DNA of 64,000 nt from an uncultured Hyphomonadaceae bacterium (lineage in GTDB: Bacteria > Pseudomonadota > Alphaproteobacteria > Caulobacterales > Maricaulaceae). Shown piece after piece: positions 1-64,000 of the stretch. Made by a program: the position numbers and the translations under genes. How positions within the stretch are numbered: the first letter of the stretch is position 1; each line of letters opens with the position of its first letter. A model generated the notes under the pieces. The model saw only the letters and a list, made by a program, of their open reading frames with translations. It did no database searches and was not told the DNA's origin. The stretch spans positions 1 to 64,000 of the forward strand of contig CAJXPX010000007.1 in assembly GCA_913058335.1 (NCBI GenBank), in the 5' to 3' direction.

Positions 1-236
1 CCCTGAAATCAGAGCCTTTGGCTGAAATAAAAAGGAATCGTTCTCTTTCCCTTCCTCATGGTGGAGAAGGAAAAAGGAAAAAAGAGAAGAAATGACGGAG
101 GGGATAAAAGGTAAAGGTTCCCGCAAAAAAAAACGCCCGCATGGACCCAAATTTACAATCCTCTCAAATAATTGAGTTGAGCCCAGAGCCTTACTGAGTA
201 AGCAGAGGCTATTAAACTTTCAAGAAAGAGAAGATT
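1..236. other. Intergenic region with imperfect hairpin
   Basis: No convincing gene. An imperfect purine/pyrimidine hairpin at about 50-70 (CTTCCTC, then GGAGAAG) is followed by a purine-rich run and ATGACGGAGG near 92-101. It resembles the hairpin at 12625-12650, so it may belong to a short dispersed intergenic repeat. Positions 1-24 share 12 bases (AAATCAGAGCCT) with 366-377 inside the next gene, which is too little to call a duplicated gene fragment. A short frame-3 reading runs open to a stop at 91-93 but has no recognisable protein content. Confidence 0.4.
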
Positions 237-608
237 ATGATTGGATATACAACTGTCGGTGTCACGGACATGGAGAAGGCTAAAACATTTTACTGTAAGT
301 TATTTGAAGATCAGGGCGCAAAGGTCCAGTTGGACGGCGGGCGCATTGCTATGATTGGTCCCTCTAAATCAGAGCCTATGATTGCTGTCTGTGTCCCTTA
401 TGACAAAGAAAAGCCAACGCCCGGTAATGGGGTTATGGTCGCCTTTTCGGCGAAGTCAAAAGAGCATGTGAGTGAATTATATGAAAAAGCCCTCTCTCTT
501 GGCGCGACAAGCGAAGGCGAGCCCGGACAACGTGTCCCGGACGTCTTTTACGGCGCCTATGTTCGGGACTTAGACGGCAACAAGCTGGCGTTTTTTGTAT
601 TTGGGTAG
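237..608 (+). CDS. VOC superfamily (glyoxalase/bleomycin-resistance-like) protein
   Basis: A 123-residue protein with the vicinal-oxygen-chelate fold: an N-terminal half opening with GYTTVGVTDMEKAKTFY and a C-terminal half ending in the typical GAYVRDLDGNKLAFF strand. The family includes metal-dependent lyases, isomerases and resistance proteins; the usual first metal ligand (a His near residue 7) is not present, so the substrate and even catalytic activity are open. It is a single gene with a weak purine-rich ribosome site (AAGAGAAG) and no operon partner. The assignment stops at family level. Confidence 0.8.
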   Translation: MIGYTTVGVTDMEKAKTFYCKLFEDQGAKVQLDGGRIAMIGPSKSEPMIAVCVPYDKEKPTPGNGVMVAFSAKSKEHVSELYEKALSLGATSEGEPGQRVPDVFYGAYVRDLDGNKLAFFVFG

Positions 609-653
609 TTCCATTACCTCTCCTCTGTGAAAGGAGGGGGGATAATCATAAAT
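609..653. terminator. Possible hairpin between convergent genes
   Basis: Between the converging VOC and amidohydrolase genes there is an imperfect inverted repeat, ACCTCTCCT then AAGGAGGGG, followed by AT-rich sequence. It could end transcription of one or both genes. The stem is imperfect and there is no clean T run. Confidence 0.3.
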
Positions 654-1925
654 TTATCGATATTTATGCGGCATATCCCTTTCAGTCAGCGGGTTATATC
701 TATCGCGCAATAGGGACTGACGCGACTCCAGACTTTGCTCTACGCCTTCAATCCAGATCTTCACTGGGGCAGAGGTGGCTTGCAACGGATCTCCGTCCCA
801 GAGAACAAGGTTTCTCATTGGCCCGACTTGTATGTCTGAAGACGGAACGCCAAACCACCCTGCCGGAGTTGAGCTGATGGCGGCAAAAGCTTTCTCCCAC
901 GCCAAGCCATTTCCGACCGCATTGCCCGCATGTTGGGCCAAAGCAGCAGGTTTGGTTACCCCGTAAGACGTTAGGTTCATAATGGCATAGTCCACACCGG
1001 CTTCATCCAGAATAAGGATGTTTTCATATCGGGCGCCGAGGTCTTCAAACTTGCTGGGGAGGTCCTGAACCGGATCAAGAATAACTTTCATGTCAGCGTC
1101 TGCCAAGGCGTCCGCCACTTGCCAGGCTTCTGTTCCTCCGAGAATGATAATATCTAGATCCGGATAATCTTCTTTAAGGCGTACCAATCCCAAAAGATCC
1201 GAAGCTCGGCTGGCCGACACGATAAGGGGAACATCGCCCTTCACAGCAGGCGCTAAAGCGGCGGCGTCTTGTCGGGATAAAGCATCGCCGTCTGTCGGAG
1301 CGTCATAGCGGCCGGGATAAGCTTGCGCGTCGTCCAATGCGGCTCTGAGCTGAGCCAAGGCGGCACTTCGAGACCCACCGGCCCGGCTGGCACCGGTTTC
1401 GCCAAGAGCCACATGCACAAAAGCGCTGTCATTAATGACCGAGTCGAACTGACCTGTCGTCGCCAGAATTAAGCCTGTCCCAGCAAAAATCGAATCTCCG
1501 GACGGAGACGCGCTGGCGACAGCATGTGTGACGCCGCGGCGTTTGGTATTCGCAATATGAGCGCTACGCGGATTAAAACTGTCAACAGCGCGTTCGCTGA
1601 CGGAGGTGCTCGCCTCTGACGCGGTGACGTCGTTCGTCGAATCTTCAGCGCCGACATCCACCAAACCAAGGGTCGAAAAACTCGCAAATAAACCGGGCGT
1701 GACCCACTGCCCTGCGCCGCGATGGACTGCAATGCCTTCAGGGGCGGTTATATCAGAACCGATTTGCGCGATTTGGCCGTCTTGAATGAGAACGTCCGTC
1801 TCGGCTTGTTGTCCGGCCGCCGTCACGACCGTGGCATCTTGAATAAACAAGTCCTGCGCCAAGGCGGATGTGCTTAACAAGGCCACGCTTGCCGCAGAGA
1901 AAAGGATTTGGAAACGGTGCCTCAT
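654..1925 (-). CDS. Exported amidohydrolase-like protein lacking the HxH metal motif
   Basis: A 423-residue protein with a Sec signal peptide (residues 1-23, ending ALA-Q), the beta-sandwich part of amidohydrolases at both ends (VLIQDGQIAQIG near 45-56 and LVLWDGDPL near 373-381) and a barrel between. At the place where active members read PGxxDxHxH it reads PGLFASFSTLG (77-87), so both metal-binding histidines are replaced (F83, T85). The start overlaps the stop of the upstream intact paralogue (ATGA), so the two are translationally coupled and may form a catalytic/non-catalytic pair. The protein is probably periplasmic. The reaction is unknown; loss of hydrolase activity is inferred from the motif only. 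Confidence 0.85.
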   Translation of the reverse strand: MRHRFQILFSAASVALLSTSALAQDLFIQDATVVTAAGQQAETDVLIQDGQIAQIGSDITAPEGIAVHRGAGQWVTPGLFASFSTLGLVDVGAEDSTNDVTASEASTSVSERAVDSFNPRSAHIANTKRRGVTHAVASASPSGDSIFAGTGLILATTGQFDSVINDSAFVHVALGETGASRAGGSRSAALAQLRAALDDAQAYPGRYDAPTDGDALSRQDAAALAPAVKGDVPLIVSASRASDLLGLVRLKEDYPDLDIIILGGTEAWQVADALADADMKVILDPVQDLPSKFEDLGARYENILILDEAGVDYAIMNLTSYGVTKPAALAQHAGNAVGNGLAWEKAFAAISSTPAGWFGVPSSDIQVGPMRNLVLWDGDPLQATSAPVKIWIEGVEQSLESRQSLLRDRYNPLTERDMPHKYR

Positions 1926-3340
1926 AACTCTTCTCCCGCGTTTGAAGTCTCTTGCGGTATAGAAAATGGAGCTTCGCCCTGCCCTAGCCGGAAGTCGCTC
2001 TTGGGCTCAAGGCCACTTTCCCGATCAAAGATGGTTGCCCCGTCAATCAGAATGGTCTCAGGCCGGGCATAAGTCGAAAAGGGATCTGCGGACCAGAGCA
2101 CAATATCGGCGCGTTTACCGACTTCTAATGTACCTGTCTCGTCTAGAATTCCCAGCGCTTTGGCCGGATTTGTCGAGAGCCATTTCCAAGCTTCGGCTTT
2201 GGAAATATTCAGTCCGGCGCGATTCCCGTCAGCCCAGGTTTTGGCTACTTCTTGATTAAGACGTTGAATATTATTGTCGTCATCCGAGTGAATCATGGCG
2301 CAGGCACCCGCCGCATGAACAAAGGGGACATTTTCCCGAATACCGTCATAGGATTCCATTTTGAAGCCATACCAGTCGGCCCACATCGCCGCGCAAGTGC
2401 CGTTCTCTGCTAAAATATCTCCGATTTTATAGGCTTCGACAGCGTGATGGAACGTCGTGACTTTGTAATTGAACTCTTTGGCAATATCCAAAATTTGCAC
2501 CATTTCATCCGCACGGTAGCAGTGCATTTGCACCAGTATTTTGCCGTCAATCACATCGGCCAGCGTTTCAAGTTGCAGGTCACGGACGAAATCATCGCCG
2601 TCTTTATCCCGTTTCTTTTTATACTCTGTCGCGCGTATCCAATTTTTGCGGTAGCCCGCCACATTGCCCATACGAGAGCCCGGCCCTCCCTTATCACCGT
2701 AAACGCGTTTCGGATTTTCGCCGCAGGCCATTTTGAGCGTTTCCGGCGCCTCCGGGAATTTCATGCCTTGAACAGTGCGAGAGGCAATATTGCGCAGGGT
2801 CACGCCTTTACCGCCAAATAAATTCGCAGAGCCCGGCAAAATATGCAGCGTCGTGATACCGCCTTTCAACGCTTCGTCAAATCCGGGATCTTGCGGCCAG
2901 ACGCCGTGTTCGGCGTCAACCTCTGAGGTTATGGGGCTGGTAATCTCGTTCCCGTCTCCATGCGCTCTGACGCCCGGCGAGGCGTAATTGCCCAAATGGG
3001 AGTGAATATCGATAATGCCGGGGGTGACGAAACGCCCCTGCGCGTCCAATATAGCGGCGTCTGAAGGGAAACCTTCGGGGGCTTCGGCATTAGCGCCGAC
3101 GGCAACGATGCGTCCTCCCTGAATATAAAGATCACCGCTTAAAACTTCAGAGCTGACGCCGTCCATTAGTTTCGCATTTGCAATCCTGATTGGAACTGAG
3201 GCTAAGGGCGAATATGTAGACGCAAAGGCGGTTTCTGTTTTCGCTTCCTTATGGGGTTTCGTCTCCGCTTTGTCGGAGCTGGATGGATCGCAAGCCATGA
3301 GAAACGCTGCGGCGGATAAAAGAAGAGGACGATATTTCAT
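1922..3340 (-). CDS. Amidohydrolase family protein, probable lipoprotein
   Basis: A 472-residue metal-dependent hydrolase of the imidazolonepropionase/dihydroorotase superfamily. The N-terminus has a short hydrophobic stretch ending LMAC (Cys17), a plausible lipobox, so it is probably a membrane-anchored periplasmic lipoprotein. The metal motif DIHSH is intact (H113, H115), with later conserved His (TFHHAVEAY) and Asp (MIHSDDD) positions, and the C-terminus carries the usual GTLEVGKRADIVLWSADP segment. It is the first gene of a two-gene unit with the degenerate paralogue at 654-1925. Adjacent pairs of such amidohydrolases occur in other Gram-negative genomes. The substrate, perhaps a peptide-like or cyclic amide, cannot be read from the sequence. 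Confidence 0.9.
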   Translation of the reverse strand: MKYRPLLLSAAAFLMACDPSSSDKAETKPHKEAKTETAFASTYSPLASVPIRIANAKLMDGVSSEVLSGDLYIQGGRIVAVGANAEAPEGFPSDAAILDAQGRFVTPGIIDIHSHLGNYASPGVRAHGDGNEITSPITSEVDAEHGVWPQDPGFDEALKGGITTLHILPGSANLFGGKGVTLRNIASRTVQGMKFPEAPETLKMACGENPKRVYGDKGGPGSRMGNVAGYRKNWIRATEYKKKRDKDGDDFVRDLQLETLADVIDGKILVQMHCYRADEMVQILDIAKEFNYKVTTFHHAVEAYKIGDILAENGTCAAMWADWYGFKMESYDGIRENVPFVHAAGACAMIHSDDDNNIQRLNQEVAKTWADGNRAGLNISKAEAWKWLSTNPAKALGILDETGTLEVGKRADIVLWSADPFSTYARPETILIDGATIFDRESGLEPKSDFRLGQGEAPFSIPQETSNAGEEL

Positions 3341-3431
3341 ACCGCTTTTAAGGCTTAAATCTTGAGCAAGTTCAAGCGCTCAGTCGCTTAACTTCAGGAA
3401 AAAAATGCCTTTCGAAGATTTTGCTCGGCGC

Positions 3432-4043
3432 CTAAACAGGTTGTCGGGTCAGGGCCTCTTCTACCTCGCGCAGCCGATCCTTACCGAAATACATGTCGCC
3501 ATCGACAAAAAAGGTCGGAATCCCAAACACACCCTGTTCAACCGCGGCATTGGTATTCTGCTCTAATTGCACTTTGATTTCGGCATCCTGAGAGGCGGCC
3601 AGCAAGGCCGGTCCGTCAAATCCGCCTTCTGTCATTACGGCCTTGAATACTTCTGAATCGTCCATCTTCTTGCTATCTTCCCACATCGCTTTCATCGCTA
3701 CCGCGATATAGTCTTCAAGCCGTCCGCCGCGCTCCGCCGCAATAGCCGCGCGCATTAGGAGAAGAGAGTTCACCGGGAAATTCTCATTCATACGGAATTT
3801 CTTAAGATCATGCTTTTGGATGAAGCGCCGGATTTCCAGCATTTGATAGTCGAGCTTCCCCTTTATATTGGAGAAGGCGACTATCGGCGCCTGATTACCT
3901 GTGGCTTTAAAAATGCCGCCGAGGAGACAAAGACGATAATTGATTTTCGCGTCATGACGTTTTGCGATTTCAGGCAGCACCTTATAAGCAAAATAGGCAT
4001 TCGGGCTCGCAAAATCGAGGATGAAATCTATTGTTCTGCTCAT
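3432..4043 (-). CDS. 2-hydroxychromene-2-carboxylate isomerase-type DsbA-family protein
   Basis: A 203-residue thioredoxin-fold protein of the GST-kappa/HCCA isomerase branch. It opens with IDFILDFASPNAYFAYK, in which the family's catalytic serine lies in the SPNAY segment, and contains the cis-proline strand GVFGIPTFFVDG near the C-terminus. HCCA isomerase works in naphthalene breakdown, but many genomes hold relatives of unknown role, and nothing nearby suggests aromatic degradation. A glutathione-dependent isomerase or transferase is a reasonable general guess. It is a single gene, 91 bases from the amidohydrolase pair and divided from fadL by 224 bases. Confidence 0.8.
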   Translation of the reverse strand: MSRTIDFILDFASPNAYFAYKVLPEIAKRHDAKINYRLCLLGGIFKATGNQAPIVAFSNIKGKLDYQMLEIRRFIQKHDLKKFRMNENFPVNSLLLMRAAIAAERGGRLEDYIAVAMKAMWEDSKKMDDSEVFKAVMTEGGFDGPALLAASQDAEIKVQLEQNTNAAVEQGVFGIPTFFVDGDMYFGKDRLREVEEALTRQPV

Positions 4044-4225
4044 TTTACCAACTCTCTTTCCTTACCGGTTTTCTTTCCTAGGACATAAATCCATCGCGGA
4101 CAAAGGTACAAATAATCGCGCCCCCTCTATTCTTTCCGGCCCCGATAACGAGGCAGACTTTTTGTGCTTCTGGCATTCCTCCCTACCATGTGAAAAGATA
4201 GAGCGTAAAAGAGCCCGCCTCCATC

Positions 4226-4247
4226 GGAGATTTTGAGGAGATTTTGA
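4226..4247. repeat. Perfect tandem duplication of 11 bp
   Basis: GGAGATTTTGA occurs twice without a gap (4226-4236 and 4237-4247), just downstream of the fadL stop. The preceding CTCC (4219-4222) can pair with the first GGAG. Probably a slippage product at the 3' end of the fadL transcript. The rest of the 4044-4267 gap shows no gene. Confidence 0.7.
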
Positions 4248-4267
4248 ATAGTCGCCAAACGCGGCCC

Positions 4268-5602
4268 TTAAAATCTCTTGGTCACACCCGCGGAAAACAG
4301 GTTCACATCCGCTGTAACCAGCCCAATAACCCGGTCATTATAAGGGCCTGTGCGATCAAACTCTGAGGTTTTCACGTCAAGATAGTTATAAGCGACATCA
4401 AATTGCCAACCTTCTACCCCCTTATAGCTCGCGCCGACGGCGTAGACATTTCGGTCATTGTCAGGAATTCGGGCGGTTCGGAACTCCGGGTCGACGGGGC
4501 TTTCGTCATAGGCATAGCCTGCGCGAAGTGTCCAATCGCTTGCAATGTCATAATCCACACCGACGCCATAACGGTTTGAGTCGCTATAATTCAGCTCTTC
4601 GGCTGTGGGCGGTTGAGCAGGATTGTCGAAATCGACTTCCAGACCCTGTAATTGTGACCAATCTGTCCGGTTGTAATTGGCTGAAACTTTTAAAGCGCGG
4701 GTGGCCTGCCATTCGACGCCGACCTCGAAGACGCCCGGCAACGGTAAATCGGCTCTGATAGGTGTATCGGTAAAGGCCCCTGATGCGGTTAAAAGCTGCG
4801 CTGAATCAGGCACAGTAAAGCTGGCGTCACCTTCCAGATCATGTTCGACTTTGGATCGATAAGTCACGCCAAATGTCAAAGTATCAATGGGCGAAAACGC
4901 GGCCCCTGCATTATATCCAAAGCTGATATCATCACCTTCAACCACTAAACGGCCATCCGCCGATTGCGGCGCAAGACCCGCAGGGCCGCAGGTGGCGGGC
5001 CCGGCTTGCGCAAAACAAACGGCGCCAAAATCGATCCCGCTGGAGAGTTCCGCCGTTGCATATTGAATACTCACTCCGCCTCCGAGCGAGAAGGAGTCAC
5101 TAATTTTCACAGCCAAAGAAGGATTTACATTATAGGTTTCAAGCGAAGAATCTATCGCCTGGTACCGACCGGCCCAATTCTCATCATAGGAGGAAGATAG
5201 CCCATAAGGAGCATTGACGGAGAGCCCTGCAGAAACTCGCTCACTAATCGGGTAAACGGCGTGGAAGGCCGGAACGACCGCATCGTCAAAAAAGCCTTCT
5301 GTGTCGCCACCGAGAGAATTGCCTAAAAGGTCTGACGATCCTCTATCCTGAAACTCGGCTGTTCCGTTAATATAGCTACCTGTCGCCGTGATCGTCAGTC
5401 GGTCATATTGGGTCATAAGGGCCGGATTACCAAAGGCAGCGGAAGCATCATCCGTTTGTGTCACGCGGCCTGAATTTGCGCGGCCTAAATCAACTGCCGA
5501 ATTTTCATTAAGAGCAAAGCTCCCGGCAAATGCGGCCGGGGCGAGCGCCATCATAAGCCCTACAGCAGAACTACCGAGGGACAGTTTCAAATGCGTTTTC
5601 AT
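4268..5602 (-). CDS. fadL: FadL/OmpP1/TodX family outer-membrane transporter
   Basis: A 444-residue outer-membrane beta-barrel. It has a Sec signal (residues 1-26, ending AFA-G) followed by the family's N-terminal hatch region, GSFALNENSAVDLGRAN, then NPALM near residue 60, and ends in a terminal phenylalanine (GVTKRF) as expected for a Bam substrate. FadL proteins carry long-chain fatty acids or other hydrophobic molecules across the outer membrane; the length fits. The cargo is unknown. The gene stands alone, and the 238 bases upstream contain two perfect inverted repeats (5659-5689 and 5738-5751) that could bind a regulator. Confidence 0.92.
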   Translation of the reverse strand: MKTHLKLSLGSSAVGLMMALAPAAFAGSFALNENSAVDLGRANSGRVTQTDDASAAFGNPALMTQYDRLTITATGSYINGTAEFQDRGSSDLLGNSLGGDTEGFFDDAVVPAFHAVYPISERVSAGLSVNAPYGLSSSYDENWAGRYQAIDSSLETYNVNPSLAVKISDSFSLGGGVSIQYATAELSSGIDFGAVCFAQAGPATCGPAGLAPQSADGRLVVEGDDISFGYNAGAAFSPIDTLTFGVTYRSKVEHDLEGDASFTVPDSAQLLTASGAFTDTPIRADLPLPGVFEVGVEWQATRALKVSANYNRTDWSQLQGLEVDFDNPAQPPTAEELNYSDSNRYGVGVDYDIASDWTLRAGYAYDESPVDPEFRTARIPDNDRNVYAVGASYKGVEGWQFDVAYNYLDVKTSEFDRTGPYNDRVIGLVTADVNLFSAGVTKRF

Positions 5603-5658
5603 TTTTTGATCCTGATTTTAAATTTGTGTAAAAAGGCTCCGCTTGACCGGGCCATAGA

Positions 5659-5689
5659 ACAATCAAGCCATCACAAAAAATTTGATTGT
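5659..5689. promoter_or_regulatory. Perfect 8-bp inverted repeat upstream of fadL
   Basis: ACAATCAA (5659-5666) and TTGATTGT (5682-5689) are exact reverse complements separated by 15 bases, about two helical turns centre to centre (23 bp). It lies 57-87 bases upstream of the fadL start. A dimeric repressor or activator site is the simplest reading; a weak RNA hairpin is the alternative. Confidence 0.45.
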
Positions 5690-5737
5690 ATCGTTTCAGA
5701 GACCGGTCAGTAGGAGATTGACAAGACCGAAAAGCCG

Positions 5738-5751
5738 TCACGCTAGCGTGA
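5738..5751. promoter_or_regulatory. Perfect 14-bp palindrome upstream of fadL
   Basis: TCACGCTAGCGTGA is its own reverse complement with no spacer. It lies about 140 bases upstream of the fadL start and about 90 bases downstream of the stop of the gene at 5841. Spacer-free palindromes of this size are typical of TetR/LacI-type operators. The bound protein is unknown. Confidence 0.45.
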
Positions 5752-5840
5752 GAAAACAGCTCGGAGTCGGGGGACATTCGATTTGCCATTCAAAAGATAA
5801 TCATGGCTGCCCGAAGAGTTGCAGAAAATTGGCTGTAAAA

Positions 5841-6413
5841 TCAGGAACCGTCACTTTTGTCGCAGGCAGCGTTAGGGATTTCGAACATTTCGCGCCAATT
5901 AGGATATCCAGTCGATTTCAGCGTGTCTAGCGCGTCCAATCTTGATGGGCGATCAGGGGTTTCATCTGTTTCGTATGGAGTAGATTTCAATTTTTCTATG
6001 TAATCTTGAGGCAGGCCATTCTCTATTGCCCCCGCGACAACCAAGGCTAAATACCATCCAAATGGTTTGAGATTAACATCCATTTTGGGAGGTAAATAGG
6101 TTGTTGTTACAAGCGTTTTTCCGGAATTTGTTACAACTTCAAAATCTTCTCTACGGTCATACCCAAACCAGACGCCTTCTGCTTTATCCAAACTTTTGAG
6201 ATCACTTTTGGAAATTTCAAAAACTACGCCTAAGGCCGTGCAATTTTGCTTTTCGAAAAGAGCGCCCTTCCCCGAAACATCTCTACCGAGTTTGGAGAAA
6301 TTAACCGCGTAACCCTCTGCACTAGCAGTTTCAGCAAATACGGCACTCGGGCATCGTTTTTGAAGCCTCAGGGCAAGCATATTTGATCCGTATGCAAAAT
6401 ATAGAAAATTCAA
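5841..6413 (-). CDS. Gamma-glutamylcyclotransferase-like (GGCT/AIG2 fold) protein
   Basis: A 190-residue protein with the GGCT signature FAYGSNM at residues 6-12 and the catalytic-type glutamate in SLDKAEGVW (E79), which in the family acts as general acid/base when gamma-glutamyl amino acids are cyclised to 5-oxoproline. The C-terminal third has YIEKLKSTPYET and PNWREMF, common in bacterial members. The likely start is TTG at 6413; no ATG fits, and an AAGG ribosome site and a TATAAT -10 box lie just upstream. It lies near a poly-gamma-glutamate hydrolase-type gene and a class II glutamine amidotransferase. Confidence 0.85.
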   Translation of the reverse strand: MNFLYFAYGSNMLALRLQKRCPSAVFAETASAEGYAVNFSKLGRDVSGKGALFEKQNCTALGVVFEISKSDLKSLDKAEGVWFGYDRREDFEVVTNSGKTLVTTTYLPPKMDVNLKPFGWYLALVVAGAIENGLPQDYIEKLKSTPYETDETPDRPSRLDALDTLKSTGYPNWREMFEIPNAACDKSDGS

Positions 6414-6613
6414 TGTGTTAAACCCTTACTATTATAAATTGGACGCAAGTTTAGAACTGGCCTCTAAAGTTTTATCGTCAACTGTAACGCATACTTTAAA
6501 GAGAAATCATGTCCTCGTGACGAGAGGCTTGGAGGACAAGGTTTTGCGTCTGCTTTAGTCACGCAGACCCGCGCTTTGATACCCACACATCGCGCTTTAG
6601 CCTTTTTGTCATC
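6414..6613. other. 200-bp gap with two small inverted repeats
   Basis: Apart from the -10 box there are two short inverted repeats: GTCCTC...GAGGAC (about 6510-6540) and GTCTGC...GCAGAC (about 6547-6569). Either could be a terminator stem for the gene at 6614-7198 or part of an unrecognised small RNA. I see no gene. Confidence 0.3.
6431..6436 (-). promoter_or_regulatory. Probable -10 box for the GGCT-like gene
   Basis: On the minus strand a consensus TATAAT lies 18-23 bases upstream of the TTG start of the GGCT-like gene, with AAGGG between. No good -35 match is visible 16-18 bases upstream, so this may be an activator-dependent or weak promoter. Confidence 0.35.
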
Positions 6614-7198
6614 TCAATTTGCGGCCTTAGCCAATATGGCAGATTTGATTGACAAGCAGAACTCTTGCAAGAGTTCTTGGTCTTCTGCCAGAGTGCGCCG
6701 CAGCGATCGCGGAAGTTCGAGCTGTACGCCTTCGCCCGAACGGGTTCGGTTGCAGATATTTGTCTCGTGGACTCCCGGCAGCCTCGTATTTGGCTCGGCC
6801 TCGAAGCCGGCGCCTCTTAGTGAAGCGCCGATGGCGTCACGCAGGTCGGTTGCGCGGCCACCCAGCCAAACGGCGTCACGTCCATCATCCTTCCGCCCGT
6901 GGATCGCAATGGCGGTGGAAGCCCTGCCCACCAGGTCGAGAGCATCCGGTTCATCAAAGCGATGGGAGGTTATGTGGAAGTCGCCAAACGCCCCTTCTTT
7001 CAGCGCTTCAAAAGCATAGAAAGAAAAATCAGTTCCGGCAATTGCTTCGGCAATCTTTGCTGTTTCAGGCTCTATTGTGCCGCCATGCGGGGCAAGGATA
7101 ACCACGGATGAGCCGCGATCTTCGCTCCGGATGCGGTAGTCGACCTTAGCCTGCGAATCAGCGGCGAGTTCTTCGAAATTCTGGTAGCGATCAGCCAT
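6614..7198 (-). CDS. Poly-gamma-glutamate hydrolase family protein
   Basis: A 194-residue protein of the family that includes the Bacillus phage poly-gamma-glutamate hydrolase PghP (DUF867). Characteristic segments are VVILAPHGGTIEPET (zinc-ligand-type His38 and Glu43), SFYAFEAL, FHITSHRFDEP, AIAIHGRKDD and ETNICNRTRSGEGVQLELPR near the C-terminus. The family is a zinc peptidase related to carboxypeptidases. I chose ATG 7198 rather than the TTG one codon upstream. It is followed on the same strand, 200 bases on, by the GGCT-like gene and preceded by a class II glutamine amidotransferase 56 bases upstream. The real substrate in this organism is unknown. Confidence 0.85.
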   Translation of the reverse strand: MADRYQNFEELAADSQAKVDYRIRSEDRGSSVVILAPHGGTIEPETAKIAEAIAGTDFSFYAFEALKEGAFGDFHITSHRFDEPDALDLVGRASTAIAIHGRKDDGRDAVWLGGRATDLRDAIGASLRGAGFEAEPNTRLPGVHETNICNRTRSGEGVQLELPRSLRRTLAEDQELLQEFCLSIKSAILAKAAN

Positions 7199-7254
7199 CA
7201 ACCACAGTCCCGTTTGATTGAAAGCAGTTCAGTAAACACCGCCGGTTCAAGCGC

Positions 7255-8205
7255 TCAAACATCCAGCTTACTGACCTTTATGGAGATAGTTTCGTCTTTC
7301 CTTTCGAGCGCGACCATCTCCCCGAATTTGATTTCCAGCCATTCTTCCCCCTCCTCGGTGAGGGGCTCGGAGGCAAAAATGGCGGAAGTGGCCTCACCTG
7401 CCGGGCAGGCATCGACTTCGTAGCTTCTTTTATAGTCCTGAAAGTTCTTTCCCGTGAGAACATACATCGGCTCCAACAGCATAGAGAGCGCCATATCGTC
7501 CTTTCCGGGCGCAGAAGGCCGAAGCTTTTTCCAATCTCCTTTTACATCGGTTTCGCCTTCGTGGCCGCAACCGTAATTGACCCCGATTATCCGGTTCGGC
7601 GTAACAAGGGCAATTTTCAATTTAGTCAGCGCCGCTAGGTCGAGCTTCTTCATAGCCTCAACTATGACTTTCAGCATCTTCTCGAACCCTTGCTTGACGT
7701 CATCGTCGCTATCGCCTTCGAGCAAGGAAAGGAGCAGAGCAAAAAGGAATTCTGTGTCAGTTGTGCCGCGCATCTGATTCAAATATCGATCCTCACAATG
7801 CTGCAGTAATTCCCTTTGCAAGAGCCGCCAGTGCGGCAAGGCTCCGTTTTGAGCAATGATCCAGGGCGTTTCATCAAAAGTAAAAGGGTGACAGTTTTCA
7901 TCCGTCTGAACGACGCCCGCGTGATAACCAGAGGCTCTCACATGAGCCAGCAAGGTGCTGGCCTGAAGGCTTGGAATGATTCCTTCGGCGTTATCGTCAT
8001 AAAAGGCCGCTTTTGGTCGATGATAAAGGAACGGCTCCTCCGGTTTCAAAAGGTGTTCGCTCCACGCTCCAAATCCCCAGCCTGCAAGTTGAAGGTGCGG
8101 ATGTAGCTCAGGATCCAGGCTCTGATTAACAAGGCTGTTTTCCGGCTCAAGGAGCAGGCTTTCGAGGGGTATTTCCGGGCCGATATAGGCTAGAACGCGG
8201 CACAT
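7255..8205 (-). CDS. Class II glutamine amidotransferase (YafJ/EgtC-like)
   Basis: A 316-residue Ntn-hydrolase. It starts MCRVLAYIG, so removal of Met1 would expose Cys2, the nucleophile of this class; LLAHVRASGY, HPFTFDETPWIIAQNGAL and TDTEFLFALLL are the other conserved glutaminase segments. Stand-alone members include EgtC, which removes the gamma-glutamyl group in ergothioneine synthesis, and YafJ of unknown role. No other egt gene is nearby, so ergothioneine is not supported. The start has a good ribosome site (TAGGAA, 5 bases from ATG). A 10-bp inverted repeat at 8258-8287 lies upstream. Confidence 0.87.
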   Translation of the reverse strand: MCRVLAYIGPEIPLESLLLEPENSLVNQSLDPELHPHLQLAGWGFGAWSEHLLKPEEPFLYHRPKAAFYDDNAEGIIPSLQASTLLAHVRASGYHAGVVQTDENCHPFTFDETPWIIAQNGALPHWRLLQRELLQHCEDRYLNQMRGTTDTEFLFALLLSLLEGDSDDDVKQGFEKMLKVIVEAMKKLDLAALTKLKIALVTPNRIIGVNYGCGHEGETDVKGDWKKLRPSAPGKDDMALSMLLEPMYVLTGKNFQDYKRSYEVDACPAGEATSAIFASEPLTEEGEEWLEIKFGEMVALERKDETISIKVSKLDV

Positions 8206-8257
8206 AATTTTCCTAACGTCTCAGGTGAACACAGGCCAGAAATGGTCGCTGGGCAAA

Positions 8258-8287
8258 AGGTAAAACTTTGAAACTATAGTTTTACCT
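8258..8287. promoter_or_regulatory. Perfect 10-bp inverted repeat with nested 12-bp palindrome
   Basis: AGGTAAAACT (8258-8267) and AGTTTTACCT (8278-8287) are exact reverse complements around a 10-base spacer. Overlapping them is a separate exact palindrome, AAACTATAGTTT (8271-8282). The stem is AT-rich with no following T run, so a DNA-binding site is more likely than a terminator. It sits 53-82 bases upstream of the amidotransferase start, where a repressor would act. Confidence 0.5.
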
Positions 8288-8355
8288 ATGATGGGTTTAT
8301 AGCCTAGTCCGCAGATAAGCAAACTGGGGCAATAAGTCGAAGATGTTGGATTGGA

Positions 8356-9090
8356 CTATTTCGGCGCCGCTTTCGCAATCTCTGCCAAACTCTCCATTTC
8401 TAAACTCGCTCCGCCAATCAGGGCGCCATTGACGTTTTCTGTGGCTAAAATCTCTTGAGCGTTGGCGGGTTTAACAGAGCCGCCATAAAGGATTCGCGTT
8501 GTCGGCCAGACCCGTGAGCGGATGAAAGCGTGCATAGATTTTATATCTTCGGGCGTGGCGGTTTTACCTGTTCCAATTGCCCAGACGGGTTCATAGGCAA
8601 TGACGTAATCGGTTAGGTCATCGGGGAGCGATCCTGCCAGTTGTTTTTCGACGACGTCTTCGGCTTTTCCGGCTTCGCGTTGCTCAAGGCTTTCGCCGAC
8701 GCAAATAATAGGAATCAGTTCAGCCTTTACTGCCGCGACAACCCGGGCGCAGACATCGGCGTCAGTTTCACCTCCGGCGCGGCGCTCAGAATGGCCTAGA
8801 ATAACATATTCTGCCCCCGCATCAGCCAGCATTTCGGCGCTCATCTCGCCCGTGTGAGCGCCTTTTTCCTGATCATGGCAGGTTTGCGCGCCAAGCCAGA
8901 TATCGGTTCCGCTACGTTTTTCCGCCATTGGCGCGAGAAACACCGCTGGAGGGCAAATCAATATATCCAAATGCCGGCGGTCTGTTGTCGGCAAAAGGGA
9001 ATTGAGCGCGGCGGGCTTTTCGCACCAGCTCATATTTCCGTGCATTTTCCAATTCGCGGCTATCAGGGGTTTTATCGTCATCTCACTCAC
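8356..9090 (-). CDS. tpiA: Triose-phosphate isomerase
   Basis: A 244-residue TIM-barrel enzyme interconverting dihydroxyacetone phosphate and glyceraldehyde 3-phosphate in the cytosol (glycolysis/gluconeogenesis). All catalytic elements are visible: Lys15 in AANWKMHGN, His100 in VILGHSERR, Glu167 in AYEPVWAIGTGK with the mobile lid, and the phosphate-binding ILYGGSVKPAN. The length is normal. It is transcribed away from ppiD across an 86-base gap. Confidence 0.98.
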   Translation of the reverse strand: MSEMTIKPLIAANWKMHGNMSWCEKPAALNSLLPTTDRRHLDILICPPAVFLAPMAEKRSGTDIWLGAQTCHDQEKGAHTGEMSAEMLADAGAEYVILGHSERRAGGETDADVCARVVAAVKAELIPIICVGESLEQREAGKAEDVVEKQLAGSLPDDLTDYVIAYEPVWAIGTGKTATPEDIKSMHAFIRSRVWPTTRILYGGSVKPANAQEILATENVNGALIGGASLEMESLAEIAKAAPK

Positions 9091-9111
9091 CTTATCTTTA
9101 CAGCAAAACGC

Positions 9112-9139
9112 TTGTATGCGGGCGTCGGTCTGATATGAC
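9112..9139 (+). promoter_or_regulatory. Possible promoter for ppiD-trp
   Basis: TTGTAT (9112-9117), 16 bases, then TATGAC (9134-9139), ending 38 bases before the ppiD start. It is a moderate match to a housekeeping promoter in the short divergent gap with tpiA. No trp attenuator or leader peptide is evident here. Confidence 0.3.
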
Positions 9140-9176
9140 CTGCCCGCTTAATTAAGACTTTCAGTAGAGGCCTTTC

Positions 9177-11102
9177 ATGGCGGAATCAATCGGCGGAAAA
9201 ATTCGGAACGTCCTTGTCGGCATTCTCATCGGGATGTTGGTGCTGGCCTTTGCGGTCTGGGGCGTGAATGACATGTTCACTCCGGGCGCAAGAAATGCTG
9301 TTGCCACAGTCGGGGATACCGAAATCAGTACAACTGAATTCGACACGCTTTTCTCACGCGAATTAGAGCGCATTAACAGCGAACGACCTGAATCTCTGAC
9401 CAATCAGCAAGCCTATGACCAAGGCCTCCATAATCAGATTTTGCAAGGCATGATTACCAATGCTGTCATCAAAATTGATGCGGACGACCTTGGGGTCGGC
9501 GTAAATCAATCCCTCGCCCGCCGCGAAATTGAGGGCATTCCCGCCTTTCAAAACGAGCTGACAGGCAAATTTGATGAAAACAAGCTTAACCAAGCCCTGA
9601 ACCGCGCCCGCATCACCCGCAAACAATTTGAGAATGACACGCTAAGTTCTCTTCGCTCTCAACAAACAATTCCGGCCATTACCGGCGGCCTTGTCGCCCC
9701 GGCAGATTACGCCGCCTTGCAATATAAGTTTTTAACAGAGCAACGCCGCGCCAGTGTTTTAACTTTAAGCCAAAGCGCTGTCGCAGAGCCGGAAACCCCG
9801 TCTGACGAAACCCTTAAATCCTATATCGAGGAAAATTCCGCCCGCTATATGGCGCCAGAATATCGTCGGTTCAGCCTGATCCGGGTCGAGCCTTTTGATT
9901 ACACCGACGACCTCGAGATTGACCCCGCCCAAGTCAAAGAAAGTTTTGATTACCGCGTGAATACCGGCACTATCGGGTCGCCGGAAACCCGCACGGTGGC
10001 CTTAATTACTTCGGCGGAGGAAGACACCGCAAAAGAAGCCGTTGCCCAGTTACAAGCCGGCACAGAACCTGAACTTGTTGCGAGCAGCTTGGGACTGGAC
10101 GCGCCCGACATCTATGAGAATGTTCGCAAGAACGGCCTCGTTGACCCGGCGACTTCTACGGCCGCCTTCGAGCTGAGCGAGGGCGATGCCAGCGCCGTGT
10201 TGGGCGGATTGGGCAGCTGGAACGCCGTTTATGTGCAAGAAATCACTCCGGCGGTTGTGCCTGATTTCGAAGCCTCCAAAGCTGAAATCGAGCAGGAATT
10301 GCTCGAAGCCAAAGCGCTGGACGCAATTTATGATCTGACCGCAGACATCGAGGATGCGCGGCTTGATAACCTGCCCCTCATCGAAATTGCCGAACAGGCC
10401 AATATTCCCATGTCAGAATATCCATTTGTTGACCGCAGCGGAAATACACAAGATGGCATTAGAATGAGCGGCTTTTCCGCTATTCCTGGAATTGCCGCCG
10501 ATGATAAAATTCTTCGTACGCTTTTCACCTCTGATTTGGGGTATGAGACAGATTTGTTCGAAACCTCGACAGGTGGCTACGCTATGATCCGGGTAGATGA
10601 TATTATCGACAGCACGATGAGGCCTTTTGAAGAGGTTCGGGAACAGGCTCTCACGGCCTATCAAAATCAGACCCGCGCCGACGCCCTTCGGTCCAAGGCG
10701 ATGGAGGTCACTCAGCGCCTTCGCGAAGGGGAGAGCCTTCAAGCCATCAAGAACGAGTTAGGCGACGCGGCGGATATTTCGCAAACAGGGCTTGTACGCA
10801 CCAACCCGCCGCAATTCCTTGGCCCTCAAGTCACGGTCGGGCTATTCGAAGGCAAGGTTGGCGATGTCATTCGAGGCCCCGGCCCGGACCAAATGACGCA
10901 ACAAATTGCCCGGCTCGAAAGCATCACGGCCAGCCAAGACGGTCTTGCCGGAACCTATCTTAGCGTCTTGCAGGAACAGGCCACGGCCGCCATCAGCAAT
11001 GATATTCAAAATGCCTATCAAGGCGCGATTATCAAAGAAAATCCGGTTCAGCCTTATCCAAACCAGATCCGGTCTGTACTGGGTCTTTCAACTGAGAATT
11101 GA
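9177..11102 (+). CDS. ppiD: PpiD-type peptidylprolyl isomerase / periplasmic chaperone
   Basis: A 641-residue protein anchored by one N-terminal membrane helix (about residues 12-30, in-to-out), followed by a SurA-N-like chaperone domain (about 40-190) and a parvulin-like region (about 230-370). Such proteins sit in the inner membrane facing the periplasm and help newly exported outer-membrane and periplasmic proteins fold. A ribosome site (AGAGG, 7 bases) supports the start. Only 25 bases separate its stop from trpE, a link seen in related alphaproteobacteria; there is no obvious functional link to tryptophan. Confidence 0.9.
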   Translation: MAESIGGKIRNVLVGILIGMLVLAFAVWGVNDMFTPGARNAVATVGDTEISTTEFDTLFSRELERINSERPESLTNQQAYDQGLHNQILQGMITNAVIKIDADDLGVGVNQSLARREIEGIPAFQNELTGKFDENKLNQALNRARITRKQFENDTLSSLRSQQTIPAITGGLVAPADYAALQYKFLTEQRRASVLTLSQSAVAEPETPSDETLKSYIEENSARYMAPEYRRFSLIRVEPFDYTDDLEIDPAQVKESFDYRVNTGTIGSPETRTVALITSAEEDTAKEAVAQLQAGTEPELVASSLGLDAPDIYENVRKNGLVDPATSTAAFELSEGDASAVLGGLGSWNAVYVQEITPAVVPDFEASKAEIEQELLEAKALDAIYDLTADIEDARLDNLPLIEIAEQANIPMSEYPFVDRSGNTQDGIRMSGFSAIPGIAADDKILRTLFTSDLGYETDLFETSTGGYAMIRVDDIIDSTMRPFEEVREQALTAYQNQTRADALRSKAMEVTQRLREGESLQAIKNELGDAADISQTGLVRTNPPQFLGPQVTVGLFEGKVGDVIRGPGPDQMTQQIARLESITASQDGLAGTYLSVLQEQATAAISNDIQNAYQGAIIKENPVQPYPNQIRSVLGLSTEN

Positions 11103-11127
11103 GCGCAGGGTTTTAAAAACTGAACTT

Positions 11128-12597
11128 ATGGCGTTAGACTTTCATCCGGCCCCAGAGCAATATAAATCTGCGGACAGGCCGCAGCTCGTCTATACACGCA
11201 TCATCAATGATATGGACACGCCGGTTTCGGCCTTTCTGAAAGCCGCGCTCGGAAAGCCTTACGCGTTTCTGTTTGAGTCAGTTCAGGGCGGCGAGCAGCG
11301 CGGGCGCTACAGCTTTTTCGGATTTGATCCGGATCTTGTCTGGCGCGGAATTGGAGAGCAGAGCGAAGTATCGCGTGACGGCGGCGAAAATTTCACCCTT
11401 CTTGAAGGTAAGCCGCTTGACGCTCTGAGGGCTTTGCAGGCCGAAAGCCATTTCGGCCTTCCCGAAGGCATTCCGCCTATGGCCGCCGGACTGTTCGGTT
11501 ATCTGGGCTATGACATGATCCGGCAAGTCGAAGATATTCCCGGCGGTAATCCCGACCCCATCGTAACCCCCGACGCGATTATGGTGCGGCCGCGTATTGT
11601 CTGCATTTTTGACCAGATCGCGCAGGAAATTATTATCGCCTCGACCGTCTATCCCGGCGGCAAGGCGGCAGACGCTTATGCGCGGATCGAAAAAGTCGTA
11701 GACAATCTAAGCCTGCCGATTTCCTCTCGCGGTTTTGCCCCCATTGAGGCGCCCGCTATAGAGCCTAAACTCGGCACAACAGCCGCGAAATTCGCCGCAC
11801 GGGTCAAAGCGGCCAAAGACTATATCCTCGCCGGAGATGTATTTCAGGTCGTATTGGGCCAGCGCCTCTCTGCGCCTTTGCCCGCCTCGCCTTTTGCGCT
11901 TTATCGGTCTTTGCGGCGGATGAACCCCTCGCCCTTTCTCTATTTTCTAGACTTTGAAGATCACCAGATCATCGGCTCGAGTCCGGAAATACTTGTGCGT
12001 TTGCGAGATGGCGTTGTGACGGTTCGCCCTATCGCCGGAACCCGGCCCAGAGGTAAAACGGCGGCGCAGGATAGAGCATTGGAAGCCGAACTCCTCGCTG
12101 ATCCGAAAGAATGTGCCGAACATCTGATGCTGCTTGATCTAGGTCGCAACGATGTTGGCCGCGTCGCCAAGCCCGGAACGGTGCGCGTGACCGAACGTTT
12201 CACCATAGAACGCTATAGTCATGTTATGCATATCGTCTCGAATGTCGAAGGTGACATCCAAGACGATATGGACGCAATTTCCGCCTTGTTCGCAGGCTTT
12301 CCCGCCGGAACCGTCAGCGGCGCGCCGAAAGTGCGCGCCATGGAAATCATTGACGAGCTGGAAGACGAAAAGCGCGGCATTTATGCGGGCGCAGTCGGCT
12401 ATATCAGCTCTAACGGCGATATGGATACGGCGATTGCCCTACGGACAGGCATTGTGAAAGATAATGTGCTCCACGTTCGGGCGGGAGCCGGTATTGTGAT
12501 GGATTCAGTCCCGCAACTCGAATTTGAAGAAACGCTTCACAAAGCGGCAGCCCTGTTCCGTGCGGCGGAGCAAAGCGTGAATTTCGAGCGGAATTGA
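11128..12597 (+). CDS. trpE: Anthranilate synthase component I
   Basis: A 489-residue chorismate-binding enzyme that makes anthranilate, using ammonia from TrpG. Recognisable parts are the N-terminal regulatory region (residues 1-150), GDVFQVVLGQRLSAPL, SPFLYFLDFEDHQIIGSSPEILVRL, PIAGTRPRGKT, ERYSHVMHIVSNVEG and FPAGTVSGAPKVRAMEIIDELE. The open frame extends upstream to 10906 inside ppiD, but ATG 11128 (MALDFHPAPEQY) matches the usual length and lies just past the ppiD stop. It is the first gene of the trpEGDC order. Confidence 0.97.
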   Translation: MALDFHPAPEQYKSADRPQLVYTRIINDMDTPVSAFLKAALGKPYAFLFESVQGGEQRGRYSFFGFDPDLVWRGIGEQSEVSRDGGENFTLLEGKPLDALRALQAESHFGLPEGIPPMAAGLFGYLGYDMIRQVEDIPGGNPDPIVTPDAIMVRPRIVCIFDQIAQEIIIASTVYPGGKAADAYARIEKVVDNLSLPISSRGFAPIEAPAIEPKLGTTAAKFAARVKAAKDYILAGDVFQVVLGQRLSAPLPASPFALYRSLRRMNPSPFLYFLDFEDHQIIGSSPEILVRLRDGVVTVRPIAGTRPRGKTAAQDRALEAELLADPKECAEHLMLLDLGRNDVGRVAKPGTVRVTERFTIERYSHVMHIVSNVEGDIQDDMDAISALFAGFPAGTVSGAPKVRAMEIIDELEDEKRGIYAGAVGYISSNGDMDTAIALRTGIVKDNVLHVRAGAGIVMDSVPQLEFEETLHKAAALFRAAEQSVNFERN

Positions 12598-12618
12598 TAT
12601 GGGTTTGTTGAGACACTT

Positions 12619-12655
12619 TATTCCTTCCCTTCTCTCATGGGAGAGAAAGAGATTA
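12619..12655. repeat. Hairpin in the trpE-trpG gap
   Basis: TTCTCTC then GAGAGAA form a perfect 7-bp stem around ATGG in the 75-base gap between trpE and trpG, followed by GATTAGTCGGAGG, which also supplies the trpG ribosome site. The arrangement resembles the sequence at about 46-101. Either it is a remnant of a dispersed repeat or it affects trpG expression. No T run follows, so it is not a simple terminator. Confidence 0.4.
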
Positions 12656-12672
12656 GTCGGAGGCGTCCTGTA

Positions 12673-13263
12673 ATGCTCCTCGTCATCGATAATTATGACA
12701 GCTTTACCTATAATCTCGTGCATTACGCACAGGAGCTTGGGGCGGAAACCAAAGTTATCCGCAATGATGATATGAGCGCGGGCGAGGCCCTCTCGCTCGG
12801 GGCAGATGCCATTCTGCTCTCGCCCGGCCCCAAAACCCCTAACGAAGCCGGCATGTGCCTGGACCTGCTCCGACAGGCCCCGGAGGCGCTGCCTATTCTG
12901 GGGATTTGCCTTGGCCAACAAAGTATGGGGCAGGTCTTTGGCGGCAAAGTCATCCGCGCGAAAAATATCATGCACGGCAAAGTTTCTGATGTCGAAAATG
13001 ATGGGTCTGGCCTGTTCGAGGGACTACCGAAAGTTTTTAAAGCCACGCGTTATCATAGTCTGTCTGTCGAGCGCGAAAGCCTACCCGACGTGCTGCACAT
13101 TAACGCTTGGACGGAGGACGCCGAGATTATGGGCTTGCGCCATAAAACTCGCCCGATTCATGGCCTGCAATTTCATCCGGAGTCGATTGCATCGGAACAT
13201 GGCCACGACTTGATCCGCAATTTCTTGAAATTGGCAGGTATTCAGACCAAAGAACGCTCATGA
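12673..13263 (+). CDS. trpG: Anthranilate synthase component II (glutamine amidotransferase)
   Basis: A 196-residue class I glutaminase that feeds ammonia to TrpE. The catalytic triad is clear: Cys79 in LGICLGQQ, and His168 and Glu170 in LQFHPES. I start it at ATG 12673 (MLLVIDNYDSF), the family's usual N-terminus, with GGAGG upstream; the frame is open to 12637 but that adds residues foreign to the family. The stop overlaps the trpD start (ATGA). PabA-like dual use is possible, as no separate pabA is visible here. Confidence 0.97.
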   Translation: MLLVIDNYDSFTYNLVHYAQELGAETKVIRNDDMSAGEALSLGADAILLSPGPKTPNEAGMCLDLLRQAPEALPILGICLGQQSMGQVFGGKVIRAKNIMHGKVSDVENDGSGLFEGLPKVFKATRYHSLSVERESLPDVLHINAWTEDAEIMGLRHKTRPIHGLQFHPESIASEHGHDLIRNFLKLAGIQTKERS

Positions 13264-14273
13264 CCATCGATGCCAATATTTTCAAAAAGCTGACCCTGCG
13301 CCAGCGCCCCGAACCTGAAGAGTTTGAGGCGGCAATTAAAACAATGCTTTCTGAGGACCGCGACGATGTGCAAATCGGCGCGTTGCTCCTTGGGCTCGAA
13401 ATGATCGGCCTCACCTCTCAGGAAGTCCGTATCGGCACGAAAGTTATGCGTGAAAATATGACGCCCGTTCATATCGACGCGGATGTCATTGATATTGTCG
13501 GAACGGGCGGCACAGGATTGCACACACTCTCAATCTCTACCGCCAGCGCGATTGTCTGTGCAGGCGCGGGCGCGAAAGTCGCCAAACACGGAAACCGCGC
13601 GGCCAGTAGTCTGGCGGGCACAGCGGATGTTTTGTCAGAACTCGGCGTCAATCTCGGTATGTCGCCGGAGCTCGCCGCGAAATGCGTCATGGAAGCGGGC
13701 ATCGGATTTTTGTTTGCGCCGAACCATCACCCCGCCATGCGCTATGTCGGCCCCGCGCGAAAATCGCTCGGCGTGCGGACATTGTTCAATATTCTCGGCC
13801 CGCTCTCTAATCCAGCCGGGGCGAAACGGATGCTCCTCGGTGTGTGTGAGGATCATTGGCGCTTGCCTATGGCCGAAGCTTTGCGCGATCTCGGCGCCAC
13901 CCATGCTTGGGTCGTTTATGGTGGAGACGGCCTCGACGAAGTCACGACGACGACGGTTACTCATGTGGCCGAAGTCAAAGACGGCAAAGTCACGGAATTT
14001 GTCATTCATCCATTGGAATACGGTATTGCCAAATCGGATATGGCGCATTTGAAAGGCGGCACGCCGGTGCAAAACGCGTCCAGTCTGCGCCGCCTTTTGG
14101 ACGGAGAAACCGGCCCTTACCGCGACATCGTTCAGCTCAATAGCGGCATCGCGCTCTATATTGCCGGTCTCGCCGAGACGGTTGAAGACGGCATGAAACT
14201 AGCGGCCGGATCGATTGAGAGCGGAGACGCCAAGGCGGCGCTTTCTAAACTCGTCGAGGTCAGCAATGGGTAA
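13260..14273 (+). CDS. trpD: Anthranilate phosphoribosyltransferase
   Basis: A 337-residue enzyme that joins anthranilate to phosphoribosyl pyrophosphate, the second step of tryptophan synthesis. The PRPP motif GTGGTG is at 81-86, followed by [25 protein letters not shown] (anthranilate site) and [13 protein letters not shown]. The length is normal. Start and stop overlap trpG (4 bases) and trpC (8 bases), indicating translational coupling. Confidence 0.97.
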
Positions 14274-15072
14274 CACTCTGATGGATGCCCCGGATGTTCT
14301 TTTAAAAATCGCGGCCTATAAAGCCGACGAAGTTGCCGAGCTCCGCGACGAAATTTCGCTCGAAGATCTACGCTTGACCGCCCGTGACCAACCGGCTTCT
14401 CGCGGATTTTCCGAGGCTCTCCGGTCGTCCCCCGCGCCGGCCATCATTGCTGAAGTTAAAAAGGCCAGCCCGTCCAAGGGACTTATCCGCGAAGATTTCG
14501 ATCCTGTTGTGATCGCCAAAGCGTATGAAAGGGGCGGCGCAGCATGTCTGTCTGTTCTGACGGACGGACCCGGCTTTCAGGGCAGCAATCAGATATTTTC
14601 GCAAGTGCGCGCCGCGACAAACCTCCCTCTCCTACGCAAGGATTTCATGCTCGACCCGATCCAGATCGCAGAGAGCCGCGCCATGGGCGCGGATTGCATC
14701 CTCGTCATTCTGGCAATGATTGACGATAAAACCGCTAAGGATTTAATGAATGAGGCGGCGCATCTTGGCATGGACGCGCTGGTCGAAACCCATGACGAGA
14801 GCGAGATGGAACGCGCCGTGGAACTGGGCGCGACGCTGATTGGGGTAAATAACCGCGATTTGCGGACTTTCGAGACATCGCTCGACACATTTGGAAAGCT
14901 CGCCAAAATGGCGCCGAAAGAAGCGTTATTGGTGGCTGAGAGCGGGATATTCACGCCGGAGGATGTAAAAATTCTAGCGGACCAAGGCGCGCAAGCCTAT
15001 CTGGTCGGAGAAAGTTTAATGCGTCAGGAGGATGTGGCGGGGGCGTTGAGCTGTCTAAGGAATAATTCTTGA
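14266..15072 (+). CDS. trpC: Indole-3-glycerol-phosphate synthase
   Basis: A 268-residue TIM-barrel enzyme closing the indole ring (fourth step of tryptophan synthesis). Signature segments are [62 protein letters not shown] and [13 protein letters not shown] use ATG 14266, which overlaps the trpD stop and has GAGG six bases upstream; the frame is open to 14215. A later ATG at 14281 has no ribosome site. trpF, trpB and trpA are not in the window. Its stop overlaps the start of the AT-rich gene that follows. Confidence 0.96.
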
Positions 15073-15752
15073 TGCTAAAGTCATTAAGAATACATCCAGA
15101 AGACGATATATACCTACTGGAAGACATTGAAAATGTTTTTCGAATCAAAATTACTGATGAAGAGGCTCAATCCGTTTTAACGGTTGGCCAGCTGTTTGAT
15201 GTAATCGCTTCCAGGTTTAAAGGTTTTGAAAACGTAAAATGCGATACGACAATAGTTTTTAATAAATTAAGACGAGTTATTTCAACTCAAAACACTCAGA
15301 ATGAAATCAGACCAGATACATTAATGTCTGAAATTGTAGGTCCCGCTCCTAAGGACTATTTTTCAAATTTATCAGATAAAACAGATTTAGAATTCGACGT
15401 TCTAAATTATACCAAAACAGGATATATTGGGATAATCCTTATATTCATGACTTTTCTTTCTGTCATCACCTTTGCATTGATGAAAGCCCAACTGTTTATA
15501 TACTTGGCGACATTCATTACATTCATATTTGGTATAATTTGTCTGCGTATGGATAAAATGAAGCTCACCAATAACATAATAACAATCCGGGACTTATGCG
15601 AGTTCTCAGCACAAAGAAATTTTGGCAAATTAATGAAATTAGGGGCGCGACCTACCAAACAAAAACTATGGGATGCTTATCTAGAAATACTTATTGAAAA
15701 TTCAGATAAATCTAATTCAAATAGCATAGATCGGGACACCCTACTGTTATAA
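15072..15752 (+). CDS. Unknown membrane protein with degenerate acyl-carrier-like N-terminus
   Basis: 226 residues. Residues about 10-48 look like the second half of an acyl carrier protein (ENVFRIKITDEEAQSVLTV, then GQLFDVI), but where the phosphopantetheine serine would align there is Pro9. A middle segment CDTTIVFNKLRRVI follows. Two hydrophobic helices (about 117-137 and 139-160) form a hairpin, then comes TIRDLCEFSAQRNFGKL and a polar tail. ATG 15072 overlaps the trpC TGA; a TTG lies one codon upstream. The gene is visibly AT-rich with many AAT/ATA codons, unlike its neighbours, suggesting horizontal acquisition, although it is neatly coupled to trpC. From memory it resembles a family of uncharacterised bacterial membrane proteins with ACP-like ends. 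Function unknown. Confidence 0.75.
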   Translation: MLKSLRIHPEDDIYLLEDIENVFRIKITDEEAQSVLTVGQLFDVIASRFKGFENVKCDTTIVFNKLRRVISTQNTQNEIRPDTLMSEIVGPAPKDYFSNLSDKTDLEFDVLNYTKTGYIGIILIFMTFLSVITFALMKAQLFIYLATFITFIFGIICLRMDKMKLTNNIITIRDLCEFSAQRNFGKLMKLGARPTKQKLWDAYLEILIENSDKSNSNSIDRDTLLL

Positions 15753-15769
15753 GTGACATTAATGCCTAC

Positions 15770-15797
15770 TTGACAAACAACAGAACAACACTAGAAC
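15770..15797 (+). promoter_or_regulatory. lexA promoter with overlapping LexA box
   Basis: TTGACA (15770-15775), 16 bases, TAGAAC (15792-15797) form the promoter. GAAC (15783-15786), 7 bases, GAAC (15794-15797) is a perfect alphaproteobacterial LexA site (GTTC-N7-GTTC on the other strand) covering the spacer and the -10 box. LexA bound here would block its own transcription, the usual autoregulatory loop. The predicted leader is about 30 bases, with GAGGTGA before the ATG. Confidence 0.85.
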
Positions 15798-15834
15798 AGA
15801 AGGCGAATGTTTCTGATTTGTTCGAGGTGATTCC

Positions 15835-16503
15835 ATGCTGACGCAAAAGCAAAAAGATCTTTTAATGTTGATTGATGCGCGGGTGAAAGCCGTTGGCGTC
15901 CCGCCCTCTTATGACGAAATGAAAGACTCTCTGGGTCTGGCGAGTAAGTCCGGGATTCACCGCCTGATTTCCGCCCTTGAAGAGCGCGGCTTTATCCGCC
16001 GCCTGCCGAATAAGGCGCGGGCGCTGGAAGTGTTGAAACTCCCTGAGGACATGCAGAACAAGGTCGTCTCCTTTGCCGAAAAGAAGGCAGAGAAAAAGGC
16101 GGAGCGCTATTCCGCCAATGACGGCGTCTCTATTCCCTTTGTCGGCAAGATTGCGGCGGGCCTACCCATTGCCGCGATTGAAGATAGTTATAACACCATG
16201 ATCGTGCCGCCGCATTTTGCCGGAAACGGAGATCATTTCGCGCTCGAAGTCGAAGGCGAGTCGATGAAGGATGCAGGCATTCTCGACGGCGATATTGTGA
16301 TCGTCAAAAAATCCAATACGGCGCGCAACAATCAAATCGTTGTGGCCCTTGTTGACCAAGATGAGGCCACCTTAAAGCGCCTTTACAAATCCGGCCAACA
16401 AGTTGAATTGATTGCAGAAAACCCTGATTTTGAAACGAAGGTTTTCGGCCCTGACCGCGTTGAAGTTCAAGGTATCCTCGTCGGATTATTGCGCGAATAT
16501 TAG
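15835..16503 (+). CDS. lexA: LexA repressor
   Basis: A 222-residue SOS repressor: winged helix-turn-helix at about 1-65 (PPSYDEMKDSLGLASKSGIH) and an S24 self-cleaving peptidase domain. The cleavage site is Ala108-Gly109 (KIAAGLPI), the nucleophile Ser143 (EGESMKDAG) and the general base Lys181 (EATLKRL). RecA on single-stranded DNA triggers self-cleavage and releases SOS genes. An unusual lysine/glutamate-rich linker (AEKKAEKKAE) lies at about 81-90. The gene has its own LexA-controlled promoter and a strong terminator downstream. Confidence 0.98.
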   Translation: MLTQKQKDLLMLIDARVKAVGVPPSYDEMKDSLGLASKSGIHRLISALEERGFIRRLPNKARALEVLKLPEDMQNKVVSFAEKKAEKKAERYSANDGVSIPFVGKIAAGLPIAAIEDSYNTMIVPPHFAGNGDHFALEVEGESMKDAGILDGDIVIVKKSNTARNNQIVVALVDQDEATLKRLYKSGQQVELIAENPDFETKVFGPDRVEVQGILVGLLREY

Positions 16504-16515
16504 ATGCCTTTCTCC

Positions 16516-16642
16516 TGTCATTCCGCACGTAACGATGCGTGGATACAGAAGGTCGAGAATTGGCAAACCCACTTCTAGGGTACGCCCTTTCGGGTTCGCA
16601 TTGCGCCCCGGAATGACAAATGGCGCCTCGGAATGACAAATG
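16516..16642. repeat. Palindromic intergenic element (REP/MITE-like)
   Basis: Between lexA and comEC, TGTCATTCCG (16516-16525) is matched by its exact reverse complement CGGAATGACA at 16609-16618, and CGGAATGACAAATG is repeated directly at 16629-16642. The interior contains smaller inverted repeats (for example CACG...CGTG). Boundary sequences of this kind are typical of dispersed intergenic palindromic elements in many Gram-negative genomes. No coding content. Confidence 0.65.
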
Positions 16643-16651
16643 TTTTTGCTC

Positions 16652-18790
16652 TCACTCCCAAACCCGCCGTTTTTCCGGCGGTTTTTTCGTGCCTTCGCGC
16701 CTGATACCTGTCTCATTTAAATAGACATTTAAAGCCCCTTCTTGCCTCAAGACCTGTCCATCGATTAGCGACGCCGCGCAATTTCGCCTGACCTCCGGCC
16801 CGACATCGCGCTTTGTCACAATGACCAGATCAGAAGCCGCGCACTCCACTCTGGCTTCCGATGGATGGGTCAAAATAGAAATTTGTTTGCCTCTGATCAG
16901 AAAGCGGCAGGCAAGCGCGTCACAAGGCGCATCAGTCTTTTGCATCGCTATGGCGTCCACCTCTCCCCGCCCGGCTTTTTCGGAAAACCGGTCCCGGCCA
17001 TAGCTATCCGCACGTTCACTTGTTACGATAAGCCTTTGTAATTCTTTATTTTCCCAGAACGCGACACGCCCTTCTTCTGAAATACGAAGGGTTGGGACAG
17101 GTTCATTCCACCACCCAACGAAACAGACGAGCATTAGCGCGCCCGCGATAAGTCGCCCTCTAAGCCGCCCTAAAAGGAGTAGAATAAAGGCAAATCCATA
17201 GACAGAAATCACCCATATCGGCGCCGCTTTCACTTGCAGTAGCGCCCCATCCCAGCCCGCGATCCAGCTGGAAATAGCAATCAAGCCTGTAATGGCTTGC
17301 CCCATCAACCAAAGCGGGGCCTCCTCCAAACCCAGCGGCATAAGAACGAGAGACAAGATGCCCAAAGGCATGACTGCAAACGTAAAGAGCGGCATGGCGA
17401 GCAGGTTGCCGACCAATCCAAACCGCGCAATCCGGCCAAAATGAAATAGCGCAAAGCCGCCGGTCGCAAGCCCGGCCACAAAACTTGTCACGCTTAAAGA
17501 AAGCGTATCATTCCGAATTTTAGTGAGCCATCCTCCCCGAGCGCCAACCGGCGTAAAGTCGCGCCAGCTCCGATAGACCACGACCAAAGCCAGAACGGCG
17601 GCAAAGGACATCTGAAACCCAACGGACAGAAGCGCTTCGGGGTGTAAAAGCAGCGTGATCGCCGCCGCCACGCTGACCGACCGCACCGATATGGCCCGCC
17701 TATTGAGTATGACGGCCAAGAAGACAATGACGGCCATGATATAGGCGCGCTGCGTCGCAACAGACGCCCCCGACAGCACGAGGTAAGCTGTGGCCGCCGC
17801 TATACCGAGAATCGCCGCGAATTTTCGGACATCATGACGCCGGGATAAAGGCGAGATATGAACCAGAAGAACCGTAAAAACCCAATAAGCTGTTCCGGCT
17901 AAGAGGCCCATATGCAATCCTGAAATCGCCAATATATGAGCCAGTCCGGCAGTGCGGAGCGCTTCTGTTTGTTCCGATGGGATATAGCGGCGTACTCCGG
18001 TCAGTAGCGCGGCTTGCAGGCCAGAGGTCTCAGAGGGCGCAATCTCGTGAATTCGGTCGGCCATATGATACCTAAACGCCGCGATCCGCCGCCGCCAAGA
18101 CGGGGGCCCGGCATTTGGCTTGACGTTTGGGGCGGAAATGGCAAATCCGAACCCGCCGACCTGTTCGAAAAATGCCCGTTGGCGCGGGCTGTACCCGCCC
18201 GGCACAACCGGACCAGGCGGCGCAGAGAGAACAGCGCGCAAGCTCACATAATCTCCTCCAGAGGCGGACTCATTATATTTTTGCCCCAACCGAACCCGAA
18301 CTTTCTTGGGCGCGTCTATTCCGTCTGCCCATTCGAAATCCTCGACGTTTATGATCCAGCGCACACCTTTGCCTGAGGCGGCGATGTCTTCGATCCAACC
18401 GGAGAGCTGATAAGGGCGTTCATAGTCCGGAAGGCGCGGGCTTTGCGTTGCTTGGCTATGCCATCCGGCGCGGCCCGCCCCGAGCAATATAGCCAATAAA
18501 AAAGCGCCCCATATCCAGCCTGTAAACCTTGTCTTTCGCGTCCCCCATAAGAGGGCCCCTACGGCGCATATTATCAGCACCAGAGAGAGGCCAAACACGC
18601 TGAAAGGCAAGCTGAAATACAGCGCACTCCCTATCCCAAAGCAGATCACCAGTGTATCGAAGCGAAAAGGCGGAACCTCTGCCCATCTCAGGGTTTTTAA
18701 GATAGACAGCCCTGAATAGCGCGCCAACGAATTTTGCGCCGTATCAGGGCTTTTCACCGCCCGCTCGGTATGAAATAGACCCCGCAACAC
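16652..18790 (-). CDS. comEC: ComEC/Rec2 family DNA-uptake channel
   Basis: A 712-residue polytopic inner-membrane protein. The N-terminal part has two or three helices and a DUF4131-like soluble segment (about 120-200); the central Competence domain has the diagnostic GLQAALLTGVRRYIPSEQ and ILAISGLHMGLLAG and many helices to about 530; the C-terminus is soluble. ComEC carries single-stranded DNA into the cytoplasm during transformation. The metallo-beta-lactamase metal motif of long ComEC proteins is absent. A GTG at 18790 with AAAGGA just upstream is the likely start, but the exact start is uncertain. Only 28 bases separate it from divergent gltX. Confidence 0.9.
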   Translation of the reverse strand: MLRGLFHTERAVKSPDTAQNSLARYSGLSILKTLRWAEVPPFRFDTLVICFGIGSALYFSLPFSVFGLSLVLIICAVGALLWGTRKTRFTGWIWGAFLLAILLGAGRAGWHSQATQSPRLPDYERPYQLSGWIEDIAASGKGVRWIINVEDFEWADGIDAPKKVRVRLGQKYNESASGGDYVSLRAVLSAPPGPVVPGGYSPRQRAFFEQVGGFGFAISAPNVKPNAGPPSWRRRIAAFRYHMADRIHEIAPSETSGLQAALLTGVRRYIPSEQTEALRTAGLAHILAISGLHMGLLAGTAYWVFTVLLVHISPLSRRHDVRKFAAILGIAAATAYLVLSGASVATQRAYIMAVIVFLAVILNRRAISVRSVSVAAAITLLLHPEALLSVGFQMSFAAVLALVVVYRSWRDFTPVGARGGWLTKIRNDTLSLSVTSFVAGLATGGFALFHFGRIARFGLVGNLLAMPLFTFAVMPLGILSLVLMPLGLEEAPLWLMGQAITGLIAISSWIAGWDGALLQVKAAPIWVISVYGFAFILLLLGRLRGRLIAGALMLVCFVGWWNEPVPTLRISEEGRVAFWENKELQRLIVTSERADSYGRDRFSEKAGRGEVDAIAMQKTDAPCDALACRFLIRGKQISILTHPSEARVECAASDLVIVTKRDVGPEVRRNCAASLIDGQVLRQEGALNVYLNETGIRREGTKKPPEKRRVWE
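16664..16687 (+). terminator. Rho-independent terminator for lexA
   Basis: CCGCCG (16664-16669), a TTTTTC loop, CGGCGG (16676-16681), then six Ts (16682-16687). The T run is only on the plus-strand side, so it serves lexA. It lies inside the last codons of comEC on the other strand, where it encodes part of the KKPPEKRR tail. Confidence 0.85.
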
Positions 18791-18818
18791 ATCCTTTTTT
18801 TAAAGGCCAGATGCCAAT

Positions 18819-20219
18819 ATGACGACAAAAAAAATAATTACCCGTTTCGCGCCCTCCCCAACGGGGTTTCTGCATATTGGCGGTGCGAGAACCGCCTTGT
18901 TTAATTATTATTTTGCCAAACATGTGGGCGGAGAATTTCACCTTCGCATTGAAGACACTGACAAGGCCCGGTCTACGGATGAGGCCACACAAGCCATTCT
19001 TGACGGGTTGGACTGGCTCGGCCTAACCTATGACGGCGAGATTATCTTTCAAAGCCGCCGCGCAGAAGATCATGCCAAAGCCGCAAAAGCCTTACTGGAA
19101 AGCGGACACGCCTATCGTTGTCCTTTGACAGGGGACGATTTAGAGGCAGAACGCGAAAAATGCCGCAACGCCGGAACGAGCTTTCGCTCTCCTTATCGCG
19201 ACAAAGACAGCGATACGGGCGCTATTCGTTTCCGCGTGCCAGAGGGCGAAACACACCTCTCCGACCATGTTCAGGGCGACATTACTTGGGACAATAATGA
19301 ACTCGATGATTTAGTGCTGATGCGCGCCGATGGAACCCCGACTTATATGCTCGCGGTCATTGTTGACGATCATGATATGGGCGTAACGCACGTTATTCGC
19401 GGCGATGACCACTTAATTAATGCCGCCCGGCAGCAGCAGATTTATAAAGCCCTTGGCTGGGACGTTCCGGAATGGACTCATGTTCCGTTGATTCACGGAC
19501 CGGACGGTAAAAAACTTTCAAAGCGCCACGGGGCTCTGGGAGTCGAGGCTTACCGCGATATGGGCTACCTTCCCTCTGGCCTTCGTAATTATCTGGTAAA
19601 GCTCGGCTGGGCTCACGGCGATGATGAACTTTTCTTTGAAGATGAGGACATCGCCAAAGTGTTCACTTTGGACGGCATAAATGCCTCCCCTGCGCGTCTA
19701 GATTTTGACAAGATGGATTACATTAATTCACAGCATATCGCGCAAATGGACGAATCCGAGCTTTTCACCGCCGCCCTGCCCTTCCTGAACGAAGTTGACA
19801 AGACGGAGGAGAAACTGAAGCGTTTCAGAGCCGCTATCCCGACCCTGAAACCGCGCGCAAAAACCTTGAAAGAGCTTATCGTTCAAGCAGATTACCTCTT
19901 GGCCGAGCGTCCGCTCACTTTGGAAGGCAAAACTGCGAAACCTTTGGAACGCGAAGGCGCATTACAGCTCTTAGCGGCTTTGACATTACGGCTCAAAGGC
20001 GTAGAAGACAGCGCGTGGTCTGCAGATAAACTTCAGCAGATCCTAACAGATATTGCGGCCGAGAACGACATCGGGTTCGGTCGGATTGGTCAACCCGTAC
20101 GCGCGGCCTTAACGGGCGGAAAGCCATCCCCTGATTTATCAGTGGTTATGGCCCTCCTTGGAAAAGAAGAGTGTGTGGGACGCCTCTCCGATTGTCTCAC
20201 TGCCCTTTCGGACGATTGA
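18819..20219 (+). CDS. gltX: Glutamyl-tRNA synthetase
   Basis: A 466-residue class I aminoacyl-tRNA synthetase. The HIGH-type motif is FAPSPTGFLHIGGARTALF near the N-terminus, the ATP-binding KLSKRHGA near residue 238, with MLAVIVDDHDMGVTHVIRGDD between. It charges tRNA-Glu; many alphaproteobacteria carry a second GltX and form Gln-tRNA via GatCAB, so it could be either discriminating or not. It is followed by gltA on the same strand after 55 bases. Confidence 0.97.
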   Translation: MTTKKIITRFAPSPTGFLHIGGARTALFNYYFAKHVGGEFHLRIEDTDKARSTDEATQAILDGLDWLGLTYDGEIIFQSRRAEDHAKAAKALLESGHAYRCPLTGDDLEAEREKCRNAGTSFRSPYRDKDSDTGAIRFRVPEGETHLSDHVQGDITWDNNELDDLVLMRADGTPTYMLAVIVDDHDMGVTHVIRGDDHLINAARQQQIYKALGWDVPEWTHVPLIHGPDGKKLSKRHGALGVEAYRDMGYLPSGLRNYLVKLGWAHGDDELFFEDEDIAKVFTLDGINASPARLDFDKMDYINSQHIAQMDESELFTAALPFLNEVDKTEEKLKRFRAAIPTLKPRAKTLKELIVQADYLLAERPLTLEGKTAKPLEREGALQLLAALTLRLKGVEDSAWSADKLQQILTDIAAENDIGFGRIGQPVRAALTGGKPSPDLSVVMALLGKEECVGRLSDCLTALSDD

Positions 20220-20274
20220 TTGAGAGCTAAAAACAATTTGAGTCGAGTAATTGATAAAAAAGGTAGAGAGAAAA

Positions 20275-21576
20275 ATGGAAAATAAAATTACCAATTCAGG
20301 CACAGCCACCATTACAATTGATGGCAAATCCTATGACCTTCCGATTATGAAGGGCTCCATGGGTGCTCCGGGCATCGATGTGAGAGCCCTTCACAAAAAA
20401 ACCGGCCATTTTACGTTCGATCCGGGTTATACTTCCACATGCTCTACCGAGAGCCAAATCACCTTCATTAACGGTCAAGAAGGCCAACTTCTCTATCGCG
20501 GTTACGATATTGAGAGCCTTGCGGAAAACTCCTCTTTTCTTGAAGTCGCCTATCTTTTGATAAATGGCGAGCTGCCAAATAAAGACCAGCACAAGAAATT
20601 CACGAATAACATCACGCAGCACACAATGCTTCATGATCAGATCGAGAGCTTTTTCCATGGTTTCCGCCGCGATGCCCACCCGATGGCGATGATGTGCGGC
20701 ACTGTGGGCGCTCTGTCCGGCTTTTATCATGATGATACACATACAACTGTGGATGCCGCGCGTGATATGGCGATTCACCGCTTGGTAGCCAAAATTCCGA
20801 CCATTGCAGCTCGCTCTTATAAATACTCCATTGGCCAACCAACAATTTATCCTGATAATTCATTGTCTTACGCCGAAAACTTCTTGAATATGTGCTTCTC
20901 TGTTCCTGCCGAGAAATACAAAGTCAGCCCGACTATTTCCCGCGCGATGGACAAGATTTTCATTCTTCATGCCGACCATGAACAAAATGCCTCAACCTCT
21001 ACAGTCCGCTTGGCCGGCTCCTCCGGAGCCAACCCTTATGCCTGTATTGCGGCCGGGATTGCCTGTCTTTGGGGCCCCTCCCATGGCGGAGCTAACGAGG
21101 CATGCCTGAATATGCTTCAAGAAATCGGCACTGTAGATAAAATTCCGGAATATATTGCCCGCGCCAAAGATAAATCTGATCCATTCCGTCTAATGGGCTT
21201 TGGTCACCGCGTTTATAAAAACTTCGACCCGCGCTCCCGCGTTATGCAAAAAGTTGCGCATGAAGTGCTTGAAGAACTGGACCTTCAAAATCCGATTCTG
21301 GACGTAGCCCTGGAGCTTGAAAAAATCGCGCTGGAAGACGAATATTTCGTCGAGAAAAAACTTTATCCAAATGTTGATTTCTACTCCGGCATCGTTCTTT
21401 CGGCTCTTGGTTTCCCGACCTCAATGTTCACAGTTCTCTTTGCTCTGGCCCGCACTGTGGGCTGGATTTCCCAGTGGAATGAAATGCTTGAGGATCCGAG
21501 CCAACGTATTGGTCGGCCGCGCCAGCTTTATTCTGGTGCCACGCCTCGCGACTATGTCCCTATCGACAAGCGCTAA
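20275..21576 (+). CDS. gltA: Citrate synthase (type II, hexameric)
   Basis: A 433-residue enzyme condensing oxaloacetate with acetyl-CoA at the entry to the TCA cycle. Active-site segments are [46 protein letters not shown] and [10 protein letters not shown] (the His, His and Asp positions). An N-terminal beta-domain with [12 protein letters not shown] is typical of Gram-negative NADH-sensitive forms. I use ATG 20275, which has a purine-rich AGGTAGAGAG ribosome site; a TTG at 20251 would add eight residues. It converges on lpxB and has a terminator at 21600-21630. Confidence 0.97.
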
Positions 21577-21595
21577 ACCGACTTAAATTTTGAGA

Positions 21596-22741
21596 TTACA
21601 AGGCCGCCAGGATTGCCTGAGCGGCCTTTTCGCTGGCTTTTTGTCCGCTCCCGGCCCCCATCAACCGTGTTTGAGCCAAAAGGGCTTGCGACGCCAAGTC
21701 TCGCGCTTTGGCGCTTTCCAAATATTCCGAGACTGCTTTTGAAAGTATTGGCGGGGTTACATCGCTTTGAACGAACTCGGGCATCAATTCTCTCTCCGCC
21801 GCGATATTGACGATGGAGATATGATTGGGTTTGAAAATTTTCTTCGCGACGAAGTAAGTTAAAGCGTTAAGCCTGTAAGCAACGACTGTCGGGACGCCAA
21901 AAGCGGCTAATTGCGAGGTCACAGTCCCTGAACACGCCAAAGCCGCCGTAGAGGCCGCCATGACCGCCAATTTGTCAGCTTCATCAATGATGTGAATACC
22001 CTCAACCTGTTTCAATTCTGCAATATACGGCGCTAGATGATTTTTGATTGACTCAACAACTGGGATACAAACCACCAAGTTTGGAAACGCTTCCTTGAGT
22101 GTTAGAATTGTTTGTTTGAGATCCGCAGCGATTGTTATAATTTCCGAGGGCCTACTCCCGAACCAAACAGATAAAAGCGGTCGACTTTCAAGTTTAAATT
22201 TTGTCTTTATCCTCTCCCCTTGCTCTGATGAAAAATCAGTGTCAAACACCGGATTACCGACATAAATCGTCTTTAGCCCGTGTCTTTCAAAATAAGGGGC
22301 GTCCATAGGCTGAATGCTGAGCAGCATGTCGACGGATCGGGCAAGGATTTTTGAGCGTCCAGACCGCATGGCCCAGACCTGCGGGGCCACATATTTTATA
22401 ATCTTACCTTTAAATCCCGACGCCTTGAGCCGCTCGGCAACGCGCACCATAAAGCCCCAGCTGTCGATCAAGATTACGGCGTCAGGGGAAGACTTTAGAA
22501 TAATGTCCGTAGATTTACGGACTTTTCGTAAGACGAAAGCGTAATTTTTTAGAGCTTCTACAAAGCCTAATATGTTTAGGCCGTTAATATCCATTTGAGA
22601 GGGTACCCCAGCCTCAGCCATGGACTGACCGCCAATACCTGTAATCGACAGCTCGGATTGGCTCTTATTTAGGGCATGAATAAGGGCGGCACCCAGCTCG
22701 TCGCCGGAACGCTCAGCGGCTACGATAAAAAGCTCAGTCAT
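21596..22741 (-). CDS. lpxB: Lipid-A-disaccharide synthase
   Basis: A 381-residue GT-B glycosyltransferase (family 19) that joins UDP-2,3-diacylglucosamine and lipid X to form the lipid A disaccharide at the inner face of the inner membrane. Visible family segments are FIVAAERSGDELGAALIHAL at the start, GIGGQSMAEAG, VILIDSWGFMVRVAERLK, IKYVAPQVWAMR and ALACSGTVTSQLAAFGVPTVVAYRLN. The start is taken at ATG 22741 (MTELFIVA), overlapping the lpxI stop by 8 bases; an upstream frame extension to 22819 lies within lpxI. Last gene of the outer-membrane run. Confidence 0.96.
   Translation of the reverse strand: MTELFIVAAERSGDELGAALIHALNKSQSELSITGIGGQSMAEAGVPSQMDINGLNILGFVEALKNYAFVLRKVRKSTDIILKSSPDAVILIDSWGFMVRVAERLKASGFKGKIIKYVAPQVWAMRSGRSKILARSVDMLLSIQPMDAPYFERHGLKTIYVGNPVFDTDFSSEQGERIKTKFKLESRPLLSVWFGSRPSEIITIAADLKQTILTLKEAFPNLVVCIPVVESIKNHLAPYIAELKQVEGIHIIDEADKLAVMAASTAALACSGTVTSQLAAFGVPTVVAYRLNALTYFVAKKIFKPNHISIVNIAAERELMPEFVQSDVTPPILSKAVSEYLESAKARDLASQALLAQTRLMGAGSGQKASEKAAQAILAAL
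21600..21630 (+). terminator. Rho-independent terminator for gltA
   Basis: AAGGCCGC (21600-21607) and GCGGCCTT (21621-21628) form a perfect 8-bp stem followed by a short T run (TTTT to 21630). It serves the plus-strand gltA and overlaps the last codons of lpxB on the other strand. Confidence 0.75.
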
Positions 22742-23564
22742 TTTCTGACGGAGGAAGTCCCAGAACAAAAACGCCATGTCGGTTGGCGGCTTCGACGACC
22801 GAGTCTTCATCCAAAACAAAGGCGCGGCCTGCTTCCGCTACAATTCCCGCTAACCCTGCCGCCGCCGCATTTTCAAGTGTGGCCAAGCCAATTACGGGCA
22901 GGTCAACGCGTTGGTCCTGTCCGGGTTTCAACATTTTCGCTAAAATGCCGACCCGCTCGCTGGCAGAGCCCCTTAGCGCCTGCGGCAAGGTCGCAACGCG
23001 ATGAAGCATAGCGTCCGTCCCCTCCTGCGCTTCGACGGCGAGAGTTATCCCCCGCGCAACAACGGCGCCTTGCCCAATATCCAACTCTCCTATGGCCTGA
23101 GCAATGCGGCAAGCGCGTAGAGCGTCTTCGCGGTGAGCTTTTGGTAGTTTTATGGCGCCAAGCGCACCTTCCTTCAGGAGCAAATCGACACAGACCTCTT
23201 GGGGAGAAATAATCTCGAATCCTTCTTTTTCAAATAGCCCCAAGATATGCCGAAGGAGCGAATCATCCCCGCCCGTCGCAGCTTTCATAGTACCCGGCAG
23301 GAGGAACAAAGCCCTCAAGTCAGGCTTCATATTTTTGAAGTTTGGACGATCCACATAACCGGCAAAACACACATGGGTGCATCCGGTTTTTTTCAGAAGT
23401 TTAAACATTTTCCCGAATTGAGCCAACCCAATCGTCGCGGCATTGGTAAAATCCTCGGAATGACCAAAGCCCTCCAAGACAATAACTTGTCCGAGGTCTT
23501 CTGCCGCCGCATAGGCGACATGTTTTGGGAGATCTCCGCCCCCCGCAATCAGGCCGAGCTTCAT
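22734..23564 (-). CDS. lpxI: UDP-2,3-diacylglucosamine pyrophosphatase LpxI
   Basis: A 276-residue protein of the DUF1009 family (KLGLIAGGGDLPKHVA at the start; GAVVARGITLAVEAQEGTDAML; LPVIGLATLENAAAAGLAGIVAEAG). LpxI hydrolyses UDP-2,3-diacyl-GlcN to lipid X in alphaproteobacteria and others that lack LpxH. It is wedged between lpxA (1-base gap) and lpxB (overlap), which supports the role. Confidence 0.95.
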   Translation of the reverse strand: MKLGLIAGGGDLPKHVAYAAAEDLGQVIVLEGFGHSEDFTNAATIGLAQFGKMFKLLKKTGCTHVCFAGYVDRPNFKNMKPDLRALFLLPGTMKAATGGDDSLLRHILGLFEKEGFEIISPQEVCVDLLLKEGALGAIKLPKAHREDALRACRIAQAIGELDIGQGAVVARGITLAVEAQEGTDAMLHRVATLPQALRGSASERVGILAKMLKPGQDQRVDLPVIGLATLENAAAAGLAGIVAEAGRAFVLDEDSVVEAANRHGVFVLGLPPSEND

Positions 23565-23565
23565 T

Positions 23566-24363
23566 TTACCAACCTGTGTGCGGCATACAAATACGCCGTT
23601 TTTCCTGATCGCGAATAAAGGTCACAATATCCATAACCAGTTCATGATCCGAATAGGTTCCTTCCGCATATTCCAATCGTTCCGCAAACGTGCCTTCTTC
23701 GGCAAATAAAAGCCTGTAGGCAGACCGCAAATCGCGAATAACCTCTCTTGAAAACCCCCGGCGTTTCAGCCCCACCACATTCAACCCCGCCAGATGGGCA
23801 GAATTGCCAATAACTGAGCCATACGGAATCACGTCCAGCGTCACGAGCGCCATACCCCCGACAAAGGCATGGTCGCCAATGCGCGTATTTTGATGAATGG
23901 CCGAGAGGCCTCCCATAATGACATGATTGCCAATCGTGACGTTGCCGCCGATCTGAACTCCGTTGGAAATAACGCAATTATTCCCCATCTGTCCTTCATG
24001 GGCCAAATGAGTGCCCACCATGAAATAACAATCATTACCTATGCGAGTGACTGGATTTCCTGCGTCGGTGCCGGGATGAACATTTGAATTTTCCCGAAAG
24101 GTGCAACGGTCCCCGATTTCAATGGACACCGCTCCGCCCTTATGTTTGAAATCCTGCGGTGGGTGGCCCATGGACACATAAGGGTAAAGCACGCAATCTT
24201 TGCCGAGTTTTGTGTTCCCGGTCAGGCTGACATGACTAATCAACCGGGTATTATCACCCAGAATGACGTTATCTTCGACAATGCAAAACGGGCCAATGGA
24301 AACATTTTTTCCTAATTTGGCTTTCGCACTCACAATGGCGGATGGATGAATTTGAGAGGTCAT
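23566..24363 (-). CDS. lpxA: UDP-N-acetylglucosamine acyltransferase
   Basis: A 265-residue left-handed beta-helix enzyme performing the first acylation of lipid A synthesis, taking a hydroxyacyl chain from ACP. Hexapeptide repeats fill residues 5-185 (IHPSAIVSAKAKLGKNVSIGP), with the catalytic-type His region YPYVSMGHPPQDFKHKGG and the C-terminal helical domain GLKRRGFSREVIRDLRSAYRLLF. ATG 24363 is preferred to the TTG two codons upstream. Its product goes on to LpxC, not found here. Confidence 0.96.
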   Translation of the reverse strand: MTSQIHPSAIVSAKAKLGKNVSIGPFCIVEDNVILGDNTRLISHVSLTGNTKLGKDCVLYPYVSMGHPPQDFKHKGGAVSIEIGDRCTFRENSNVHPGTDAGNPVTRIGNDCYFMVGTHLAHEGQMGNNCVISNGVQIGGNVTIGNHVIMGGLSAIHQNTRIGDHAFVGGMALVTLDVIPYGSVIGNSAHLAGLNVVGLKRRGFSREVIRDLRSAYRLLFAEEGTFAERLEYAEGTYSDHELVMDIVTFIRDQEKRRICMPHTGW

Positions 24364-24375
24364 TAACAAACCCTA

Positions 24376-24843
24376 TCAGTCATTTTGGTCAAAGACCATT
24401 TGAGTAGCGGAAAACTGCAATTGTGCGGCCAAAGCCTCTCCCACATGAGCTTCGCCCGAGAATTTGTAAAACCCACGGCGGTGTCGATCAATTCGGGCTG
24501 TAATAGAAAGAGTTTCGCCGGGATAGACCGGGCGTCTGAATTTTGCCTGCTCTACGCCTGAGAACGCGATGAAGCTGCCCTCTTGCAAGCCCGAACTTAA
24601 CGACACAATTAAAGCCCCGGCTTGGGCAACGGTTTCTATTATCAAGACGCCCGGGAGAATCGGCAGATCGGGAAAATGACCTTTAAAGAAAGGCGCATCG
24701 GCGTTTATATCCGATTCGGCCTTTATAGACATTTCATCCGCTTCCAAAACCCGGTCAATGAACAGCATCGGGTCGCGGTGGGGCAGAAAATTTTTGACAG
24801 CCTCTCGATCCAGCGGAAACCTCATATTGTCTAACTCGCTCAT
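24376..24843 (-). CDS. fabZ: (3R)-hydroxyacyl-ACP dehydratase FabZ
   Basis: A 155-residue hot-dog-fold enzyme dehydrating 3-hydroxyacyl-ACP in fatty acid elongation. Motifs: LPHRDPMLFIDRV and GHFPDLPILPGVLIIETVAQAGA, containing the catalytic His and Glu. Lying between lpxD and lpxA, it competes with them for hydroxyacyl-ACP, a well-known balance point between phospholipid and lipid A. Its start overlaps the lpxD stop by 4 bases. Confidence 0.97.
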   Translation of the reverse strand: MSELDNMRFPLDREAVKNFLPHRDPMLFIDRVLEADEMSIKAESDINADAPFFKGHFPDLPILPGVLIIETVAQAGALIVSLSSGLQEGSFIAFSGVEQAKFRRPVYPGETLSITARIDRHRRGFYKFSGEAHVGEALAAQLQFSATQMVFDQND

Positions 24844-25856
24844 GAATTATCCTTTTCAGAAGATCCCTTTTTTGGGCGCTGGGCGAGCTTTCGAGTGGCG
24901 TTTATCACACGCATATGTTCCCTGATGGGCATAGCCGGAATTCCGCTCCAGGCTTCACCCGCTGGAATGTCGTGCATAACCCCGGCTCTAGCAGCGACCA
25001 TAGCGTTGTCTCCAACGCTCAAATGATCTGCTAAACCGACATTCCCCCCCATTTGAACATTCTTTCCGATGGTACAAGAACCGGAAATACCAACGTGACC
25101 TGCCAAGAGGGAACCATCCCCTATCGTCACATTATGAGCAATTTGGACGAGGTTATCAATTTTGACATCGTCGCCAAGCACAGTGTCCCCGAGCTGCCCC
25201 CGGTCTATACAAGTCTGGGAGCCAATGCTTACCCTGTCGCCCAAAATCACAAGCCCAAAATGCGGAATATCAATAAGTCCCAGCTCGTCCTTGGCAACAC
25301 CGAATCCTGCTCCGCCGATAACCGCGCCAGATTTAATGCGGCAATCCTTGCCTATCACGCAATAAGAAAGGGTGACATGGGGGCAAATCTGTGAGCCTTC
25401 GCCCACGCTCACGCCGTGATGGATGACGGCATATGGCCCAACTTTTACCCCATCAGCCAATTTTACCCCAGAGCCAATAATAGCTGTGGGGTGAACACTT
25501 GCCTTTGGCGAAATGTCCTGTTTTTGAGTGTCTGCCTCATAACTCACAAGCTTTTCGCACATACGTGCAAAATGAGCCCTTGGGGCAGCGCTTATAATCG
25601 GGATAATTTTTTTCTCGCCCACCGAGGGGGCCAGACGGTTTGTCACCAAACAGGCTGTGGCTTTGGCTGTTTCCAAATCGGATTTGCGGCGCTTATCCTG
25701 CAAAAATGACAAAGCCCCGACTTTGGCGTCTGCCAAAGCTGTCGGGGCATCTATATTTTCGTCATAAAAATGAGGTTCAAGCTCTACATCCAAACCTTCG
25801 ATTAGATGGGCGAGGCTTAGAGGGCCTTTAAGTGTATAAAAACGTGGGTCAAACAT
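24840..25856 (-). CDS. lpxD: UDP-3-O-acylglucosamine N-acyltransferase
   Basis: A 338-residue enzyme adding the amide-linked chain in lipid A synthesis. A uridine-binding N-terminal domain (about 1-95, ALSFLQDKRRKSDLETAKATACLV) is followed by hexapeptide repeats (ASVHPTAIIGSGVKLADGV and on) with the catalytic-type His in NLVQIAHNVTIG, and a C-terminal helix. I start at ATG 25856 because MFDPRFY matches alphaproteobacterial LpxD N-termini; a GTG at 25889 is in frame. Neither has a good ribosome site. Confidence 0.94.
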   Translation of the reverse strand: MFDPRFYTLKGPLSLAHLIEGLDVELEPHFYDENIDAPTALADAKVGALSFLQDKRRKSDLETAKATACLVTNRLAPSVGEKKIIPIISAAPRAHFARMCEKLVSYEADTQKQDISPKASVHPTAIIGSGVKLADGVKVGPYAVIHHGVSVGEGSQICPHVTLSYCVIGKDCRIKSGAVIGGAGFGVAKDELGLIDIPHFGLVILGDRVSIGSQTCIDRGQLGDTVLGDDVKIDNLVQIAHNVTIGDGSLLAGHVGISGSCTIGKNVQMGGNVGLADHLSVGDNAMVAARAGVMHDIPAGEAWSGIPAMPIREHMRVINATRKLAQRPKKGSSEKDNS

Positions 25857-25910
25857 AGGAATTGATAACGCAGTTTGACCCTGTTTCACAAATTTATAAT
25901 CGAATGTCGA

Positions 25911-26480
25911 TTATTTGTTCGGTAAACGCTCTCTTACAACTGGAGTGGTTGTCATTTGCTGGTCAAGTTTGGTGAGAACTGTCTGCGTAATATCGGCCGT
26001 TGGGCTAGTGTAAAGCGCAGAGCTGACATCAACAACGGCGTCCGCATTTCGCTCGGCACCGACAGACTTTACGATTTCCGAAAACTTTTTCATCACAGGA
26101 ATGATTGCTTTCTGACGTGTGATCTGCATTTCCTGATTTATTTTCTGGTATTCAGCCTGAAAAGCCTGCTGGTCTTTTTGAAGCTGCGTGTATTGCGTTT
26201 TGAAAGCCTGATCATTTACAAGGTCAGCTTGGCTCTTACCGTCATACTGAGTTCCGAGTGATTTCGCTTTGTTTTGAAGGCTGGTTTGTTTGCTTTTCAC
26301 TTCAGTAGAAGCGGTCGATTCGATAGATTTGATCTGAGAGGCGACATATTTGCCGACTTTGGAATCAGAGATTACTTTTTGAGTGTCTACCACCAGAATG
26401 GTTTGAGCAAAGGCTGAAGATCCCATTGTAATGAGAGCAAGTAAGCCTAGCGCAGAAGCGCGTGAGATTTTCTTAAACAT
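25911..26480 (-). CDS. skp: OmpH/Skp family periplasmic chaperone
   Basis: A 189-residue protein with a Sec signal peptide (1-25, ending AFA-Q) and a long lysine/glutamine-rich coiled-coil region (about 50-140) between two short beta parts, including ILVVDTQKVISDSKVG. Skp trimers hold unfolded outer-membrane proteins in transit to BamA. It lies directly after bamA (2-base gap), the standard arrangement. Composition is rich in Gln, Ser and Thr. Confidence 0.92.
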   Translation of the reverse strand: MFKKISRASALGLLALITMGSSAFAQTILVVDTQKVISDSKVGKYVASQIKSIESTASTEVKSKQTSLQNKAKSLGTQYDGKSQADLVNDQAFKTQYTQLQKDQQAFQAEYQKINQEMQITRQKAIIPVMKKFSEIVKSVGAERNADAVVDVSSALYTSPTADITQTVLTKLDQQMTTTPVVRERLPNK

Positions 26481-26482
26481 GA

Positions 26483-29044
26483 TTAAAACCTTGTGCGGGT
26501 TGTGAACTGGAATGACTTACGGTCATCGTAGTCAAATTGTCGAAGCGGTTTGGTAAAGTCGAACCGGATCGGACCGAACGGACTTTCCCAGAAAATAGAC
26601 GCGCCAAGCATGGCACGAATTGAGAGGTCATCAATGCTACGTTGGCAGGTAACAAATGTTGCATCATTTCCATCATCCGTAACAGCACCGCAGGCATCTC
26701 CGACTTCTACGCCGGGCGTGTTACTGGCAGAAACAAAATCGGATTTGAAATTGTCATCCAGAAGACCCACCGTCCCGGCCTCTACGAATAGACTACCGAG
26801 CAAATTAGGCACGCCAACCGGAAAACTCACCTCGGCAGCAGCTAGGCCAAAAGCGTTCCCGCCCAAGGCATTGAGGCGTCGTGTGACTTGCCCAGTTTCG
26901 CCGTCAACTTGCACCAAACGCGGGCCGATACCGGCATTGTCATAGCCGCGGAAGTCAAAGTTACCTTTAAAGTAACGGTCGTTAATTGTGACGTCTTCGC
27001 CGCCCCAGCCGCGGATATAACCGCCCGCCAGTGTCGCGCTAGCAATCACATTTTTGTAAAGTCCTTTATAGGCATTGGCCCGGATATCTGTACGAAGATA
27101 TTGCACATCCCCGCCGACACCTGCGATGTCTTGACTGAAGTTTACATCAAAGCCTCCGGTCGGCGTAATCGGATCATTCCGGCGGTCCCAAGAAAACGTG
27201 TACCCGACAATGGAAGAAATACGTCCACCGGACTGTTCACATAAGGAGAGCAGCTGCAAATCCTGAGGCCGCACGCCACCTGTTTCTGTAGAGGCATTTA
27301 AGGCCGCACACTGATTTTGTTGTGGGAATTCAATATCTTCCTGACGGAGGGAGTAACGCGTCGATAACGATGTGTATTCCGTCAGAGGAAAGGCGAGAGA
27401 GAGCTGTCCACCCGTTCTGGATTGACGGAAGCCGGCCTCCTCAAGGAAGTCGATTGTGACGTCAAATAACTGCACACCTGCGGCTAGATTTCGACCCAAA
27501 AAGCGAGGTTCCGTGAACCGGGCATCTATTTCGCGGCGGTTGGAGGAAGCTCGTATAACGAAGCGCAATAATTGCCCCCGCCCGCGTAGGTTACGCTGCG
27601 TAATGGACATATCGACAAGAAATGCGTCGGCTGAGGAGAAGCCAGCCGAAAAACTTAATTCCCCTGTCGGCTGCTCTTTTACTTTCACCTCAACAACGGC
27701 GCGGTCAGGCGAGCTGCCTTGTGTCTCCGTAATCTCGACGTCTTCAAAAAAGCGCAAAGCGCGGACGCGGTTGCGGGACCGATCTAGCAAAATTCTATTA
27801 AAGGCGTCGCCTTCAACCAGTTCCATTTCCCGGCGAATAACGTAATCCAAGGTCGTCGTATTACCCACAATATCAATGCGTTCGATATAAACGCGGGGGC
27901 CTTCGACAACATTAAAGACCAAATCCACGGTCTTACTGTCACGGTTGCGGCGAATATCAGGCTGAATATCTACGAAAGCATATCCGCTCGTTCCGGCGGC
28001 AAAGTTTAGTGTATCAATCGCGGTCTCAACTTGGCTGGCATTGTAAATCTCACCCTTCTTGATACGCAACAAAAGCTGTAAAAATGTCGGGTCCAACTCA
28101 TCCAGTTGCGTCTCGACTGAAACATCTCCCCACCGATATTCCTCGCCCTCATCCACCGTGAAGGTAATATAGAAATCTTCTTGATCAGGGGTCAGCTCAG
28201 CAACGGCGGACACAACCCTGAAGTCGGCAAAGCCGCGATTCGTGTAATATGTTCTCAGCTGTTCCCGGTCATATTCCAGACGGCCCGGGTCATAATTGTC
28301 GTTTGAGCTGAAGAATTTATACCAGCGTGATTCGGCTGTTACAATTTCTTTGCGAAGCTCCCGATCTGCATATTCTGCGTTACCAATGAAATTGATCCGC
28401 TTTACCCCTGTCACGGGGCCTTCAGTAATTTCAAAAATCAAATCAACACGGTTCTGGGGTTGCTGAACCACTTTTGGGGAGACGGTAGCAGCAAAGCGAC
28501 CGGACTGACGATACAGTTCGATAATACGCTGGACATCTTCCTGTATGTTAGAACGTGTAAAAATCGAACGCGGTTCAGCCTCGATCTCATCTGTGATTTT
28601 ATCGGTTTTTAAGGACTTATTTCCTTCGAAAATAACTCGGTTGATAATTGGGTTTTCAATCACTTGAATCAGAACATTCCCGTCACGTGGGTCAATCGCC
28701 ACATCTGCAAAAAGGCCTGTCGCATAGAGAGTTTTCAGCGAGGTATCAATTCGTGATTCGCTATAGGGATCGCCCGGCGCAAACAAAAGATAGGAAGCAA
28801 CCGTATTCGCTTCGACCCGCTGATTTCCTGAAACCTGGATTGACTTGATAACTGTAGGCGCTTGAACGGCTTCCGGCGCTGGGGCGTCGGTTTGAGGAAT
28901 TGGCGTCTGGGCTTCTTGTGCATTGGCCGAGATGCCAAATAGCAACACGAAAGCACATAGAACAGCCTGAAGCCCTCTGAAAAATAGAACAGAGTTAAAA
29001 TCTGTTTGGCGATGTCTCGCAAGTGAAAGCATGAACACGTCCAT
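26483..29044 (-). CDS. bamA: Outer-membrane protein assembly factor BamA
   Basis: An 853-residue Omp85 protein. It has an unusually long N-terminal segment before the signal helix (about 26-42, ending ANA-Q), a Pro/Ala-rich stretch, five POTRA domains (about 62-435, starting VIKSIQVSGNQRVEANTV) and a 16-strand barrel ending in Phe (TRTRF). Barrel landmarks include the lid-loop motif YFKGNFDFRGYDNAGIGPR (VRGF/Y type). ATG 29044 abuts the rseP stop; a second Met four codons on (29032) is possible. It inserts beta-barrel proteins into the outer membrane. Confidence 0.97.
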   Translation of the reverse strand: MDVFMLSLARHRQTDFNSVLFFRGLQAVLCAFVLLFGISANAQEAQTPIPQTDAPAPEAVQAPTVIKSIQVSGNQRVEANTVASYLLFAPGDPYSESRIDTSLKTLYATGLFADVAIDPRDGNVLIQVIENPIINRVIFEGNKSLKTDKITDEIEAEPRSIFTRSNIQEDVQRIIELYRQSGRFAATVSPKVVQQPQNRVDLIFEITEGPVTGVKRINFIGNAEYADRELRKEIVTAESRWYKFFSSNDNYDPGRLEYDREQLRTYYTNRGFADFRVVSAVAELTPDQEDFYITFTVDEGEEYRWGDVSVETQLDELDPTFLQLLLRIKKGEIYNASQVETAIDTLNFAAGTSGYAFVDIQPDIRRNRDSKTVDLVFNVVEGPRVYIERIDIVGNTTTLDYVIRREMELVEGDAFNRILLDRSRNRVRALRFFEDVEITETQGSSPDRAVVEVKVKEQPTGELSFSAGFSSADAFLVDMSITQRNLRGRGQLLRFVIRASSNRREIDARFTEPRFLGRNLAAGVQLFDVTIDFLEEAGFRQSRTGGQLSLAFPLTEYTSLSTRYSLRQEDIEFPQQNQCAALNASTETGGVRPQDLQLLSLCEQSGGRISSIVGYTFSWDRRNDPITPTGGFDVNFSQDIAGVGGDVQYLRTDIRANAYKGLYKNVIASATLAGGYIRGWGGEDVTINDRYFKGNFDFRGYDNAGIGPRLVQVDGETGQVTRRLNALGGNAFGLAAAEVSFPVGVPNLLGSLFVEAGTVGLLDDNFKSDFVSASNTPGVEVGDACGAVTDDGNDATFVTCQRSIDDLSIRAMLGASIFWESPFGPIRFDFTKPLRQFDYDDRKSFQFTTRTRF

Positions 29045-30241
29045 TTAGGAAAAGAAACTACTGACGTAGCCGATATCGTTGATCGTAAGGATGACGAAGA
29101 GTGTAAGCAAAACTGCAAAGCCTATCCGGAACCCGTACTCCTGTTTTTTTTGACTAAGCGGACGACCCGCTACGGCTTCATAAGCGTAGTAAACCAAATG
29201 TCCACCGTCGAGCACGGGAATAGGCATTAAATTTGCTACACCCAGTCCGATTGAAATAGCTGCCGCTAGCTGCACCATACGTAGAAGAAGGTCCTCCATA
29301 CGTTGCCCAAAGGGCTTGTCTGCTTTTGCGGCGTCGACAGCAGACTTCCCTGTGATTGTCGCGATTTTAACGACACTACCCAATTGGCGGCCGTCTTCTT
29401 TACCTTGAAAAATCCGTCCCACATAGGTGCCGGTCATGGATAAGGTTTCCCCGACTTTAGACACTCCGAACCCAAGGGATTCAAAAAGACCGTATTCAAG
29501 ATGAATAAGATCGGCCTCATTACTATTTATGAAAACCCCGATTTTGCCCGATGAAGACTTTCCTCCGACAAAATCCCGCTCTTCCACACGTTTTGGTGCA
29601 AGATTTATTTGAATAACCTCGCGGCCTCGCTGGATTTCAGCCTCTATATCCGTCTCGCTGCGGAGGGTGACGTAGCGGGAGAGCTTCGAGAAGGTTGAGA
29701 CGTCTTGGCCGTCCATGGTGAGAATTTTATCGCCCGCCTGAATTCCCGCCTGCTCTGCCGCGCTTCCCTCTTGAACGCTTCCAACCAAAGAGGCGCGATC
29801 ATAGCTCCCATAGGTAAATCCAATTCCGGCAAAAATAATTGCCGCCAGCAGGAAATTCGCCATAGGACCGGCGAGAACCACCAAGGCACGTTGCCAAACG
29901 GGACGAAAATGAAAGATGTTCTCAATGCCGGGCCCGCCTTCACGTTCGGCTTTTGCTTTCATAGCGGCTAACGCTTCTGCGTCTGGATTGCTGGCGCCAG
30001 AGGCGTCTCCGGCAAATTTGACATATCCGCCCAATGGAATGCGGGCAATCATCCACTCAGTTCCGCTTTTGGCTTTCCATTTCGCGATCGGCCTTCCGAA
30101 CCCGATGGAGAACCGATCTACGGCAATTCCAAAAAAGCGGCCCACGCTGTAATGTCCCAACTCGTGAAAAAAGACGAGAAATGACAGAACAAGAATAAAA
30201 CTGCTCAAGAAAATGGCGATATCAATCAAGCTTGAAAGCAT
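29045..30241 (-). CDS. rseP: Site-2 zinc metalloprotease RseP
   Basis: A 398-residue inner-membrane intramembrane protease. The zinc motif HELGH is at 26-30 in the first helix, a PDZ domain at about 120-190 (VQEGSAAEQAGIQAGDKIL), and the second active-site motif MPIPVLDGGHL near residue 340. It cleaves anti-sigma factors and cleared signal peptides. ATG 30241 is used; the frame is open to a TTG at 30286 but the added residues are not family-like. Only one PDZ region is evident. Confidence 0.96.
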   Translation of the reverse strand: MLSSLIDIAIFLSSFILVLSFLVFFHELGHYSVGRFFGIAVDRFSIGFGRPIAKWKAKSGTEWMIARIPLGGYVKFAGDASGASNPDAEALAAMKAKAEREGGPGIENIFHFRPVWQRALVVLAGPMANFLLAAIIFAGIGFTYGSYDRASLVGSVQEGSAAEQAGIQAGDKILTMDGQDVSTFSKLSRYVTLRSETDIEAEIQRGREVIQINLAPKRVEERDFVGGKSSSGKIGVFINSNEADLIHLEYGLFESLGFGVSKVGETLSMTGTYVGRIFQGKEDGRQLGSVVKIATITGKSAVDAAKADKPFGQRMEDLLLRMVQLAAAISIGLGVANLMPIPVLDGGHLVYYAYEAVAGRPLSQKKQEYGFRIGFAVLLTLFVILTINDIGYVSSFFS

Positions 30242-30333
30242 GACGGCCCATTTGTCCCCTTTAAAACTTGTCGAACATAACCTCAATCATGTCGAACGCT
30301 TACCCTGACGGAGGGTTTGCCTGTTTTTTCGGG

Positions 30334-31506
30334 TTATAACAAGTTTACAATCTGCTCATGTGCAGTGCGGCGGGCCTCAGCATCGGAAGCAAGAATTTCG
30401 TCAATAGAGGTTGCGGGTTGAGAAAAATCTGCATTGCGGCTTAACTGGTTCAGTGTCCGCTCGACCATTTGAGAAATATCCAGAAATCCTATTTTTTCAG
30501 CCAGGAAGGCTTCGACAGCAATTTCATTTGCAGCATTAAGCGTATTGGGCGCTTTCCCCCCTGTTTCCAACGCTTCCCGGGCCAGTCTAAGTGCCGGAAA
30601 GGTTTCTAAATCCGGCTCGAAAAAGGTCAGTCCACTAATTTTGGTGAAATCCAGTCTTTCAACCGGAGCCGATATCCTAGCGGGCCATCCCATAGCGTAA
30701 GCAATCGGCGTCCGCATATCGGGCGACCCCATCTGGGCCAATACAGAGCCATCAATATATTCGACCATGGAATGAATGATAGATTGAGGGTGGACGGTCA
30801 CGTCAATTTCAGCCGAGGGTCGGTTAAAAAGATAGCTCGCCTCAATCAATTCTAGTCCCTTATTCATCAAACTCGCCGAATCAATACTGATTTTTGCGCC
30901 CATATCCCATACCGGATGAGCCAGAGCATCCTGACAGGAAACAGATTTTAGCGCGTCCCGGCTTAATGTGCGAAACGGGCCGCCACTGGCCGTTAAAATC
31001 AGGCGACGAATTCCCTTTACGTCTTTCTCTAATACCTGAAAGATCGCATTATGTTCGCTGTCTACAGGCAATAGTGTAGCCCCGTGTTTTTTCACTTCCG
31101 CCATAAAATGATCGCCGGCGCATACAAGGCATTCCTTATTTGCCAGGCCGACATGACGCCCTTGCCTGACGGCGGCGAGTGTAGGTTCTAAGCCGGCGGC
31201 GCCCATAATGGCCGCCATGGTAAAATCCGTTTGCAAAGAGGCTGCCTCGACTAAGGCGTCGCGCCCCAAGCCGATCTTTACGTTTGTCCCTGACAAGGCC
31301 GATTTCAGAATGTGCCCCTGACTTTCATCCGCCAAAGCCACGAACTCAGCATTGAACTTAATAGCTTGGTCAGCCAGTTTTCGGGCCGAACGGCACGCAG
31401 TCAAAGCGACAATTTTATAGGTTTCCGGCTCTGCCCGGGCCACAATATCAAGTGTATTTTCCCCGATAGATCCTGTGGATCCCAGAACCGTTAATCGTTT
31501 CGTCAT
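30334..31506 (-). CDS. dxr: 1-deoxy-D-xylulose 5-phosphate reductoisomerase
   Basis: A 390-residue NADPH enzyme that makes methylerythritol 4-phosphate, the committed step of the bacterial isoprenoid pathway. Cofactor motif GSTGSIG at 9-15; metal/substrate segments LLPVDSEHNAIFQ, LTASGGPFRT, MGAKISIDSASLMNKGLELIEASYLF and HPQSIIHSMVEYIDGS. ATG 31506 gives the normal N-terminus MTKRLTVLG; an upstream extension lies in cdsA. It provides precursors for UppS two genes upstream. Confidence 0.97.
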   Translation of the reverse strand: MTKRLTVLGSTGSIGENTLDIVARAEPETYKIVALTACRSARKLADQAIKFNAEFVALADESQGHILKSALSGTNVKIGLGRDALVEAASLQTDFTMAAIMGAAGLEPTLAAVRQGRHVGLANKECLVCAGDHFMAEVKKHGATLLPVDSEHNAIFQVLEKDVKGIRRLILTASGGPFRTLSRDALKSVSCQDALAHPVWDMGAKISIDSASLMNKGLELIEASYLFNRPSAEIDVTVHPQSIIHSMVEYIDGSVLAQMGSPDMRTPIAYAMGWPARISAPVERLDFTKISGLTFFEPDLETFPALRLAREALETGGKAPNTLNAANEIAVEAFLAEKIGFLDISQMVERTLNQLSRNADFSQPATSIDEILASDAEARRTAHEQIVNLL

Positions 31507-31510
31507 GGAT

Positions 31511-32350
31511 CTAAATCGGCCAGAGAGAAGGGAAAACGAGAATGATAAGTCCGAACCCAACACTTGCGGCCATCAGACTGTCTAGCCGGTCCAGAAGACC
31601 GCCATGTCCTGGCAATAGCTCGCCTGTATCCTTTACCTGCAGGCGCCGTTTTAGACCGCTTTCAAACAGGTCTCCCCCGACAGAAAGGAGCACGACGGGT
31701 ACCGCCATAAACAAACCTAAAAGAAGCCCGCCTTCTATAACCAAGGTGACAAACGCGCCGACGAAAATTGCGAGTACGAGCCCGCTAAAAAAACCCGACC
31801 ATGTCTTATTTGGAGAGAGCTTGGGAGAAAGCTTTGGCCCCTTGAAATAACTTCCCCCGAAATAGGCTCCGACATCCGCAGCGACAACGACAGCAATGAT
31901 GAAAAAGAGCGTTTTGAAACCGCTCGTATGAAATCCGACCGCATTCCCGCGAAGACCAATAATCGTCAGACAAGGAATGAGAATATATAGAAGCCCCAAC
32001 CCGGCCCATTTCCATCCATCGCTACGGCGCATTCGTTCCGCTGCGCATAGCCAAGCCGTCACGATTGAGGCAATTCCCGCATAGATCCAAAGGCCCTGAA
32101 CCGCGTAGATACAGCCTACGAGAACACCGAGAACAGGAATTATATAGGAAAGACGAGTGGCTGTTTGGTCCGACATTCGAACCCATTCATAGCTGATGCG
32201 GATCGTAAATAGCGCCGCGAGCGCCGCCCACAGCCATCCACCAAAATAGAACGGCGCCATACAAATAAGAGCAAGTGCCACAGCAGAGGTGACGCGAATT
32301 CCGAGGTTTTTCCAGGTCTTTTTAGTCTCAGGCAGAATAGACGGGCTCAT
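31511..32350 (-). CDS. cdsA: Phosphatidate cytidylyltransferase
   Basis: A 279-residue polytopic membrane enzyme forming CDP-diacylglycerol, the branch point of phospholipid synthesis. The family signature is near the C-terminus: GGDLFESGLKRRLQVKDTG then LLPGHGGLLDRLDS. About eight hydrophobic helices precede and include it. It lies between uppS and dxr as in most alphaproteobacteria, 4 bases from dxr. Confidence 0.96.
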   Translation of the reverse strand: MSPSILPETKKTWKNLGIRVTSAVALALICMAPFYFGGWLWAALAALFTIRISYEWVRMSDQTATRLSYIIPVLGVLVGCIYAVQGLWIYAGIASIVTAWLCAAERMRRSDGWKWAGLGLLYILIPCLTIIGLRGNAVGFHTSGFKTLFFIIAVVVAADVGAYFGGSYFKGPKLSPKLSPNKTWSGFFSGLVLAIFVGAFVTLVIEGGLLLGLFMAVPVVLLSVGGDLFESGLKRRLQVKDTGELLPGHGGLLDRLDSLMAASVGFGLIILVFPSLWPI

Positions 32351-32367
32351 GACAACAGGCTCATAGA

Positions 32368-33096
32368 TCAGGCCACTTCCGACGCTGAGAGATTACCAAA
32401 ACGGCGATCCCGGCGCTGAAACTCGCGGATGCAGTCTTCCAGATCGGCTTTGGTGAAATCTGGCCAAAGGACATCGGTGAAAACAAATTCCGCATAAGCC
32501 GCCTGCCAGAGCAGAAAGTTACTTATCCGTTTTTCCCCGCTTGTGCGGATAACGAGATCCGGGTCAGCTATCCCTGCCGTATCGAGAAACGACTCCAACA
32601 CTTCAGAAGTCAAAGTGTCTTCGGTATAGCCTGCCGCCATAGCATGTCTGGTGGCGCGAACTAATTCATCTCGTCCGCCATAGTTAAAAGCGATATTGAG
32701 CTCAAAGCTCGTATTATCTTCTGTGGTGGACTGTACTTCGTTAATTAGCGCCAAAAGGTCAGGCTTTAATCCCTCCCGCGACCCCAAAATGCGAATTTTC
32801 ACGCCGCGCTCATTCAGGGTTTTCAGGTCCTGCTCGACATATTCTCGTAGCAGATTAAAAAGCGCCGCTATTTCTGCCTTGGGACGAGACCAGTTTTCTG
32901 TCGAAAAACTATAAAGGGTCAAGCACTTCACCCCGATTTCCGACGCGCCTTCAACAATACGTCGAACGGTTTTAACACCGGCCTGATGCCCAAACACGCG
33001 GGGACGATGACGGGCCTGCGCCCATCGTCCGTTTCCGTCCATGATAATCGCTATATGGGCCGGAAAGGTGTCGGGATATGTCGACGATAGCCCCAA
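32368..33096 (-). CDS. uppS: Undecaprenyl diphosphate synthase
   Basis: A 242-residue cis-prenyltransferase making the C55 carrier for peptidoglycan and LPS. Motifs: HIAIIMDGNGRWAQ with catalytic Asp20, GHQAGVKTVRRI, LTLYSFSTENWSRP, FNYGGRDELV and DLVIRTSGEKRISNFLLWQ. The start is a TTG at 33096, two bases after the frr stop, with AGG seven bases upstream; no ATG is available before the catalytic Asp. Confidence 0.96.
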   Translation of the reverse strand: MGLSSTYPDTFPAHIAIIMDGNGRWAQARHRPRVFGHQAGVKTVRRIVEGASEIGVKCLTLYSFSTENWSRPKAEIAALFNLLREYVEQDLKTLNERGVKIRILGSREGLKPDLLALINEVQSTTEDNTSFELNIAFNYGGRDELVRATRHAMAAGYTEDTLTSEVLESFLDTAGIADPDLVIRTSGEKRISNFLLWQAAYAEFVFTDVLWPDFTKADLEDCIREFQRRDRRFGNLSASEVA

Positions 33097-33098
33097 AT

Positions 33099-33656
33099 CT
33101 AGACCTGCATGATCTCTTTGGTTTTATGTTCCAGCGCACTGTCAATCTGGCCGATTACAGTGTCTGTTGCTTTTTGCACGTCACTGGAATGGGCCTTCTG
33201 CTCATCCTCGGAAATTTCTGAGCTTTTCTCGAGCTTCTTAAGCGTGTCCATAGCATCACGCCTTACATTCCGAACGGCAATTTTTGCATTTTCAGAATAG
33301 GTTCCCGCCACTTTGGCCAAATCTCGTCGACGTTCTTCTGTCAAAGGCGGCATGGGAATCCGAAGGGTTTGACCATCAGTAATAGGGTTAAGTCCTAACG
33401 TGCTCTGGCGCAGCGCTTTTTCAACGGCGGCGACCATGGTCTTATCCCAGACACTGACCATCAACATACGGGCTTCCGGTACGCTGACAGACCCGACCTG
33501 ATTGAGCGGGACTTCCGAGCCATAAGCATTAACGTGAATACCGTCTAGGAGTCCGGCATTGGCCCGGCCTGTTCTCAAACCTCCAAATTCACTTCTTAAA
33601 GACGCAAGCGCCCCGTCCATTCTTTTGCGGTAATCCGCCATTTTAAATTCAGCCAT
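33099..33656 (-). CDS. frr: Ribosome recycling factor
   Basis: A 185-residue factor that with EF-G splits post-termination ribosomes. The family run [40 protein letters not shown] and the C-terminal [21 protein letters not shown] helices are clear. Normal length. It follows pyrH after 58 bases in the conserved tsf-pyrH-frr order. Confidence 0.97.
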
Positions 33657-33714
33657 CTGGTGTCTCCAAATTCTATTTCATCTAACCCATTCCCCGGGCT
33701 AAATTAAGCCCGGA

Positions 33715-34431
33715 TCACGTTCGTATTGTGGTGCAGGTTCCCTTGCCTGACATGACTTTGTCAAATCCGCCCTGTTGATGCAATGAAAACACGATAATCG
33801 GGATGTCATTCTCTCTCATTAACGTTACCGCCGCCGCGTCCATCACCTTTAAATCATCTGTGAGGACTTTTTGATAGGTGAGCGTATCATAGCGTTTGGC
33901 GTCAGGATTAAGTTTAGGATCACTATCATAGACGCCGTCCACTTGCGTACCCTTTAAGAGAGCCCCGCACCGCATTTCCGCCGCTCGGAGAGCCGCGGCG
34001 GTATCGGTTGTGAAATAAGGATTACCAGTTCCGGCCGCAAATATTACGACGCGACCCTTTTCCATGTGGCGAACGGCGCGGCGGCGAATATAAGGCTCGC
34101 AGACGGTTTGCATGGGAATAGCGGATAGCACGCGCGTATCCACACCTTGTTGTTCCAACGCGCTTTGCATCGCCAAAGAGTTCATCACCGTCGCCAACAT
34201 ACCCATATAGTCGGCCGTAGAGCGTTCAATTCCGCCCGCCGCTGCACTCAGTCCACGAAAGATATTTCCGGCGCCGATAACGAGAGCGATTTGAAGACCT
34301 TGAGCATGGGCCTCTGCAACCTCTTTGGCGATCCTCGCCGTCATCTTAGTATCAATTCCGTAGTCTTGTTCGCCCATCAAGGCTTCACCGGAAAGCTTTA
34401 AAAGAACGCGATTATAATTATATTTCGTCAT
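33715..34431 (-). CDS. pyrH: Uridylate kinase
   Basis: A 238-residue UMP kinase of the amino-acid-kinase fold (not related to eukaryotic UMP kinases). Segments: [67 protein letters not shown] and [15 protein letters not shown]. It forms UDP for RNA, sugar nucleotides and CTP. A terminator lies 131 bases upstream of its start, between it and tsf, so it probably also has its own promoter. Confidence 0.97.
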
Positions 34432-34561
34432 GGCCTGCCTGTCATGCCCAAGTCGGAAGGAGACTCGGTTTTCAAGCGTTATAACGGTTGAGACGCGTGA
34501 TGCCAGTGATGTTTATCCGTTTTGGTCCAAGAGTGTCAGGCGCATAAGGAATATCCGGCAA

Positions 34562-34591
34562 ATAAAAAACCGCGCCTCAAACGAGACGCGG
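34562..34591 (-). terminator. Rho-independent terminator after tsf
   Basis: On the minus strand CCGCGTCTC, loop GTTT, GAGGCGCGG (nine pairs, one G-T) is followed by TTTTTTATTT. It lies in the 209-base gap between tsf and pyrH, so rpsB-tsf is a separate or partly separate transcript. Confidence 0.85.
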
Positions 34592-34640
34592 CTTTCTAAT
34601 TTTTCATCCAAGCCCTTCGGATTGGAAGTTTATACAAATA

Positions 34641-35564
34641 CTAACCGCCTTTTACGGCCGCGGCGACTTCTGCAGCGAAGTCTTCTTCTTTCTTTTCGAT
34701 ACCATCGCCGACGCCCATACGGACATAACCGGTCATTTTAATATCTGAACCAAGGGCTTTAGATTCATCGGCAATGACTTGCTCGATAGAACGCTCACCG
34801 TCCATGACAAAAATTTGTGTCATGAGAACAGACTCCTTGAAGAATTTGACCATGCGGCCTTCAACCATCTTATCAACAATGGATTCCGGCTTGCCGGATT
34901 CCAAAGCTTCAGCCTTAAGCATTTCGCGCTCTTTGGCCACGAGGTCTTGATCCAAATCATCAACAGTCAAAGCCAGCGGGTTCGTCGCGGCGATATGCAT
35001 AGCAATTTTCTTGCCGAGATCTTCGAGCTTCGCTTCGTCAGCAGCCGATTCAAGCGCAACCAAAACACCGATTTTACCCATGCCTTCTGTTGCGGCGTTG
35101 TGGATATACCCCGCCACGGCGCCTTCTGAAACCGTCAGGCGCGCCATGCGGCGTAAAGACATATTTTCGCCGATCTTACCGACAAGGGTTGTCAAATGGT
35201 CTTTGACGCTCTCGCCAGAGCCCGTTTTCGCATTTGCCAACTCTTCAGTACTGTCCACTGTGACCGCCAATCCGGCAATTTCAGAAACGGCTGTTTGGAA
35301 GGCTTCATTGCGGGCAACGAAGTCTGTTTCAGAGTTAACTTCGACAACGGCTCCGGTCTGAGGCGCAAGCGCAACAGCCACGAGGCCTTCGGCGGCAATA
35401 CGGCCAGCTTTTTTGTCAGCTTTGGCAATGCCTTTTGTGCGCAACCAATCCGCCGCCGCTTCGAGGTCGCCATTGGTTTCGTTCAATGCTTTTTTACAAT
35501 CCATCATACCGGCGGATGTTTGATCACGCAGGCTTTTCACCATTGCGGCTGTAATCTGTGCCAT
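34641..35564 (-). CDS. tsf: Elongation factor Ts
   Basis: A 307-residue nucleotide exchange factor for EF-Tu. The N-terminal UBA-like helix set (VKSLRDQTSAGMMDCKKALNETNGDLEAAADWLR), the EF-Tu-contacting SETDFVARNEAF, MSLRRMARL and MHIAATNPLAL all match the family. It lies 110 bases downstream of rpsB, behind two hairpins, and is followed by a strong terminator. Confidence 0.98.
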   Translation of the reverse strand: MAQITAAMVKSLRDQTSAGMMDCKKALNETNGDLEAAADWLRTKGIAKADKKAGRIAAEGLVAVALAPQTGAVVEVNSETDFVARNEAFQTAVSEIAGLAVTVDSTEELANAKTGSGESVKDHLTTLVGKIGENMSLRRMARLTVSEGAVAGYIHNAATEGMGKIGVLVALESAADEAKLEDLGKKIAMHIAATNPLALTVDDLDQDLVAKEREMLKAEALESGKPESIVDKMVEGRMVKFFKESVLMTQIFVMDGERSIEQVIADESKALGSDIKMTGYVRMGVGDGIEKKEEDFAAEVAAAVKGG

Positions 35565-35602
35565 GGGAGGTCTCCTTATGGGTCAATCATTAAATAAGTT
35601 CG

Positions 35603-35655
35603 GCCCCTATTTGGGGCGCGAAAAGAAAAATGGAAGGGGCGGAGATTCCGCCCCT
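35603..35655 (-). terminator. Two hairpins between rpsB and tsf
   Basis: AGGGGCGGA (35635-35643) and TCCGCCCCT (35647-35655) are a perfect 9-bp stem with a 3-base loop; on the minus strand it is followed by the T-rich TCCATTTTTCTTTT, as in a leaky terminator. A second stem, GCCCC/GGGGC (35603-35607 with 35613-35617), lies nearer tsf. They probably set the rpsB:tsf ratio or protect the rpsB mRNA end. Confidence 0.6.
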
Positions 35656-35674
35656 ATATTCTTAGAGGCTAAGT

Positions 35675-36778
35675 TTAAGCTTTTTTGGCTGAAACCAGAC
35701 CTTTGGCCTGCTCGACCCAATCACCGGACGCCAATTTGCCGCCAAGATCGTGAGCTTCTTCTAACTCTTCAATTTGCTTTTCTGTCAGCTCTGACATGAC
35801 CTGCAACGATGTAATGCCGGCCTCCGCAAGGACTTTTTTGTATTTCGGGCCAATGCCGTCAATATCAGCAATGTCGCTCAGCTCAGGTTTCACATCAGCT
35901 TCTTGCTCTGGCGTCGCGGGTTGAGCCGTTGTGGCTTCTAACGCGGGAGATGGGGCTACCTCTTCTTTTGCGGGAGCAGCTTCTTGTTGTGCAGGCGCTT
36001 CCTCTTGGACAGGCGCCATATTCATGGCCAGCTCTTCCGGATTTTCGGACGCGCCGAGATCTGCCCCGACAGACGCCGCAGCTTCTGTCATGCCATCAAG
36101 AATAGCATCCGCGATCAATTCGCAATAAAGCTGGATGGCACGAGCCGCGTCATCATTACCCGGAATTGGCATATCAGCAGATTCTGGGTCACAATTAGAA
36201 TCCAGAACCGCGATAACAGGAATACCCAAACGACGCGCTTCGAGAATGGCAATGCCCTCTTTGTTTGTATCAATAACGAACATCAAGTCAGGCTTGCCGC
36301 CCATATCTTTAATACCGCCAAGCGCTTTTTCGAGCTTTTCCATTTCGCGAGCAAGCTTGAGGTTTTCTTTCTTGGTCAGACCTGTATCTGCGTCTGCACC
36401 TTCGTCGCCAAGCATGGCTTCAAGTTCTTTCAAGCGTGTGATGGATTTTGTTACAGTCTGCCAGTTTGTGAGCATTCCGCCGAGCCAACGGTGATTAACG
36501 TAATATTGAGCAGAGCGCTTGGCCGCTGCGGCAACAGGCTCAGACGCCGCGCGTTTCGTTCCGACGAACAAAACACGTCCGCCTTTGGCGGCAACGTCGC
36601 GAACTTCTTTTAAAGCCTGATGCAAAAGAGGAACTGTCTGGGACAGATCAAGAATATGAATATTTGAACGGGCGCCGAATATATACGGGGCCATTTTAGG
36701 GTTCCAGCGATGTGTCTGGTGACCAAAGTGAACGCCAGCTTCGAGCAATTGACGCATTGAAAATTCAGGTAGGGCCAT
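35675..36778 (-). CDS. rpsB: 30S ribosomal protein S2 with C-terminal helix-hairpin-helix extension
   Basis: A 367-residue protein, about 110 longer than typical S2. Residues 1-about 250 are normal S2 ([69 protein letters not shown]). A Glu/Ala/Pro-rich linker (about 255-298) leads to a small domain (about 300-367) containing [17 protein letters not shown] and DWVEQAKGL, the helix-hairpin-helix type also found at the end of NuoE in this window. ATG 36778 has a strong AAGGAG; the longer frame start is not used. A structured leader lies upstream. Confidence 0.96.
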
Positions 36779-36811
36779 GGATATCTCCTTGTTCCGGTTG
36801 ACCATATGCAG

Positions 36812-36845
36812 GGTGTGAAGTCTCCCCACCACGGGGCCACTCACC
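36812..36845 (-). ncRNA. Candidate structured leader of rpsB mRNA
   Basis: 34-67 bases upstream of the rpsB start the minus strand can fold as GGTG...CACC around an inner CCCC-GTGGT-GGGG stem. S2 is known to control its own operon through leader RNA in other bacteria, so this may be the S2-binding element. The alphaproteobacterial structure is not one I can match precisely. The remaining gap to dnaE (36846-37026) contains a small hairpin at 36980-36993 (AGGCG/CGCCT) that may end dnaE transcripts. Confidence 0.4.
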
Positions 36846-37026
36846 GGAATGGACGAAAGGCTATATGCCGGACGCCCGCACCTGCATGCGAATTAGTGAG
36901 GGCGACATAGCGTAAATGGGCCGGGATGCAAGAGATTTATTCGGTTGGGACGTATGACAAGCATTTTTCCGCAACCGAAAGGCGTCCCCGCCTCTCAGAT
37001 GAAGAAACAGCAAAAGGAAAAGCGCA

Positions 37027-40000
37027 TTAAGCCGCAATTTCGCGTATGATTTCTACCGCCGGATTAACGCGGATAGCCTTTTGAATTTTCAGATCGATTC
37101 CCCAGTTTCCGGCAAGCTTCCAACTGGCCTCGCGGGTTTTATCCAAAGGCGCTGAAATCATAATGTAACCGGAGTTTTGATAAGGCGCATTTTTGAGCTG
37201 ATGAAGAAGCGCCTCCAAAGAATCCAATGTCTCGGCGGTGGCATTTCTAAGACGGATATTAATTCCGACAATCTTGGCCTCGGGCGGCTTGGCGTCCAAA
37301 GCTGTCATCGCCTCGGCAAAGAGCCGCACATCCCCGTCCCCGCCCTCGGCTTTGACCTTGACCTGAACCAAATTTCCAGGACTGAGATCATCGCGATTGG
37401 TCAGCAAAATCTTTTCCGTGAACAAGACCTCATACTCTCCGGTCGGGTCCGATAGAGCGACAAAGGCAAATTTCTTCCCGCGTTTGGACAGCCGCTCTTG
37501 CTTACGCAGAACGACCCCCGCAAGGTTAAGCTTACATTCTTTTCCGCTACGGGCGTAACGTTCCCCGATATCAACAGCGCTGGTACACTTATCAAGACTG
37601 CCTTTTTCCAGATGTTCATCCAGTGGATGTCCGCCCAAATAAAACCCGACCGCGCCCAATTCATGGTTTAACGTTTCGATTGATCCCCAAGGTGGAGCGT
37701 ATTCCAGATCGGGATCTTCCATTGGGACGACATCCCCGAACAGGCTGACTTGATTGCTGGAGCGTTCGCGCGCGGCCAGAGTGCCTATATCCTGCAAAAT
37801 CGAAGAGGAGGCCAAAACACTGGCGCGGTTTAGGTCAAGACAATCAAATGCGCCCGCCCGCGCCAGATTTTCAATCGCGCGTTTATTGACGAGCCGCATA
37901 TCAACCCGGTGCGCAAAGTCATACAAATCTTTGAAAGGGCCGCCCTCTTTCCGAACGCTGACGACATGGCGCATTGCGTCCAGCCCCACATTTTTAAGGG
38001 CTCCCAAAGCGTATAGAACTTTCCCGTCTTTTACGTCAAAATCAGCTTCAGAGCGGTTCACACAGGGCGGTTCAATTTCAAGCCCCATGCGTTTCCCTTC
38101 CTGATAAAACTGCGCCAGTTTTTCGACATTGGCGAGATCAAGAGACATAATGGCGGCTATAAATTCGGCCGGATAAAGCGCTTTCAGATAGGCCGTCTGG
38201 AAAGAGATCATGGCATATGCCGCAGCGTGGGATTTGTTAAAACCATACCCCGCAAATTCATTGACGAGCTCAAAAATCTCGCCTGCTAAACGCCCATCCA
38301 CATCGCGCTCAACCGCCCCGTCAATAAACTTTGATTTTTGTCGGTCCATTTCGGCCTGGTCTTTTTTACCCATGGCGCGGCGGAGCAAATCCGCATCTCC
38401 GAGCGAAAATCCGGACAGGGTTTTGGCGATCTCCATCACCTGTTCCTGATAAATAATAATCCCGTAAGTTTCCTTAAGAATGGATTCCAGCTTTGGATGA
38501 GGAAAGGTAATTTCCTGACGCTCAAATTTGCGATCAATATAGTCGGGGATGTTTCTCATCGGCCCGGGGCGATAGAGCGAGATCAAGGCGGTCAGTTCTT
38601 CGATTGAGCCCGGCGCCATTTTCCGGAGCACGTCGCGCATCCCCGAACTTTCAAGCTGGAACACACCGGCCGACAGGCCTTCGGATAAAGGCGCGTAAGC
38701 CTCTGGCGTGTTGGTGCTGACTTTTGACCAATCGACCGTGATGTCGCGTTTGACGAGATATTTCAGACATCGATCAATGACCGTCAATGTCTTTAAGCCG
38801 AGAAAGTCGAACTTCACCATTCCGGCTTTTTCGGCCCATTTCATTGTAAATTGTGTGGCGGGGATGTCTGAACGCGGATCCCGATAAAGCGGGACGAGCT
38901 GTTGCAGCGGACGATCGCCAATAACCACGCCCGCCGCATGGGTCGACGCGTTTCGATACAAGCCTTCGAGTTGCAGGGCCGTATCAAGAAGGGCTTTGAC
39001 AGAAGGCTCCGCCTTGCGGGCGTCCTGCAATGCGGGTTCCATGTTAATTGCCTGCGCCAAAGAGACAGGATTAGCCGGGTTGGACGGGACAAGTTTAGCG
39101 AGTCGGTCCACCTGCCCAAGCGGCATTTGCATTACACGTCCAACATCGCGGACGACAGCGCGTGCTTGCAACGTTCCGAAAGTGATAATCTGGGCGACTT
39201 GTCCGTCGCCATATTTCCGGCGGACGTAATCAATGACTTCGCCGCGGCGTTCCTGACAAAAGTCGATATCGAAATCGGGCATGGAGACACGTTCCGGATT
39301 AAGGAAACGTTCAAAGAGCAGGCCATATCGTAGAGGGTCCAAATCCGTAATGGTCAATGCCCAAGCGACCACAGACCCCGCACCGGATCCCCGACCTGGG
39401 CCAACAGGAATGCCCTGTTCTTTGGCCCATTTGATAAAATCCGCAACGATTAAAAAATAGCCCGGAAAACCCATATTTTTAATAATGCCGAGTTCAAAAT
39501 CGAGCCGTTCAAAATAGACGTCTTCTGTTTCGGCCATATCAACGACTTCAAGTCGTTTGCGGAGACCGTCTTTGGCCTGTTGCGCCAAAATGTCCGCCTC
39601 TGATAATGACCCATCGCCAAAATTGGGAAGGATAGGTTTGCGTTTTTCCGACTTCACGGAACAGCGTCGCGCAATGTTCAAAGTGTTCTCTATCGCCTCT
39701 GGCAGATCGGCAAAAAGGTCCAGCATTTGCTCCGGTGATTTCAAATAGTGATGGCCCGTCAGTTTACGTCTGTTTTTCTCCAGGACATAAGAGCCTTCTG
39801 ACATGGCGAGCAAAACATCATGCGCCTCGTGCATTTCCGGGTCGAGGTAATAGGGCTCATTGGTCGCGACCAGTGGAAGGCCTTTATCATAAGCAAAATC
39901 AAGAAGTATGGGTTCGGCTTTTTCCTCTTCGGGTGTGTTATGCCGTTGCAGCTCGACATACAGGCAGTCAGGAAAAAGCGATATCAGGCGGTCAAGCCAG

Positions 40001-40485
40001 CTTTCCGCCTCTTCCAAACGGTCTTGAACAATAAGCTTGTTTAAAACACCGTCAGGGCCGCCCGTTAACGCGATCACGCCTTCTGTCCGGCCCGTTAGAA
40101 AATCTGCTTTCACATGCGCCAAATCCGTCGGCTCGACATCCAGAAATGCCGAGGAAGACAGCGCCATGAGATTCTCATAGCCCTTCTCATTTTTCGCAAA
40201 TAGCACAAGAGTGCCGTCCGGATCTTTTCGGATTTGCCCCGGCTGCAAAGGTATGCCGATATCCATCGACAAAGTTAGCCCGATAATAGGCTGCACTCCA
40301 AAGCCAGCCATTGTGTCAGAAAATTCAAGAGCCCCGCAGAGATTATTGGTGTCAGTCAGACCAACAGCCGGGAAATTCCAATCCGCGCACCGCGCGCCCA
40401 GTGGCTTCATTTTCAATGCGCCCTCTAACATTGAGTAAGGCGAGCGCGTCCGAAGAGGTACAAAATCCAAGCGACGAATAGCCAT
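37027..40485 (-). CDS. dnaE: DNA polymerase III alpha subunit (DnaE1)
   Basis: A 1152-residue replicative polymerase. A PHP domain (1-about 270) is followed by the polymerase core with GPGRGSGAGSVVAWALTITDLDP, the catalytic MPDFDIDFCQERR, YRPGPMRNIPDYIDRK and GYGFNKSHAAAYA, then a tandem HhH, an OB domain (about 1000-1070) and a C-terminal region. PHP metal residues are lost: P10 and R14 replace the first two His, T46 the third. Length and position favour DnaE1 over the mutagenic DnaE2. A small ORF with an SOS promoter lies 58 bases upstream, so part of dnaE transcription may be damage-induced. Confidence 0.96.
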   Translation of the reverse strand: MAIRRLDFVPLRTRSPYSMLEGALKMKPLGARCADWNFPAVGLTDTNNLCGALEFSDTMAGFGVQPIIGLTLSMDIGIPLQPGQIRKDPDGTLVLFAKNEKGYENLMALSSSAFLDVEPTDLAHVKADFLTGRTEGVIALTGGPDGVLNKLIVQDRLEEAESWLDRLISLFPDCLYVELQRHNTPEEEKAEPILLDFAYDKGLPLVATNEPYYLDPEMHEAHDVLLAMSEGSYVLEKNRRKLTGHHYLKSPEQMLDLFADLPEAIENTLNIARRCSVKSEKRKPILPNFGDGSLSEADILAQQAKDGLRKRLEVVDMAETEDVYFERLDFELGIIKNMGFPGYFLIVADFIKWAKEQGIPVGPGRGSGAGSVVAWALTITDLDPLRYGLLFERFLNPERVSMPDFDIDFCQERRGEVIDYVRRKYGDGQVAQIITFGTLQARAVVRDVGRVMQMPLGQVDRLAKLVPSNPANPVSLAQAINMEPALQDARKAEPSVKALLDTALQLEGLYRNASTHAAGVVIGDRPLQQLVPLYRDPRSDIPATQFTMKWAEKAGMVKFDFLGLKTLTVIDRCLKYLVKRDITVDWSKVSTNTPEAYAPLSEGLSAGVFQLESSGMRDVLRKMAPGSIEELTALISLYRPGPMRNIPDYIDRKFERQEITFPHPKLESILKETYGIIIYQEQVMEIAKTLSGFSLGDADLLRRAMGKKDQAEMDRQKSKFIDGAVERDVDGRLAGEIFELVNEFAGYGFNKSHAAAYAMISFQTAYLKALYPAEFIAAIMSLDLANVEKLAQFYQEGKRMGLEIEPPCVNRSEADFDVKDGKVLYALGALKNVGLDAMRHVVSVRKEGGPFKDLYDFAHRVDMRLVNKRAIENLARAGAFDCLDLNRASVLASSSILQDIGTLAARERSSNQVSLFGDVVPMEDPDLEYAPPWGSIETLNHELGAVGFYLGGHPLDEHLEKGSLDKCTSAVDIGERYARSGKECKLNLAGVVLRKQERLSKRGKKFAFVALSDPTGEYEVLFTEKILLTNRDDLSPGNLVQVKVKAEGGDGDVRLFAEAMTALDAKPPEAKIVGINIRLRNATAETLDSLEALLHQLKNAPYQNSGYIMISAPLDKTREASWKLAGNWGIDLKIQKAIRVNPAVEIIREIAA

Positions 40486-40543
40486 GCCCTCTCCTTTCTA
40501 TCAGTCCAAACTTCTGTTGGACGTCTCTTATATCAATCGGGAG

Positions 40544-40639
40544 CTAGCCTCCCAAGACCATCATCCACATGGTCATCACACCGACAAACCCTGCCAGAAC
40601 GGCGCCTGAAACAATATCCATTGCGAGTTGTTTTGCCAT
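40544..40639 (-). CDS. 31-residue single-helix membrane peptide under LexA control
   Basis: An ORF of 31 codons plus a stop. ATG 40639 is preceded by TGGGGATAAAG (ribosome site) and ends at TAG 40544. The peptide begins MAKQLAMDIVSG, then a hydrophobic segment (about residues 9-29) rich in Gly, Val and Met (six Met in all, MTMWMM at 22-27) and ends GG. One charged Lys before and one Asp at the start of the helix suggest N-in insertion in the inner membrane. A promoter with a perfect LexA box sits 26-64 bases upstream. dnaE starts 58 bases downstream. Size, topology and control recall the Caulobacter SOS division inhibitor SidA (29 residues); no sequence comparison was possible. Confidence 0.7.
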   Translation of the reverse strand: MAKQLAMDIVSGAVLAGFVGVMTMWMMVLGG

Positions 40640-40664
40640 CTTTATCCCCAATAAAACCATTGAT

Positions 40665-40703
40665 GTTCTATTTTTGTTCTACACCCTTATCTTAAAGAGT
40701 CAA
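40665..40703 (-). promoter_or_regulatory. SOS promoter with perfect LexA box upstream of the small ORF and dnaE
   Basis: On the minus strand TTGACT (40703-40698), 16 bases, TAGAAC (40681-40676) make a core promoter. GAAC (40679-40676), 7 bases, GAAC (40668-40665) is a perfect LexA box overlapping the -10 region and the start point. The lexA gene in this window has the same TTGAC-N16-TAGAAC layout. The predicted leader is about 30 bases. Confidence 0.8.
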
Positions 40704-40733
40704 ACTGATTCTGGGGATATATTCCTGAGGCTC

Positions 40734-40742
40734 TGTGGATAA
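40734..40742 (-). promoter_or_regulatory. Consensus DnaA box upstream of the SOS promoter
   Basis: TTATCCACA on the minus strand is an exact match to the strongest E. coli-type DnaA box, 31 bases upstream of the -35 element. A single 9-mer can occur by chance, but placement upstream of dnaE makes DnaA control of this replication gene plausible. Confidence 0.4.
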
Positions 40743-40844
40743 GTCTTTTACGCAGGAGGATGAAGCCCTTATGAGATGGCGACACAGCCCCTTGGAGAAA
40801 GGGTTAAGGGAAACAATAAATCAAGAGAAGGCGCTAGGCGCGGA

Positions 40845-41549
40845 TTAGGCTCTGGATGGAGCCTTTAAGGGCACCACAAGGCCATCGCGCACCGTAAAGA
40901 CGCGATCCATATATTGGGTCAATTCCATATTATGAGTAGCAACAAGGGCGGCGACCCCTTCCCTGCGAGTCAAATCAAATAAGCTCTGGAACACCGAAGA
41001 TGATGTGGCGGGATCAAGGTTTCCGGTTGGTTCGTCAGCCAGAAGAATTTTGGGCTTATTCGCGAGCGCGCGGGCAATTGCAACGCGCTGTTGCTCCCCG
41101 CCTGACATTTGCGACGGCTTGTGATGCATACGCGCTTCTAGGCCTAAGAGGGTTAAGAGCCGCCGTGCCTCGGCGATGGCAACACGTTCGGCCTTTCCAG
41201 CTATCATTTGCGGGATGACAACGTTGTCTTCTGCCGAAAACTCCTTTTGCAAATGATGGAATTGATAGACAACGCCAATTGTTTCGCGGCGTATGGCCGT
41301 GCGTTTATCATCAGAAAGCTTCAAACACTCCCGCCCGCCAATATAGACTTCTCCGGCATTAGGTTTTTCAAGCAATCCAGCGGCATGAAGCAATGTGGAT
41401 TTACCTGATCCGGACGGCCCAATCAGTCCCACCATCTCACCCGGGAAAATATCAATATCAGCGCCGGCCAAAACATTCAGCAGGGACAGGCCAGACTGGT
41501 AAGAACGGTGCAAATTCCGCACAGACAGTATGGGGCGGGTTTGGCTCAT
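40845..41549 (-). CDS. lolD: Lipoprotein-releasing ABC transporter ATPase LolD
   Basis: A 234-residue ABC ATPase energising release of outer-membrane lipoproteins from the inner membrane to LolA. Walker A GPSGSGKS at 44-51, Q-loop VVYQFHHLQKEFSA, signature MSGGEQQRVAIARAL, Walker B ILLADEPTGNLDP. It lies 9 bases after the permease gene, which fixes its partner. Confidence 0.95.
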   Translation of the reverse strand: MSQTRPILSVRNLHRSYQSGLSLLNVLAGADIDIFPGEMVGLIGPSGSGKSTLLHAAGLLEKPNAGEVYIGGRECLKLSDDKRTAIRRETIGVVYQFHHLQKEFSAEDNVVIPQMIAGKAERVAIAEARRLLTLLGLEARMHHKPSQMSGGEQQRVAIARALANKPKILLADEPTGNLDPATSSSVFQSLFDLTRREGVAALVATHNMELTQYMDRVFTVRDGLVVPLKAPSRA

Positions 41550-41558
41550 ATTTTCCCC

Positions 41559-42857
41559 CTATTCATATCGCAGTCCCTCGACGGGATCGACTTTAGAGGC
41601 GCTGAGAGCCGGAAAAAAGGTCGCGGCGGCGGAAATCAGAAACCCCCAAAAAGCGACGCCAAAAACTTCGGTCCAGACAATTTTGGCCGGTATACCACCA
41701 GAAAGCTGGTAAACATCTTCGGGGAATAATTCGGTGCCCGTTACAAATTCGATAGCGGCCTGAACGGCGCCTATATTCAAGCAAAAGAGAATACCAATAA
41801 TTAGCCCGGCGAGAGTGCCGAGAATCCCGATCATCGCGCCCGACATAAAAAATATCCGCAAAACCCCTGCGCGAGACGCGCCGATTGTCCTAAGAATTGC
41901 GATGTCTTTAGACTTGTTTTTCACCAACATAATCATAGAGGCAAGTACGGGGAAAGCGGCGATTATAACGACGATCATAAAGATAAAGCGCATGGCGATT
42001 TGTTCGGTGCGCAAAGCGGTCGCCGTTGTCGCATTCCGGTCTTTCCAAGTGGTGATGAAAACAGGTTCTTGAGCCGCATTTCCGACAGGTTTTTTCAGGA
42101 TGTCAATCATATCCGGATTTTCAAGTCTCAGCTGAATTTCACCTGATGGTTTACCCCCGTCAAAGAGAAGCGTCGCCTCGTCATAATCCATATAAATATA
42201 AGTCTGGTCTGTAACAAGAAGCCCGACTTCGAAAACGGCGCCTATTGTGTAAACCTTTTTAATCGGCTGCGGGCCGGTCACAGTTGTGCGGGTGCGCGGT
42301 GAAAATACCATGAGTCTGTCCCCTGCCCGAAGGCCAAGCCCGGCCGCTAAACGCCCGCCAATAGCTATCGTCTGGTCTGAGCCTTCGCCCTGCCCGAATG
42401 TATCCAGACTGCCTTGCGTAACGGATTGCGAGATAAGGTCGTAATCTCTCAGGTTCTCGGGCCGAATGCCGATTACTTGCGCAAGTGAGAACTGGCTATT
42501 GGCTTGCACGCCCGTATAGCTCTGATTGAACTGAAACGCTTCATCAACACCCGGAACGCTGGCAAGACGCTCCTCCATTTCTTTCATGCTTTCCGGGGTC
42601 GGCTGCGGCGACGAACTCGCAACATACATATGGCCTTCACTGCCAACCGTCAGGCGGATCATATCATCGCGAAAGCCGTTCATAATCGACATAATGATAA
42701 TCATCGCGGCAATCGCTAGCATGATACATGTAAAGGAAATGGCCGCAATCAACCCCACGCCACCTTGGGTTTTCTTCGCCCGCAAATAGCGCATGGCGAT
42801 ACGGCGCTCAATCGCGCCGAAAGGTTTGTTTTGCTTTATGGTAATGTCTTGGCTCAA
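41559..42857 (-). CDS. lolC: Lipoprotein-releasing ABC transporter permease (LolC/E family)
   Basis: A 432-residue permease with four membrane helices: one N-terminal (about 35-58), a large periplasmic domain (about 60-290), and three C-terminal helices in an FtsX-like domain ([33 protein letters not shown] is the coupling segment). There is one permease gene here, not a LolC/LolE pair, so the complex is presumably a homodimer (LolF type). Its start overlaps the proS stop by 4 bases. Confidence 0.92.
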
Positions 42858-44179
42858 GAGCCGAGTTCCGTTTGCAAAAAGACCATCGCCGCCGCCGGGC
42901 TGAGCTCATGCCTTTCACCGGAACGGCGATTTTTAATTTCGACAACGCCTTTTTTCAGTCCTCGAGGCCCTATGGTCACTTGGTAAGGCAAGCCGATCAG
43001 ATCCATGCGAGAGAATTTGACCCCGCCGCGATCATTTGTGTCATCATAAAGAGGCTCGCATCCCGCGTTGGAGAGCTGGGTATAGAGATTTTCGCAGGCA
43101 GCGTCCGCTTCGGCGTCACCGGATTTAAGATTGATAATTCCGACTCCAAATGGGGAGACGGATTTCGGCCAGATAATGCCGTCTTCGTCGTGGCTGGCTT
43201 CGATAATGCCGCCGACCAAGCGGGACACACCGACGCCGTAAGAGCCCATCATAACCGTATGTTCTTTCCCGTCAGGCCCCATAACTTTGGCCTTCATCGG
43301 CGCGGAATATTTATCACCGAAATAGAAGATATGCCCCACTTCAATCCCGCGCGCAGTGAGTTGTTTATCTTCCGGAATTTTGGCAAATTCGTTTGCGTCG
43401 TGCATTTCGTCCGCAGCGGCGTAGAGCGCGGTTCTCTCATCTACGTGCTTTGACAAATCAGCAGAAAAATCAATGTCACCAGGGGCGTCCATCTCGACCA
43501 GATCTTTGTGACAGAAAACTTCACTCTCGCCTGTCTCGGCTAGAATAACAAATTCATGGGACAAATCTCCGCCAATGGGGCCAGTATCTGCCTTGACCGG
43601 AATGGCTTTCAGACCCAAACGCGCGAACGTATTGAGATAGGCCACAAACATTTTATTATAGGATAAGCGAGCCGCCTCTTTATCGATATCAAAGCTGTAA
43701 GTATCTTTCATCAGAAATTCGCGGCCGCGCATAACGCCGAAACGCGGGCGAGTTTCATCGCGGAATTTCCATTGGATATGATAAAGAAGTTTAGGTAAAT
43801 CTTTGTAAGACCGGACATAACTGCGGAAAATATCCGTAATCATATCTTCATTCGTTGGCCCGTAGAGCATTTCGCGGTCGCCGCGATCCGTAATACGGAG
43901 CATTTCAGGACCGTAAGCATCATAGCGCCCTGTCTCTTTCCAGAGGTCGGCACTTTGGATTGTCGGCATGAGCATCTCTACCGCCCCAGCCTTATTCTGT
44001 TCTTCGCGAACAATGCGTTCTATATTTCGAAGAACCTTCAACCCCAGCGGCAACCAGCTATAAATGCCAGCGCTATTTTGCTTAATCATCCCGGCCCGCA
44101 ACATATATTGATGCGAAGCGATAGTTGCTTCGGCCGGCGTCTCTTTCAGAAGCGGCAGGAAGTAATTGGAAAGACGCAT
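42854..44179 (-). CDS. proS: Prolyl-tRNA synthetase (short alphaproteobacterial type)
   Basis: A 441-residue class II synthetase charging tRNA-Pro. Motif 2 [21 protein letters not shown] and motif 3 [21 protein letters not shown] are clear, with the anticodon-binding domain at about 350-441. The insertion editing domain of E. coli ProS (572 residues) is missing, the usual state in alphaproteobacteria, which rely on separate trans-editing proteins. proS-lolC-lolD is a common order in the class. Confidence 0.97.
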
Positions 44180-44257
44180 AAAAGACTCGATTTAATAAAG
44201 CTTTGGCATAGCCCGACTTTCGCAAGGCAACAAGTCAAAGCCTCTGCTGACAAGAAG

Positions 44258-44284
44258 AATTTATTCAAGGACAAATTTATTCAA
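44258..44284. repeat. 11-bp direct repeat with 16-bp period upstream of proS
   Basis: AATTTATTCAA occurs at 44258-44268 and 44274-44284, separated by GGACA. It is in the 117-base gap between the DUF1467 gene and proS, 79-105 bases upstream of the proS start. It may be a tandem regulator site or a slippage remnant. The gap contains no clear terminator. Confidence 0.55.
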
Positions 44285-44296
44285 AAGGCCGGAAAC

Positions 44297-44569
44297 CTAA
44301 TAGTCGTTTTGTTTCACCAAGGTGCCGAACATGTTCCAATCCAGCCAACCTGAGATAATTAGACCACATGAGATAACCCAGATAACGGTTGCGATGACCG
44401 AGGTAATTATAAATTTTTTCTTTATCTGGCTATCGACCGGCGCCCCCGGCTCTGACCCTTTTACAATGTCCTCAGATTCGGCCTGCCCCTTTACTCCTAT
44501 GGGTAGGACGGCAAACAATACGACCCACCAAATAATCAAATACATAACAAGTAAGGAGAACCAATTCAT
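44297..44569 (-). CDS. DUF1467 family membrane protein
   Basis: A 90-residue protein with two membrane helices (about 3-23 and 52-73). The first carries the family pattern YLIIWWVVLFAVLPIGVKGQ, the connecting loop is acidic (about 27-48) and the second ends GWLDWNMFG. DUF1467 proteins are small, conserved among alphaproteobacteria, often next to mce as here (12-base gap), and have no known function. Confidence 0.88.
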   Translation of the reverse strand: MNWFSLLVMYLIIWWVVLFAVLPIGVKGQAESEDIVKGSEPGAPVDSQIKKKFIITSVIATVIWVISCGLIISGWLDWNMFGTLVKQNDY

Positions 44570-44581
44570 CAGGGATAGTCC

Positions 44582-44986
44582 TTAGTGACTTTCCATCAAT
44601 TCAATCAAAACGCCGCCCGCATCCCCGGGGTGAAGAAAGACAACGGGTGTGCCATGGGCTCCAATTCGGGGCTCGCCCAAAACGCGCATACCGCGCTTTT
44701 CCATTAAGGCTTTGGCCTCGTGAATATCTTCAACTTCGAAGCAGATATGATGCTGCCCGCCTTTAGGGTTTTTTTCTAAGAACTTAAGAATAGGAGACGT
44801 CTCGCCATAAGGTTCTATCAGTTCCACCTGCCCGCTCGGTAAGTTCACGAACGCAAATTTCACGCCTTGAGGCGCAAGAACTTTGGGCTCGGTGCAATCT
44901 GTTACGCCGAGCGTGTCGCGATAAAACTTAAGCGCTTTTTCAATATTTGGGACGGCAACGCCGACATGGTTTAAGGGGCCAATCAT
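44582..44986 (-). CDS. mce: Methylmalonyl-CoA epimerase
   Basis: A 134-residue VOC-fold enzyme interconverting the (R) and (S) forms of methylmalonyl-CoA in propionate metabolism. It has the two-motif structure: PLNHVGVAVPNIEKALKFYRDTLG, then GGQHHICFEVEDIHEA, and a metal-ligand Glu in GGVLIELMESH. Its start overlaps the rnj stop by 4 bases. Methylmalonyl-CoA mutase is not in the window. Confidence 0.93.
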   Translation of the reverse strand: MIGPLNHVGVAVPNIEKALKFYRDTLGVTDCTEPKVLAPQGVKFAFVNLPSGQVELIEPYGETSPILKFLEKNPKGGQHHICFEVEDIHEAKALMEKRGMRVLGEPRIGAHGTPVVFLHPGDAGGVLIELMESH

Positions 44987-46677
44987 GTTTTCACCTTATG
45001 AGCTATAACTTCTACAATTGTTCGTTTATCTGTCCGCTCTCTGACGCGGCGCTTAATGCGTGAGGTTAGCTTTTCTTCGATCAGCTCTTCCTCTTTAAGC
45101 GCTTTCTGAGACAGGTCGTCATACGCTTCCATGGCGGCATCTTCGACTATATCTAAAAGAACTTCCAGAATTTCGCCGTTTTTACCTTCGGGGAACCCAC
45201 TTATACGAGGTTCAGGGCCGCTGACAATGCGGCCTTTTTGATCCACTACAAGGCTAACGCTGACATGACCCGCATAGGCCATTTTACGGCGCAGGCGCAG
45301 CCCTTCATCCAAAGACGAGACAATCGCGGTTCCATCTTGGTGAAGGCGGCCGGACGGTGTGATATCGACGACTTCAGGGCCGTTTGGCGCAATACGTATC
45401 ATCTCGCCATTTTTAGGAGGGTAAGCTTTCTTAATGCCGAGCGATTTCGCCAGACGCGCATGTTCCAGTAAGTGGCGTCTTTCGCCATGAACGGGAATGG
45501 CAATTTCCGGCTGCACCCAATCATACATGCGCGTAAGCTCGTCGCGACACGGGTGGCCTGACACATGGATGGGGCGGTCTTTTTCTGTCACAATATGTAC
45601 GCCATCATCGGCCAAGGCATTCTGCAAAGCAAAGATATTCTTATCATTACCCGGTATGATTTTGGACGAAAAGATAACCACATCATCTTCGCCGAATTTT
45701 ACGTTGCGGTGCTGTCCGGCTGCGATACGTGACAAGGCCGCGCGCGGCTCGCCTTGGCTACCGGTACACAAATAAAGCACATGGGCCGACGGCATAGAAC
45801 TGGCTTCTTCTTCGCTGATCAAAGCTCCCACATCTTTCAACAGGCCAACCGACTTAGCGGCGCCAACCATTCTCTTCATGGACCGCCCGACAAGACAGAC
45901 AGAACGGTCATTATCTTTGGCCGCCATCATGACCGATTCGAGACGGGCCACATTCGACGCGAACGCCGCCACTGCGACGCCGACGCCTTTATATTCCCGG
46001 ACAACTTTTTCGAGCTCTTCGCGAACCCCCTCTTCCGATCCCGCTTCGCCGGGGCTGAAAACATTCGTGGAATCGCAGATCATCGCTGTGACACCCGCTT
46101 TACCCAGTTCCCGCAATGCCTGTTCATCAACAGGATCACCAATTTGCGGAGACGGATCAATTTTCCAGTCGCCTGTATGTAAAACGGTTCCCAGAGCAGT
46201 CTTGATAACGAGCGCGTTGGGCTCTGGAATCGAATGCGTCAGAGTAATCATGTCAAAATCAAACGGGCCGAGACTGAATGAGCCTTTTAGGGGGACGTCC
46301 CGAAGCTCTACACTGTCGAGCAACCCGAACTCGCTCAAGCGGTCTTTAACCAAATACATGGTGAACGGAGTGGCATAGACCGGGCAACGCAAACGCGGCC
46401 AAAGGCGGGCCAAAGCGCCCATATGGTCTTCATGTGCGTGAGTAAGCACAATACCCAAGATATTACCGCGTTGTTCCTCAAGAAAGGAAATATCCGGCAT
46501 GATAATTTCGACACCGGGCGTATCCGGACCGCCAAATGTTACGCCTATATCAACGATAACCCATTGGCGGTTGTCTTCTGGGCCGAACCCGAAAGCATTC
46601 AGGTTCATACCGATTTCGCCGCTTCCGCCCAATGGCAGAAAGACGAATTCATCGCCCTTTTTATTATTTTTTTTCAT
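44983..46677 (-). CDS. rnj: Ribonuclease J
   Basis: A 564-residue metallo-beta-lactamase/beta-CASP RNase with 5'-exonuclease and endonuclease activity. The zinc motif is HAHEDH (80-85), followed by HTGDWKID, CDSTNVFSPGEAGSE, the beta-CASP signature VAVAAFASNVARLESV, and HVSGHPCRDELTRMYDWVQPEIAIPVHGERRHL. A C-terminal domain follows. In alphaproteobacteria it matures rRNA 5' ends and shares mRNA decay with RNase E. Location downstream of nuo, birA and coaX is standard for the class. Confidence 0.96.
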   Translation of the reverse strand: MKKNNKKGDEFVFLPLGGSGEIGMNLNAFGFGPEDNRQWVIVDIGVTFGGPDTPGVEIIMPDISFLEEQRGNILGIVLTHAHEDHMGALARLWPRLRCPVYATPFTMYLVKDRLSEFGLLDSVELRDVPLKGSFSLGPFDFDMITLTHSIPEPNALVIKTALGTVLHTGDWKIDPSPQIGDPVDEQALRELGKAGVTAMICDSTNVFSPGEAGSEEGVREELEKVVREYKGVGVAVAAFASNVARLESVMMAAKDNDRSVCLVGRSMKRMVGAAKSVGLLKDVGALISEEEASSMPSAHVLYLCTGSQGEPRAALSRIAAGQHRNVKFGEDDVVIFSSKIIPGNDKNIFALQNALADDGVHIVTEKDRPIHVSGHPCRDELTRMYDWVQPEIAIPVHGERRHLLEHARLAKSLGIKKAYPPKNGEMIRIAPNGPEVVDITPSGRLHQDGTAIVSSLDEGLRLRRKMAYAGHVSVSLVVDQKGRIVSGPEPRISGFPEGKNGEILEVLLDIVEDAAMEAYDDLSQKALKEEELIEEKLTSRIKRRVRERTDKRTIVEVIAHKVKT

Positions 46678-46719
46678 AAAATTTCTTTGTCCTGACGAAG
46701 GCGTCAGTGTTTCTTTTTC

Positions 46720-47502
46720 TTATTTGGATGGCTTATTCCTATTCAGGCGCCAAATCTCATATAGTCCATCAATTGTTAATTTCGAGTCGTAATGCTGAAT
46801 TGTCGCGGAGGCCCCTTCGAAAAGAGAAGCCACGCCGCCTGTTCCAATCACAGTAAAATCCCGACCATCTTCTTCGATTATCTGTTTCACAAGCCCGTCA
46901 ATCAAACTGATATATCCCCAGAAAATTCCGGATTGCATCGCGCCAACCGTATCTTTGCCAATGACTCTTGGAGGTTTTTTAATCTCGATCCGAGGGAGCC
47001 TAGCCGCCGCCTCGTGTAGCGCTTTAACGGAAAGGTTTATCCCGGGCGCGATAATGCCGCCTTCGAAGTGACGATCCGCCGATACGATGTCAAAAGTGGT
47101 CGCCGTGCCGCTATCCACGACAATAAGAGGGCCAACATAACGCTGCACAGCGCCTAGCGCCGTGACCAACCTGTCGGCGCCAACCTGCTCAGGATTGTCA
47201 ATACGAACCCCTATGCCAATATTGACTCCCTCCTCACCTACAATAATGGGATCAATGTCTAGGTGGCGACGCGCGAGGTTACGCATATTAAAAAGACCTT
47301 GCGGCACCACGGTCGAGATCACGCAGTCTGAAATATCCTTGAAACTTAAATCCTGCATTTCCAAGAGCTGATGGAACCAAACCGCATATTCATCGGCCGT
47401 TCGGGTCGAATCCGTCGCAATACGCCATTCGATGATCCAGTCTTTGCCGTCATGAATAGCAAAGAGCGTGTTCGTGTTTCCGGTATCAATGGCCAGCAGC
47501 AT
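46720..47502 (-). CDS. coaX: Type III pantothenate kinase
   Basis: A 260-residue ASKHA-fold kinase for the first step of coenzyme A synthesis. Phosphate motif [15 protein letters not shown] at the start; [15 protein letters not shown] (pantothenate/dimer), [28 protein letters not shown] and [19 protein letters not shown] are intact. It lies 42 bases upstream of rnj and 24 bases downstream of birA. Confidence 0.96.
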
Positions 47503-47526
47503 ATATTTTCCGATTATCGATAGCGC

Positions 47527-48255
47527 CTAAAGCAGGACATCGCCCGCGAGTATGTGTTGCAGAGTGCCATCCTCTAAACGGAGCTGCAATGCTCCATTTT
47601 CACCGAGCGTTTCAAATGTGCCTATAATTTGTTTATTATCCAGATTAACTGTGATCGTCTCCCCCAGTCGGGCTGCGCGCGTAAGCCAGGCCTCACGTAT
47701 GGGCGAAAACCCTTTGGTCTGAAGGGTTTCAATCCCATCGGTGATGAATCTACTAAGTTGCGCCAGCACCGGATCAGGGCCGGAATAGATTGGCTCCGCC
47801 CTTTCCATATCTGTCTCCGGAATATGCGCCAATAAATGCGTTACAGGGTAAGGTTGGTCGTCGGGATGATCTTGCAGATTCAAGCCGACACCAATGGTGA
47901 GCCAGCCCTCTCCGGCCTCCAGCAAGATCCCGCCGATTTTTGCGCCGTCCACAAGAACGTCGTTTGGCCATTTCAAGCGAATTAAATCAGACTTGATATA
48001 GGTTTCAAATGTCTTCGCGACGGCCAGCGCGACAACAAAACTTACCAAGGGTTTTAGCGCTGGGTCTGATTTCCACGGGTACAATCCACTCGCAAAAAGG
48101 TTTCCGCTTCTGGAAACCCATTCTCGGCGGCGACGTCCTCGCCCGTCTGTCTGGCGACCTGCCATAACCCATGTAGCTTCAATTTCGTCCTCTTGGGCCA
48201 GATCTTTCACAATGTCCTGTGTAGACCCGACCTCATCAAAATAAAGAAATTTCAA
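47527..48255 (-). CDS. birA: Biotin-protein ligase (no DNA-binding domain)
   Basis: A 242-residue enzyme that adenylates biotin and attaches it to carboxylase BCCP. The biotin/ATP loop GRGRRRREWVSRSGNLFAS, KWPNDVLVDGAKIGGILLEAG and GVGLNLQDHP are visible. The E. coli BirA winged-helix repressor domain is absent, so this is a ligase only. The start appears to be TTG 48255, 12 bases after the nuoN stop, with no clear ribosome site, suggesting coupling to nuoN translation. Confidence 0.93.
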   Translation of the reverse strand: MKFLYFDEVGSTQDIVKDLAQEDEIEATWVMAGRQTDGRGRRRREWVSRSGNLFASGLYPWKSDPALKPLVSFVVALAVAKTFETYIKSDLIRLKWPNDVLVDGAKIGGILLEAGEGWLTIGVGLNLQDHPDDQPYPVTHLLAHIPETDMERAEPIYSGPDPVLAQLSRFITDGIETLQTKGFSPIREAWLTRAARLGETITVNLDNKQIIGTFETLGENGALQLRLEDGTLQHILAGDVLL

Positions 48256-48267
48256 GGTGTGATACCG

Positions 48268-49704
48268 CTAGAAAAGGCTCTCGGCCGCAAGAGTGATTAG
48301 GCCTTGTGCCCCCGTTGAAATTCCGGGGAGTAACAAAATAGGCAAAATCAAAAGTGCGCTGACCAGACTTATATAGCGGAGGCTTTGCGGGGCTTCGACG
48401 AATTCATGGCGTTCTTCATCAAACCACATGGTTTTAATAACACGCAGATAATAAAACGCGCCAATAACGGATGCCACCAAGGCAATTACCACCAAAGGCA
48501 TGAGGCCCGCATCGGCCGCGGGAAGAAAAGCGAAAAGCTTACCAAAGAAACCAAGAAGCGGAGGAATACCCATAAGCGAAAACATGAACATTGTCATCAA
48601 TATCGCCATGCCGCGATTGGACGTCGAGAGACCGGCCAAGTCTGAAATCTGCTCTACCATGCCGTTGCGAATACGCATTTGCAGAATAAGCGCAAAAATC
48701 CCGATAACCGAAATGACGTAAATACTCATAAAGACGAGCATCCCTTGCACTCCGGCCACAGTGCCTGCCGCAAGGGGCACGAGGGCATATCCCATATTGG
48801 CAATTGAGGAGTAGGCCATAAGGCGTTTGATATTGGTCTGCTGTAAAGCGCCAAGCGCGCCGACCACCATAGACAAAACCGAGATGACAATAATCACTTG
48901 CTGCCAGCTCTCTGTAATACCTTCAAACGGTCCAACCAGAACGCGGGCAATTAAAGCCATAGCTGCAAATTTTGGGGCGGCAGAGAAAAAGCCTGTAACC
49001 GGTGTGGGGGCCCCCTCATAAACATCAGGCGTCCACATATGGAACGGGGCCGCAGAGATTTTGAATGCCAGTCCACAGAGTAGGAAGACCATACCCGCAA
49101 TAATACCCGGTGTTGTGCCGGAGTCGTTGACAGCGTTTGCAATTCCGGAAAATTCGATGGAACCAGTGAACCCATAAATCAGTGAGGCCCCGTAAAGTAG
49201 TAAGCCGGAGGACAATGCCCCGAGCACGAAATATTTCAGGCCGGCCTCTGAGGCGCGCAAGCTATCGCGGTTAAACGCCGCCATGACGTAAAGCGCCAGA
49301 GACTGCATTTCGATACCGATATAAAGCGACAAAAGCGTATTGGCTGAGGCCATAATAGACATGCCGAGAACGCAATAAAGTGTCAGCACGGAATATTCAT
49401 AGCGCTCGAGTTTTTCACTCTCAAAATAGGATTTCGAAAACAATAACGCTGCCGCCGCGGAGAGGCCCAAAATAAGCTTCACATAATGGCTGAACCCATC
49501 AACGATGAGCGCGCCTTCAAAAGCTGTCCCTTCAGGGCGGCCTAAAACAAAACTGCTGAGGGAGAAAACAACCAGCATGGCAATCGCGTAATAACGCGCA
49601 AAACCAGAGCGGTCTTTACCGCCCCAAAAGCCAAAGCCAAGCAGGAGCGAAGCAGAGACAGCGAGCAGAAGCTCGGGCGCGAAGAGTGAGAGTGTTTGCA
49701 ACAT
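48268..49704 (-). CDS. nuoN: NADH-quinone oxidoreductase subunit N
   Basis: A 478-residue antiporter-like membrane subunit of complex I with about 14 helices. Proton-path residues lie in the conserved CGLAFKISAAPFHMWTPDVYEGAPTPVTGFFSAAPKFA segment and IKRLMAYSSIANMGYALVPL. It is the last nuo gene, 2 bases from nuoM. Confidence 0.97.
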   Translation of the reverse strand: MLQTLSLFAPELLLAVSASLLLGFGFWGGKDRSGFARYYAIAMLVVFSLSSFVLGRPEGTAFEGALIVDGFSHYVKLILGLSAAAALLFSKSYFESEKLERYEYSVLTLYCVLGMSIMASANTLLSLYIGIEMQSLALYVMAAFNRDSLRASEAGLKYFVLGALSSGLLLYGASLIYGFTGSIEFSGIANAVNDSGTTPGIIAGMVFLLCGLAFKISAAPFHMWTPDVYEGAPTPVTGFFSAAPKFAAMALIARVLVGPFEGITESWQQVIIVISVLSMVVGALGALQQTNIKRLMAYSSIANMGYALVPLAAGTVAGVQGMLVFMSIYVISVIGIFALILQMRIRNGMVEQISDLAGLSTSNRGMAILMTMFMFSLMGIPPLLGFFGKLFAFLPAADAGLMPLVVIALVASVIGAFYYLRVIKTMWFDEERHEFVEAPQSLRYISLVSALLILPILLLPGISTGAQGLITLAAESLF

Positions 49705-49706
49705 TG

Positions 49707-51251
49707 TTACGGCACCTCCGCCAGAGCCACTTGGCTCGTAGCTGCATTAAAATTGGCAATCAGGTTTTCGACTGACGCACCAGTGATATCGGTAATTAGC
49801 GATGGGTAAACACCCAAGAGAATTGTCAAGACTGCCAGAGGCGTCAGGATAATCCATTCCCGTTTGGTCATATCCGCAATGTCCTCAAGCTTCTCATTCA
49901 CGCTCTCACCGAAAATAATTTCCCGGTAAAGATAGAGGGCATAGACAGCGGAGAGGATCATGCCAAACGCGGCGCCAAAAGCGATCCACGGGCTGACCTG
50001 ATAGGCCCCGACCATAGACAAGATTTCTCCGACAAAGCCCGACGTTCCCGGCAAGCCGACATTGGCCATCGTAAAGAGAAGGAAGAAGGCCGCATAGACC
50101 GGCATCTTGCTGACCAACCCTCCATAAAAGGCAATCTCGCGTGTGTGCATCCGGTCATACACGACGCCAACCAAGAAGAAGAGCGCGCCGGAAACAACCC
50201 CGTGTGAGAGCATTTGGAAAATCCCGCCTTGAATACCCTGCAGATTAAAGGCGAAAATACCCAATGTCACAAATCCCATATGGGCGACAGAGGAGTAAGC
50301 AATCAGCTTTTTCATATCTTTCTGACGATAAGCCACCAGCGAGGTATAGATAATCGCAATGACGCTGAGCCAATAAATGATCGGAGCCAGTTGAAGGCTC
50401 GCATTTGGAAAAAGTGGCAAAGAGAAACGAAGGAAGCCATAGCCACCAAGTTTCAGCAAAATACCCGCCAGAATTACTGACCCGGCTGTCGGCGCTTCAA
50501 CGTGGGCATCCGGCAACCAAGTATGGACAGGCCACATTGGCATCTTCACCGCAAAGGAAGCAAAGAAAGCCAGCCACAGCCAAGTTTGAACGCCGCCTGG
50601 AATATCCAGATCATTAATCAGAACGCGCATATCCGTTGTCGGCGCGCCGAACTGCTGAGCGCTGAAATTATAAATATAAATGATCGCCGCCAACATGAGG
50701 ACTGATCCGAAAAGCGTATACAAAAAGAACTTATAGGACGCGTAAACTCGGTTTTTACCCCCCCAAACACCAATAATAATGAACATCGGAATAAGAACAG
50801 CTTCGAAGAACAGATAGAACAGCACTAAGTCGAGCGCGCAGAAGACGCCAATAACAAGGCTTTCAAGTATCAAGAACGCGACCATATATTCCAGAACACG
50901 GTCTTTTATCGAGGTTTGGCTCGCAAAAATACATAAAGGGGTCAAAAACGCGGTCAGAAGGATAAACAGGATAGAGATACCGTCCACGCCCATCCGGTAT
51001 TCAATACCGCCGCCCAGCCAAGGCGTATCTTCTACGAACTGGAAGCCAGCCTGGGTCGTGTCAAAATCTAGCACCAAAATAATGGACAAGAAGAACACCA
51101 CGCCGGACACTAACAAGGCCACCAAGACTGAGTTTTTCGCAAGTTGCTCCTGAGCTTCCGGTTTGGAAATCTTGGAAATGACCATCAGCAAAACGCCAAC
51201 AACAAGCGGCGCAAATGTGATGAATGAGAGAATAGGATAACCTTCAAACAT
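49707..51251 (-). CDS. nuoM: NADH-quinone oxidoreductase subunit M
   Basis: A 514-residue antiporter-like proton-pumping subunit. Signature [38 protein letters not shown] and [20 protein letters not shown] contain the key lysines and histidines. It ends with a short hydrophilic tail. One base separates its stop from the nuoL stop-start junction. Confidence 0.98.
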
Positions 51252-51252
51252 A

Positions 51253-53328
51253 TCAGCCTCCTACCCCGCGGAATGCCACAACAATTAGCACAGCGACTCC
51301 CAACAACATGATAAAGGCATAATGATAGAGATAGCCTGTTTGAATTTTCGATAAACGTTTGGCCGCGCCGGACGCAAACTTCGCCACCCCGTTAGGGCCA
51401 TAACCGTCGATGATTTTCTCGTCTCCGACTTTCCAGAACTTGTCGCCAAGGAATTTGACGAGTTTTACCACTGTGACGTTGTAAAGTTCATCAATATACC
51501 ATTTGTTCAACAGGAAGTTATAAAGCACGCCTCCCCCTGTTTCCTGAATGTGGTTGATTTTTTCTTCGACAGAACCGCGCATATACATGAACCAAGCGAT
51601 CACAAATCCGGTGATGGACATGACCAGCGGCAAGAGCAGCACCCAGAAAGGATAGCCGTGCACATTTGCATAAAGCCAACCGAATAAACCACCCGGAGTA
51701 GGTTCACTATGATGAGCATCCGCAGCCGGGACTTGCGCCATGGCGTGTAAAGTCTCCGGCGCTATAGCGGCGTGATGTTCCCCGGCAGAAACCGGAAGCG
51801 CGCCGTGCCAGAAGTCGCCAGCATTGCCCATGAAGCGGGAATAAAAGACAGCCCCGGCAAACACGGCCCCAATGCTAAGTAAAACAAGCGGAAGACGCAT
51901 GACCCAAGGGCTCTCATGGGCATGATCCAGAGTATGGTGATCGCCGCGAAACTTTCCATGGAAAGTCATGAAGATGAGACGCCAGCTATAGAAACTTGTC
52001 ATGAGCGCGGCAATCAAACCGACCCAGAACGCAAACGCCGCCGCATTGCTCTCGCCTGAACCTGTGTAAGCCGCCTCAATAATCGCGTCTTTGGAGAAGA
52101 AGCCTGCAAAGCCGATCGACGTTCCCGGAATACCAATACCGGTAATCGCAAGTGTTCCAATAATCATAGCAATATAGGTCCACGGCACTTTCTTACGAAT
52201 ACCGCCCATACGGCGCATGTCCTGCTCGTGATGGAGGGCATGAATAACCGATCCAGCGCAAAGGAATAAAAGGGCTTTGAAGAAAGCGTGAGTAAAGAGG
52301 TGGAACATCGCTGCATTATAAGCGCCGACGCCCGCCGCAAAAAACATATAGCCAAGCTGCGAACAGGTTGAATAGGCAATAACACGTTTAATATCATTTT
52401 GAACCAAAGCCACAGTCGCGGCAAAGAATGCCGTAAAGGCCCCGATAGCTGTAATAAATCCGGCCGTTATTGGCGCGGCGTCATATATCGGGTGCGCGCG
52501 GCAAACGAGGAAAACACCTGCCGTCACCATCGTCGCGGCATGAATGAGGGCGGAGACAGGTGTCGGTCCTTCCATCGCGTCCGGCAACCAAACATGAAGG
52601 ATGAACTGAGCTGATTTACCCATTGCCCCGATAAATAACAGCATAGCAATCAGTTCCATCGCGTTAATTTCCATCCCGAGGAATGGAAGAATACGAGCTG
52701 AATTATCACCGATCGCAGCAAAGACAGTGTCAAACTCAACAGAGCCGAAGACCAAGAAGATGGTCATAACGCCCAGAGCCAAGCCCACATCGCCGACGCG
52801 GTTTGTTACAAAGGCTTTGATCGCCGCCGCATTGGCAGACGGCTTTTTATAATAATACCCGATCAGGAGGTAGGAGGCCAAACCGACGCCTTCCCAGCCA
52901 AAGAAAAGCTGGATGAAGTTATCAGATGTGACCAACATCAACATAGCGAAAGTAAAGAGTGAGAGATAAGCAAAGAAACGAGGCTTATATTCATCATCTT
53001 CCATATAGCCCCAGCTATAAAGATGAACGAGCGAAGAGACTGAGTTCACAACGACGAGCATGACAGCGGTCAGCGTATCAATTTTGAACGCCCAATTGGC
53101 TTGCAATCCGCCAACATCCATCCATCGCAATACGGTTACTTCCAGCTCTTTGTGACCTAAACCAACTTGGATAAGGGAAACCCAAGACAGGATAGCCGCC
53201 ACGAAAAGTAGCCCGGTCGTAATTATCATAGACGGTTTTTCAGGCAGGAATTGCTTCCCTAAACGCGTGCCCATCAGACCCGCAAGAGCCGCGCCTAATA
53301 GCGGCAAAAAGACTATAAGATGATACAT
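51253..53328 (-). CDS. nuoL: NADH-quinone oxidoreductase subunit L
   Basis: A 691-residue subunit, the largest antiporter-like part of complex I, with the long lateral helix near its C-terminus. Conserved: [44 protein letters not shown] and [41 protein letters not shown]. It has a histidine-containing periplasmic stretch near 495-525 ([15 protein letters not shown]) between the last pumping helices and the C-terminal helices. Confidence 0.98.
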
Positions 53329-53332
53329 GTCC

Positions 53333-53659
53333 CTAGCCCTTCATCAGGTCGATATTTTCGACCGCGATGTTCCCTCTGTTCCGGAAATAAACCACCAAAA
53401 TGGCAAGTCCAACTGCGGCCTCCGCAGCGGCAACCGTGAGGATGAACAGCGCGAATATTTGTCCTGCCATCGGATTACTCGTCGCGGTCTCCACCATATG
53501 TGTAGAAAAAGCGACAAAATTAATATTTACCGCAAGCAGGATAAGCTCGATACACATCAGAATAATAATGACATTCTTACGGTTCACGAAAATGCCGAAC
53601 ACACCGATGGTAAATAAAAGCGCGGCAACAATAAGATAATGGGACAGCCCGATGATCAT
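53333..53659 (-). CDS. nuoK: NADH-quinone oxidoreductase subunit K
   Basis: A 108-residue three-helix subunit with the two conserved membrane glutamates: [14 protein letters not shown] (helix 2) and [15 protein letters not shown] (helix 3). Slightly longer than E. coli NuoK through an N- and C-terminal few residues. Tightly packed between nuoJ and nuoL. Confidence 0.98.
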
Positions 53660-53668
53660 AACGCTCTC

Positions 53669-54268
53669 CTACCCTAAACCTTGGCCGGGTTCGATATCGA
53701 CCAGTTCCACACCGTCTTTTCTCGTCCGCGCCATTTGATCCATAGCGTTTTGCTTACGGACGCCTTCGCGCTCTCGCAAAGTCAAGACAATCGCGCCTAT
53801 CATCGCCACGAGTAGAACAATACCCGCTGCTTCAAATAGCCCGCCATATTCTGTGTATAGAACGGCGCCGAAACGCTCCAGATTTGAAAGTTCCTGTCCA
53901 CGTTCTACAACCGTTTGTGTCTCGCCGGCCACATAAGCGCCGCCAACAAGTACCATCTCAAGGAGAAGTACAATCGCGACAACAGCCCCGATTGGAAGAT
54001 AACTGAGAAAGCCCTGTTTCAGCTCGACGAAATCGACATCCAGCATCATGACGACAAAAAGGAATAAAACGGCGACCGCCCCCACATAGACCAAAACCAA
54101 GAGCAGAGCCAAAAACTCCGCGCCCATCAGGATGAACAATCCCGCGGCCGAGAAAAAGGTCAGGATCAGATACATTACGGAATGCACCGGATTGCGACTG
54201 GCGACGACCATAAAGGCGGCCGCAACGGCGACAGCCGAGAGCAAATAAAATGAAAGGGCAGTTAACAC
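53669..54268 (-). CDS. nuoJ: NADH-quinone oxidoreductase subunit J
   Basis: A 199-residue five-helix membrane subunit. NPVHSVMYLILTFFSAAGLFILMGAEFLALLLVLVYVGAVAVLFLFVVMMLD includes the pi-bulge helix 3 linking quinone chemistry to pumping. The start is GTG 54268 with AAAGGAC 8 bases upstream. 53 bases separate it from nuoI, the widest gap inside the nuo block. Confidence 0.97.
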   Translation of the reverse strand: MLTALSFYLLSAVAVAAAFMVVASRNPVHSVMYLILTFFSAAGLFILMGAEFLALLLVLVYVGAVAVLFLFVVMMLDVDFVELKQGFLSYLPIGAVVAIVLLLEMVLVGGAYVAGETQTVVERGQELSNLERFGAVLYTEYGGLFEAAGIVLLVAMIGAIVLTLREREGVRKQNAMDQMARTRKDGVELVDIEPGQGLG

Positions 54269-54321
54269 AATGACAAGTCCTTTAGCAGAGTGAGACTCAG
54301 CTGAGTTCCTTTTGGGCGGCT

Positions 54322-54810
54322 TTAACGATAGGGAGCGTCTAAGGCCAGATTTTTTGCGATTTGATGTTCCCAGCGATCCCCATTCGCCAGTAATTTTTCT
54401 TTATTGTAGTAAAGCTCTTCGCGCGTTTCGGTCGCGAATTCATAATTCGGCCCCTCTACAATCGCGTCGACGGGACAAGCTTCCTGACACAGACCGCAAT
54501 AAATACATTTGACCATGTCAATGTCGTAAATAGTTGTTCGGCGGGAGCCATCCGGGCGCGGCTCGGCTTCAATCGTAATAGCTTGAGCCGGACAAATCGC
54601 TTCGCAGAGTTTACAAGCGATGCAGCGCTCTTCGCCGCTTGGATAGCGTCGCAGGGCATGTTCGCCGCGAAAACGCGGGCTGATCGGCCCTTTTTCAAAT
54701 GGATAATTGATCGTCACTTTTGGACGAAAGAAATACTTCAACGCCAAAATAAACGCACTGCTGAATTCCATCAACAACGCGCCGCGAATGGCTTGTTTGA
54801 TACGAGACAT
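54322..54810 (-). CDS. nuoI: NADH-quinone oxidoreductase subunit I
   Basis: A 162-residue peripheral subunit holding clusters N6a and N6b. Both 4Fe-4S motifs are complete: [12 protein letters not shown] and [12 protein letters not shown], each followed by a distant fourth Cys in the partner motif pattern. I start at ATG 54810, which has AAGGAG 8 bases upstream; the frame's GTG at 54819 overlaps that ribosome site. Confidence 0.97.
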
Positions 54811-54822
54811 ACTCGCCACTCC

Positions 54823-55920
54823 TTAAATCTTATCGCCGATGAAAACGACGATGGTGGAAACGAAAACAACTGCGACGAGCGAGGTCGGGAGGAAAACTTT
54901 CCACCCAAGGCGCATTAACTGGTCATAGCGATAACGCGGGACAATGGCTTTCACCATAGCGAACATAAAGAAGAGGAACGCTGTTTTCAAAAGGAACCAC
55001 AAAATAGGTGGAACAAACTGAAAACCGACATCCAGAGGGGCGTGCCAGCCGCCAAGGAACAGAACCGTCATGACCGAACAAAGCAGCATGATATTCACAT
55101 ACTCGCCAAAGAAATACATTAAGAACGGTGTGGAGGAATATTCCACCTGATAACCGGCCACGAGTTCTGATTCCGCTTCCGGAAGATCAAAAGGCGGACG
55201 ATTGGTTTCGGCCAAAGCTGAGATAAAGAACAAAATCCCCATATAGAACATGACCGGGAATAAAAGCAGATTCCAAACTCCAAACTCGCCAACAGGGTTC
55301 AACCGGAACATGTTCCAGTTGAAGAACCCCCCTGATTGGTAGTTCACAATTTCTGTCAAATTCATGGAGCCCGTGACAAAAATGACCGTCAGAATAATAA
55401 AGCCAATAGAAACTTCATAAGAGACCATTTGTGCGGCAGAACGGAGCGCGCCCATAAAGGGATATTTAGAGTTTGACGCCCAACCGCCAATTATAATCCC
55501 GTAAACGCCGAGCGAGCTAATCGCTAGAATATAGAGGATACCGATATTGATATCGGACATGACCCAACCCGGCGCGACAGGCACCACGGCCCAAGCCAAG
55601 AATGCCATGACAAGCGTCAAAACGGGCGCCAAAATAAAGAGGAATTTATCTGACCCGGCAGGGACAACTATTTCTTTGAAAAAGAACTTCAAAGCATCTG
55701 CTATCGTTTGCAAGAGACCAAATGCCCCGACGACATTGGGACCGCGGCGCATTTGAACGGCGGCCCATATTTTCCGGTCAGCCAGAACAAGCGCAGCCAC
55801 TAACAACGCCAAAACCAAAACAAATCCAAGGACTTGCAGGAATTTAAGACCAAACCAAACCAGAGGGGATAAATCCCCCCAAAATGGGCCGGTCGCTAAT
55901 ATTGTCATCATGTCAGCCAT
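54823..55920 (-). CDS. nuoH: NADH-quinone oxidoreductase subunit H
   Basis: A 365-residue, about 8-helix membrane subunit forming the quinone entry chamber. [67 protein letters not shown] and [18 protein letters not shown] are diagnostic. Its start overlaps the nuoG stop by one base (TAATG). Confidence 0.98.
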
Positions 55921-58022
55921 TATTCTGCCGCCACTTTAATATCTCCGTCTGCAATCACGGCTGAACACTCCGCCATCACATTAGACGCCCGGGCTATCGG
56001 GTTTGTCATATAAAAATCAGAAATCGGATTTTTCAGAGGGTCACTGGAAAGCTCGCCATTTTCCCCTAATCCACTTAGATCGAAAGCCGCCGCATCTGCG
56101 GCTCCTGGCGCGATGTCCAGGCTCATAAACGTCGGATGGTCAGCAAAGAGTTTTTCGCGCAAAGCATGAATATCGTCGTAAGGCAGAACCTTGTTCAAAT
56201 GCCCTGACAGAGCCCGTATAATGGCCCAATCTTCCTTCGCATCGCCTTTCGGCGCAATAGCGCGGTAGCCGAGCTGTACTCGGCCTTCCATATTAACGTA
56301 AATACCGTCTTTTTCCGTATAAGCTGCGCCGGGCAGGATAATGTCAGCAACATGCGCTCCCGCATCGCCGTGATGTCCCTGATAGATCACGAAGCTGTCT
56401 TTGAGCTTGGAGGTATCCAGCTCATCCGCGCCCATCAAATAGACGGTTTCGATTTCGCCGGACGCGGCGCCTTCAAGGATCGCATCCGTAGACTTACCGC
56501 CCTCTCCCGGAATAAATCCCATATCCAAACCGGCCACACGAGACGCGGCTGTGTGAAGGACATTAAAACCATTCCAGTCGTCCCGGACAATATTGGAAGA
56601 CATAGAGCCAACCGCGTTTAGAAGAGCTGCGCCGTCTTTACCGCGCAAGGCTGCTGCCCCCACGATAACAATCGGGTTTTTCGCGTCTTTAAAGAGTTTC
56701 GCAAAGTTGGAACGCGATTTTGCGAACGTCTTCACATCCGCTGCTGATGCGCCGATATGTTCAAATTCATAGGTTAAATCAGCGGCTTCTCCGATAACGC
56801 CGACTTCCGTATTGCCGGTCAGCCAAGCTTTACGGATACGGGTATTGACCAATGGCGCTTCATGGCGCGGATTGGTCCCGATGAGCAAAATTGCATCGGC
56901 TTTTTCAACGCCGGCGATCGTGGTATTAAACAAATATTCTTGGCGGACCCCAGTTCCCAAAACAGAGCCGTCTTGACGGCAATCAATGTTTTTAATGCCC
57001 AGACCTTCAGTTAAATCTTTCATCGCTTTCATGGCTTCTGCGTCGCATAGATCACCTGCTATAACGCCGATTTTCTCAGGTGTGCCGGACATTTTCTCTG
57101 CGACCAAAGCAAGCGTTTCATCCCAGCCCGCTGCGCGGAGTTTTCCGTTTTCGCGAATATACGGCTTATCCAAACGCTGACGCGCAAGTCCGTCCCAAAC
57201 AAAACGGGTCTTATCAGAAATCCACTCTTCATTCACATCGTCATTGACAACAGGTAGGATACGCAGAACCGCGCCGCCGCGGCTGTCCACGCGAATATTG
57301 GAACCGACCGCGTCCATGACATCGATGGACTCGACCTTATTCAGCTCCCACGGGCGGGCATTAAAGGAATAAGGTTTCGAGGTCAGAGCCCCGACCGGAC
57401 AGAGGTCAATTACGTTACCGGATAGTTCTGACGTCAAAGATTGCTCTAGATAGGTCGTGATTTCGGCGTCTTCGCCGCGAGACGCCATGCCGATTTCCTG
57501 TACGCCGCCCACTTCAGTGACAAAACGAACGCAGCGCGTACACTGAATACAGCGGGTCATAATAGTATTGACGAGCGGCCCCATGAATTTGTCATCTACG
57601 GCGCGTTTATTCTCTTCAAAACGGGAGCTATCGCGGCCATAGGCCATAGCTTGGTCTTGAAGGTCACATTCGCCGCCTTGGTCACAAATCGGGCAATCAA
57701 GCGGATGGTTGATGAGCAAAAACTCCATCACGCCTTCGCGCGCTTTTTTTACGACTTCGGAATTTGTGCGAATATTGGCAGGCGTGCCGTCACGATTCGG
57801 GCGAAGGTCTTTGACCTGCAACGCGCAAGAGGCTTGCGGTTTCGGCGCGCCTTCCCATTCGACGAGGCACATGCGGCAGTTACCCGCCACGGACAGGCGT
57901 TCATGGTAACAAAAACGTGGGATTTCCGCGCCGCCATACTCTTCGCAGGCCTGCATCAGAGTGTATTCGCCCGGCACCTCATATTCAGTGCCATCAATAT
58001 TGATTTTGCGTAGGTCAGACAT
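55920..58022 (-). CDS. nuoG: NADH-quinone oxidoreductase subunit G
   Basis: A 700-residue iron-sulphur subunit. The N-terminal 2Fe-2S ferredoxin domain has [19 protein letters not shown]; a His-Cys motif [18 protein letters not shown] and [11 protein letters not shown] ligate the next clusters; the remainder is a molybdopterin-oxidoreductase-like domain without cofactor (about 220-690). The extra N7 cluster motif of E. coli is not evident. Peripheral arm of complex I. Confidence 0.97.
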
Positions 58023-58025
58023 TCT

Positions 58026-59333
58026 TTACTCCGCCGCCTCGACAAAGACAGGTTTATTTACGCGGTAATTGTCAATGCGCTCTTCGATCTCGTGTCGGAA
58101 GTGACGGATGAGGCCCTGAATAGGCCAAGCCGCCGCATCGCCGAGGGCGCAAATTGTATGACCTTCGACCTGTTTCGTCACGTCTAGCAGCATATCAATT
58201 TCGGACGTTTCCGCCTCGCCGCGCACCATACGTTCCATGACGCGCCACATCCAGCCTGTGCCCTCGCGGCAAGGCGTACACTGGCCGCAGCTTTCATGTT
58301 TGTAGAAATAGGAAATCCGCGCAATGGCTTTCACGACGTCGGTGGATTTATCCATGACGATCATCGCCGCCGTTCCGAGACCGGATTGATTTTCGCGTAG
58401 CGCGTCAAAATCCATCAGCACTGTATCGCAAATCTCTTTCGGCAAGAGCGGAACAGAGGAGCCCCCCGGAATAACGCATTTCAGATTATCCCAACCGCCG
58501 CGCACGCCGCCGGCATAGGTTTCAATCAGCTTTTTCATTGGAATGGAAAGCGACTCTTCTACGTTACAAGGCTTATTGACGTGGCCTGAAATCGAGAAGA
58601 CTTTCGTTCCCTTATTATTGTCGCGGCCAAACTGCGTCCACCACTCTACGCCGCGGCGCAAGATAGTTGGGACAACCGCGATGGATTCGACATTATTTAC
58701 CGTTGTTGGACAGCCATAAAGACCTGCCCCCGCCGGGAAAGGAGGCTTCAATCTTGGCTGACCTTTTTTGCCCTCAAGAGATTCAAGCAGAGCCGTTTCT
58801 TCACCGCAAATATAGGCCCCTGCCCCGTGATGCATATAGATATCGAAATCCCATCCGGAGCCGCAGGCGTTTTTACCGACAAGACCGGCCGCATAGGCTT
58901 CGTCAATGGCGGCTTGGAGGCGCTGGCGCTCAAGAATATATTCGCCGCGCACATAAATGTAACAGGCCTTTGCCTGCATGGCGAAAGAGGCCACGAGACA
59001 GCCTTCGATCAGCAAATGCGGTTCATGGCGAAGCATGTCGCGGTCTTTACAAGAGCCCGGCTCTGACTCGTCGGCGTTAACGACAAGGTAGTGAGGACGC
59101 ACGCCGACTTCTTTGGGCATAAAGGACCATTTCAGACCTGTTGGGAAGCCCGCGCCGCCGCGCCCGCGAAGGCCTGAAGACTTGACTTGATCGATAATCC
59201 AGTCACGTCCCTGCGATAAAATTGCCTCTGTACCAAGCCATGCCCCGCGGTCGCGCGCAGCATCGAGACTCCAGTCCTGAAGCCCATATAGGTTTGTAAA
59301 AATTCGGTCTTTATCTTGAAGGAGATCTGCCAT
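58026..59333 (-). CDS. nuoF: NADH-quinone oxidoreductase subunit F
   Basis: A 435-residue flavoprotein that oxidises NADH. FMN/NADH-binding [40 protein letters not shown], and the N3 cluster ligands [12 protein letters not shown] plus [16 protein letters not shown] are all present. It lies 2 bases downstream of nuoE. Confidence 0.98.
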
Positions 59334-59335
59334 GA

Positions 59336-60571
59336 TTATGCCTTACCCTTCTTCTTTGCCGTCGGCTTTTTCGCAGAAGTCTTTTTCTTGTCAGCAGTCT
59401 GCGACTTGGCCGCCTTTTTCTCAGCGGCTTTCAGGTCGCGGTCCAGAGCCTTGGCTTGTTTAACCCACCCGTCACGCTTTATACGGCCCGGGAATTTCTT
59501 GACCGTCTCTTCAACCTGCTTGACGTCCGCCGCCTTCCAAGCGCCGATCTGGCGATAGTAATAAACGCCTTTTTCATTCAGGTCGCGCTCGAAGGCAGGG
59601 CCGATACCCTTGATTTTCTTCAAATCGTCTTTGGGGCCATCTGTCGGACCATCTTCGTAGAGAAGCTGAATATCTTTTTTCTGCTTTGCCTTCGCCTCGG
59701 TTTCGTCTTTTGTCATCCGCTTTGGTGCAGATTTAGACGCCCGGGCAGGCTTCCCGGCGAATGGTTCGTCATCCACGAGGCCTTCGGACAAATCTTTGCC
59801 GACATTATCGCCGCGCTTTTTCGGGTCCTGGCTAGCTTTCAGCTCTGGATCCACCCAGCCGCCGCGTGTCGCGCGTCTTTCTTTGGGATCCCATTCATAA
59901 TAATTGAGGCTTGTCTTTTTATCGGCATTGGGGAGCTGAACCATCTTGGTCGTATGATAAGGCGCCTGCCCCTTCAGAGTAAGCGGGCCACCTTCAGGCT
60001 CTGACGTATGACGACCGCTTTGCGACCCCGGCTTAGGTTCTTTTCCGGCGACCAACTCATCGAGGACATTTTCAAGCGACTCCGCTGTGAGGTCCTCATA
60101 ATAATGATCGCTCTCGGCATTCGAAATCTGAACCATGGGTGCATTGGCGCAAGAGCCGAGACATTCAACTTCGAGCCAGGACAGTTTGCCGTCTTCCGAC
60201 AGTGTATTTTGTGGCCCGATTTTGGCCTTGAGCATAGCTTTCAACTCGTCAGAGCCCCGCAACCAGCAGGGCGTCGTGCCGCAGAGCTGGATGAAATGCG
60301 TGCCGACAGGCTTGAGGTTAAACATCGTGTAAAAAGTCGCGACTTCGTAAACGCGGATATAGGCCATGCCGAGCATATCGCCGACGAGGCGCAAAGCTTT
60401 CTCCGGCAACCAGCCATCGCCGTCTTTCTGAACAATCCAGAGCGCCGGGATCAGAGCAGAACGCTGTCGTCCTTCAGGATATTTCGCCACCCACTTTTCG
60501 ATTTCTGCCTTCGCTTTGGCGGAGATTGAAAACTCGTCAGGTTGTCTTATGGCAAGACGTCTTGCACTCAT
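59336..60571 (-). CDS. nuoE: NADH-quinone oxidoreductase subunit E with long C-terminal extension
   Basis: A 411-residue protein; NuoE proper is about residues 1-175. The 2Fe-2S (N1a) ligands are in [11 protein letters not shown] and [12 protein letters not shown]. After it come a low-complexity linker (about 180-310, rich in Lys, Asp and Pro), a helix-hairpin-helix domain (about 312-376: [20 protein letters not shown], then GWVKQAKAL) and a lysine/alanine-rich basic tail (about 377-411). Extended NuoE proteins are known in some alphaproteobacteria, and the same domain ends S2 here. Its start overlaps the nuoD stop by 4 bases. Confidence 0.95.
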
Positions 60572-61764
60572 CGGTCAATCTCTCCGAACACGATGTCGAG
60601 CGACCCGAGGATCGCGGAGACATCGGCGAGCATATGCCCTTTATTTAGATAATCCATAGCGGCCAAATGCGGGAATCCCGGGGCGCGGATTTTACAGCGG
60701 TAAGGCTTATTCGATCCGTCAGAGACGAGATAGACGCCAAACTCACCTTTCGGCGCTTCGACGGCCGTGTAAACTTCACCCTTAGGTACATGGAAGCCCT
60801 CAGTATAAAGCTTGAAATGGTGGATAAGCGCTTCCATGCTTTGCTTCATCACGGCGCGGCGCGGTGGTACAAATTTATTATCCTCGGTCATCACCGGGCC
60901 CTTAGGCATTTTCTCAAGACATTGCTGCATGATCTTCACAGATTCATACATTTCATCGACACGGCAGAGATAACGATCATAACAATCGCCGTTTTTGCCG
61001 AGCGGAATTTTGAAATCGAGCTCTGAATAGACTTCATAAGGTTGTGTCCGACGCAGATCCCACGGAATACCTGAGCCGCGCACCAAAATGCCGGAAAAGC
61101 CCCAATCATAGCAATCCTGTTTGGACACCACGCCAATATCAACATTCCGCTGCTTGAAAATCCGATTTTCTGTTAGCAGCGTTTCAATATCTTTGAGTTT
61201 TTGCGGAAATTGTTCGCACCACACAGCCAAGTCATTAAGCAAAGCCTCCGGCAAATCCTGATGCACTCCGCCAGGGCGGAAATAATTGGCATGCATACGG
61301 GAGCCGCAAGCACGCTCGTAAAACACCATGAGTTTTTCACGCTCTTCAAAGCCCCAGACAGGGGGCGTAAGAGCCCCGACATCCATGGCCTGTGTCGTGA
61401 CATTTAGAAGGTGCGAGAGAATACGTCCGATTTCAGAATAAAGAACACGGATAAATTGCGCACGGCGCGGCACGCCAATATTGGCCAGCTTTTCAATCGC
61501 GAGGCAGAAAGCATGCTCTTGATTCATCGGCGCGACATAATCGAGACGGTCAAAATACGGAATGGCTTGCAAATAGGTTTTGTGCTCGATCAGTTTTTCC
61601 GTACCGCGATGAAGCAGACCGATATGCGGATCAACGCGCTCAACAATCTCGCCCTCTAACTCAAGGACAAGGCGCAACACGCCATGGGCCGCAGGATGCT
61701 GCGGGCCGAAATTGATGGTGAAGTTACGGTCGTCACCTTCGAGGATAGCTTCTTGTTTGCTCAT
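60568..61764 (-). CDS. nuoD: NADH-quinone oxidoreductase subunit D
   Basis: A 398-residue 49-kDa-type subunit shaping the quinone site. [57 protein letters not shown] and [30 protein letters not shown] are all intact, ending [14 protein letters not shown] as usual. NuoC and NuoD are separate here, unlike the E. coli fusion. Confidence 0.98.
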
Positions 61765-62360
61765 GACTTAGCCTCCTCCGCTTTCTCATCCCCAGGAAGG
61801 ATATATTTCGCGCCTTCCCATGGACTCATGAAATCGAAGCTGCGGTATTCCTGCGGCAGGTTGACCGGTTCATAGACAACGGATTTGCGTTCTTCGTCAT
61901 AACGAACTTCGACAAAGCCGGAGAGCGGGAAGTCCTTGCGGAGCGGATACCCCTCAAAACCGTAATCAGTCAGCAGGCGTCGCATATCAGGATGTTCGTC
62001 AAATGCTATACCATACATATCAAAGGCTTCGCGCTCATACCAATTGGCATTAGGGAAAACCTCCGCAATGGAATGGATAGGAATCTCTTCGTCAGTCGTC
62101 ACCTTGATTCGGATGCGCGTATTATGCGCCATGGACATCATATGATAAACAACGTCAAAGCGGCGCTCGCGGGCGGGATAGTCCACGCCGCAAATATCGA
62201 TTAAAGAGGTGAATTTGCAAATCGGGTCATCCCGCAAAAAAGTGATGACCTTCACGATTTCGGCGCGGCGCGCATTAATGGTCAGCTCCCCAAAGGAGAT
62301 TTCCGCAGAATTTACGGCATCGTCCATTTGGTCGACAATATGGTCTCTCAGATCTTCCAT
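61761..62360 (-). CDS. nuoC: NADH-quinone oxidoreductase subunit C
   Basis: A 199-residue 30-kDa-type subunit. Conserved [33 protein letters not shown] and [44 protein letters not shown] 62360 lies 2 bases after the nuoB stop; the open frame continues back to 62447 within nuoB but that part is not family-like. Confidence 0.97.
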
Positions 62361-62362
62361 GA

Positions 62363-62935
62363 CTATCTCTGAATATTGCCTTCGCGGCGGATTTTCTTCT
62401 GCAACTGCAAGATACCGTAAACGAGCGCTTCGGCTGTCGGAGGACATCCTGGCACATAGACATCGACAGGCACGATGCGATCACAACCACGCACGACCGC
62501 GTAGGAATAGTGGTAATACCCACCTCCATTGGCGCAGGAGCCCATAGAGATCACATAGCGCGGGTTTGGCATCTGGTCATAAACTTTGCGAAGTGCGGGC
62601 GCCATTTTATTGGTGAGCGTTCCCGCCACGATCATCACATCGGATTGGCGGGGGGACGCGCGAGGCGCAAAACCGAACCGCTCTACATCATAGCGAGGCA
62701 TAGAGGCCTGCATCATTTCAACCGCGCAGCACGCCAGACCAAAGGTCATCCACATGAGAGAGCCTGTACGTGCCCAAGTCACGAGATCATCAGACGCAGC
62801 AGTAATAAAGCCTTTATCGGCGAGCTGATTGCTCATGCCGTCAAAAAACGGGTCATGCTTTTTAGGGTCGTAAGCGGGCGAGCCCAAATCACGGGCTGCT
62901 TCGCCGTAATTATTTTCGGGTGTGAGGATAGCCAT
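62363..62935 (-). CDS. nuoB: NADH-quinone oxidoreductase subunit B
   Basis: A 190-residue subunit with the last cluster (N2) before quinone. Its adjacent cysteines are in [10 protein letters not shown], with the others in [10 protein letters not shown] and [11 protein letters not shown]. Length normal, and the N-terminal 35 residues are variable as in relatives. 9 bases from nuoA. Confidence 0.98.
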
Positions 62936-62944
62936 AGTTCTCTC

Positions 62945-63310
62945 CTATTCCCAGTCCAGTGCGCCGCGCTGCCATGCATAAGCCAGGCCTGCCGCCAGTT
63001 CCGCAAGGAAAATCATCACGACCGCCCACCCCCAAAAATCGACCTGATCAAGCGTCACGGCGTAGGGAAAAAGGAAGGCGACCTCAATATCGAAAATAAT
63101 AAACAAGATCGCAACGAGATAAAATCTCACGTCGAATTTCATTCGCGAATCATCAAAGGCATTAAAACCGCATTCATATGTCGATATTTTTTCGGCGTCA
63201 GGGTTGGACGGAGCAAAGATTTTAGCCGCACCCAGAAATACCAGACTGAGGGCCGTGGCGATCGCAAAAAGGATGATAACCGGCAGATATTCCAGCAAAA
63301 ACTCGTTCAT
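62945..63310 (-). CDS. nuoA: NADH-quinone oxidoreductase subunit A
   Basis: A 121-residue three-helix membrane subunit, first gene of the operon. [41 protein letters not shown] is the diagnostic loop and helix. The ATG is at 63310; the presumed operon promoter lies about 160 bases upstream. Confidence 0.98.
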
Positions 63311-63464
63311 GACAGCTCTTATTACTTGTCTTATTACGCGGGATAAATGCGAGACGAAAACAGTCCGGACTCACAGTTACACAATGTCCACAATCCGGCG
63401 GAACCTAGAGACGTGACCACAGAATTGCAACAGTCCTTTAACGTGAAAACCACAGCTTTTCCAA

Positions 63465-63500
63465 TGCGACAATTACACTAAATATGCGAATAAGTCGCAA
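63465..63500 (-). promoter_or_regulatory. Probable nuo operon promoter flanked by a 6-bp inverted repeat
   Basis: On the minus strand TTGCGA (63500-63495), 17 bases, TGTAAT (63477-63472). TGCGAC (63465-63470) and GTCGCA (63494-63499) are exact reverse complements bracketing the promoter from -35 to the start point. A further 10-bp palindrome AGTCCGGACT (63362-63371) lies in the leader. Together they suggest regulated transcription of complex I. Confidence 0.4.
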
Positions 63501-63526
63501 TAAAAGAAAGGCTTAGAGAGCTCTTA

Positions 63527-64000
63527 TTAATCATCTTTTGTCACCGGCAGAATGAGCATGTCCCCGACCTCAACTGTTTTGGGCTGGGAGACAGCATAGG
63601 TTACGGCTCTGGCAATATCATCCGGCCTCAGCGCGTCGGGCTTCTCATCATCGAAAAAGGCCGTATCGACCATGCCCGGCTCGATAAGGGTCACTCTACA
63701 TCCCGCCCCCTTTAACTCGCCCCGCAGATTATAGGCTAGCGCGTTAGCGGCATGTTTGGAAACGGAATACATGGACCCGTCCAGATAGCGGCGCCCTGCC
63801 ACGGAGCCTGTCACCACGACATGACCCTCAGCCTTTTTAATATAGGGCAAAGCAGCCTGAACTGTCTTGGCGAGACCCATAATATTTATATCGACAATCG
63901 CCTGCCAGCTATCCTGAGGCGCTTCGGAAAATCCGCCGGGTTTGCCGCCCGTCCCCGCATTGGCAAAGACGGCATCGATCTGGCCAAATGTGTCATTGGC
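63527..64000 (-). CDS. Short-chain dehydrogenase/reductase, 5' end outside the window
   Basis: The frame is open to the window edge; 157 C-terminal residues are visible. The classical SDR features are the NAG motif (VFANAGTGGKPGGF), the catalytic Ser in VVTGSVAGRRYLDGS and the Tyr-Lys pair in MYSVSKHAANAL, then IEPGMVDTAFF. The N-terminal Rossmann glycine motif lies outside. The short C-terminus (ending VGDMLILPVTKDD) resembles the YdfG-like branch that oxidises 3-hydroxy acids, but the substrate cannot be fixed. Confidence 0.93.
   Translation of the reverse strand, partial: ANDTFGQIDAVFANAGTGGKPGGFSEAPQDSWQAIVDINIMGLAKTVQAALPYIKKAEGHVVVTGSVAGRRYLDGSMYSVSKHAANALAYNLRGELKGAGCRVTLIEPGMVDTAFFDDEKPDALRPDDIARAVTYAVSQPKTVEVGDMLILPVTKDD

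Follow-up and report, generated by a model that had tools for sequence, protein, structure and literature searches.

A Gene for a Probable SidA-like Membrane Peptide behind a LexA-Type Box Directly Upstream of dnaE in a Hyphomonadaceae Bacterium and Its Relatives

A small gene of the minus strand, 40544..40639 (stop codon included; MAKQLAMDIVSGAVLAGFVGVMTMWMMVLGG), encodes a SidA-like peptide of 31 residues with a predicted membrane helix, directly upstream of the replicative polymerase gene dnaE. It lies in a 64,000-nucleotide stretch of DNA from an uncultured Hyphomonadaceae bacterium, hereafter called the window, and was recognized by its conservation, its codon pattern, and an AlphaFold2 helix model. 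Our preferred reading, with a probability of roughly 0.75 and resting in part on analogy, is that this genuine gene specifies a small inner-membrane peptide, strongly diverged from SidA, that is repressed by LexA, transcribed with dnaE, and inhibits the FtsW/FtsI/FtsN complex. SidA itself is already known; the window peptide and its relatives are best read, from their sequences, as a new and broad branch of SidA-like peptides.

1. The Peptide Gene and Its Surroundings

The reading frame, the ribosome site, the promoter hexamers, and the LexA box of the original prediction were all found in place. The ribosome site GGGGA occupies 40645..40649 (minus strand), and a GGGGATAA-type element precedes the peptide start in several relatives. 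Further upstream is a LexA-type box, GAACAAAAATAGAAC (40665..40679, minus strand), recognized as a GAAC-N7-GAAC repeat conserved in relatives, and a promoter-like arrangement at 40676..40703 (minus strand), in which TTGACT (40703-40698) and TAGAAC (40681-40676) are separated by 16 nucleotides. The -10-like TAGAAC overlaps the first half-site of the box; a strict sigma-70 scan returned no promoter for the peptide gene. An in-frame ATG at 40660 is an alternative start that would give 38 residues. The 31-residue reading is favored because the ribosome site fits it; in G003, the closest relative, an ATG is absent from the equivalent position.

Downstream, 58 nt after the peptide stop, lies dnaE, encoding the DNA polymerase III alpha subunit (37027..40485, minus strand; NF004226, 1377 bits). 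An inverted repeat with a 6-bp stem (40504-40522), just upstream of the dnaE ribosome site, is terminator-like on the plus strand only. The upstream neighbor, outside the peptide-dnaE unit, is a lolD-like ATPase gene (40845..41549, minus strand), whose best match, TIGR02211 (E 3.1e-72), falls below the curated cut-off.

AlphaFold2, run on the single sequence with no alignment, models the peptide as one helix spanning residues 2-30 (mean pLDDT 91.7). Charge is absent after residue 9, the hydrophobic moment is 0.05, and the best 19-residue hydropathy is 1.87 (residues 9-27). The lack of charge after residue 9 and the small moment are what a helix spanning the membrane, and not lying on it, would be expected to show. 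Searched against Pfam and NCBIfam, the window peptide matched no family at E up to 10. Sporadic Pfam matches among the 30 peptides described in Section 3 (DAGK_prokar in three, best E 0.034; UL45 in one) were taken as chance.

2. The LexA-Type Box

Taken alone, the GAAC-N7-GAAC motif is no commoner than chance, either in the window (two observed against 1.73 expected from shuffles) or in the whole genome (72 against 126 for a reversed control pattern). The box was therefore rejected as stand-alone evidence, and its significance comes from conservation. A perfect repeat is present in 30 of 30 peptide-matched loci (window included), 33-86 nt before the peptide match; an A precedes the first half-site in 25 and follows the second in all 30, and TTGAC or TTTAC is found 9-42 nt before the box in 29, mostly at 24-25 nt. 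The window box is thus a direct repeat of the right spacing, conserved in relatives, as would be expected of a member of a LexA regulon. The C. crescentus LexA consensus is given as GTTCN7GTTC (PMC9578287).

The peptide promoter had been described as built like that of lexA, which lies at 15835..16503 (plus strand; TIGR00498, E 8.2e-56) with a box of its own, a motif match, at 15783-15797. The likeness holds for the parts, since TTGACA-N16-TAGAAC precedes lexA, but not for their alignment: the box is offset by 11 bp, its second half-site falling in TAGAAC at lexA and its first at the peptide gene.

Elsewhere in the window's genome, the same 15-mer recurs identically before an ImuA-like gene (C5:121249-121263, L281) that sits ~2.4 kb before a second DnaE-type gene. 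Boxes similar to GAACAAAAATAGAAC also precede dinB, ssb, and an RmuC-like gene, with the ImuA and RmuC assignments resting on matches below curated cut-offs. Three further sites were observed in this genome: an identical box at C7:148407-148421 (L282) and one of the same kind at C14:4750-4764 (L285), neither with an obvious long gene directly downstream on the strand of the reading direction; and two overlapping boxes, GAACCTCACTAGAACCTCACTAGAAC, at C2:220404-220429 (L287), before an ORF whose start is signal-peptide-like.

3. Conservation within the Family

A peptide search of 100 related genomes, the window's own included, gave matches at E <= 1 in 41; the 30 best, all with E <= 1.9e-4 and made up of the window's own match and those of 29 relatives, were taken as loci. 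Each of the 30 is followed immediately, on the same strand, by the start of DnaE, and residues D8 and W25 are invariant. In the window's genome (G000), a profile of these 30 peptides has a single match, the window peptide. Having been chosen by means of the peptide, these loci owe their open frame in part to that choice, and a count anchored on dnaE is fairer. Sixty genomes of the draw belong to the window's family, and the DnaE N-terminus was found in 54. The original prediction stood to lose its footing if relatives carried stops or frameshifts; instead, the peptide lies upstream of dnaE in 53 of the 54, window included (30/30 first loci and 23/24 others), and frame, box, and place are kept in 30/30. 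In the 24 further genomes, the relatives have ~30 residues, some reading longer from upstream starts, and the box is perfect in 13, the other 11 each having two one-mismatch boxes. The sole exception, G019 (L078), has a perfect box before dnaE, and no peptide was found there. The gap between dnaE and lolD had been put forward as the setting in which to look for conservation. Its dnaE side held in 30/30 loci, but on the opposite side just 8/30 had LolD within the 1.5 kb flank, and it was rejected as a conserved neighbor.

Codon comparison over a 27-codon core (435 pairs, mutually non-independent) gave 3040 synonymous against 1231 non-synonymous single-difference codons in the peptide frame; the shifted frames gave 777:3744 and 323:4299. 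By these sequence comparisons, purifying selection acts in the peptide frame only, and 40639-40544(-) holds a genuine gene.

4. SidA at the Same Place in Caulobacter

One genus of the order (g28, 75 genomes searched) was identified as Caulobacter by the C. crescentus MipZ of PDB 2xj4, which is 100 per cent identical in two genomes, G157 and G196; the window's organism thus shares an order with Caulobacter. dnaE was located in 20 chosen genomes of this genus, and a hydrophobic ORF precedes it in 20/20, with 29-30 residues by the SidA start and often more in the longest reading; the boxes are perfect in 16 and present with one mismatch only in four. The ORF before dnaE in G196 is SidA by NCBIfam NF033228 (E 2.2e-20, positions 1-29 of 29), and it is this ORF that the model matches in that genome. 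As identified by sequence, then, the Caulobacter peptide directly upstream of dnaE, behind LexA-type boxes, is SidA itself. The sidA gene is locus CC1927. In C. crescentus, dnaE is CC1926 (PMC1839093). SidA of C. crescentus is described as an SOS-induced inner-membrane protein of 29 residues that targets FtsW/FtsI/FtsN (PMC4211646), and LexA regulation of dnaE has been reported in the same organism (PMC3323433).

The curated cut-off of NF033228 is 35 bits. Of 398 genomes of the order, 42 exceeded it, all in the Caulobacteraceae-type family (f3), and among 14 control genomes there were matches in four, Caulobacter vibrioides included, one of them over the cut-off. In the window's family, the model had weak matches in nine genomes (E 0.008-0.08), none over the cut-off. 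The window peptide itself did not match it at E up to 10, nor did any other sequence of the window's genome at E up to 0.1.

5. Homology between the Window Peptide and SidA

The window peptide shares SidA's place, directly upstream of dnaE and behind a LexA box, and its size class, with 31 residues and one predicted helix compared with ~29 residues and a single membrane helix; it does not reach the 35 bits of the curated model. When the 398 genomes of the order were scanned with a profile built from the 30 close peptides, SidA was not recovered, and outside the family there were 14 weak matches (E 9e-4 to 0.09). The profile-profile and HMM comparisons drew on 26 non-identical peptides from the first loci (of the 30, one was a duplicate, and L019, L024, and L029 were omitted), 20 non-identical ones from the 23 others, 14 chosen f3-type peptides (without G061 and G065), three of family f5, and two of family f4. 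All were chosen by place and trimmed to the start that fits their family, which favors N-terminal alignment.

By hhalign, the 46 same-family peptides aligned with the 14 f3 peptides at a probability of 95.5 (E 1.3e-8), and 0/100 column-shuffled controls reached this score (32.5, best shuffle 18.0). The broader similarity to Caulobacteraceae-type peptides, above shuffles, is thus present for the 46-peptide set. Similar values were obtained for the 20 family peptides from other genera against f3 (94.4, 0/100) and for the same-family set against 17 peptides from elsewhere in the class (95.6, 0/100), with 84 (0/100) against f4 (n=2) and 7 (4/100) against f5 (n=3). The f3 set, in turn, aligned with the class peptides (90.9, 0/100) and hardly with f4 (2, 11/100), and gave nothing with f5 (84/100). 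The window's own subgroup of 26 is weak against f3 (probability 25, reached by 1/100 shuffles).

In the scoring of single sequences, only shuffled controls were used, because the natural decoys proved to contain members of the family encoded elsewhere. With an HMM built from the 46, 14/14 f3 peptides scored beyond the uppermost 1 per cent of shuffles of the same composition (the best shuffle, at 16.1 bits, outscored 13 of these 14), as did 4/9 f4/f5 and 3/17 class peptides. The subgroup HMM placed 3/14 f3 peptides above that level; the f3 HMM placed 0/26 of the subgroup and 7/20 of the other family peptides there. Direct comparison is weak, so the link to SidA rests on intermediates, place, and control, and on this footing the window peptide is likely homologous to SidA through intermediates. 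The original prediction had drawn on SidA as a comparison; the relationship turned out closer than claimed, with SidA itself at the same place before dnaE and the profiles connected through intermediates.

6. Distribution in the Order and the Class

In the other four families of the order, 24 of 40 available regions were examined by script and by eye. A peptide before dnaE was found in 7/7 regions of f3, 5/8 of f4, 5/5 of f5 (G071 weak), and 0/4 of f2. The layout of a LexA-type box, a hydrophobic peptide (~25-50 residues), and dnaE is therefore seen again in three further families, as well as in some other Alphaproteobacteria. The class sample comprised 81 of 173 other DnaE-positive genomes and is non-random: most of it comes from the best-ranked DnaE matches, and some small or fragmented genomes are omitted. 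A perfect sense box lies within 500-600 nt of dnaE in 16/81, against six for antisense boxes, one and two for the reversed pattern, and one each for spacers of six and eight. Past the box, a hydrophobic ORF of 24-50 residues starts after 15-75 nt in 16/16 of these genomes.

Over all 129 regions of order and class, such an ORF follows the box in 42 of the 46 that bear one, compared with 12/237 random sites in box-free regions and 0/4 antisense boxes. Among the four exceptions, G061 and G065 have a peptide by eye; G019 and G082 (L118) have none, as if, to judge from their sequences, the peptide had been lost while control of dnaE was kept.

Named genomes extend the picture. A DnaE query from Caulobacter-genus genomes gave at least 584 loci, of which the best 80 were examined, 50 of them alphaproteobacterial by title (two titled 'proteobacterium' only) and 30 others; several have less than 600 nt of upstream sequence. 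A perfect box occurs within 600 nt of dnaE in 11/50 alphaproteobacterial loci, compared with control counts, within 500 nt, of three for antisense, zero for reversed, and four for six-base spacers. Peptides were sought only behind perfect boxes, and a plausible one follows in ten: Phenylobacterium, Brevundimonas, Aquisalinus, Devosia, Roseibium, Methylobacterium, two Microvirga, and two MAGs. Devosia, Microvirga, Methylobacterium, and Roseibium are members of the Hyphomicrobiales. Commensalibacter (L201) has the box without a plausible peptide, as does one of the 30 other loci (L256), and no perfect box was found among the named loci titled Rhodobacteraceae, Sphingomonas, Mesorhizobium, or Acetobacteraceae bacterium. 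The one locus read by eye behind a one-mismatch box, that of 'Caulobacter sp. S45' (L182), has the peptide.

7. A DnaA-Box-like Site

Upstream of the LexA box by 63 nt (first base to first base) lies a DnaA-box-like site, TTATCCACA (40734..40742, minus strand), the sole perfect match in the window to TTATNCACA, the DnaA box consensus. The consensus is found in 4/30 loci (shuffled mean 0.38, maximum 3; reversed pattern 1). A relaxed form, NTATCCACA, occurs in 13/30 (shuffled mean 0.27, maximum 2; reversed 0), a count to be read with the pattern having been relaxed after the sequences were seen, the loci being related, and the shuffles being of single bases; in 12/15 same-genus loci, it lies 54-63 nt upstream of the LexA box. 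Because the site recurs, the peptide promoter may also respond to DnaA, and the arrangement hints at joint control of the peptide-dnaE unit by DnaA and LexA.

8. Proposed Function and Alternative Explanations

In the reading that we prefer, LexA would occupy the box and, because the box overlaps the -10 element, would block RNA polymerase. DNA damage would activate RecA and lead LexA to cleave itself, and one mRNA would then be made, with the peptide first and dnaE second. Co-transcription is likely, because no terminator was found on the minus strand between the two genes and because dnaE appears to start only 5-8 nt after the peptide stop in three loci (L027, L028, L030), which suggests translational coupling there. 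The uncharged helix (~9-30) would enter the inner membrane, leaving the short charged start in the cytoplasm, and the peptide, by analogy with SidA, would keep the septal wall-synthesis complex (FtsW, FtsI, FtsN) inactive. Division would thus wait during DNA repair while replication is supplied with polymerase. We infer damage induction, orientation, and target for the window peptide, and, by the same analogy, the arrest of division.

The short gaps in those three loci would also fit a leader peptide that is translated to control or couple the translation of dnaE and has no independent action, as would a gene order kept in the family almost without exception. We consider this unlikely: in some genomes as much as 230-313 nt separates the stop from the aligned dnaE start, in G019 a box precedes dnaE but no peptide was found, and what is conserved is amino acids (an uncharged helix, with D8 and W25 in 30/30), not the frame alone. 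The product of this locus in Caulobacter is, moreover, a division inhibitor (PMC4211646). The same G019, together with G082, lends something to a simpler explanation, that dnaE is the sole target of LexA here and the intervening frame is a meaningless chance ORF, to which the reported LexA regulation of C. crescentus dnaE (PMC3323433) also adds. A chance ORF is nevertheless highly improbable, given the synonymous bias in the peptide frame only, which argues strongly against it, the hydrophobic ORF behind 42/46 boxes as opposed to 12/237 random sites and 0/4 antisense boxes, and the presence of a studied protein, SidA, at the same place in Caulobacter.

The remaining explanation accepts the gene and its control and differs in the target. 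In size, single helix, and SOS control, the window peptide resembles TisB and DinQ (for DinQ, PMC3567139) and could be an SOS-induced membrane toxin that lowers membrane energy and slows growth with no specificity for division. Its helix is, however, uniformly hydrophobic (moment 0.05) with no charged face, and it has SidA's place and a profile similarity to SidA via intermediates, which makes a toxin of this type quite improbable.

9. Implications

Peptides of this kind are easily overlooked, being ~30 residues long and fast to diverge while keeping a fixed place before dnaE. Owing to that fixed place, the SOS division checkpoint of many Alphaproteobacteria should be findable by position. Several families of the order have likely relatives, and so do Devosia, Microvirga, Methylobacterium, and Roseibium. 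Among the papers searched, at the level of titles and abstract openings, no description of SidA outside the Caulobacteraceae was recognized. The arrangement suggests why dnaE, a replicative polymerase gene, turns up in some LexA regulons, and it provides dozens of natural variants for mapping the inhibition of the FtsW complex by a minimal helix.

A bolder generalization, which we offer tentatively and at somewhat less than even odds, is that an operon of a 'division brake and replicative polymerase' (a SidA-like peptide and dnaE) under LexA is an ancient alphaproteobacterial module, that many LexA boxes assigned to "dnaE" drive an overlooked division inhibitor, and that the DnaA-box-like site is an element of this module in the window's genus. 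If so, a single transcript would tie together the status of replication initiation, DNA damage, polymerase supply, and the arrest of division.

10. Comparison with Known Systems

SidA of C. crescentus is the closest known counterpart, alike in its place before dnaE, type of LexA box, length class, and profile similarity through intermediates. In both, a short charged start leads into a single uncharged helix, a predicted one in the window peptide. The window sequence has nevertheless diverged beyond the reach of NF033228: the FVWM core of most of the 14 Caulobacteraceae-type peptides is absent, and a C-terminal W-x-M-[VI] is found instead.

TisB of E. coli has a helix with a charged face, acts on membrane energy, and is controlled by antisense RNA; the window helix has no such face. 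TisB and DinQ, both from E. coli, are SOS-controlled single-helix peptides (DinQ: PMC3567139), as the window peptide is predicted to be.

A second division inhibitor of C. crescentus, DidA, is also a small single-helix protein acting on FtsW/FtsI/FtsN (PMC4211646). It differs in having 71 residues and in being induced by DriD independently of SOS. YneA, SosA, ChiZ, and DivS of Gram-positive bacteria are likewise small damage-induced membrane proteins that block division, and are larger than SidA. They are described as unrelated genes (PMC4211646). FtsW is nonetheless the target of YneA and has been modeled, with low confidence, as that of SosA, ChiZ, and SidA in a 2026 paper, whose models set SidA against TM7 of FtsW (PMC13396833).
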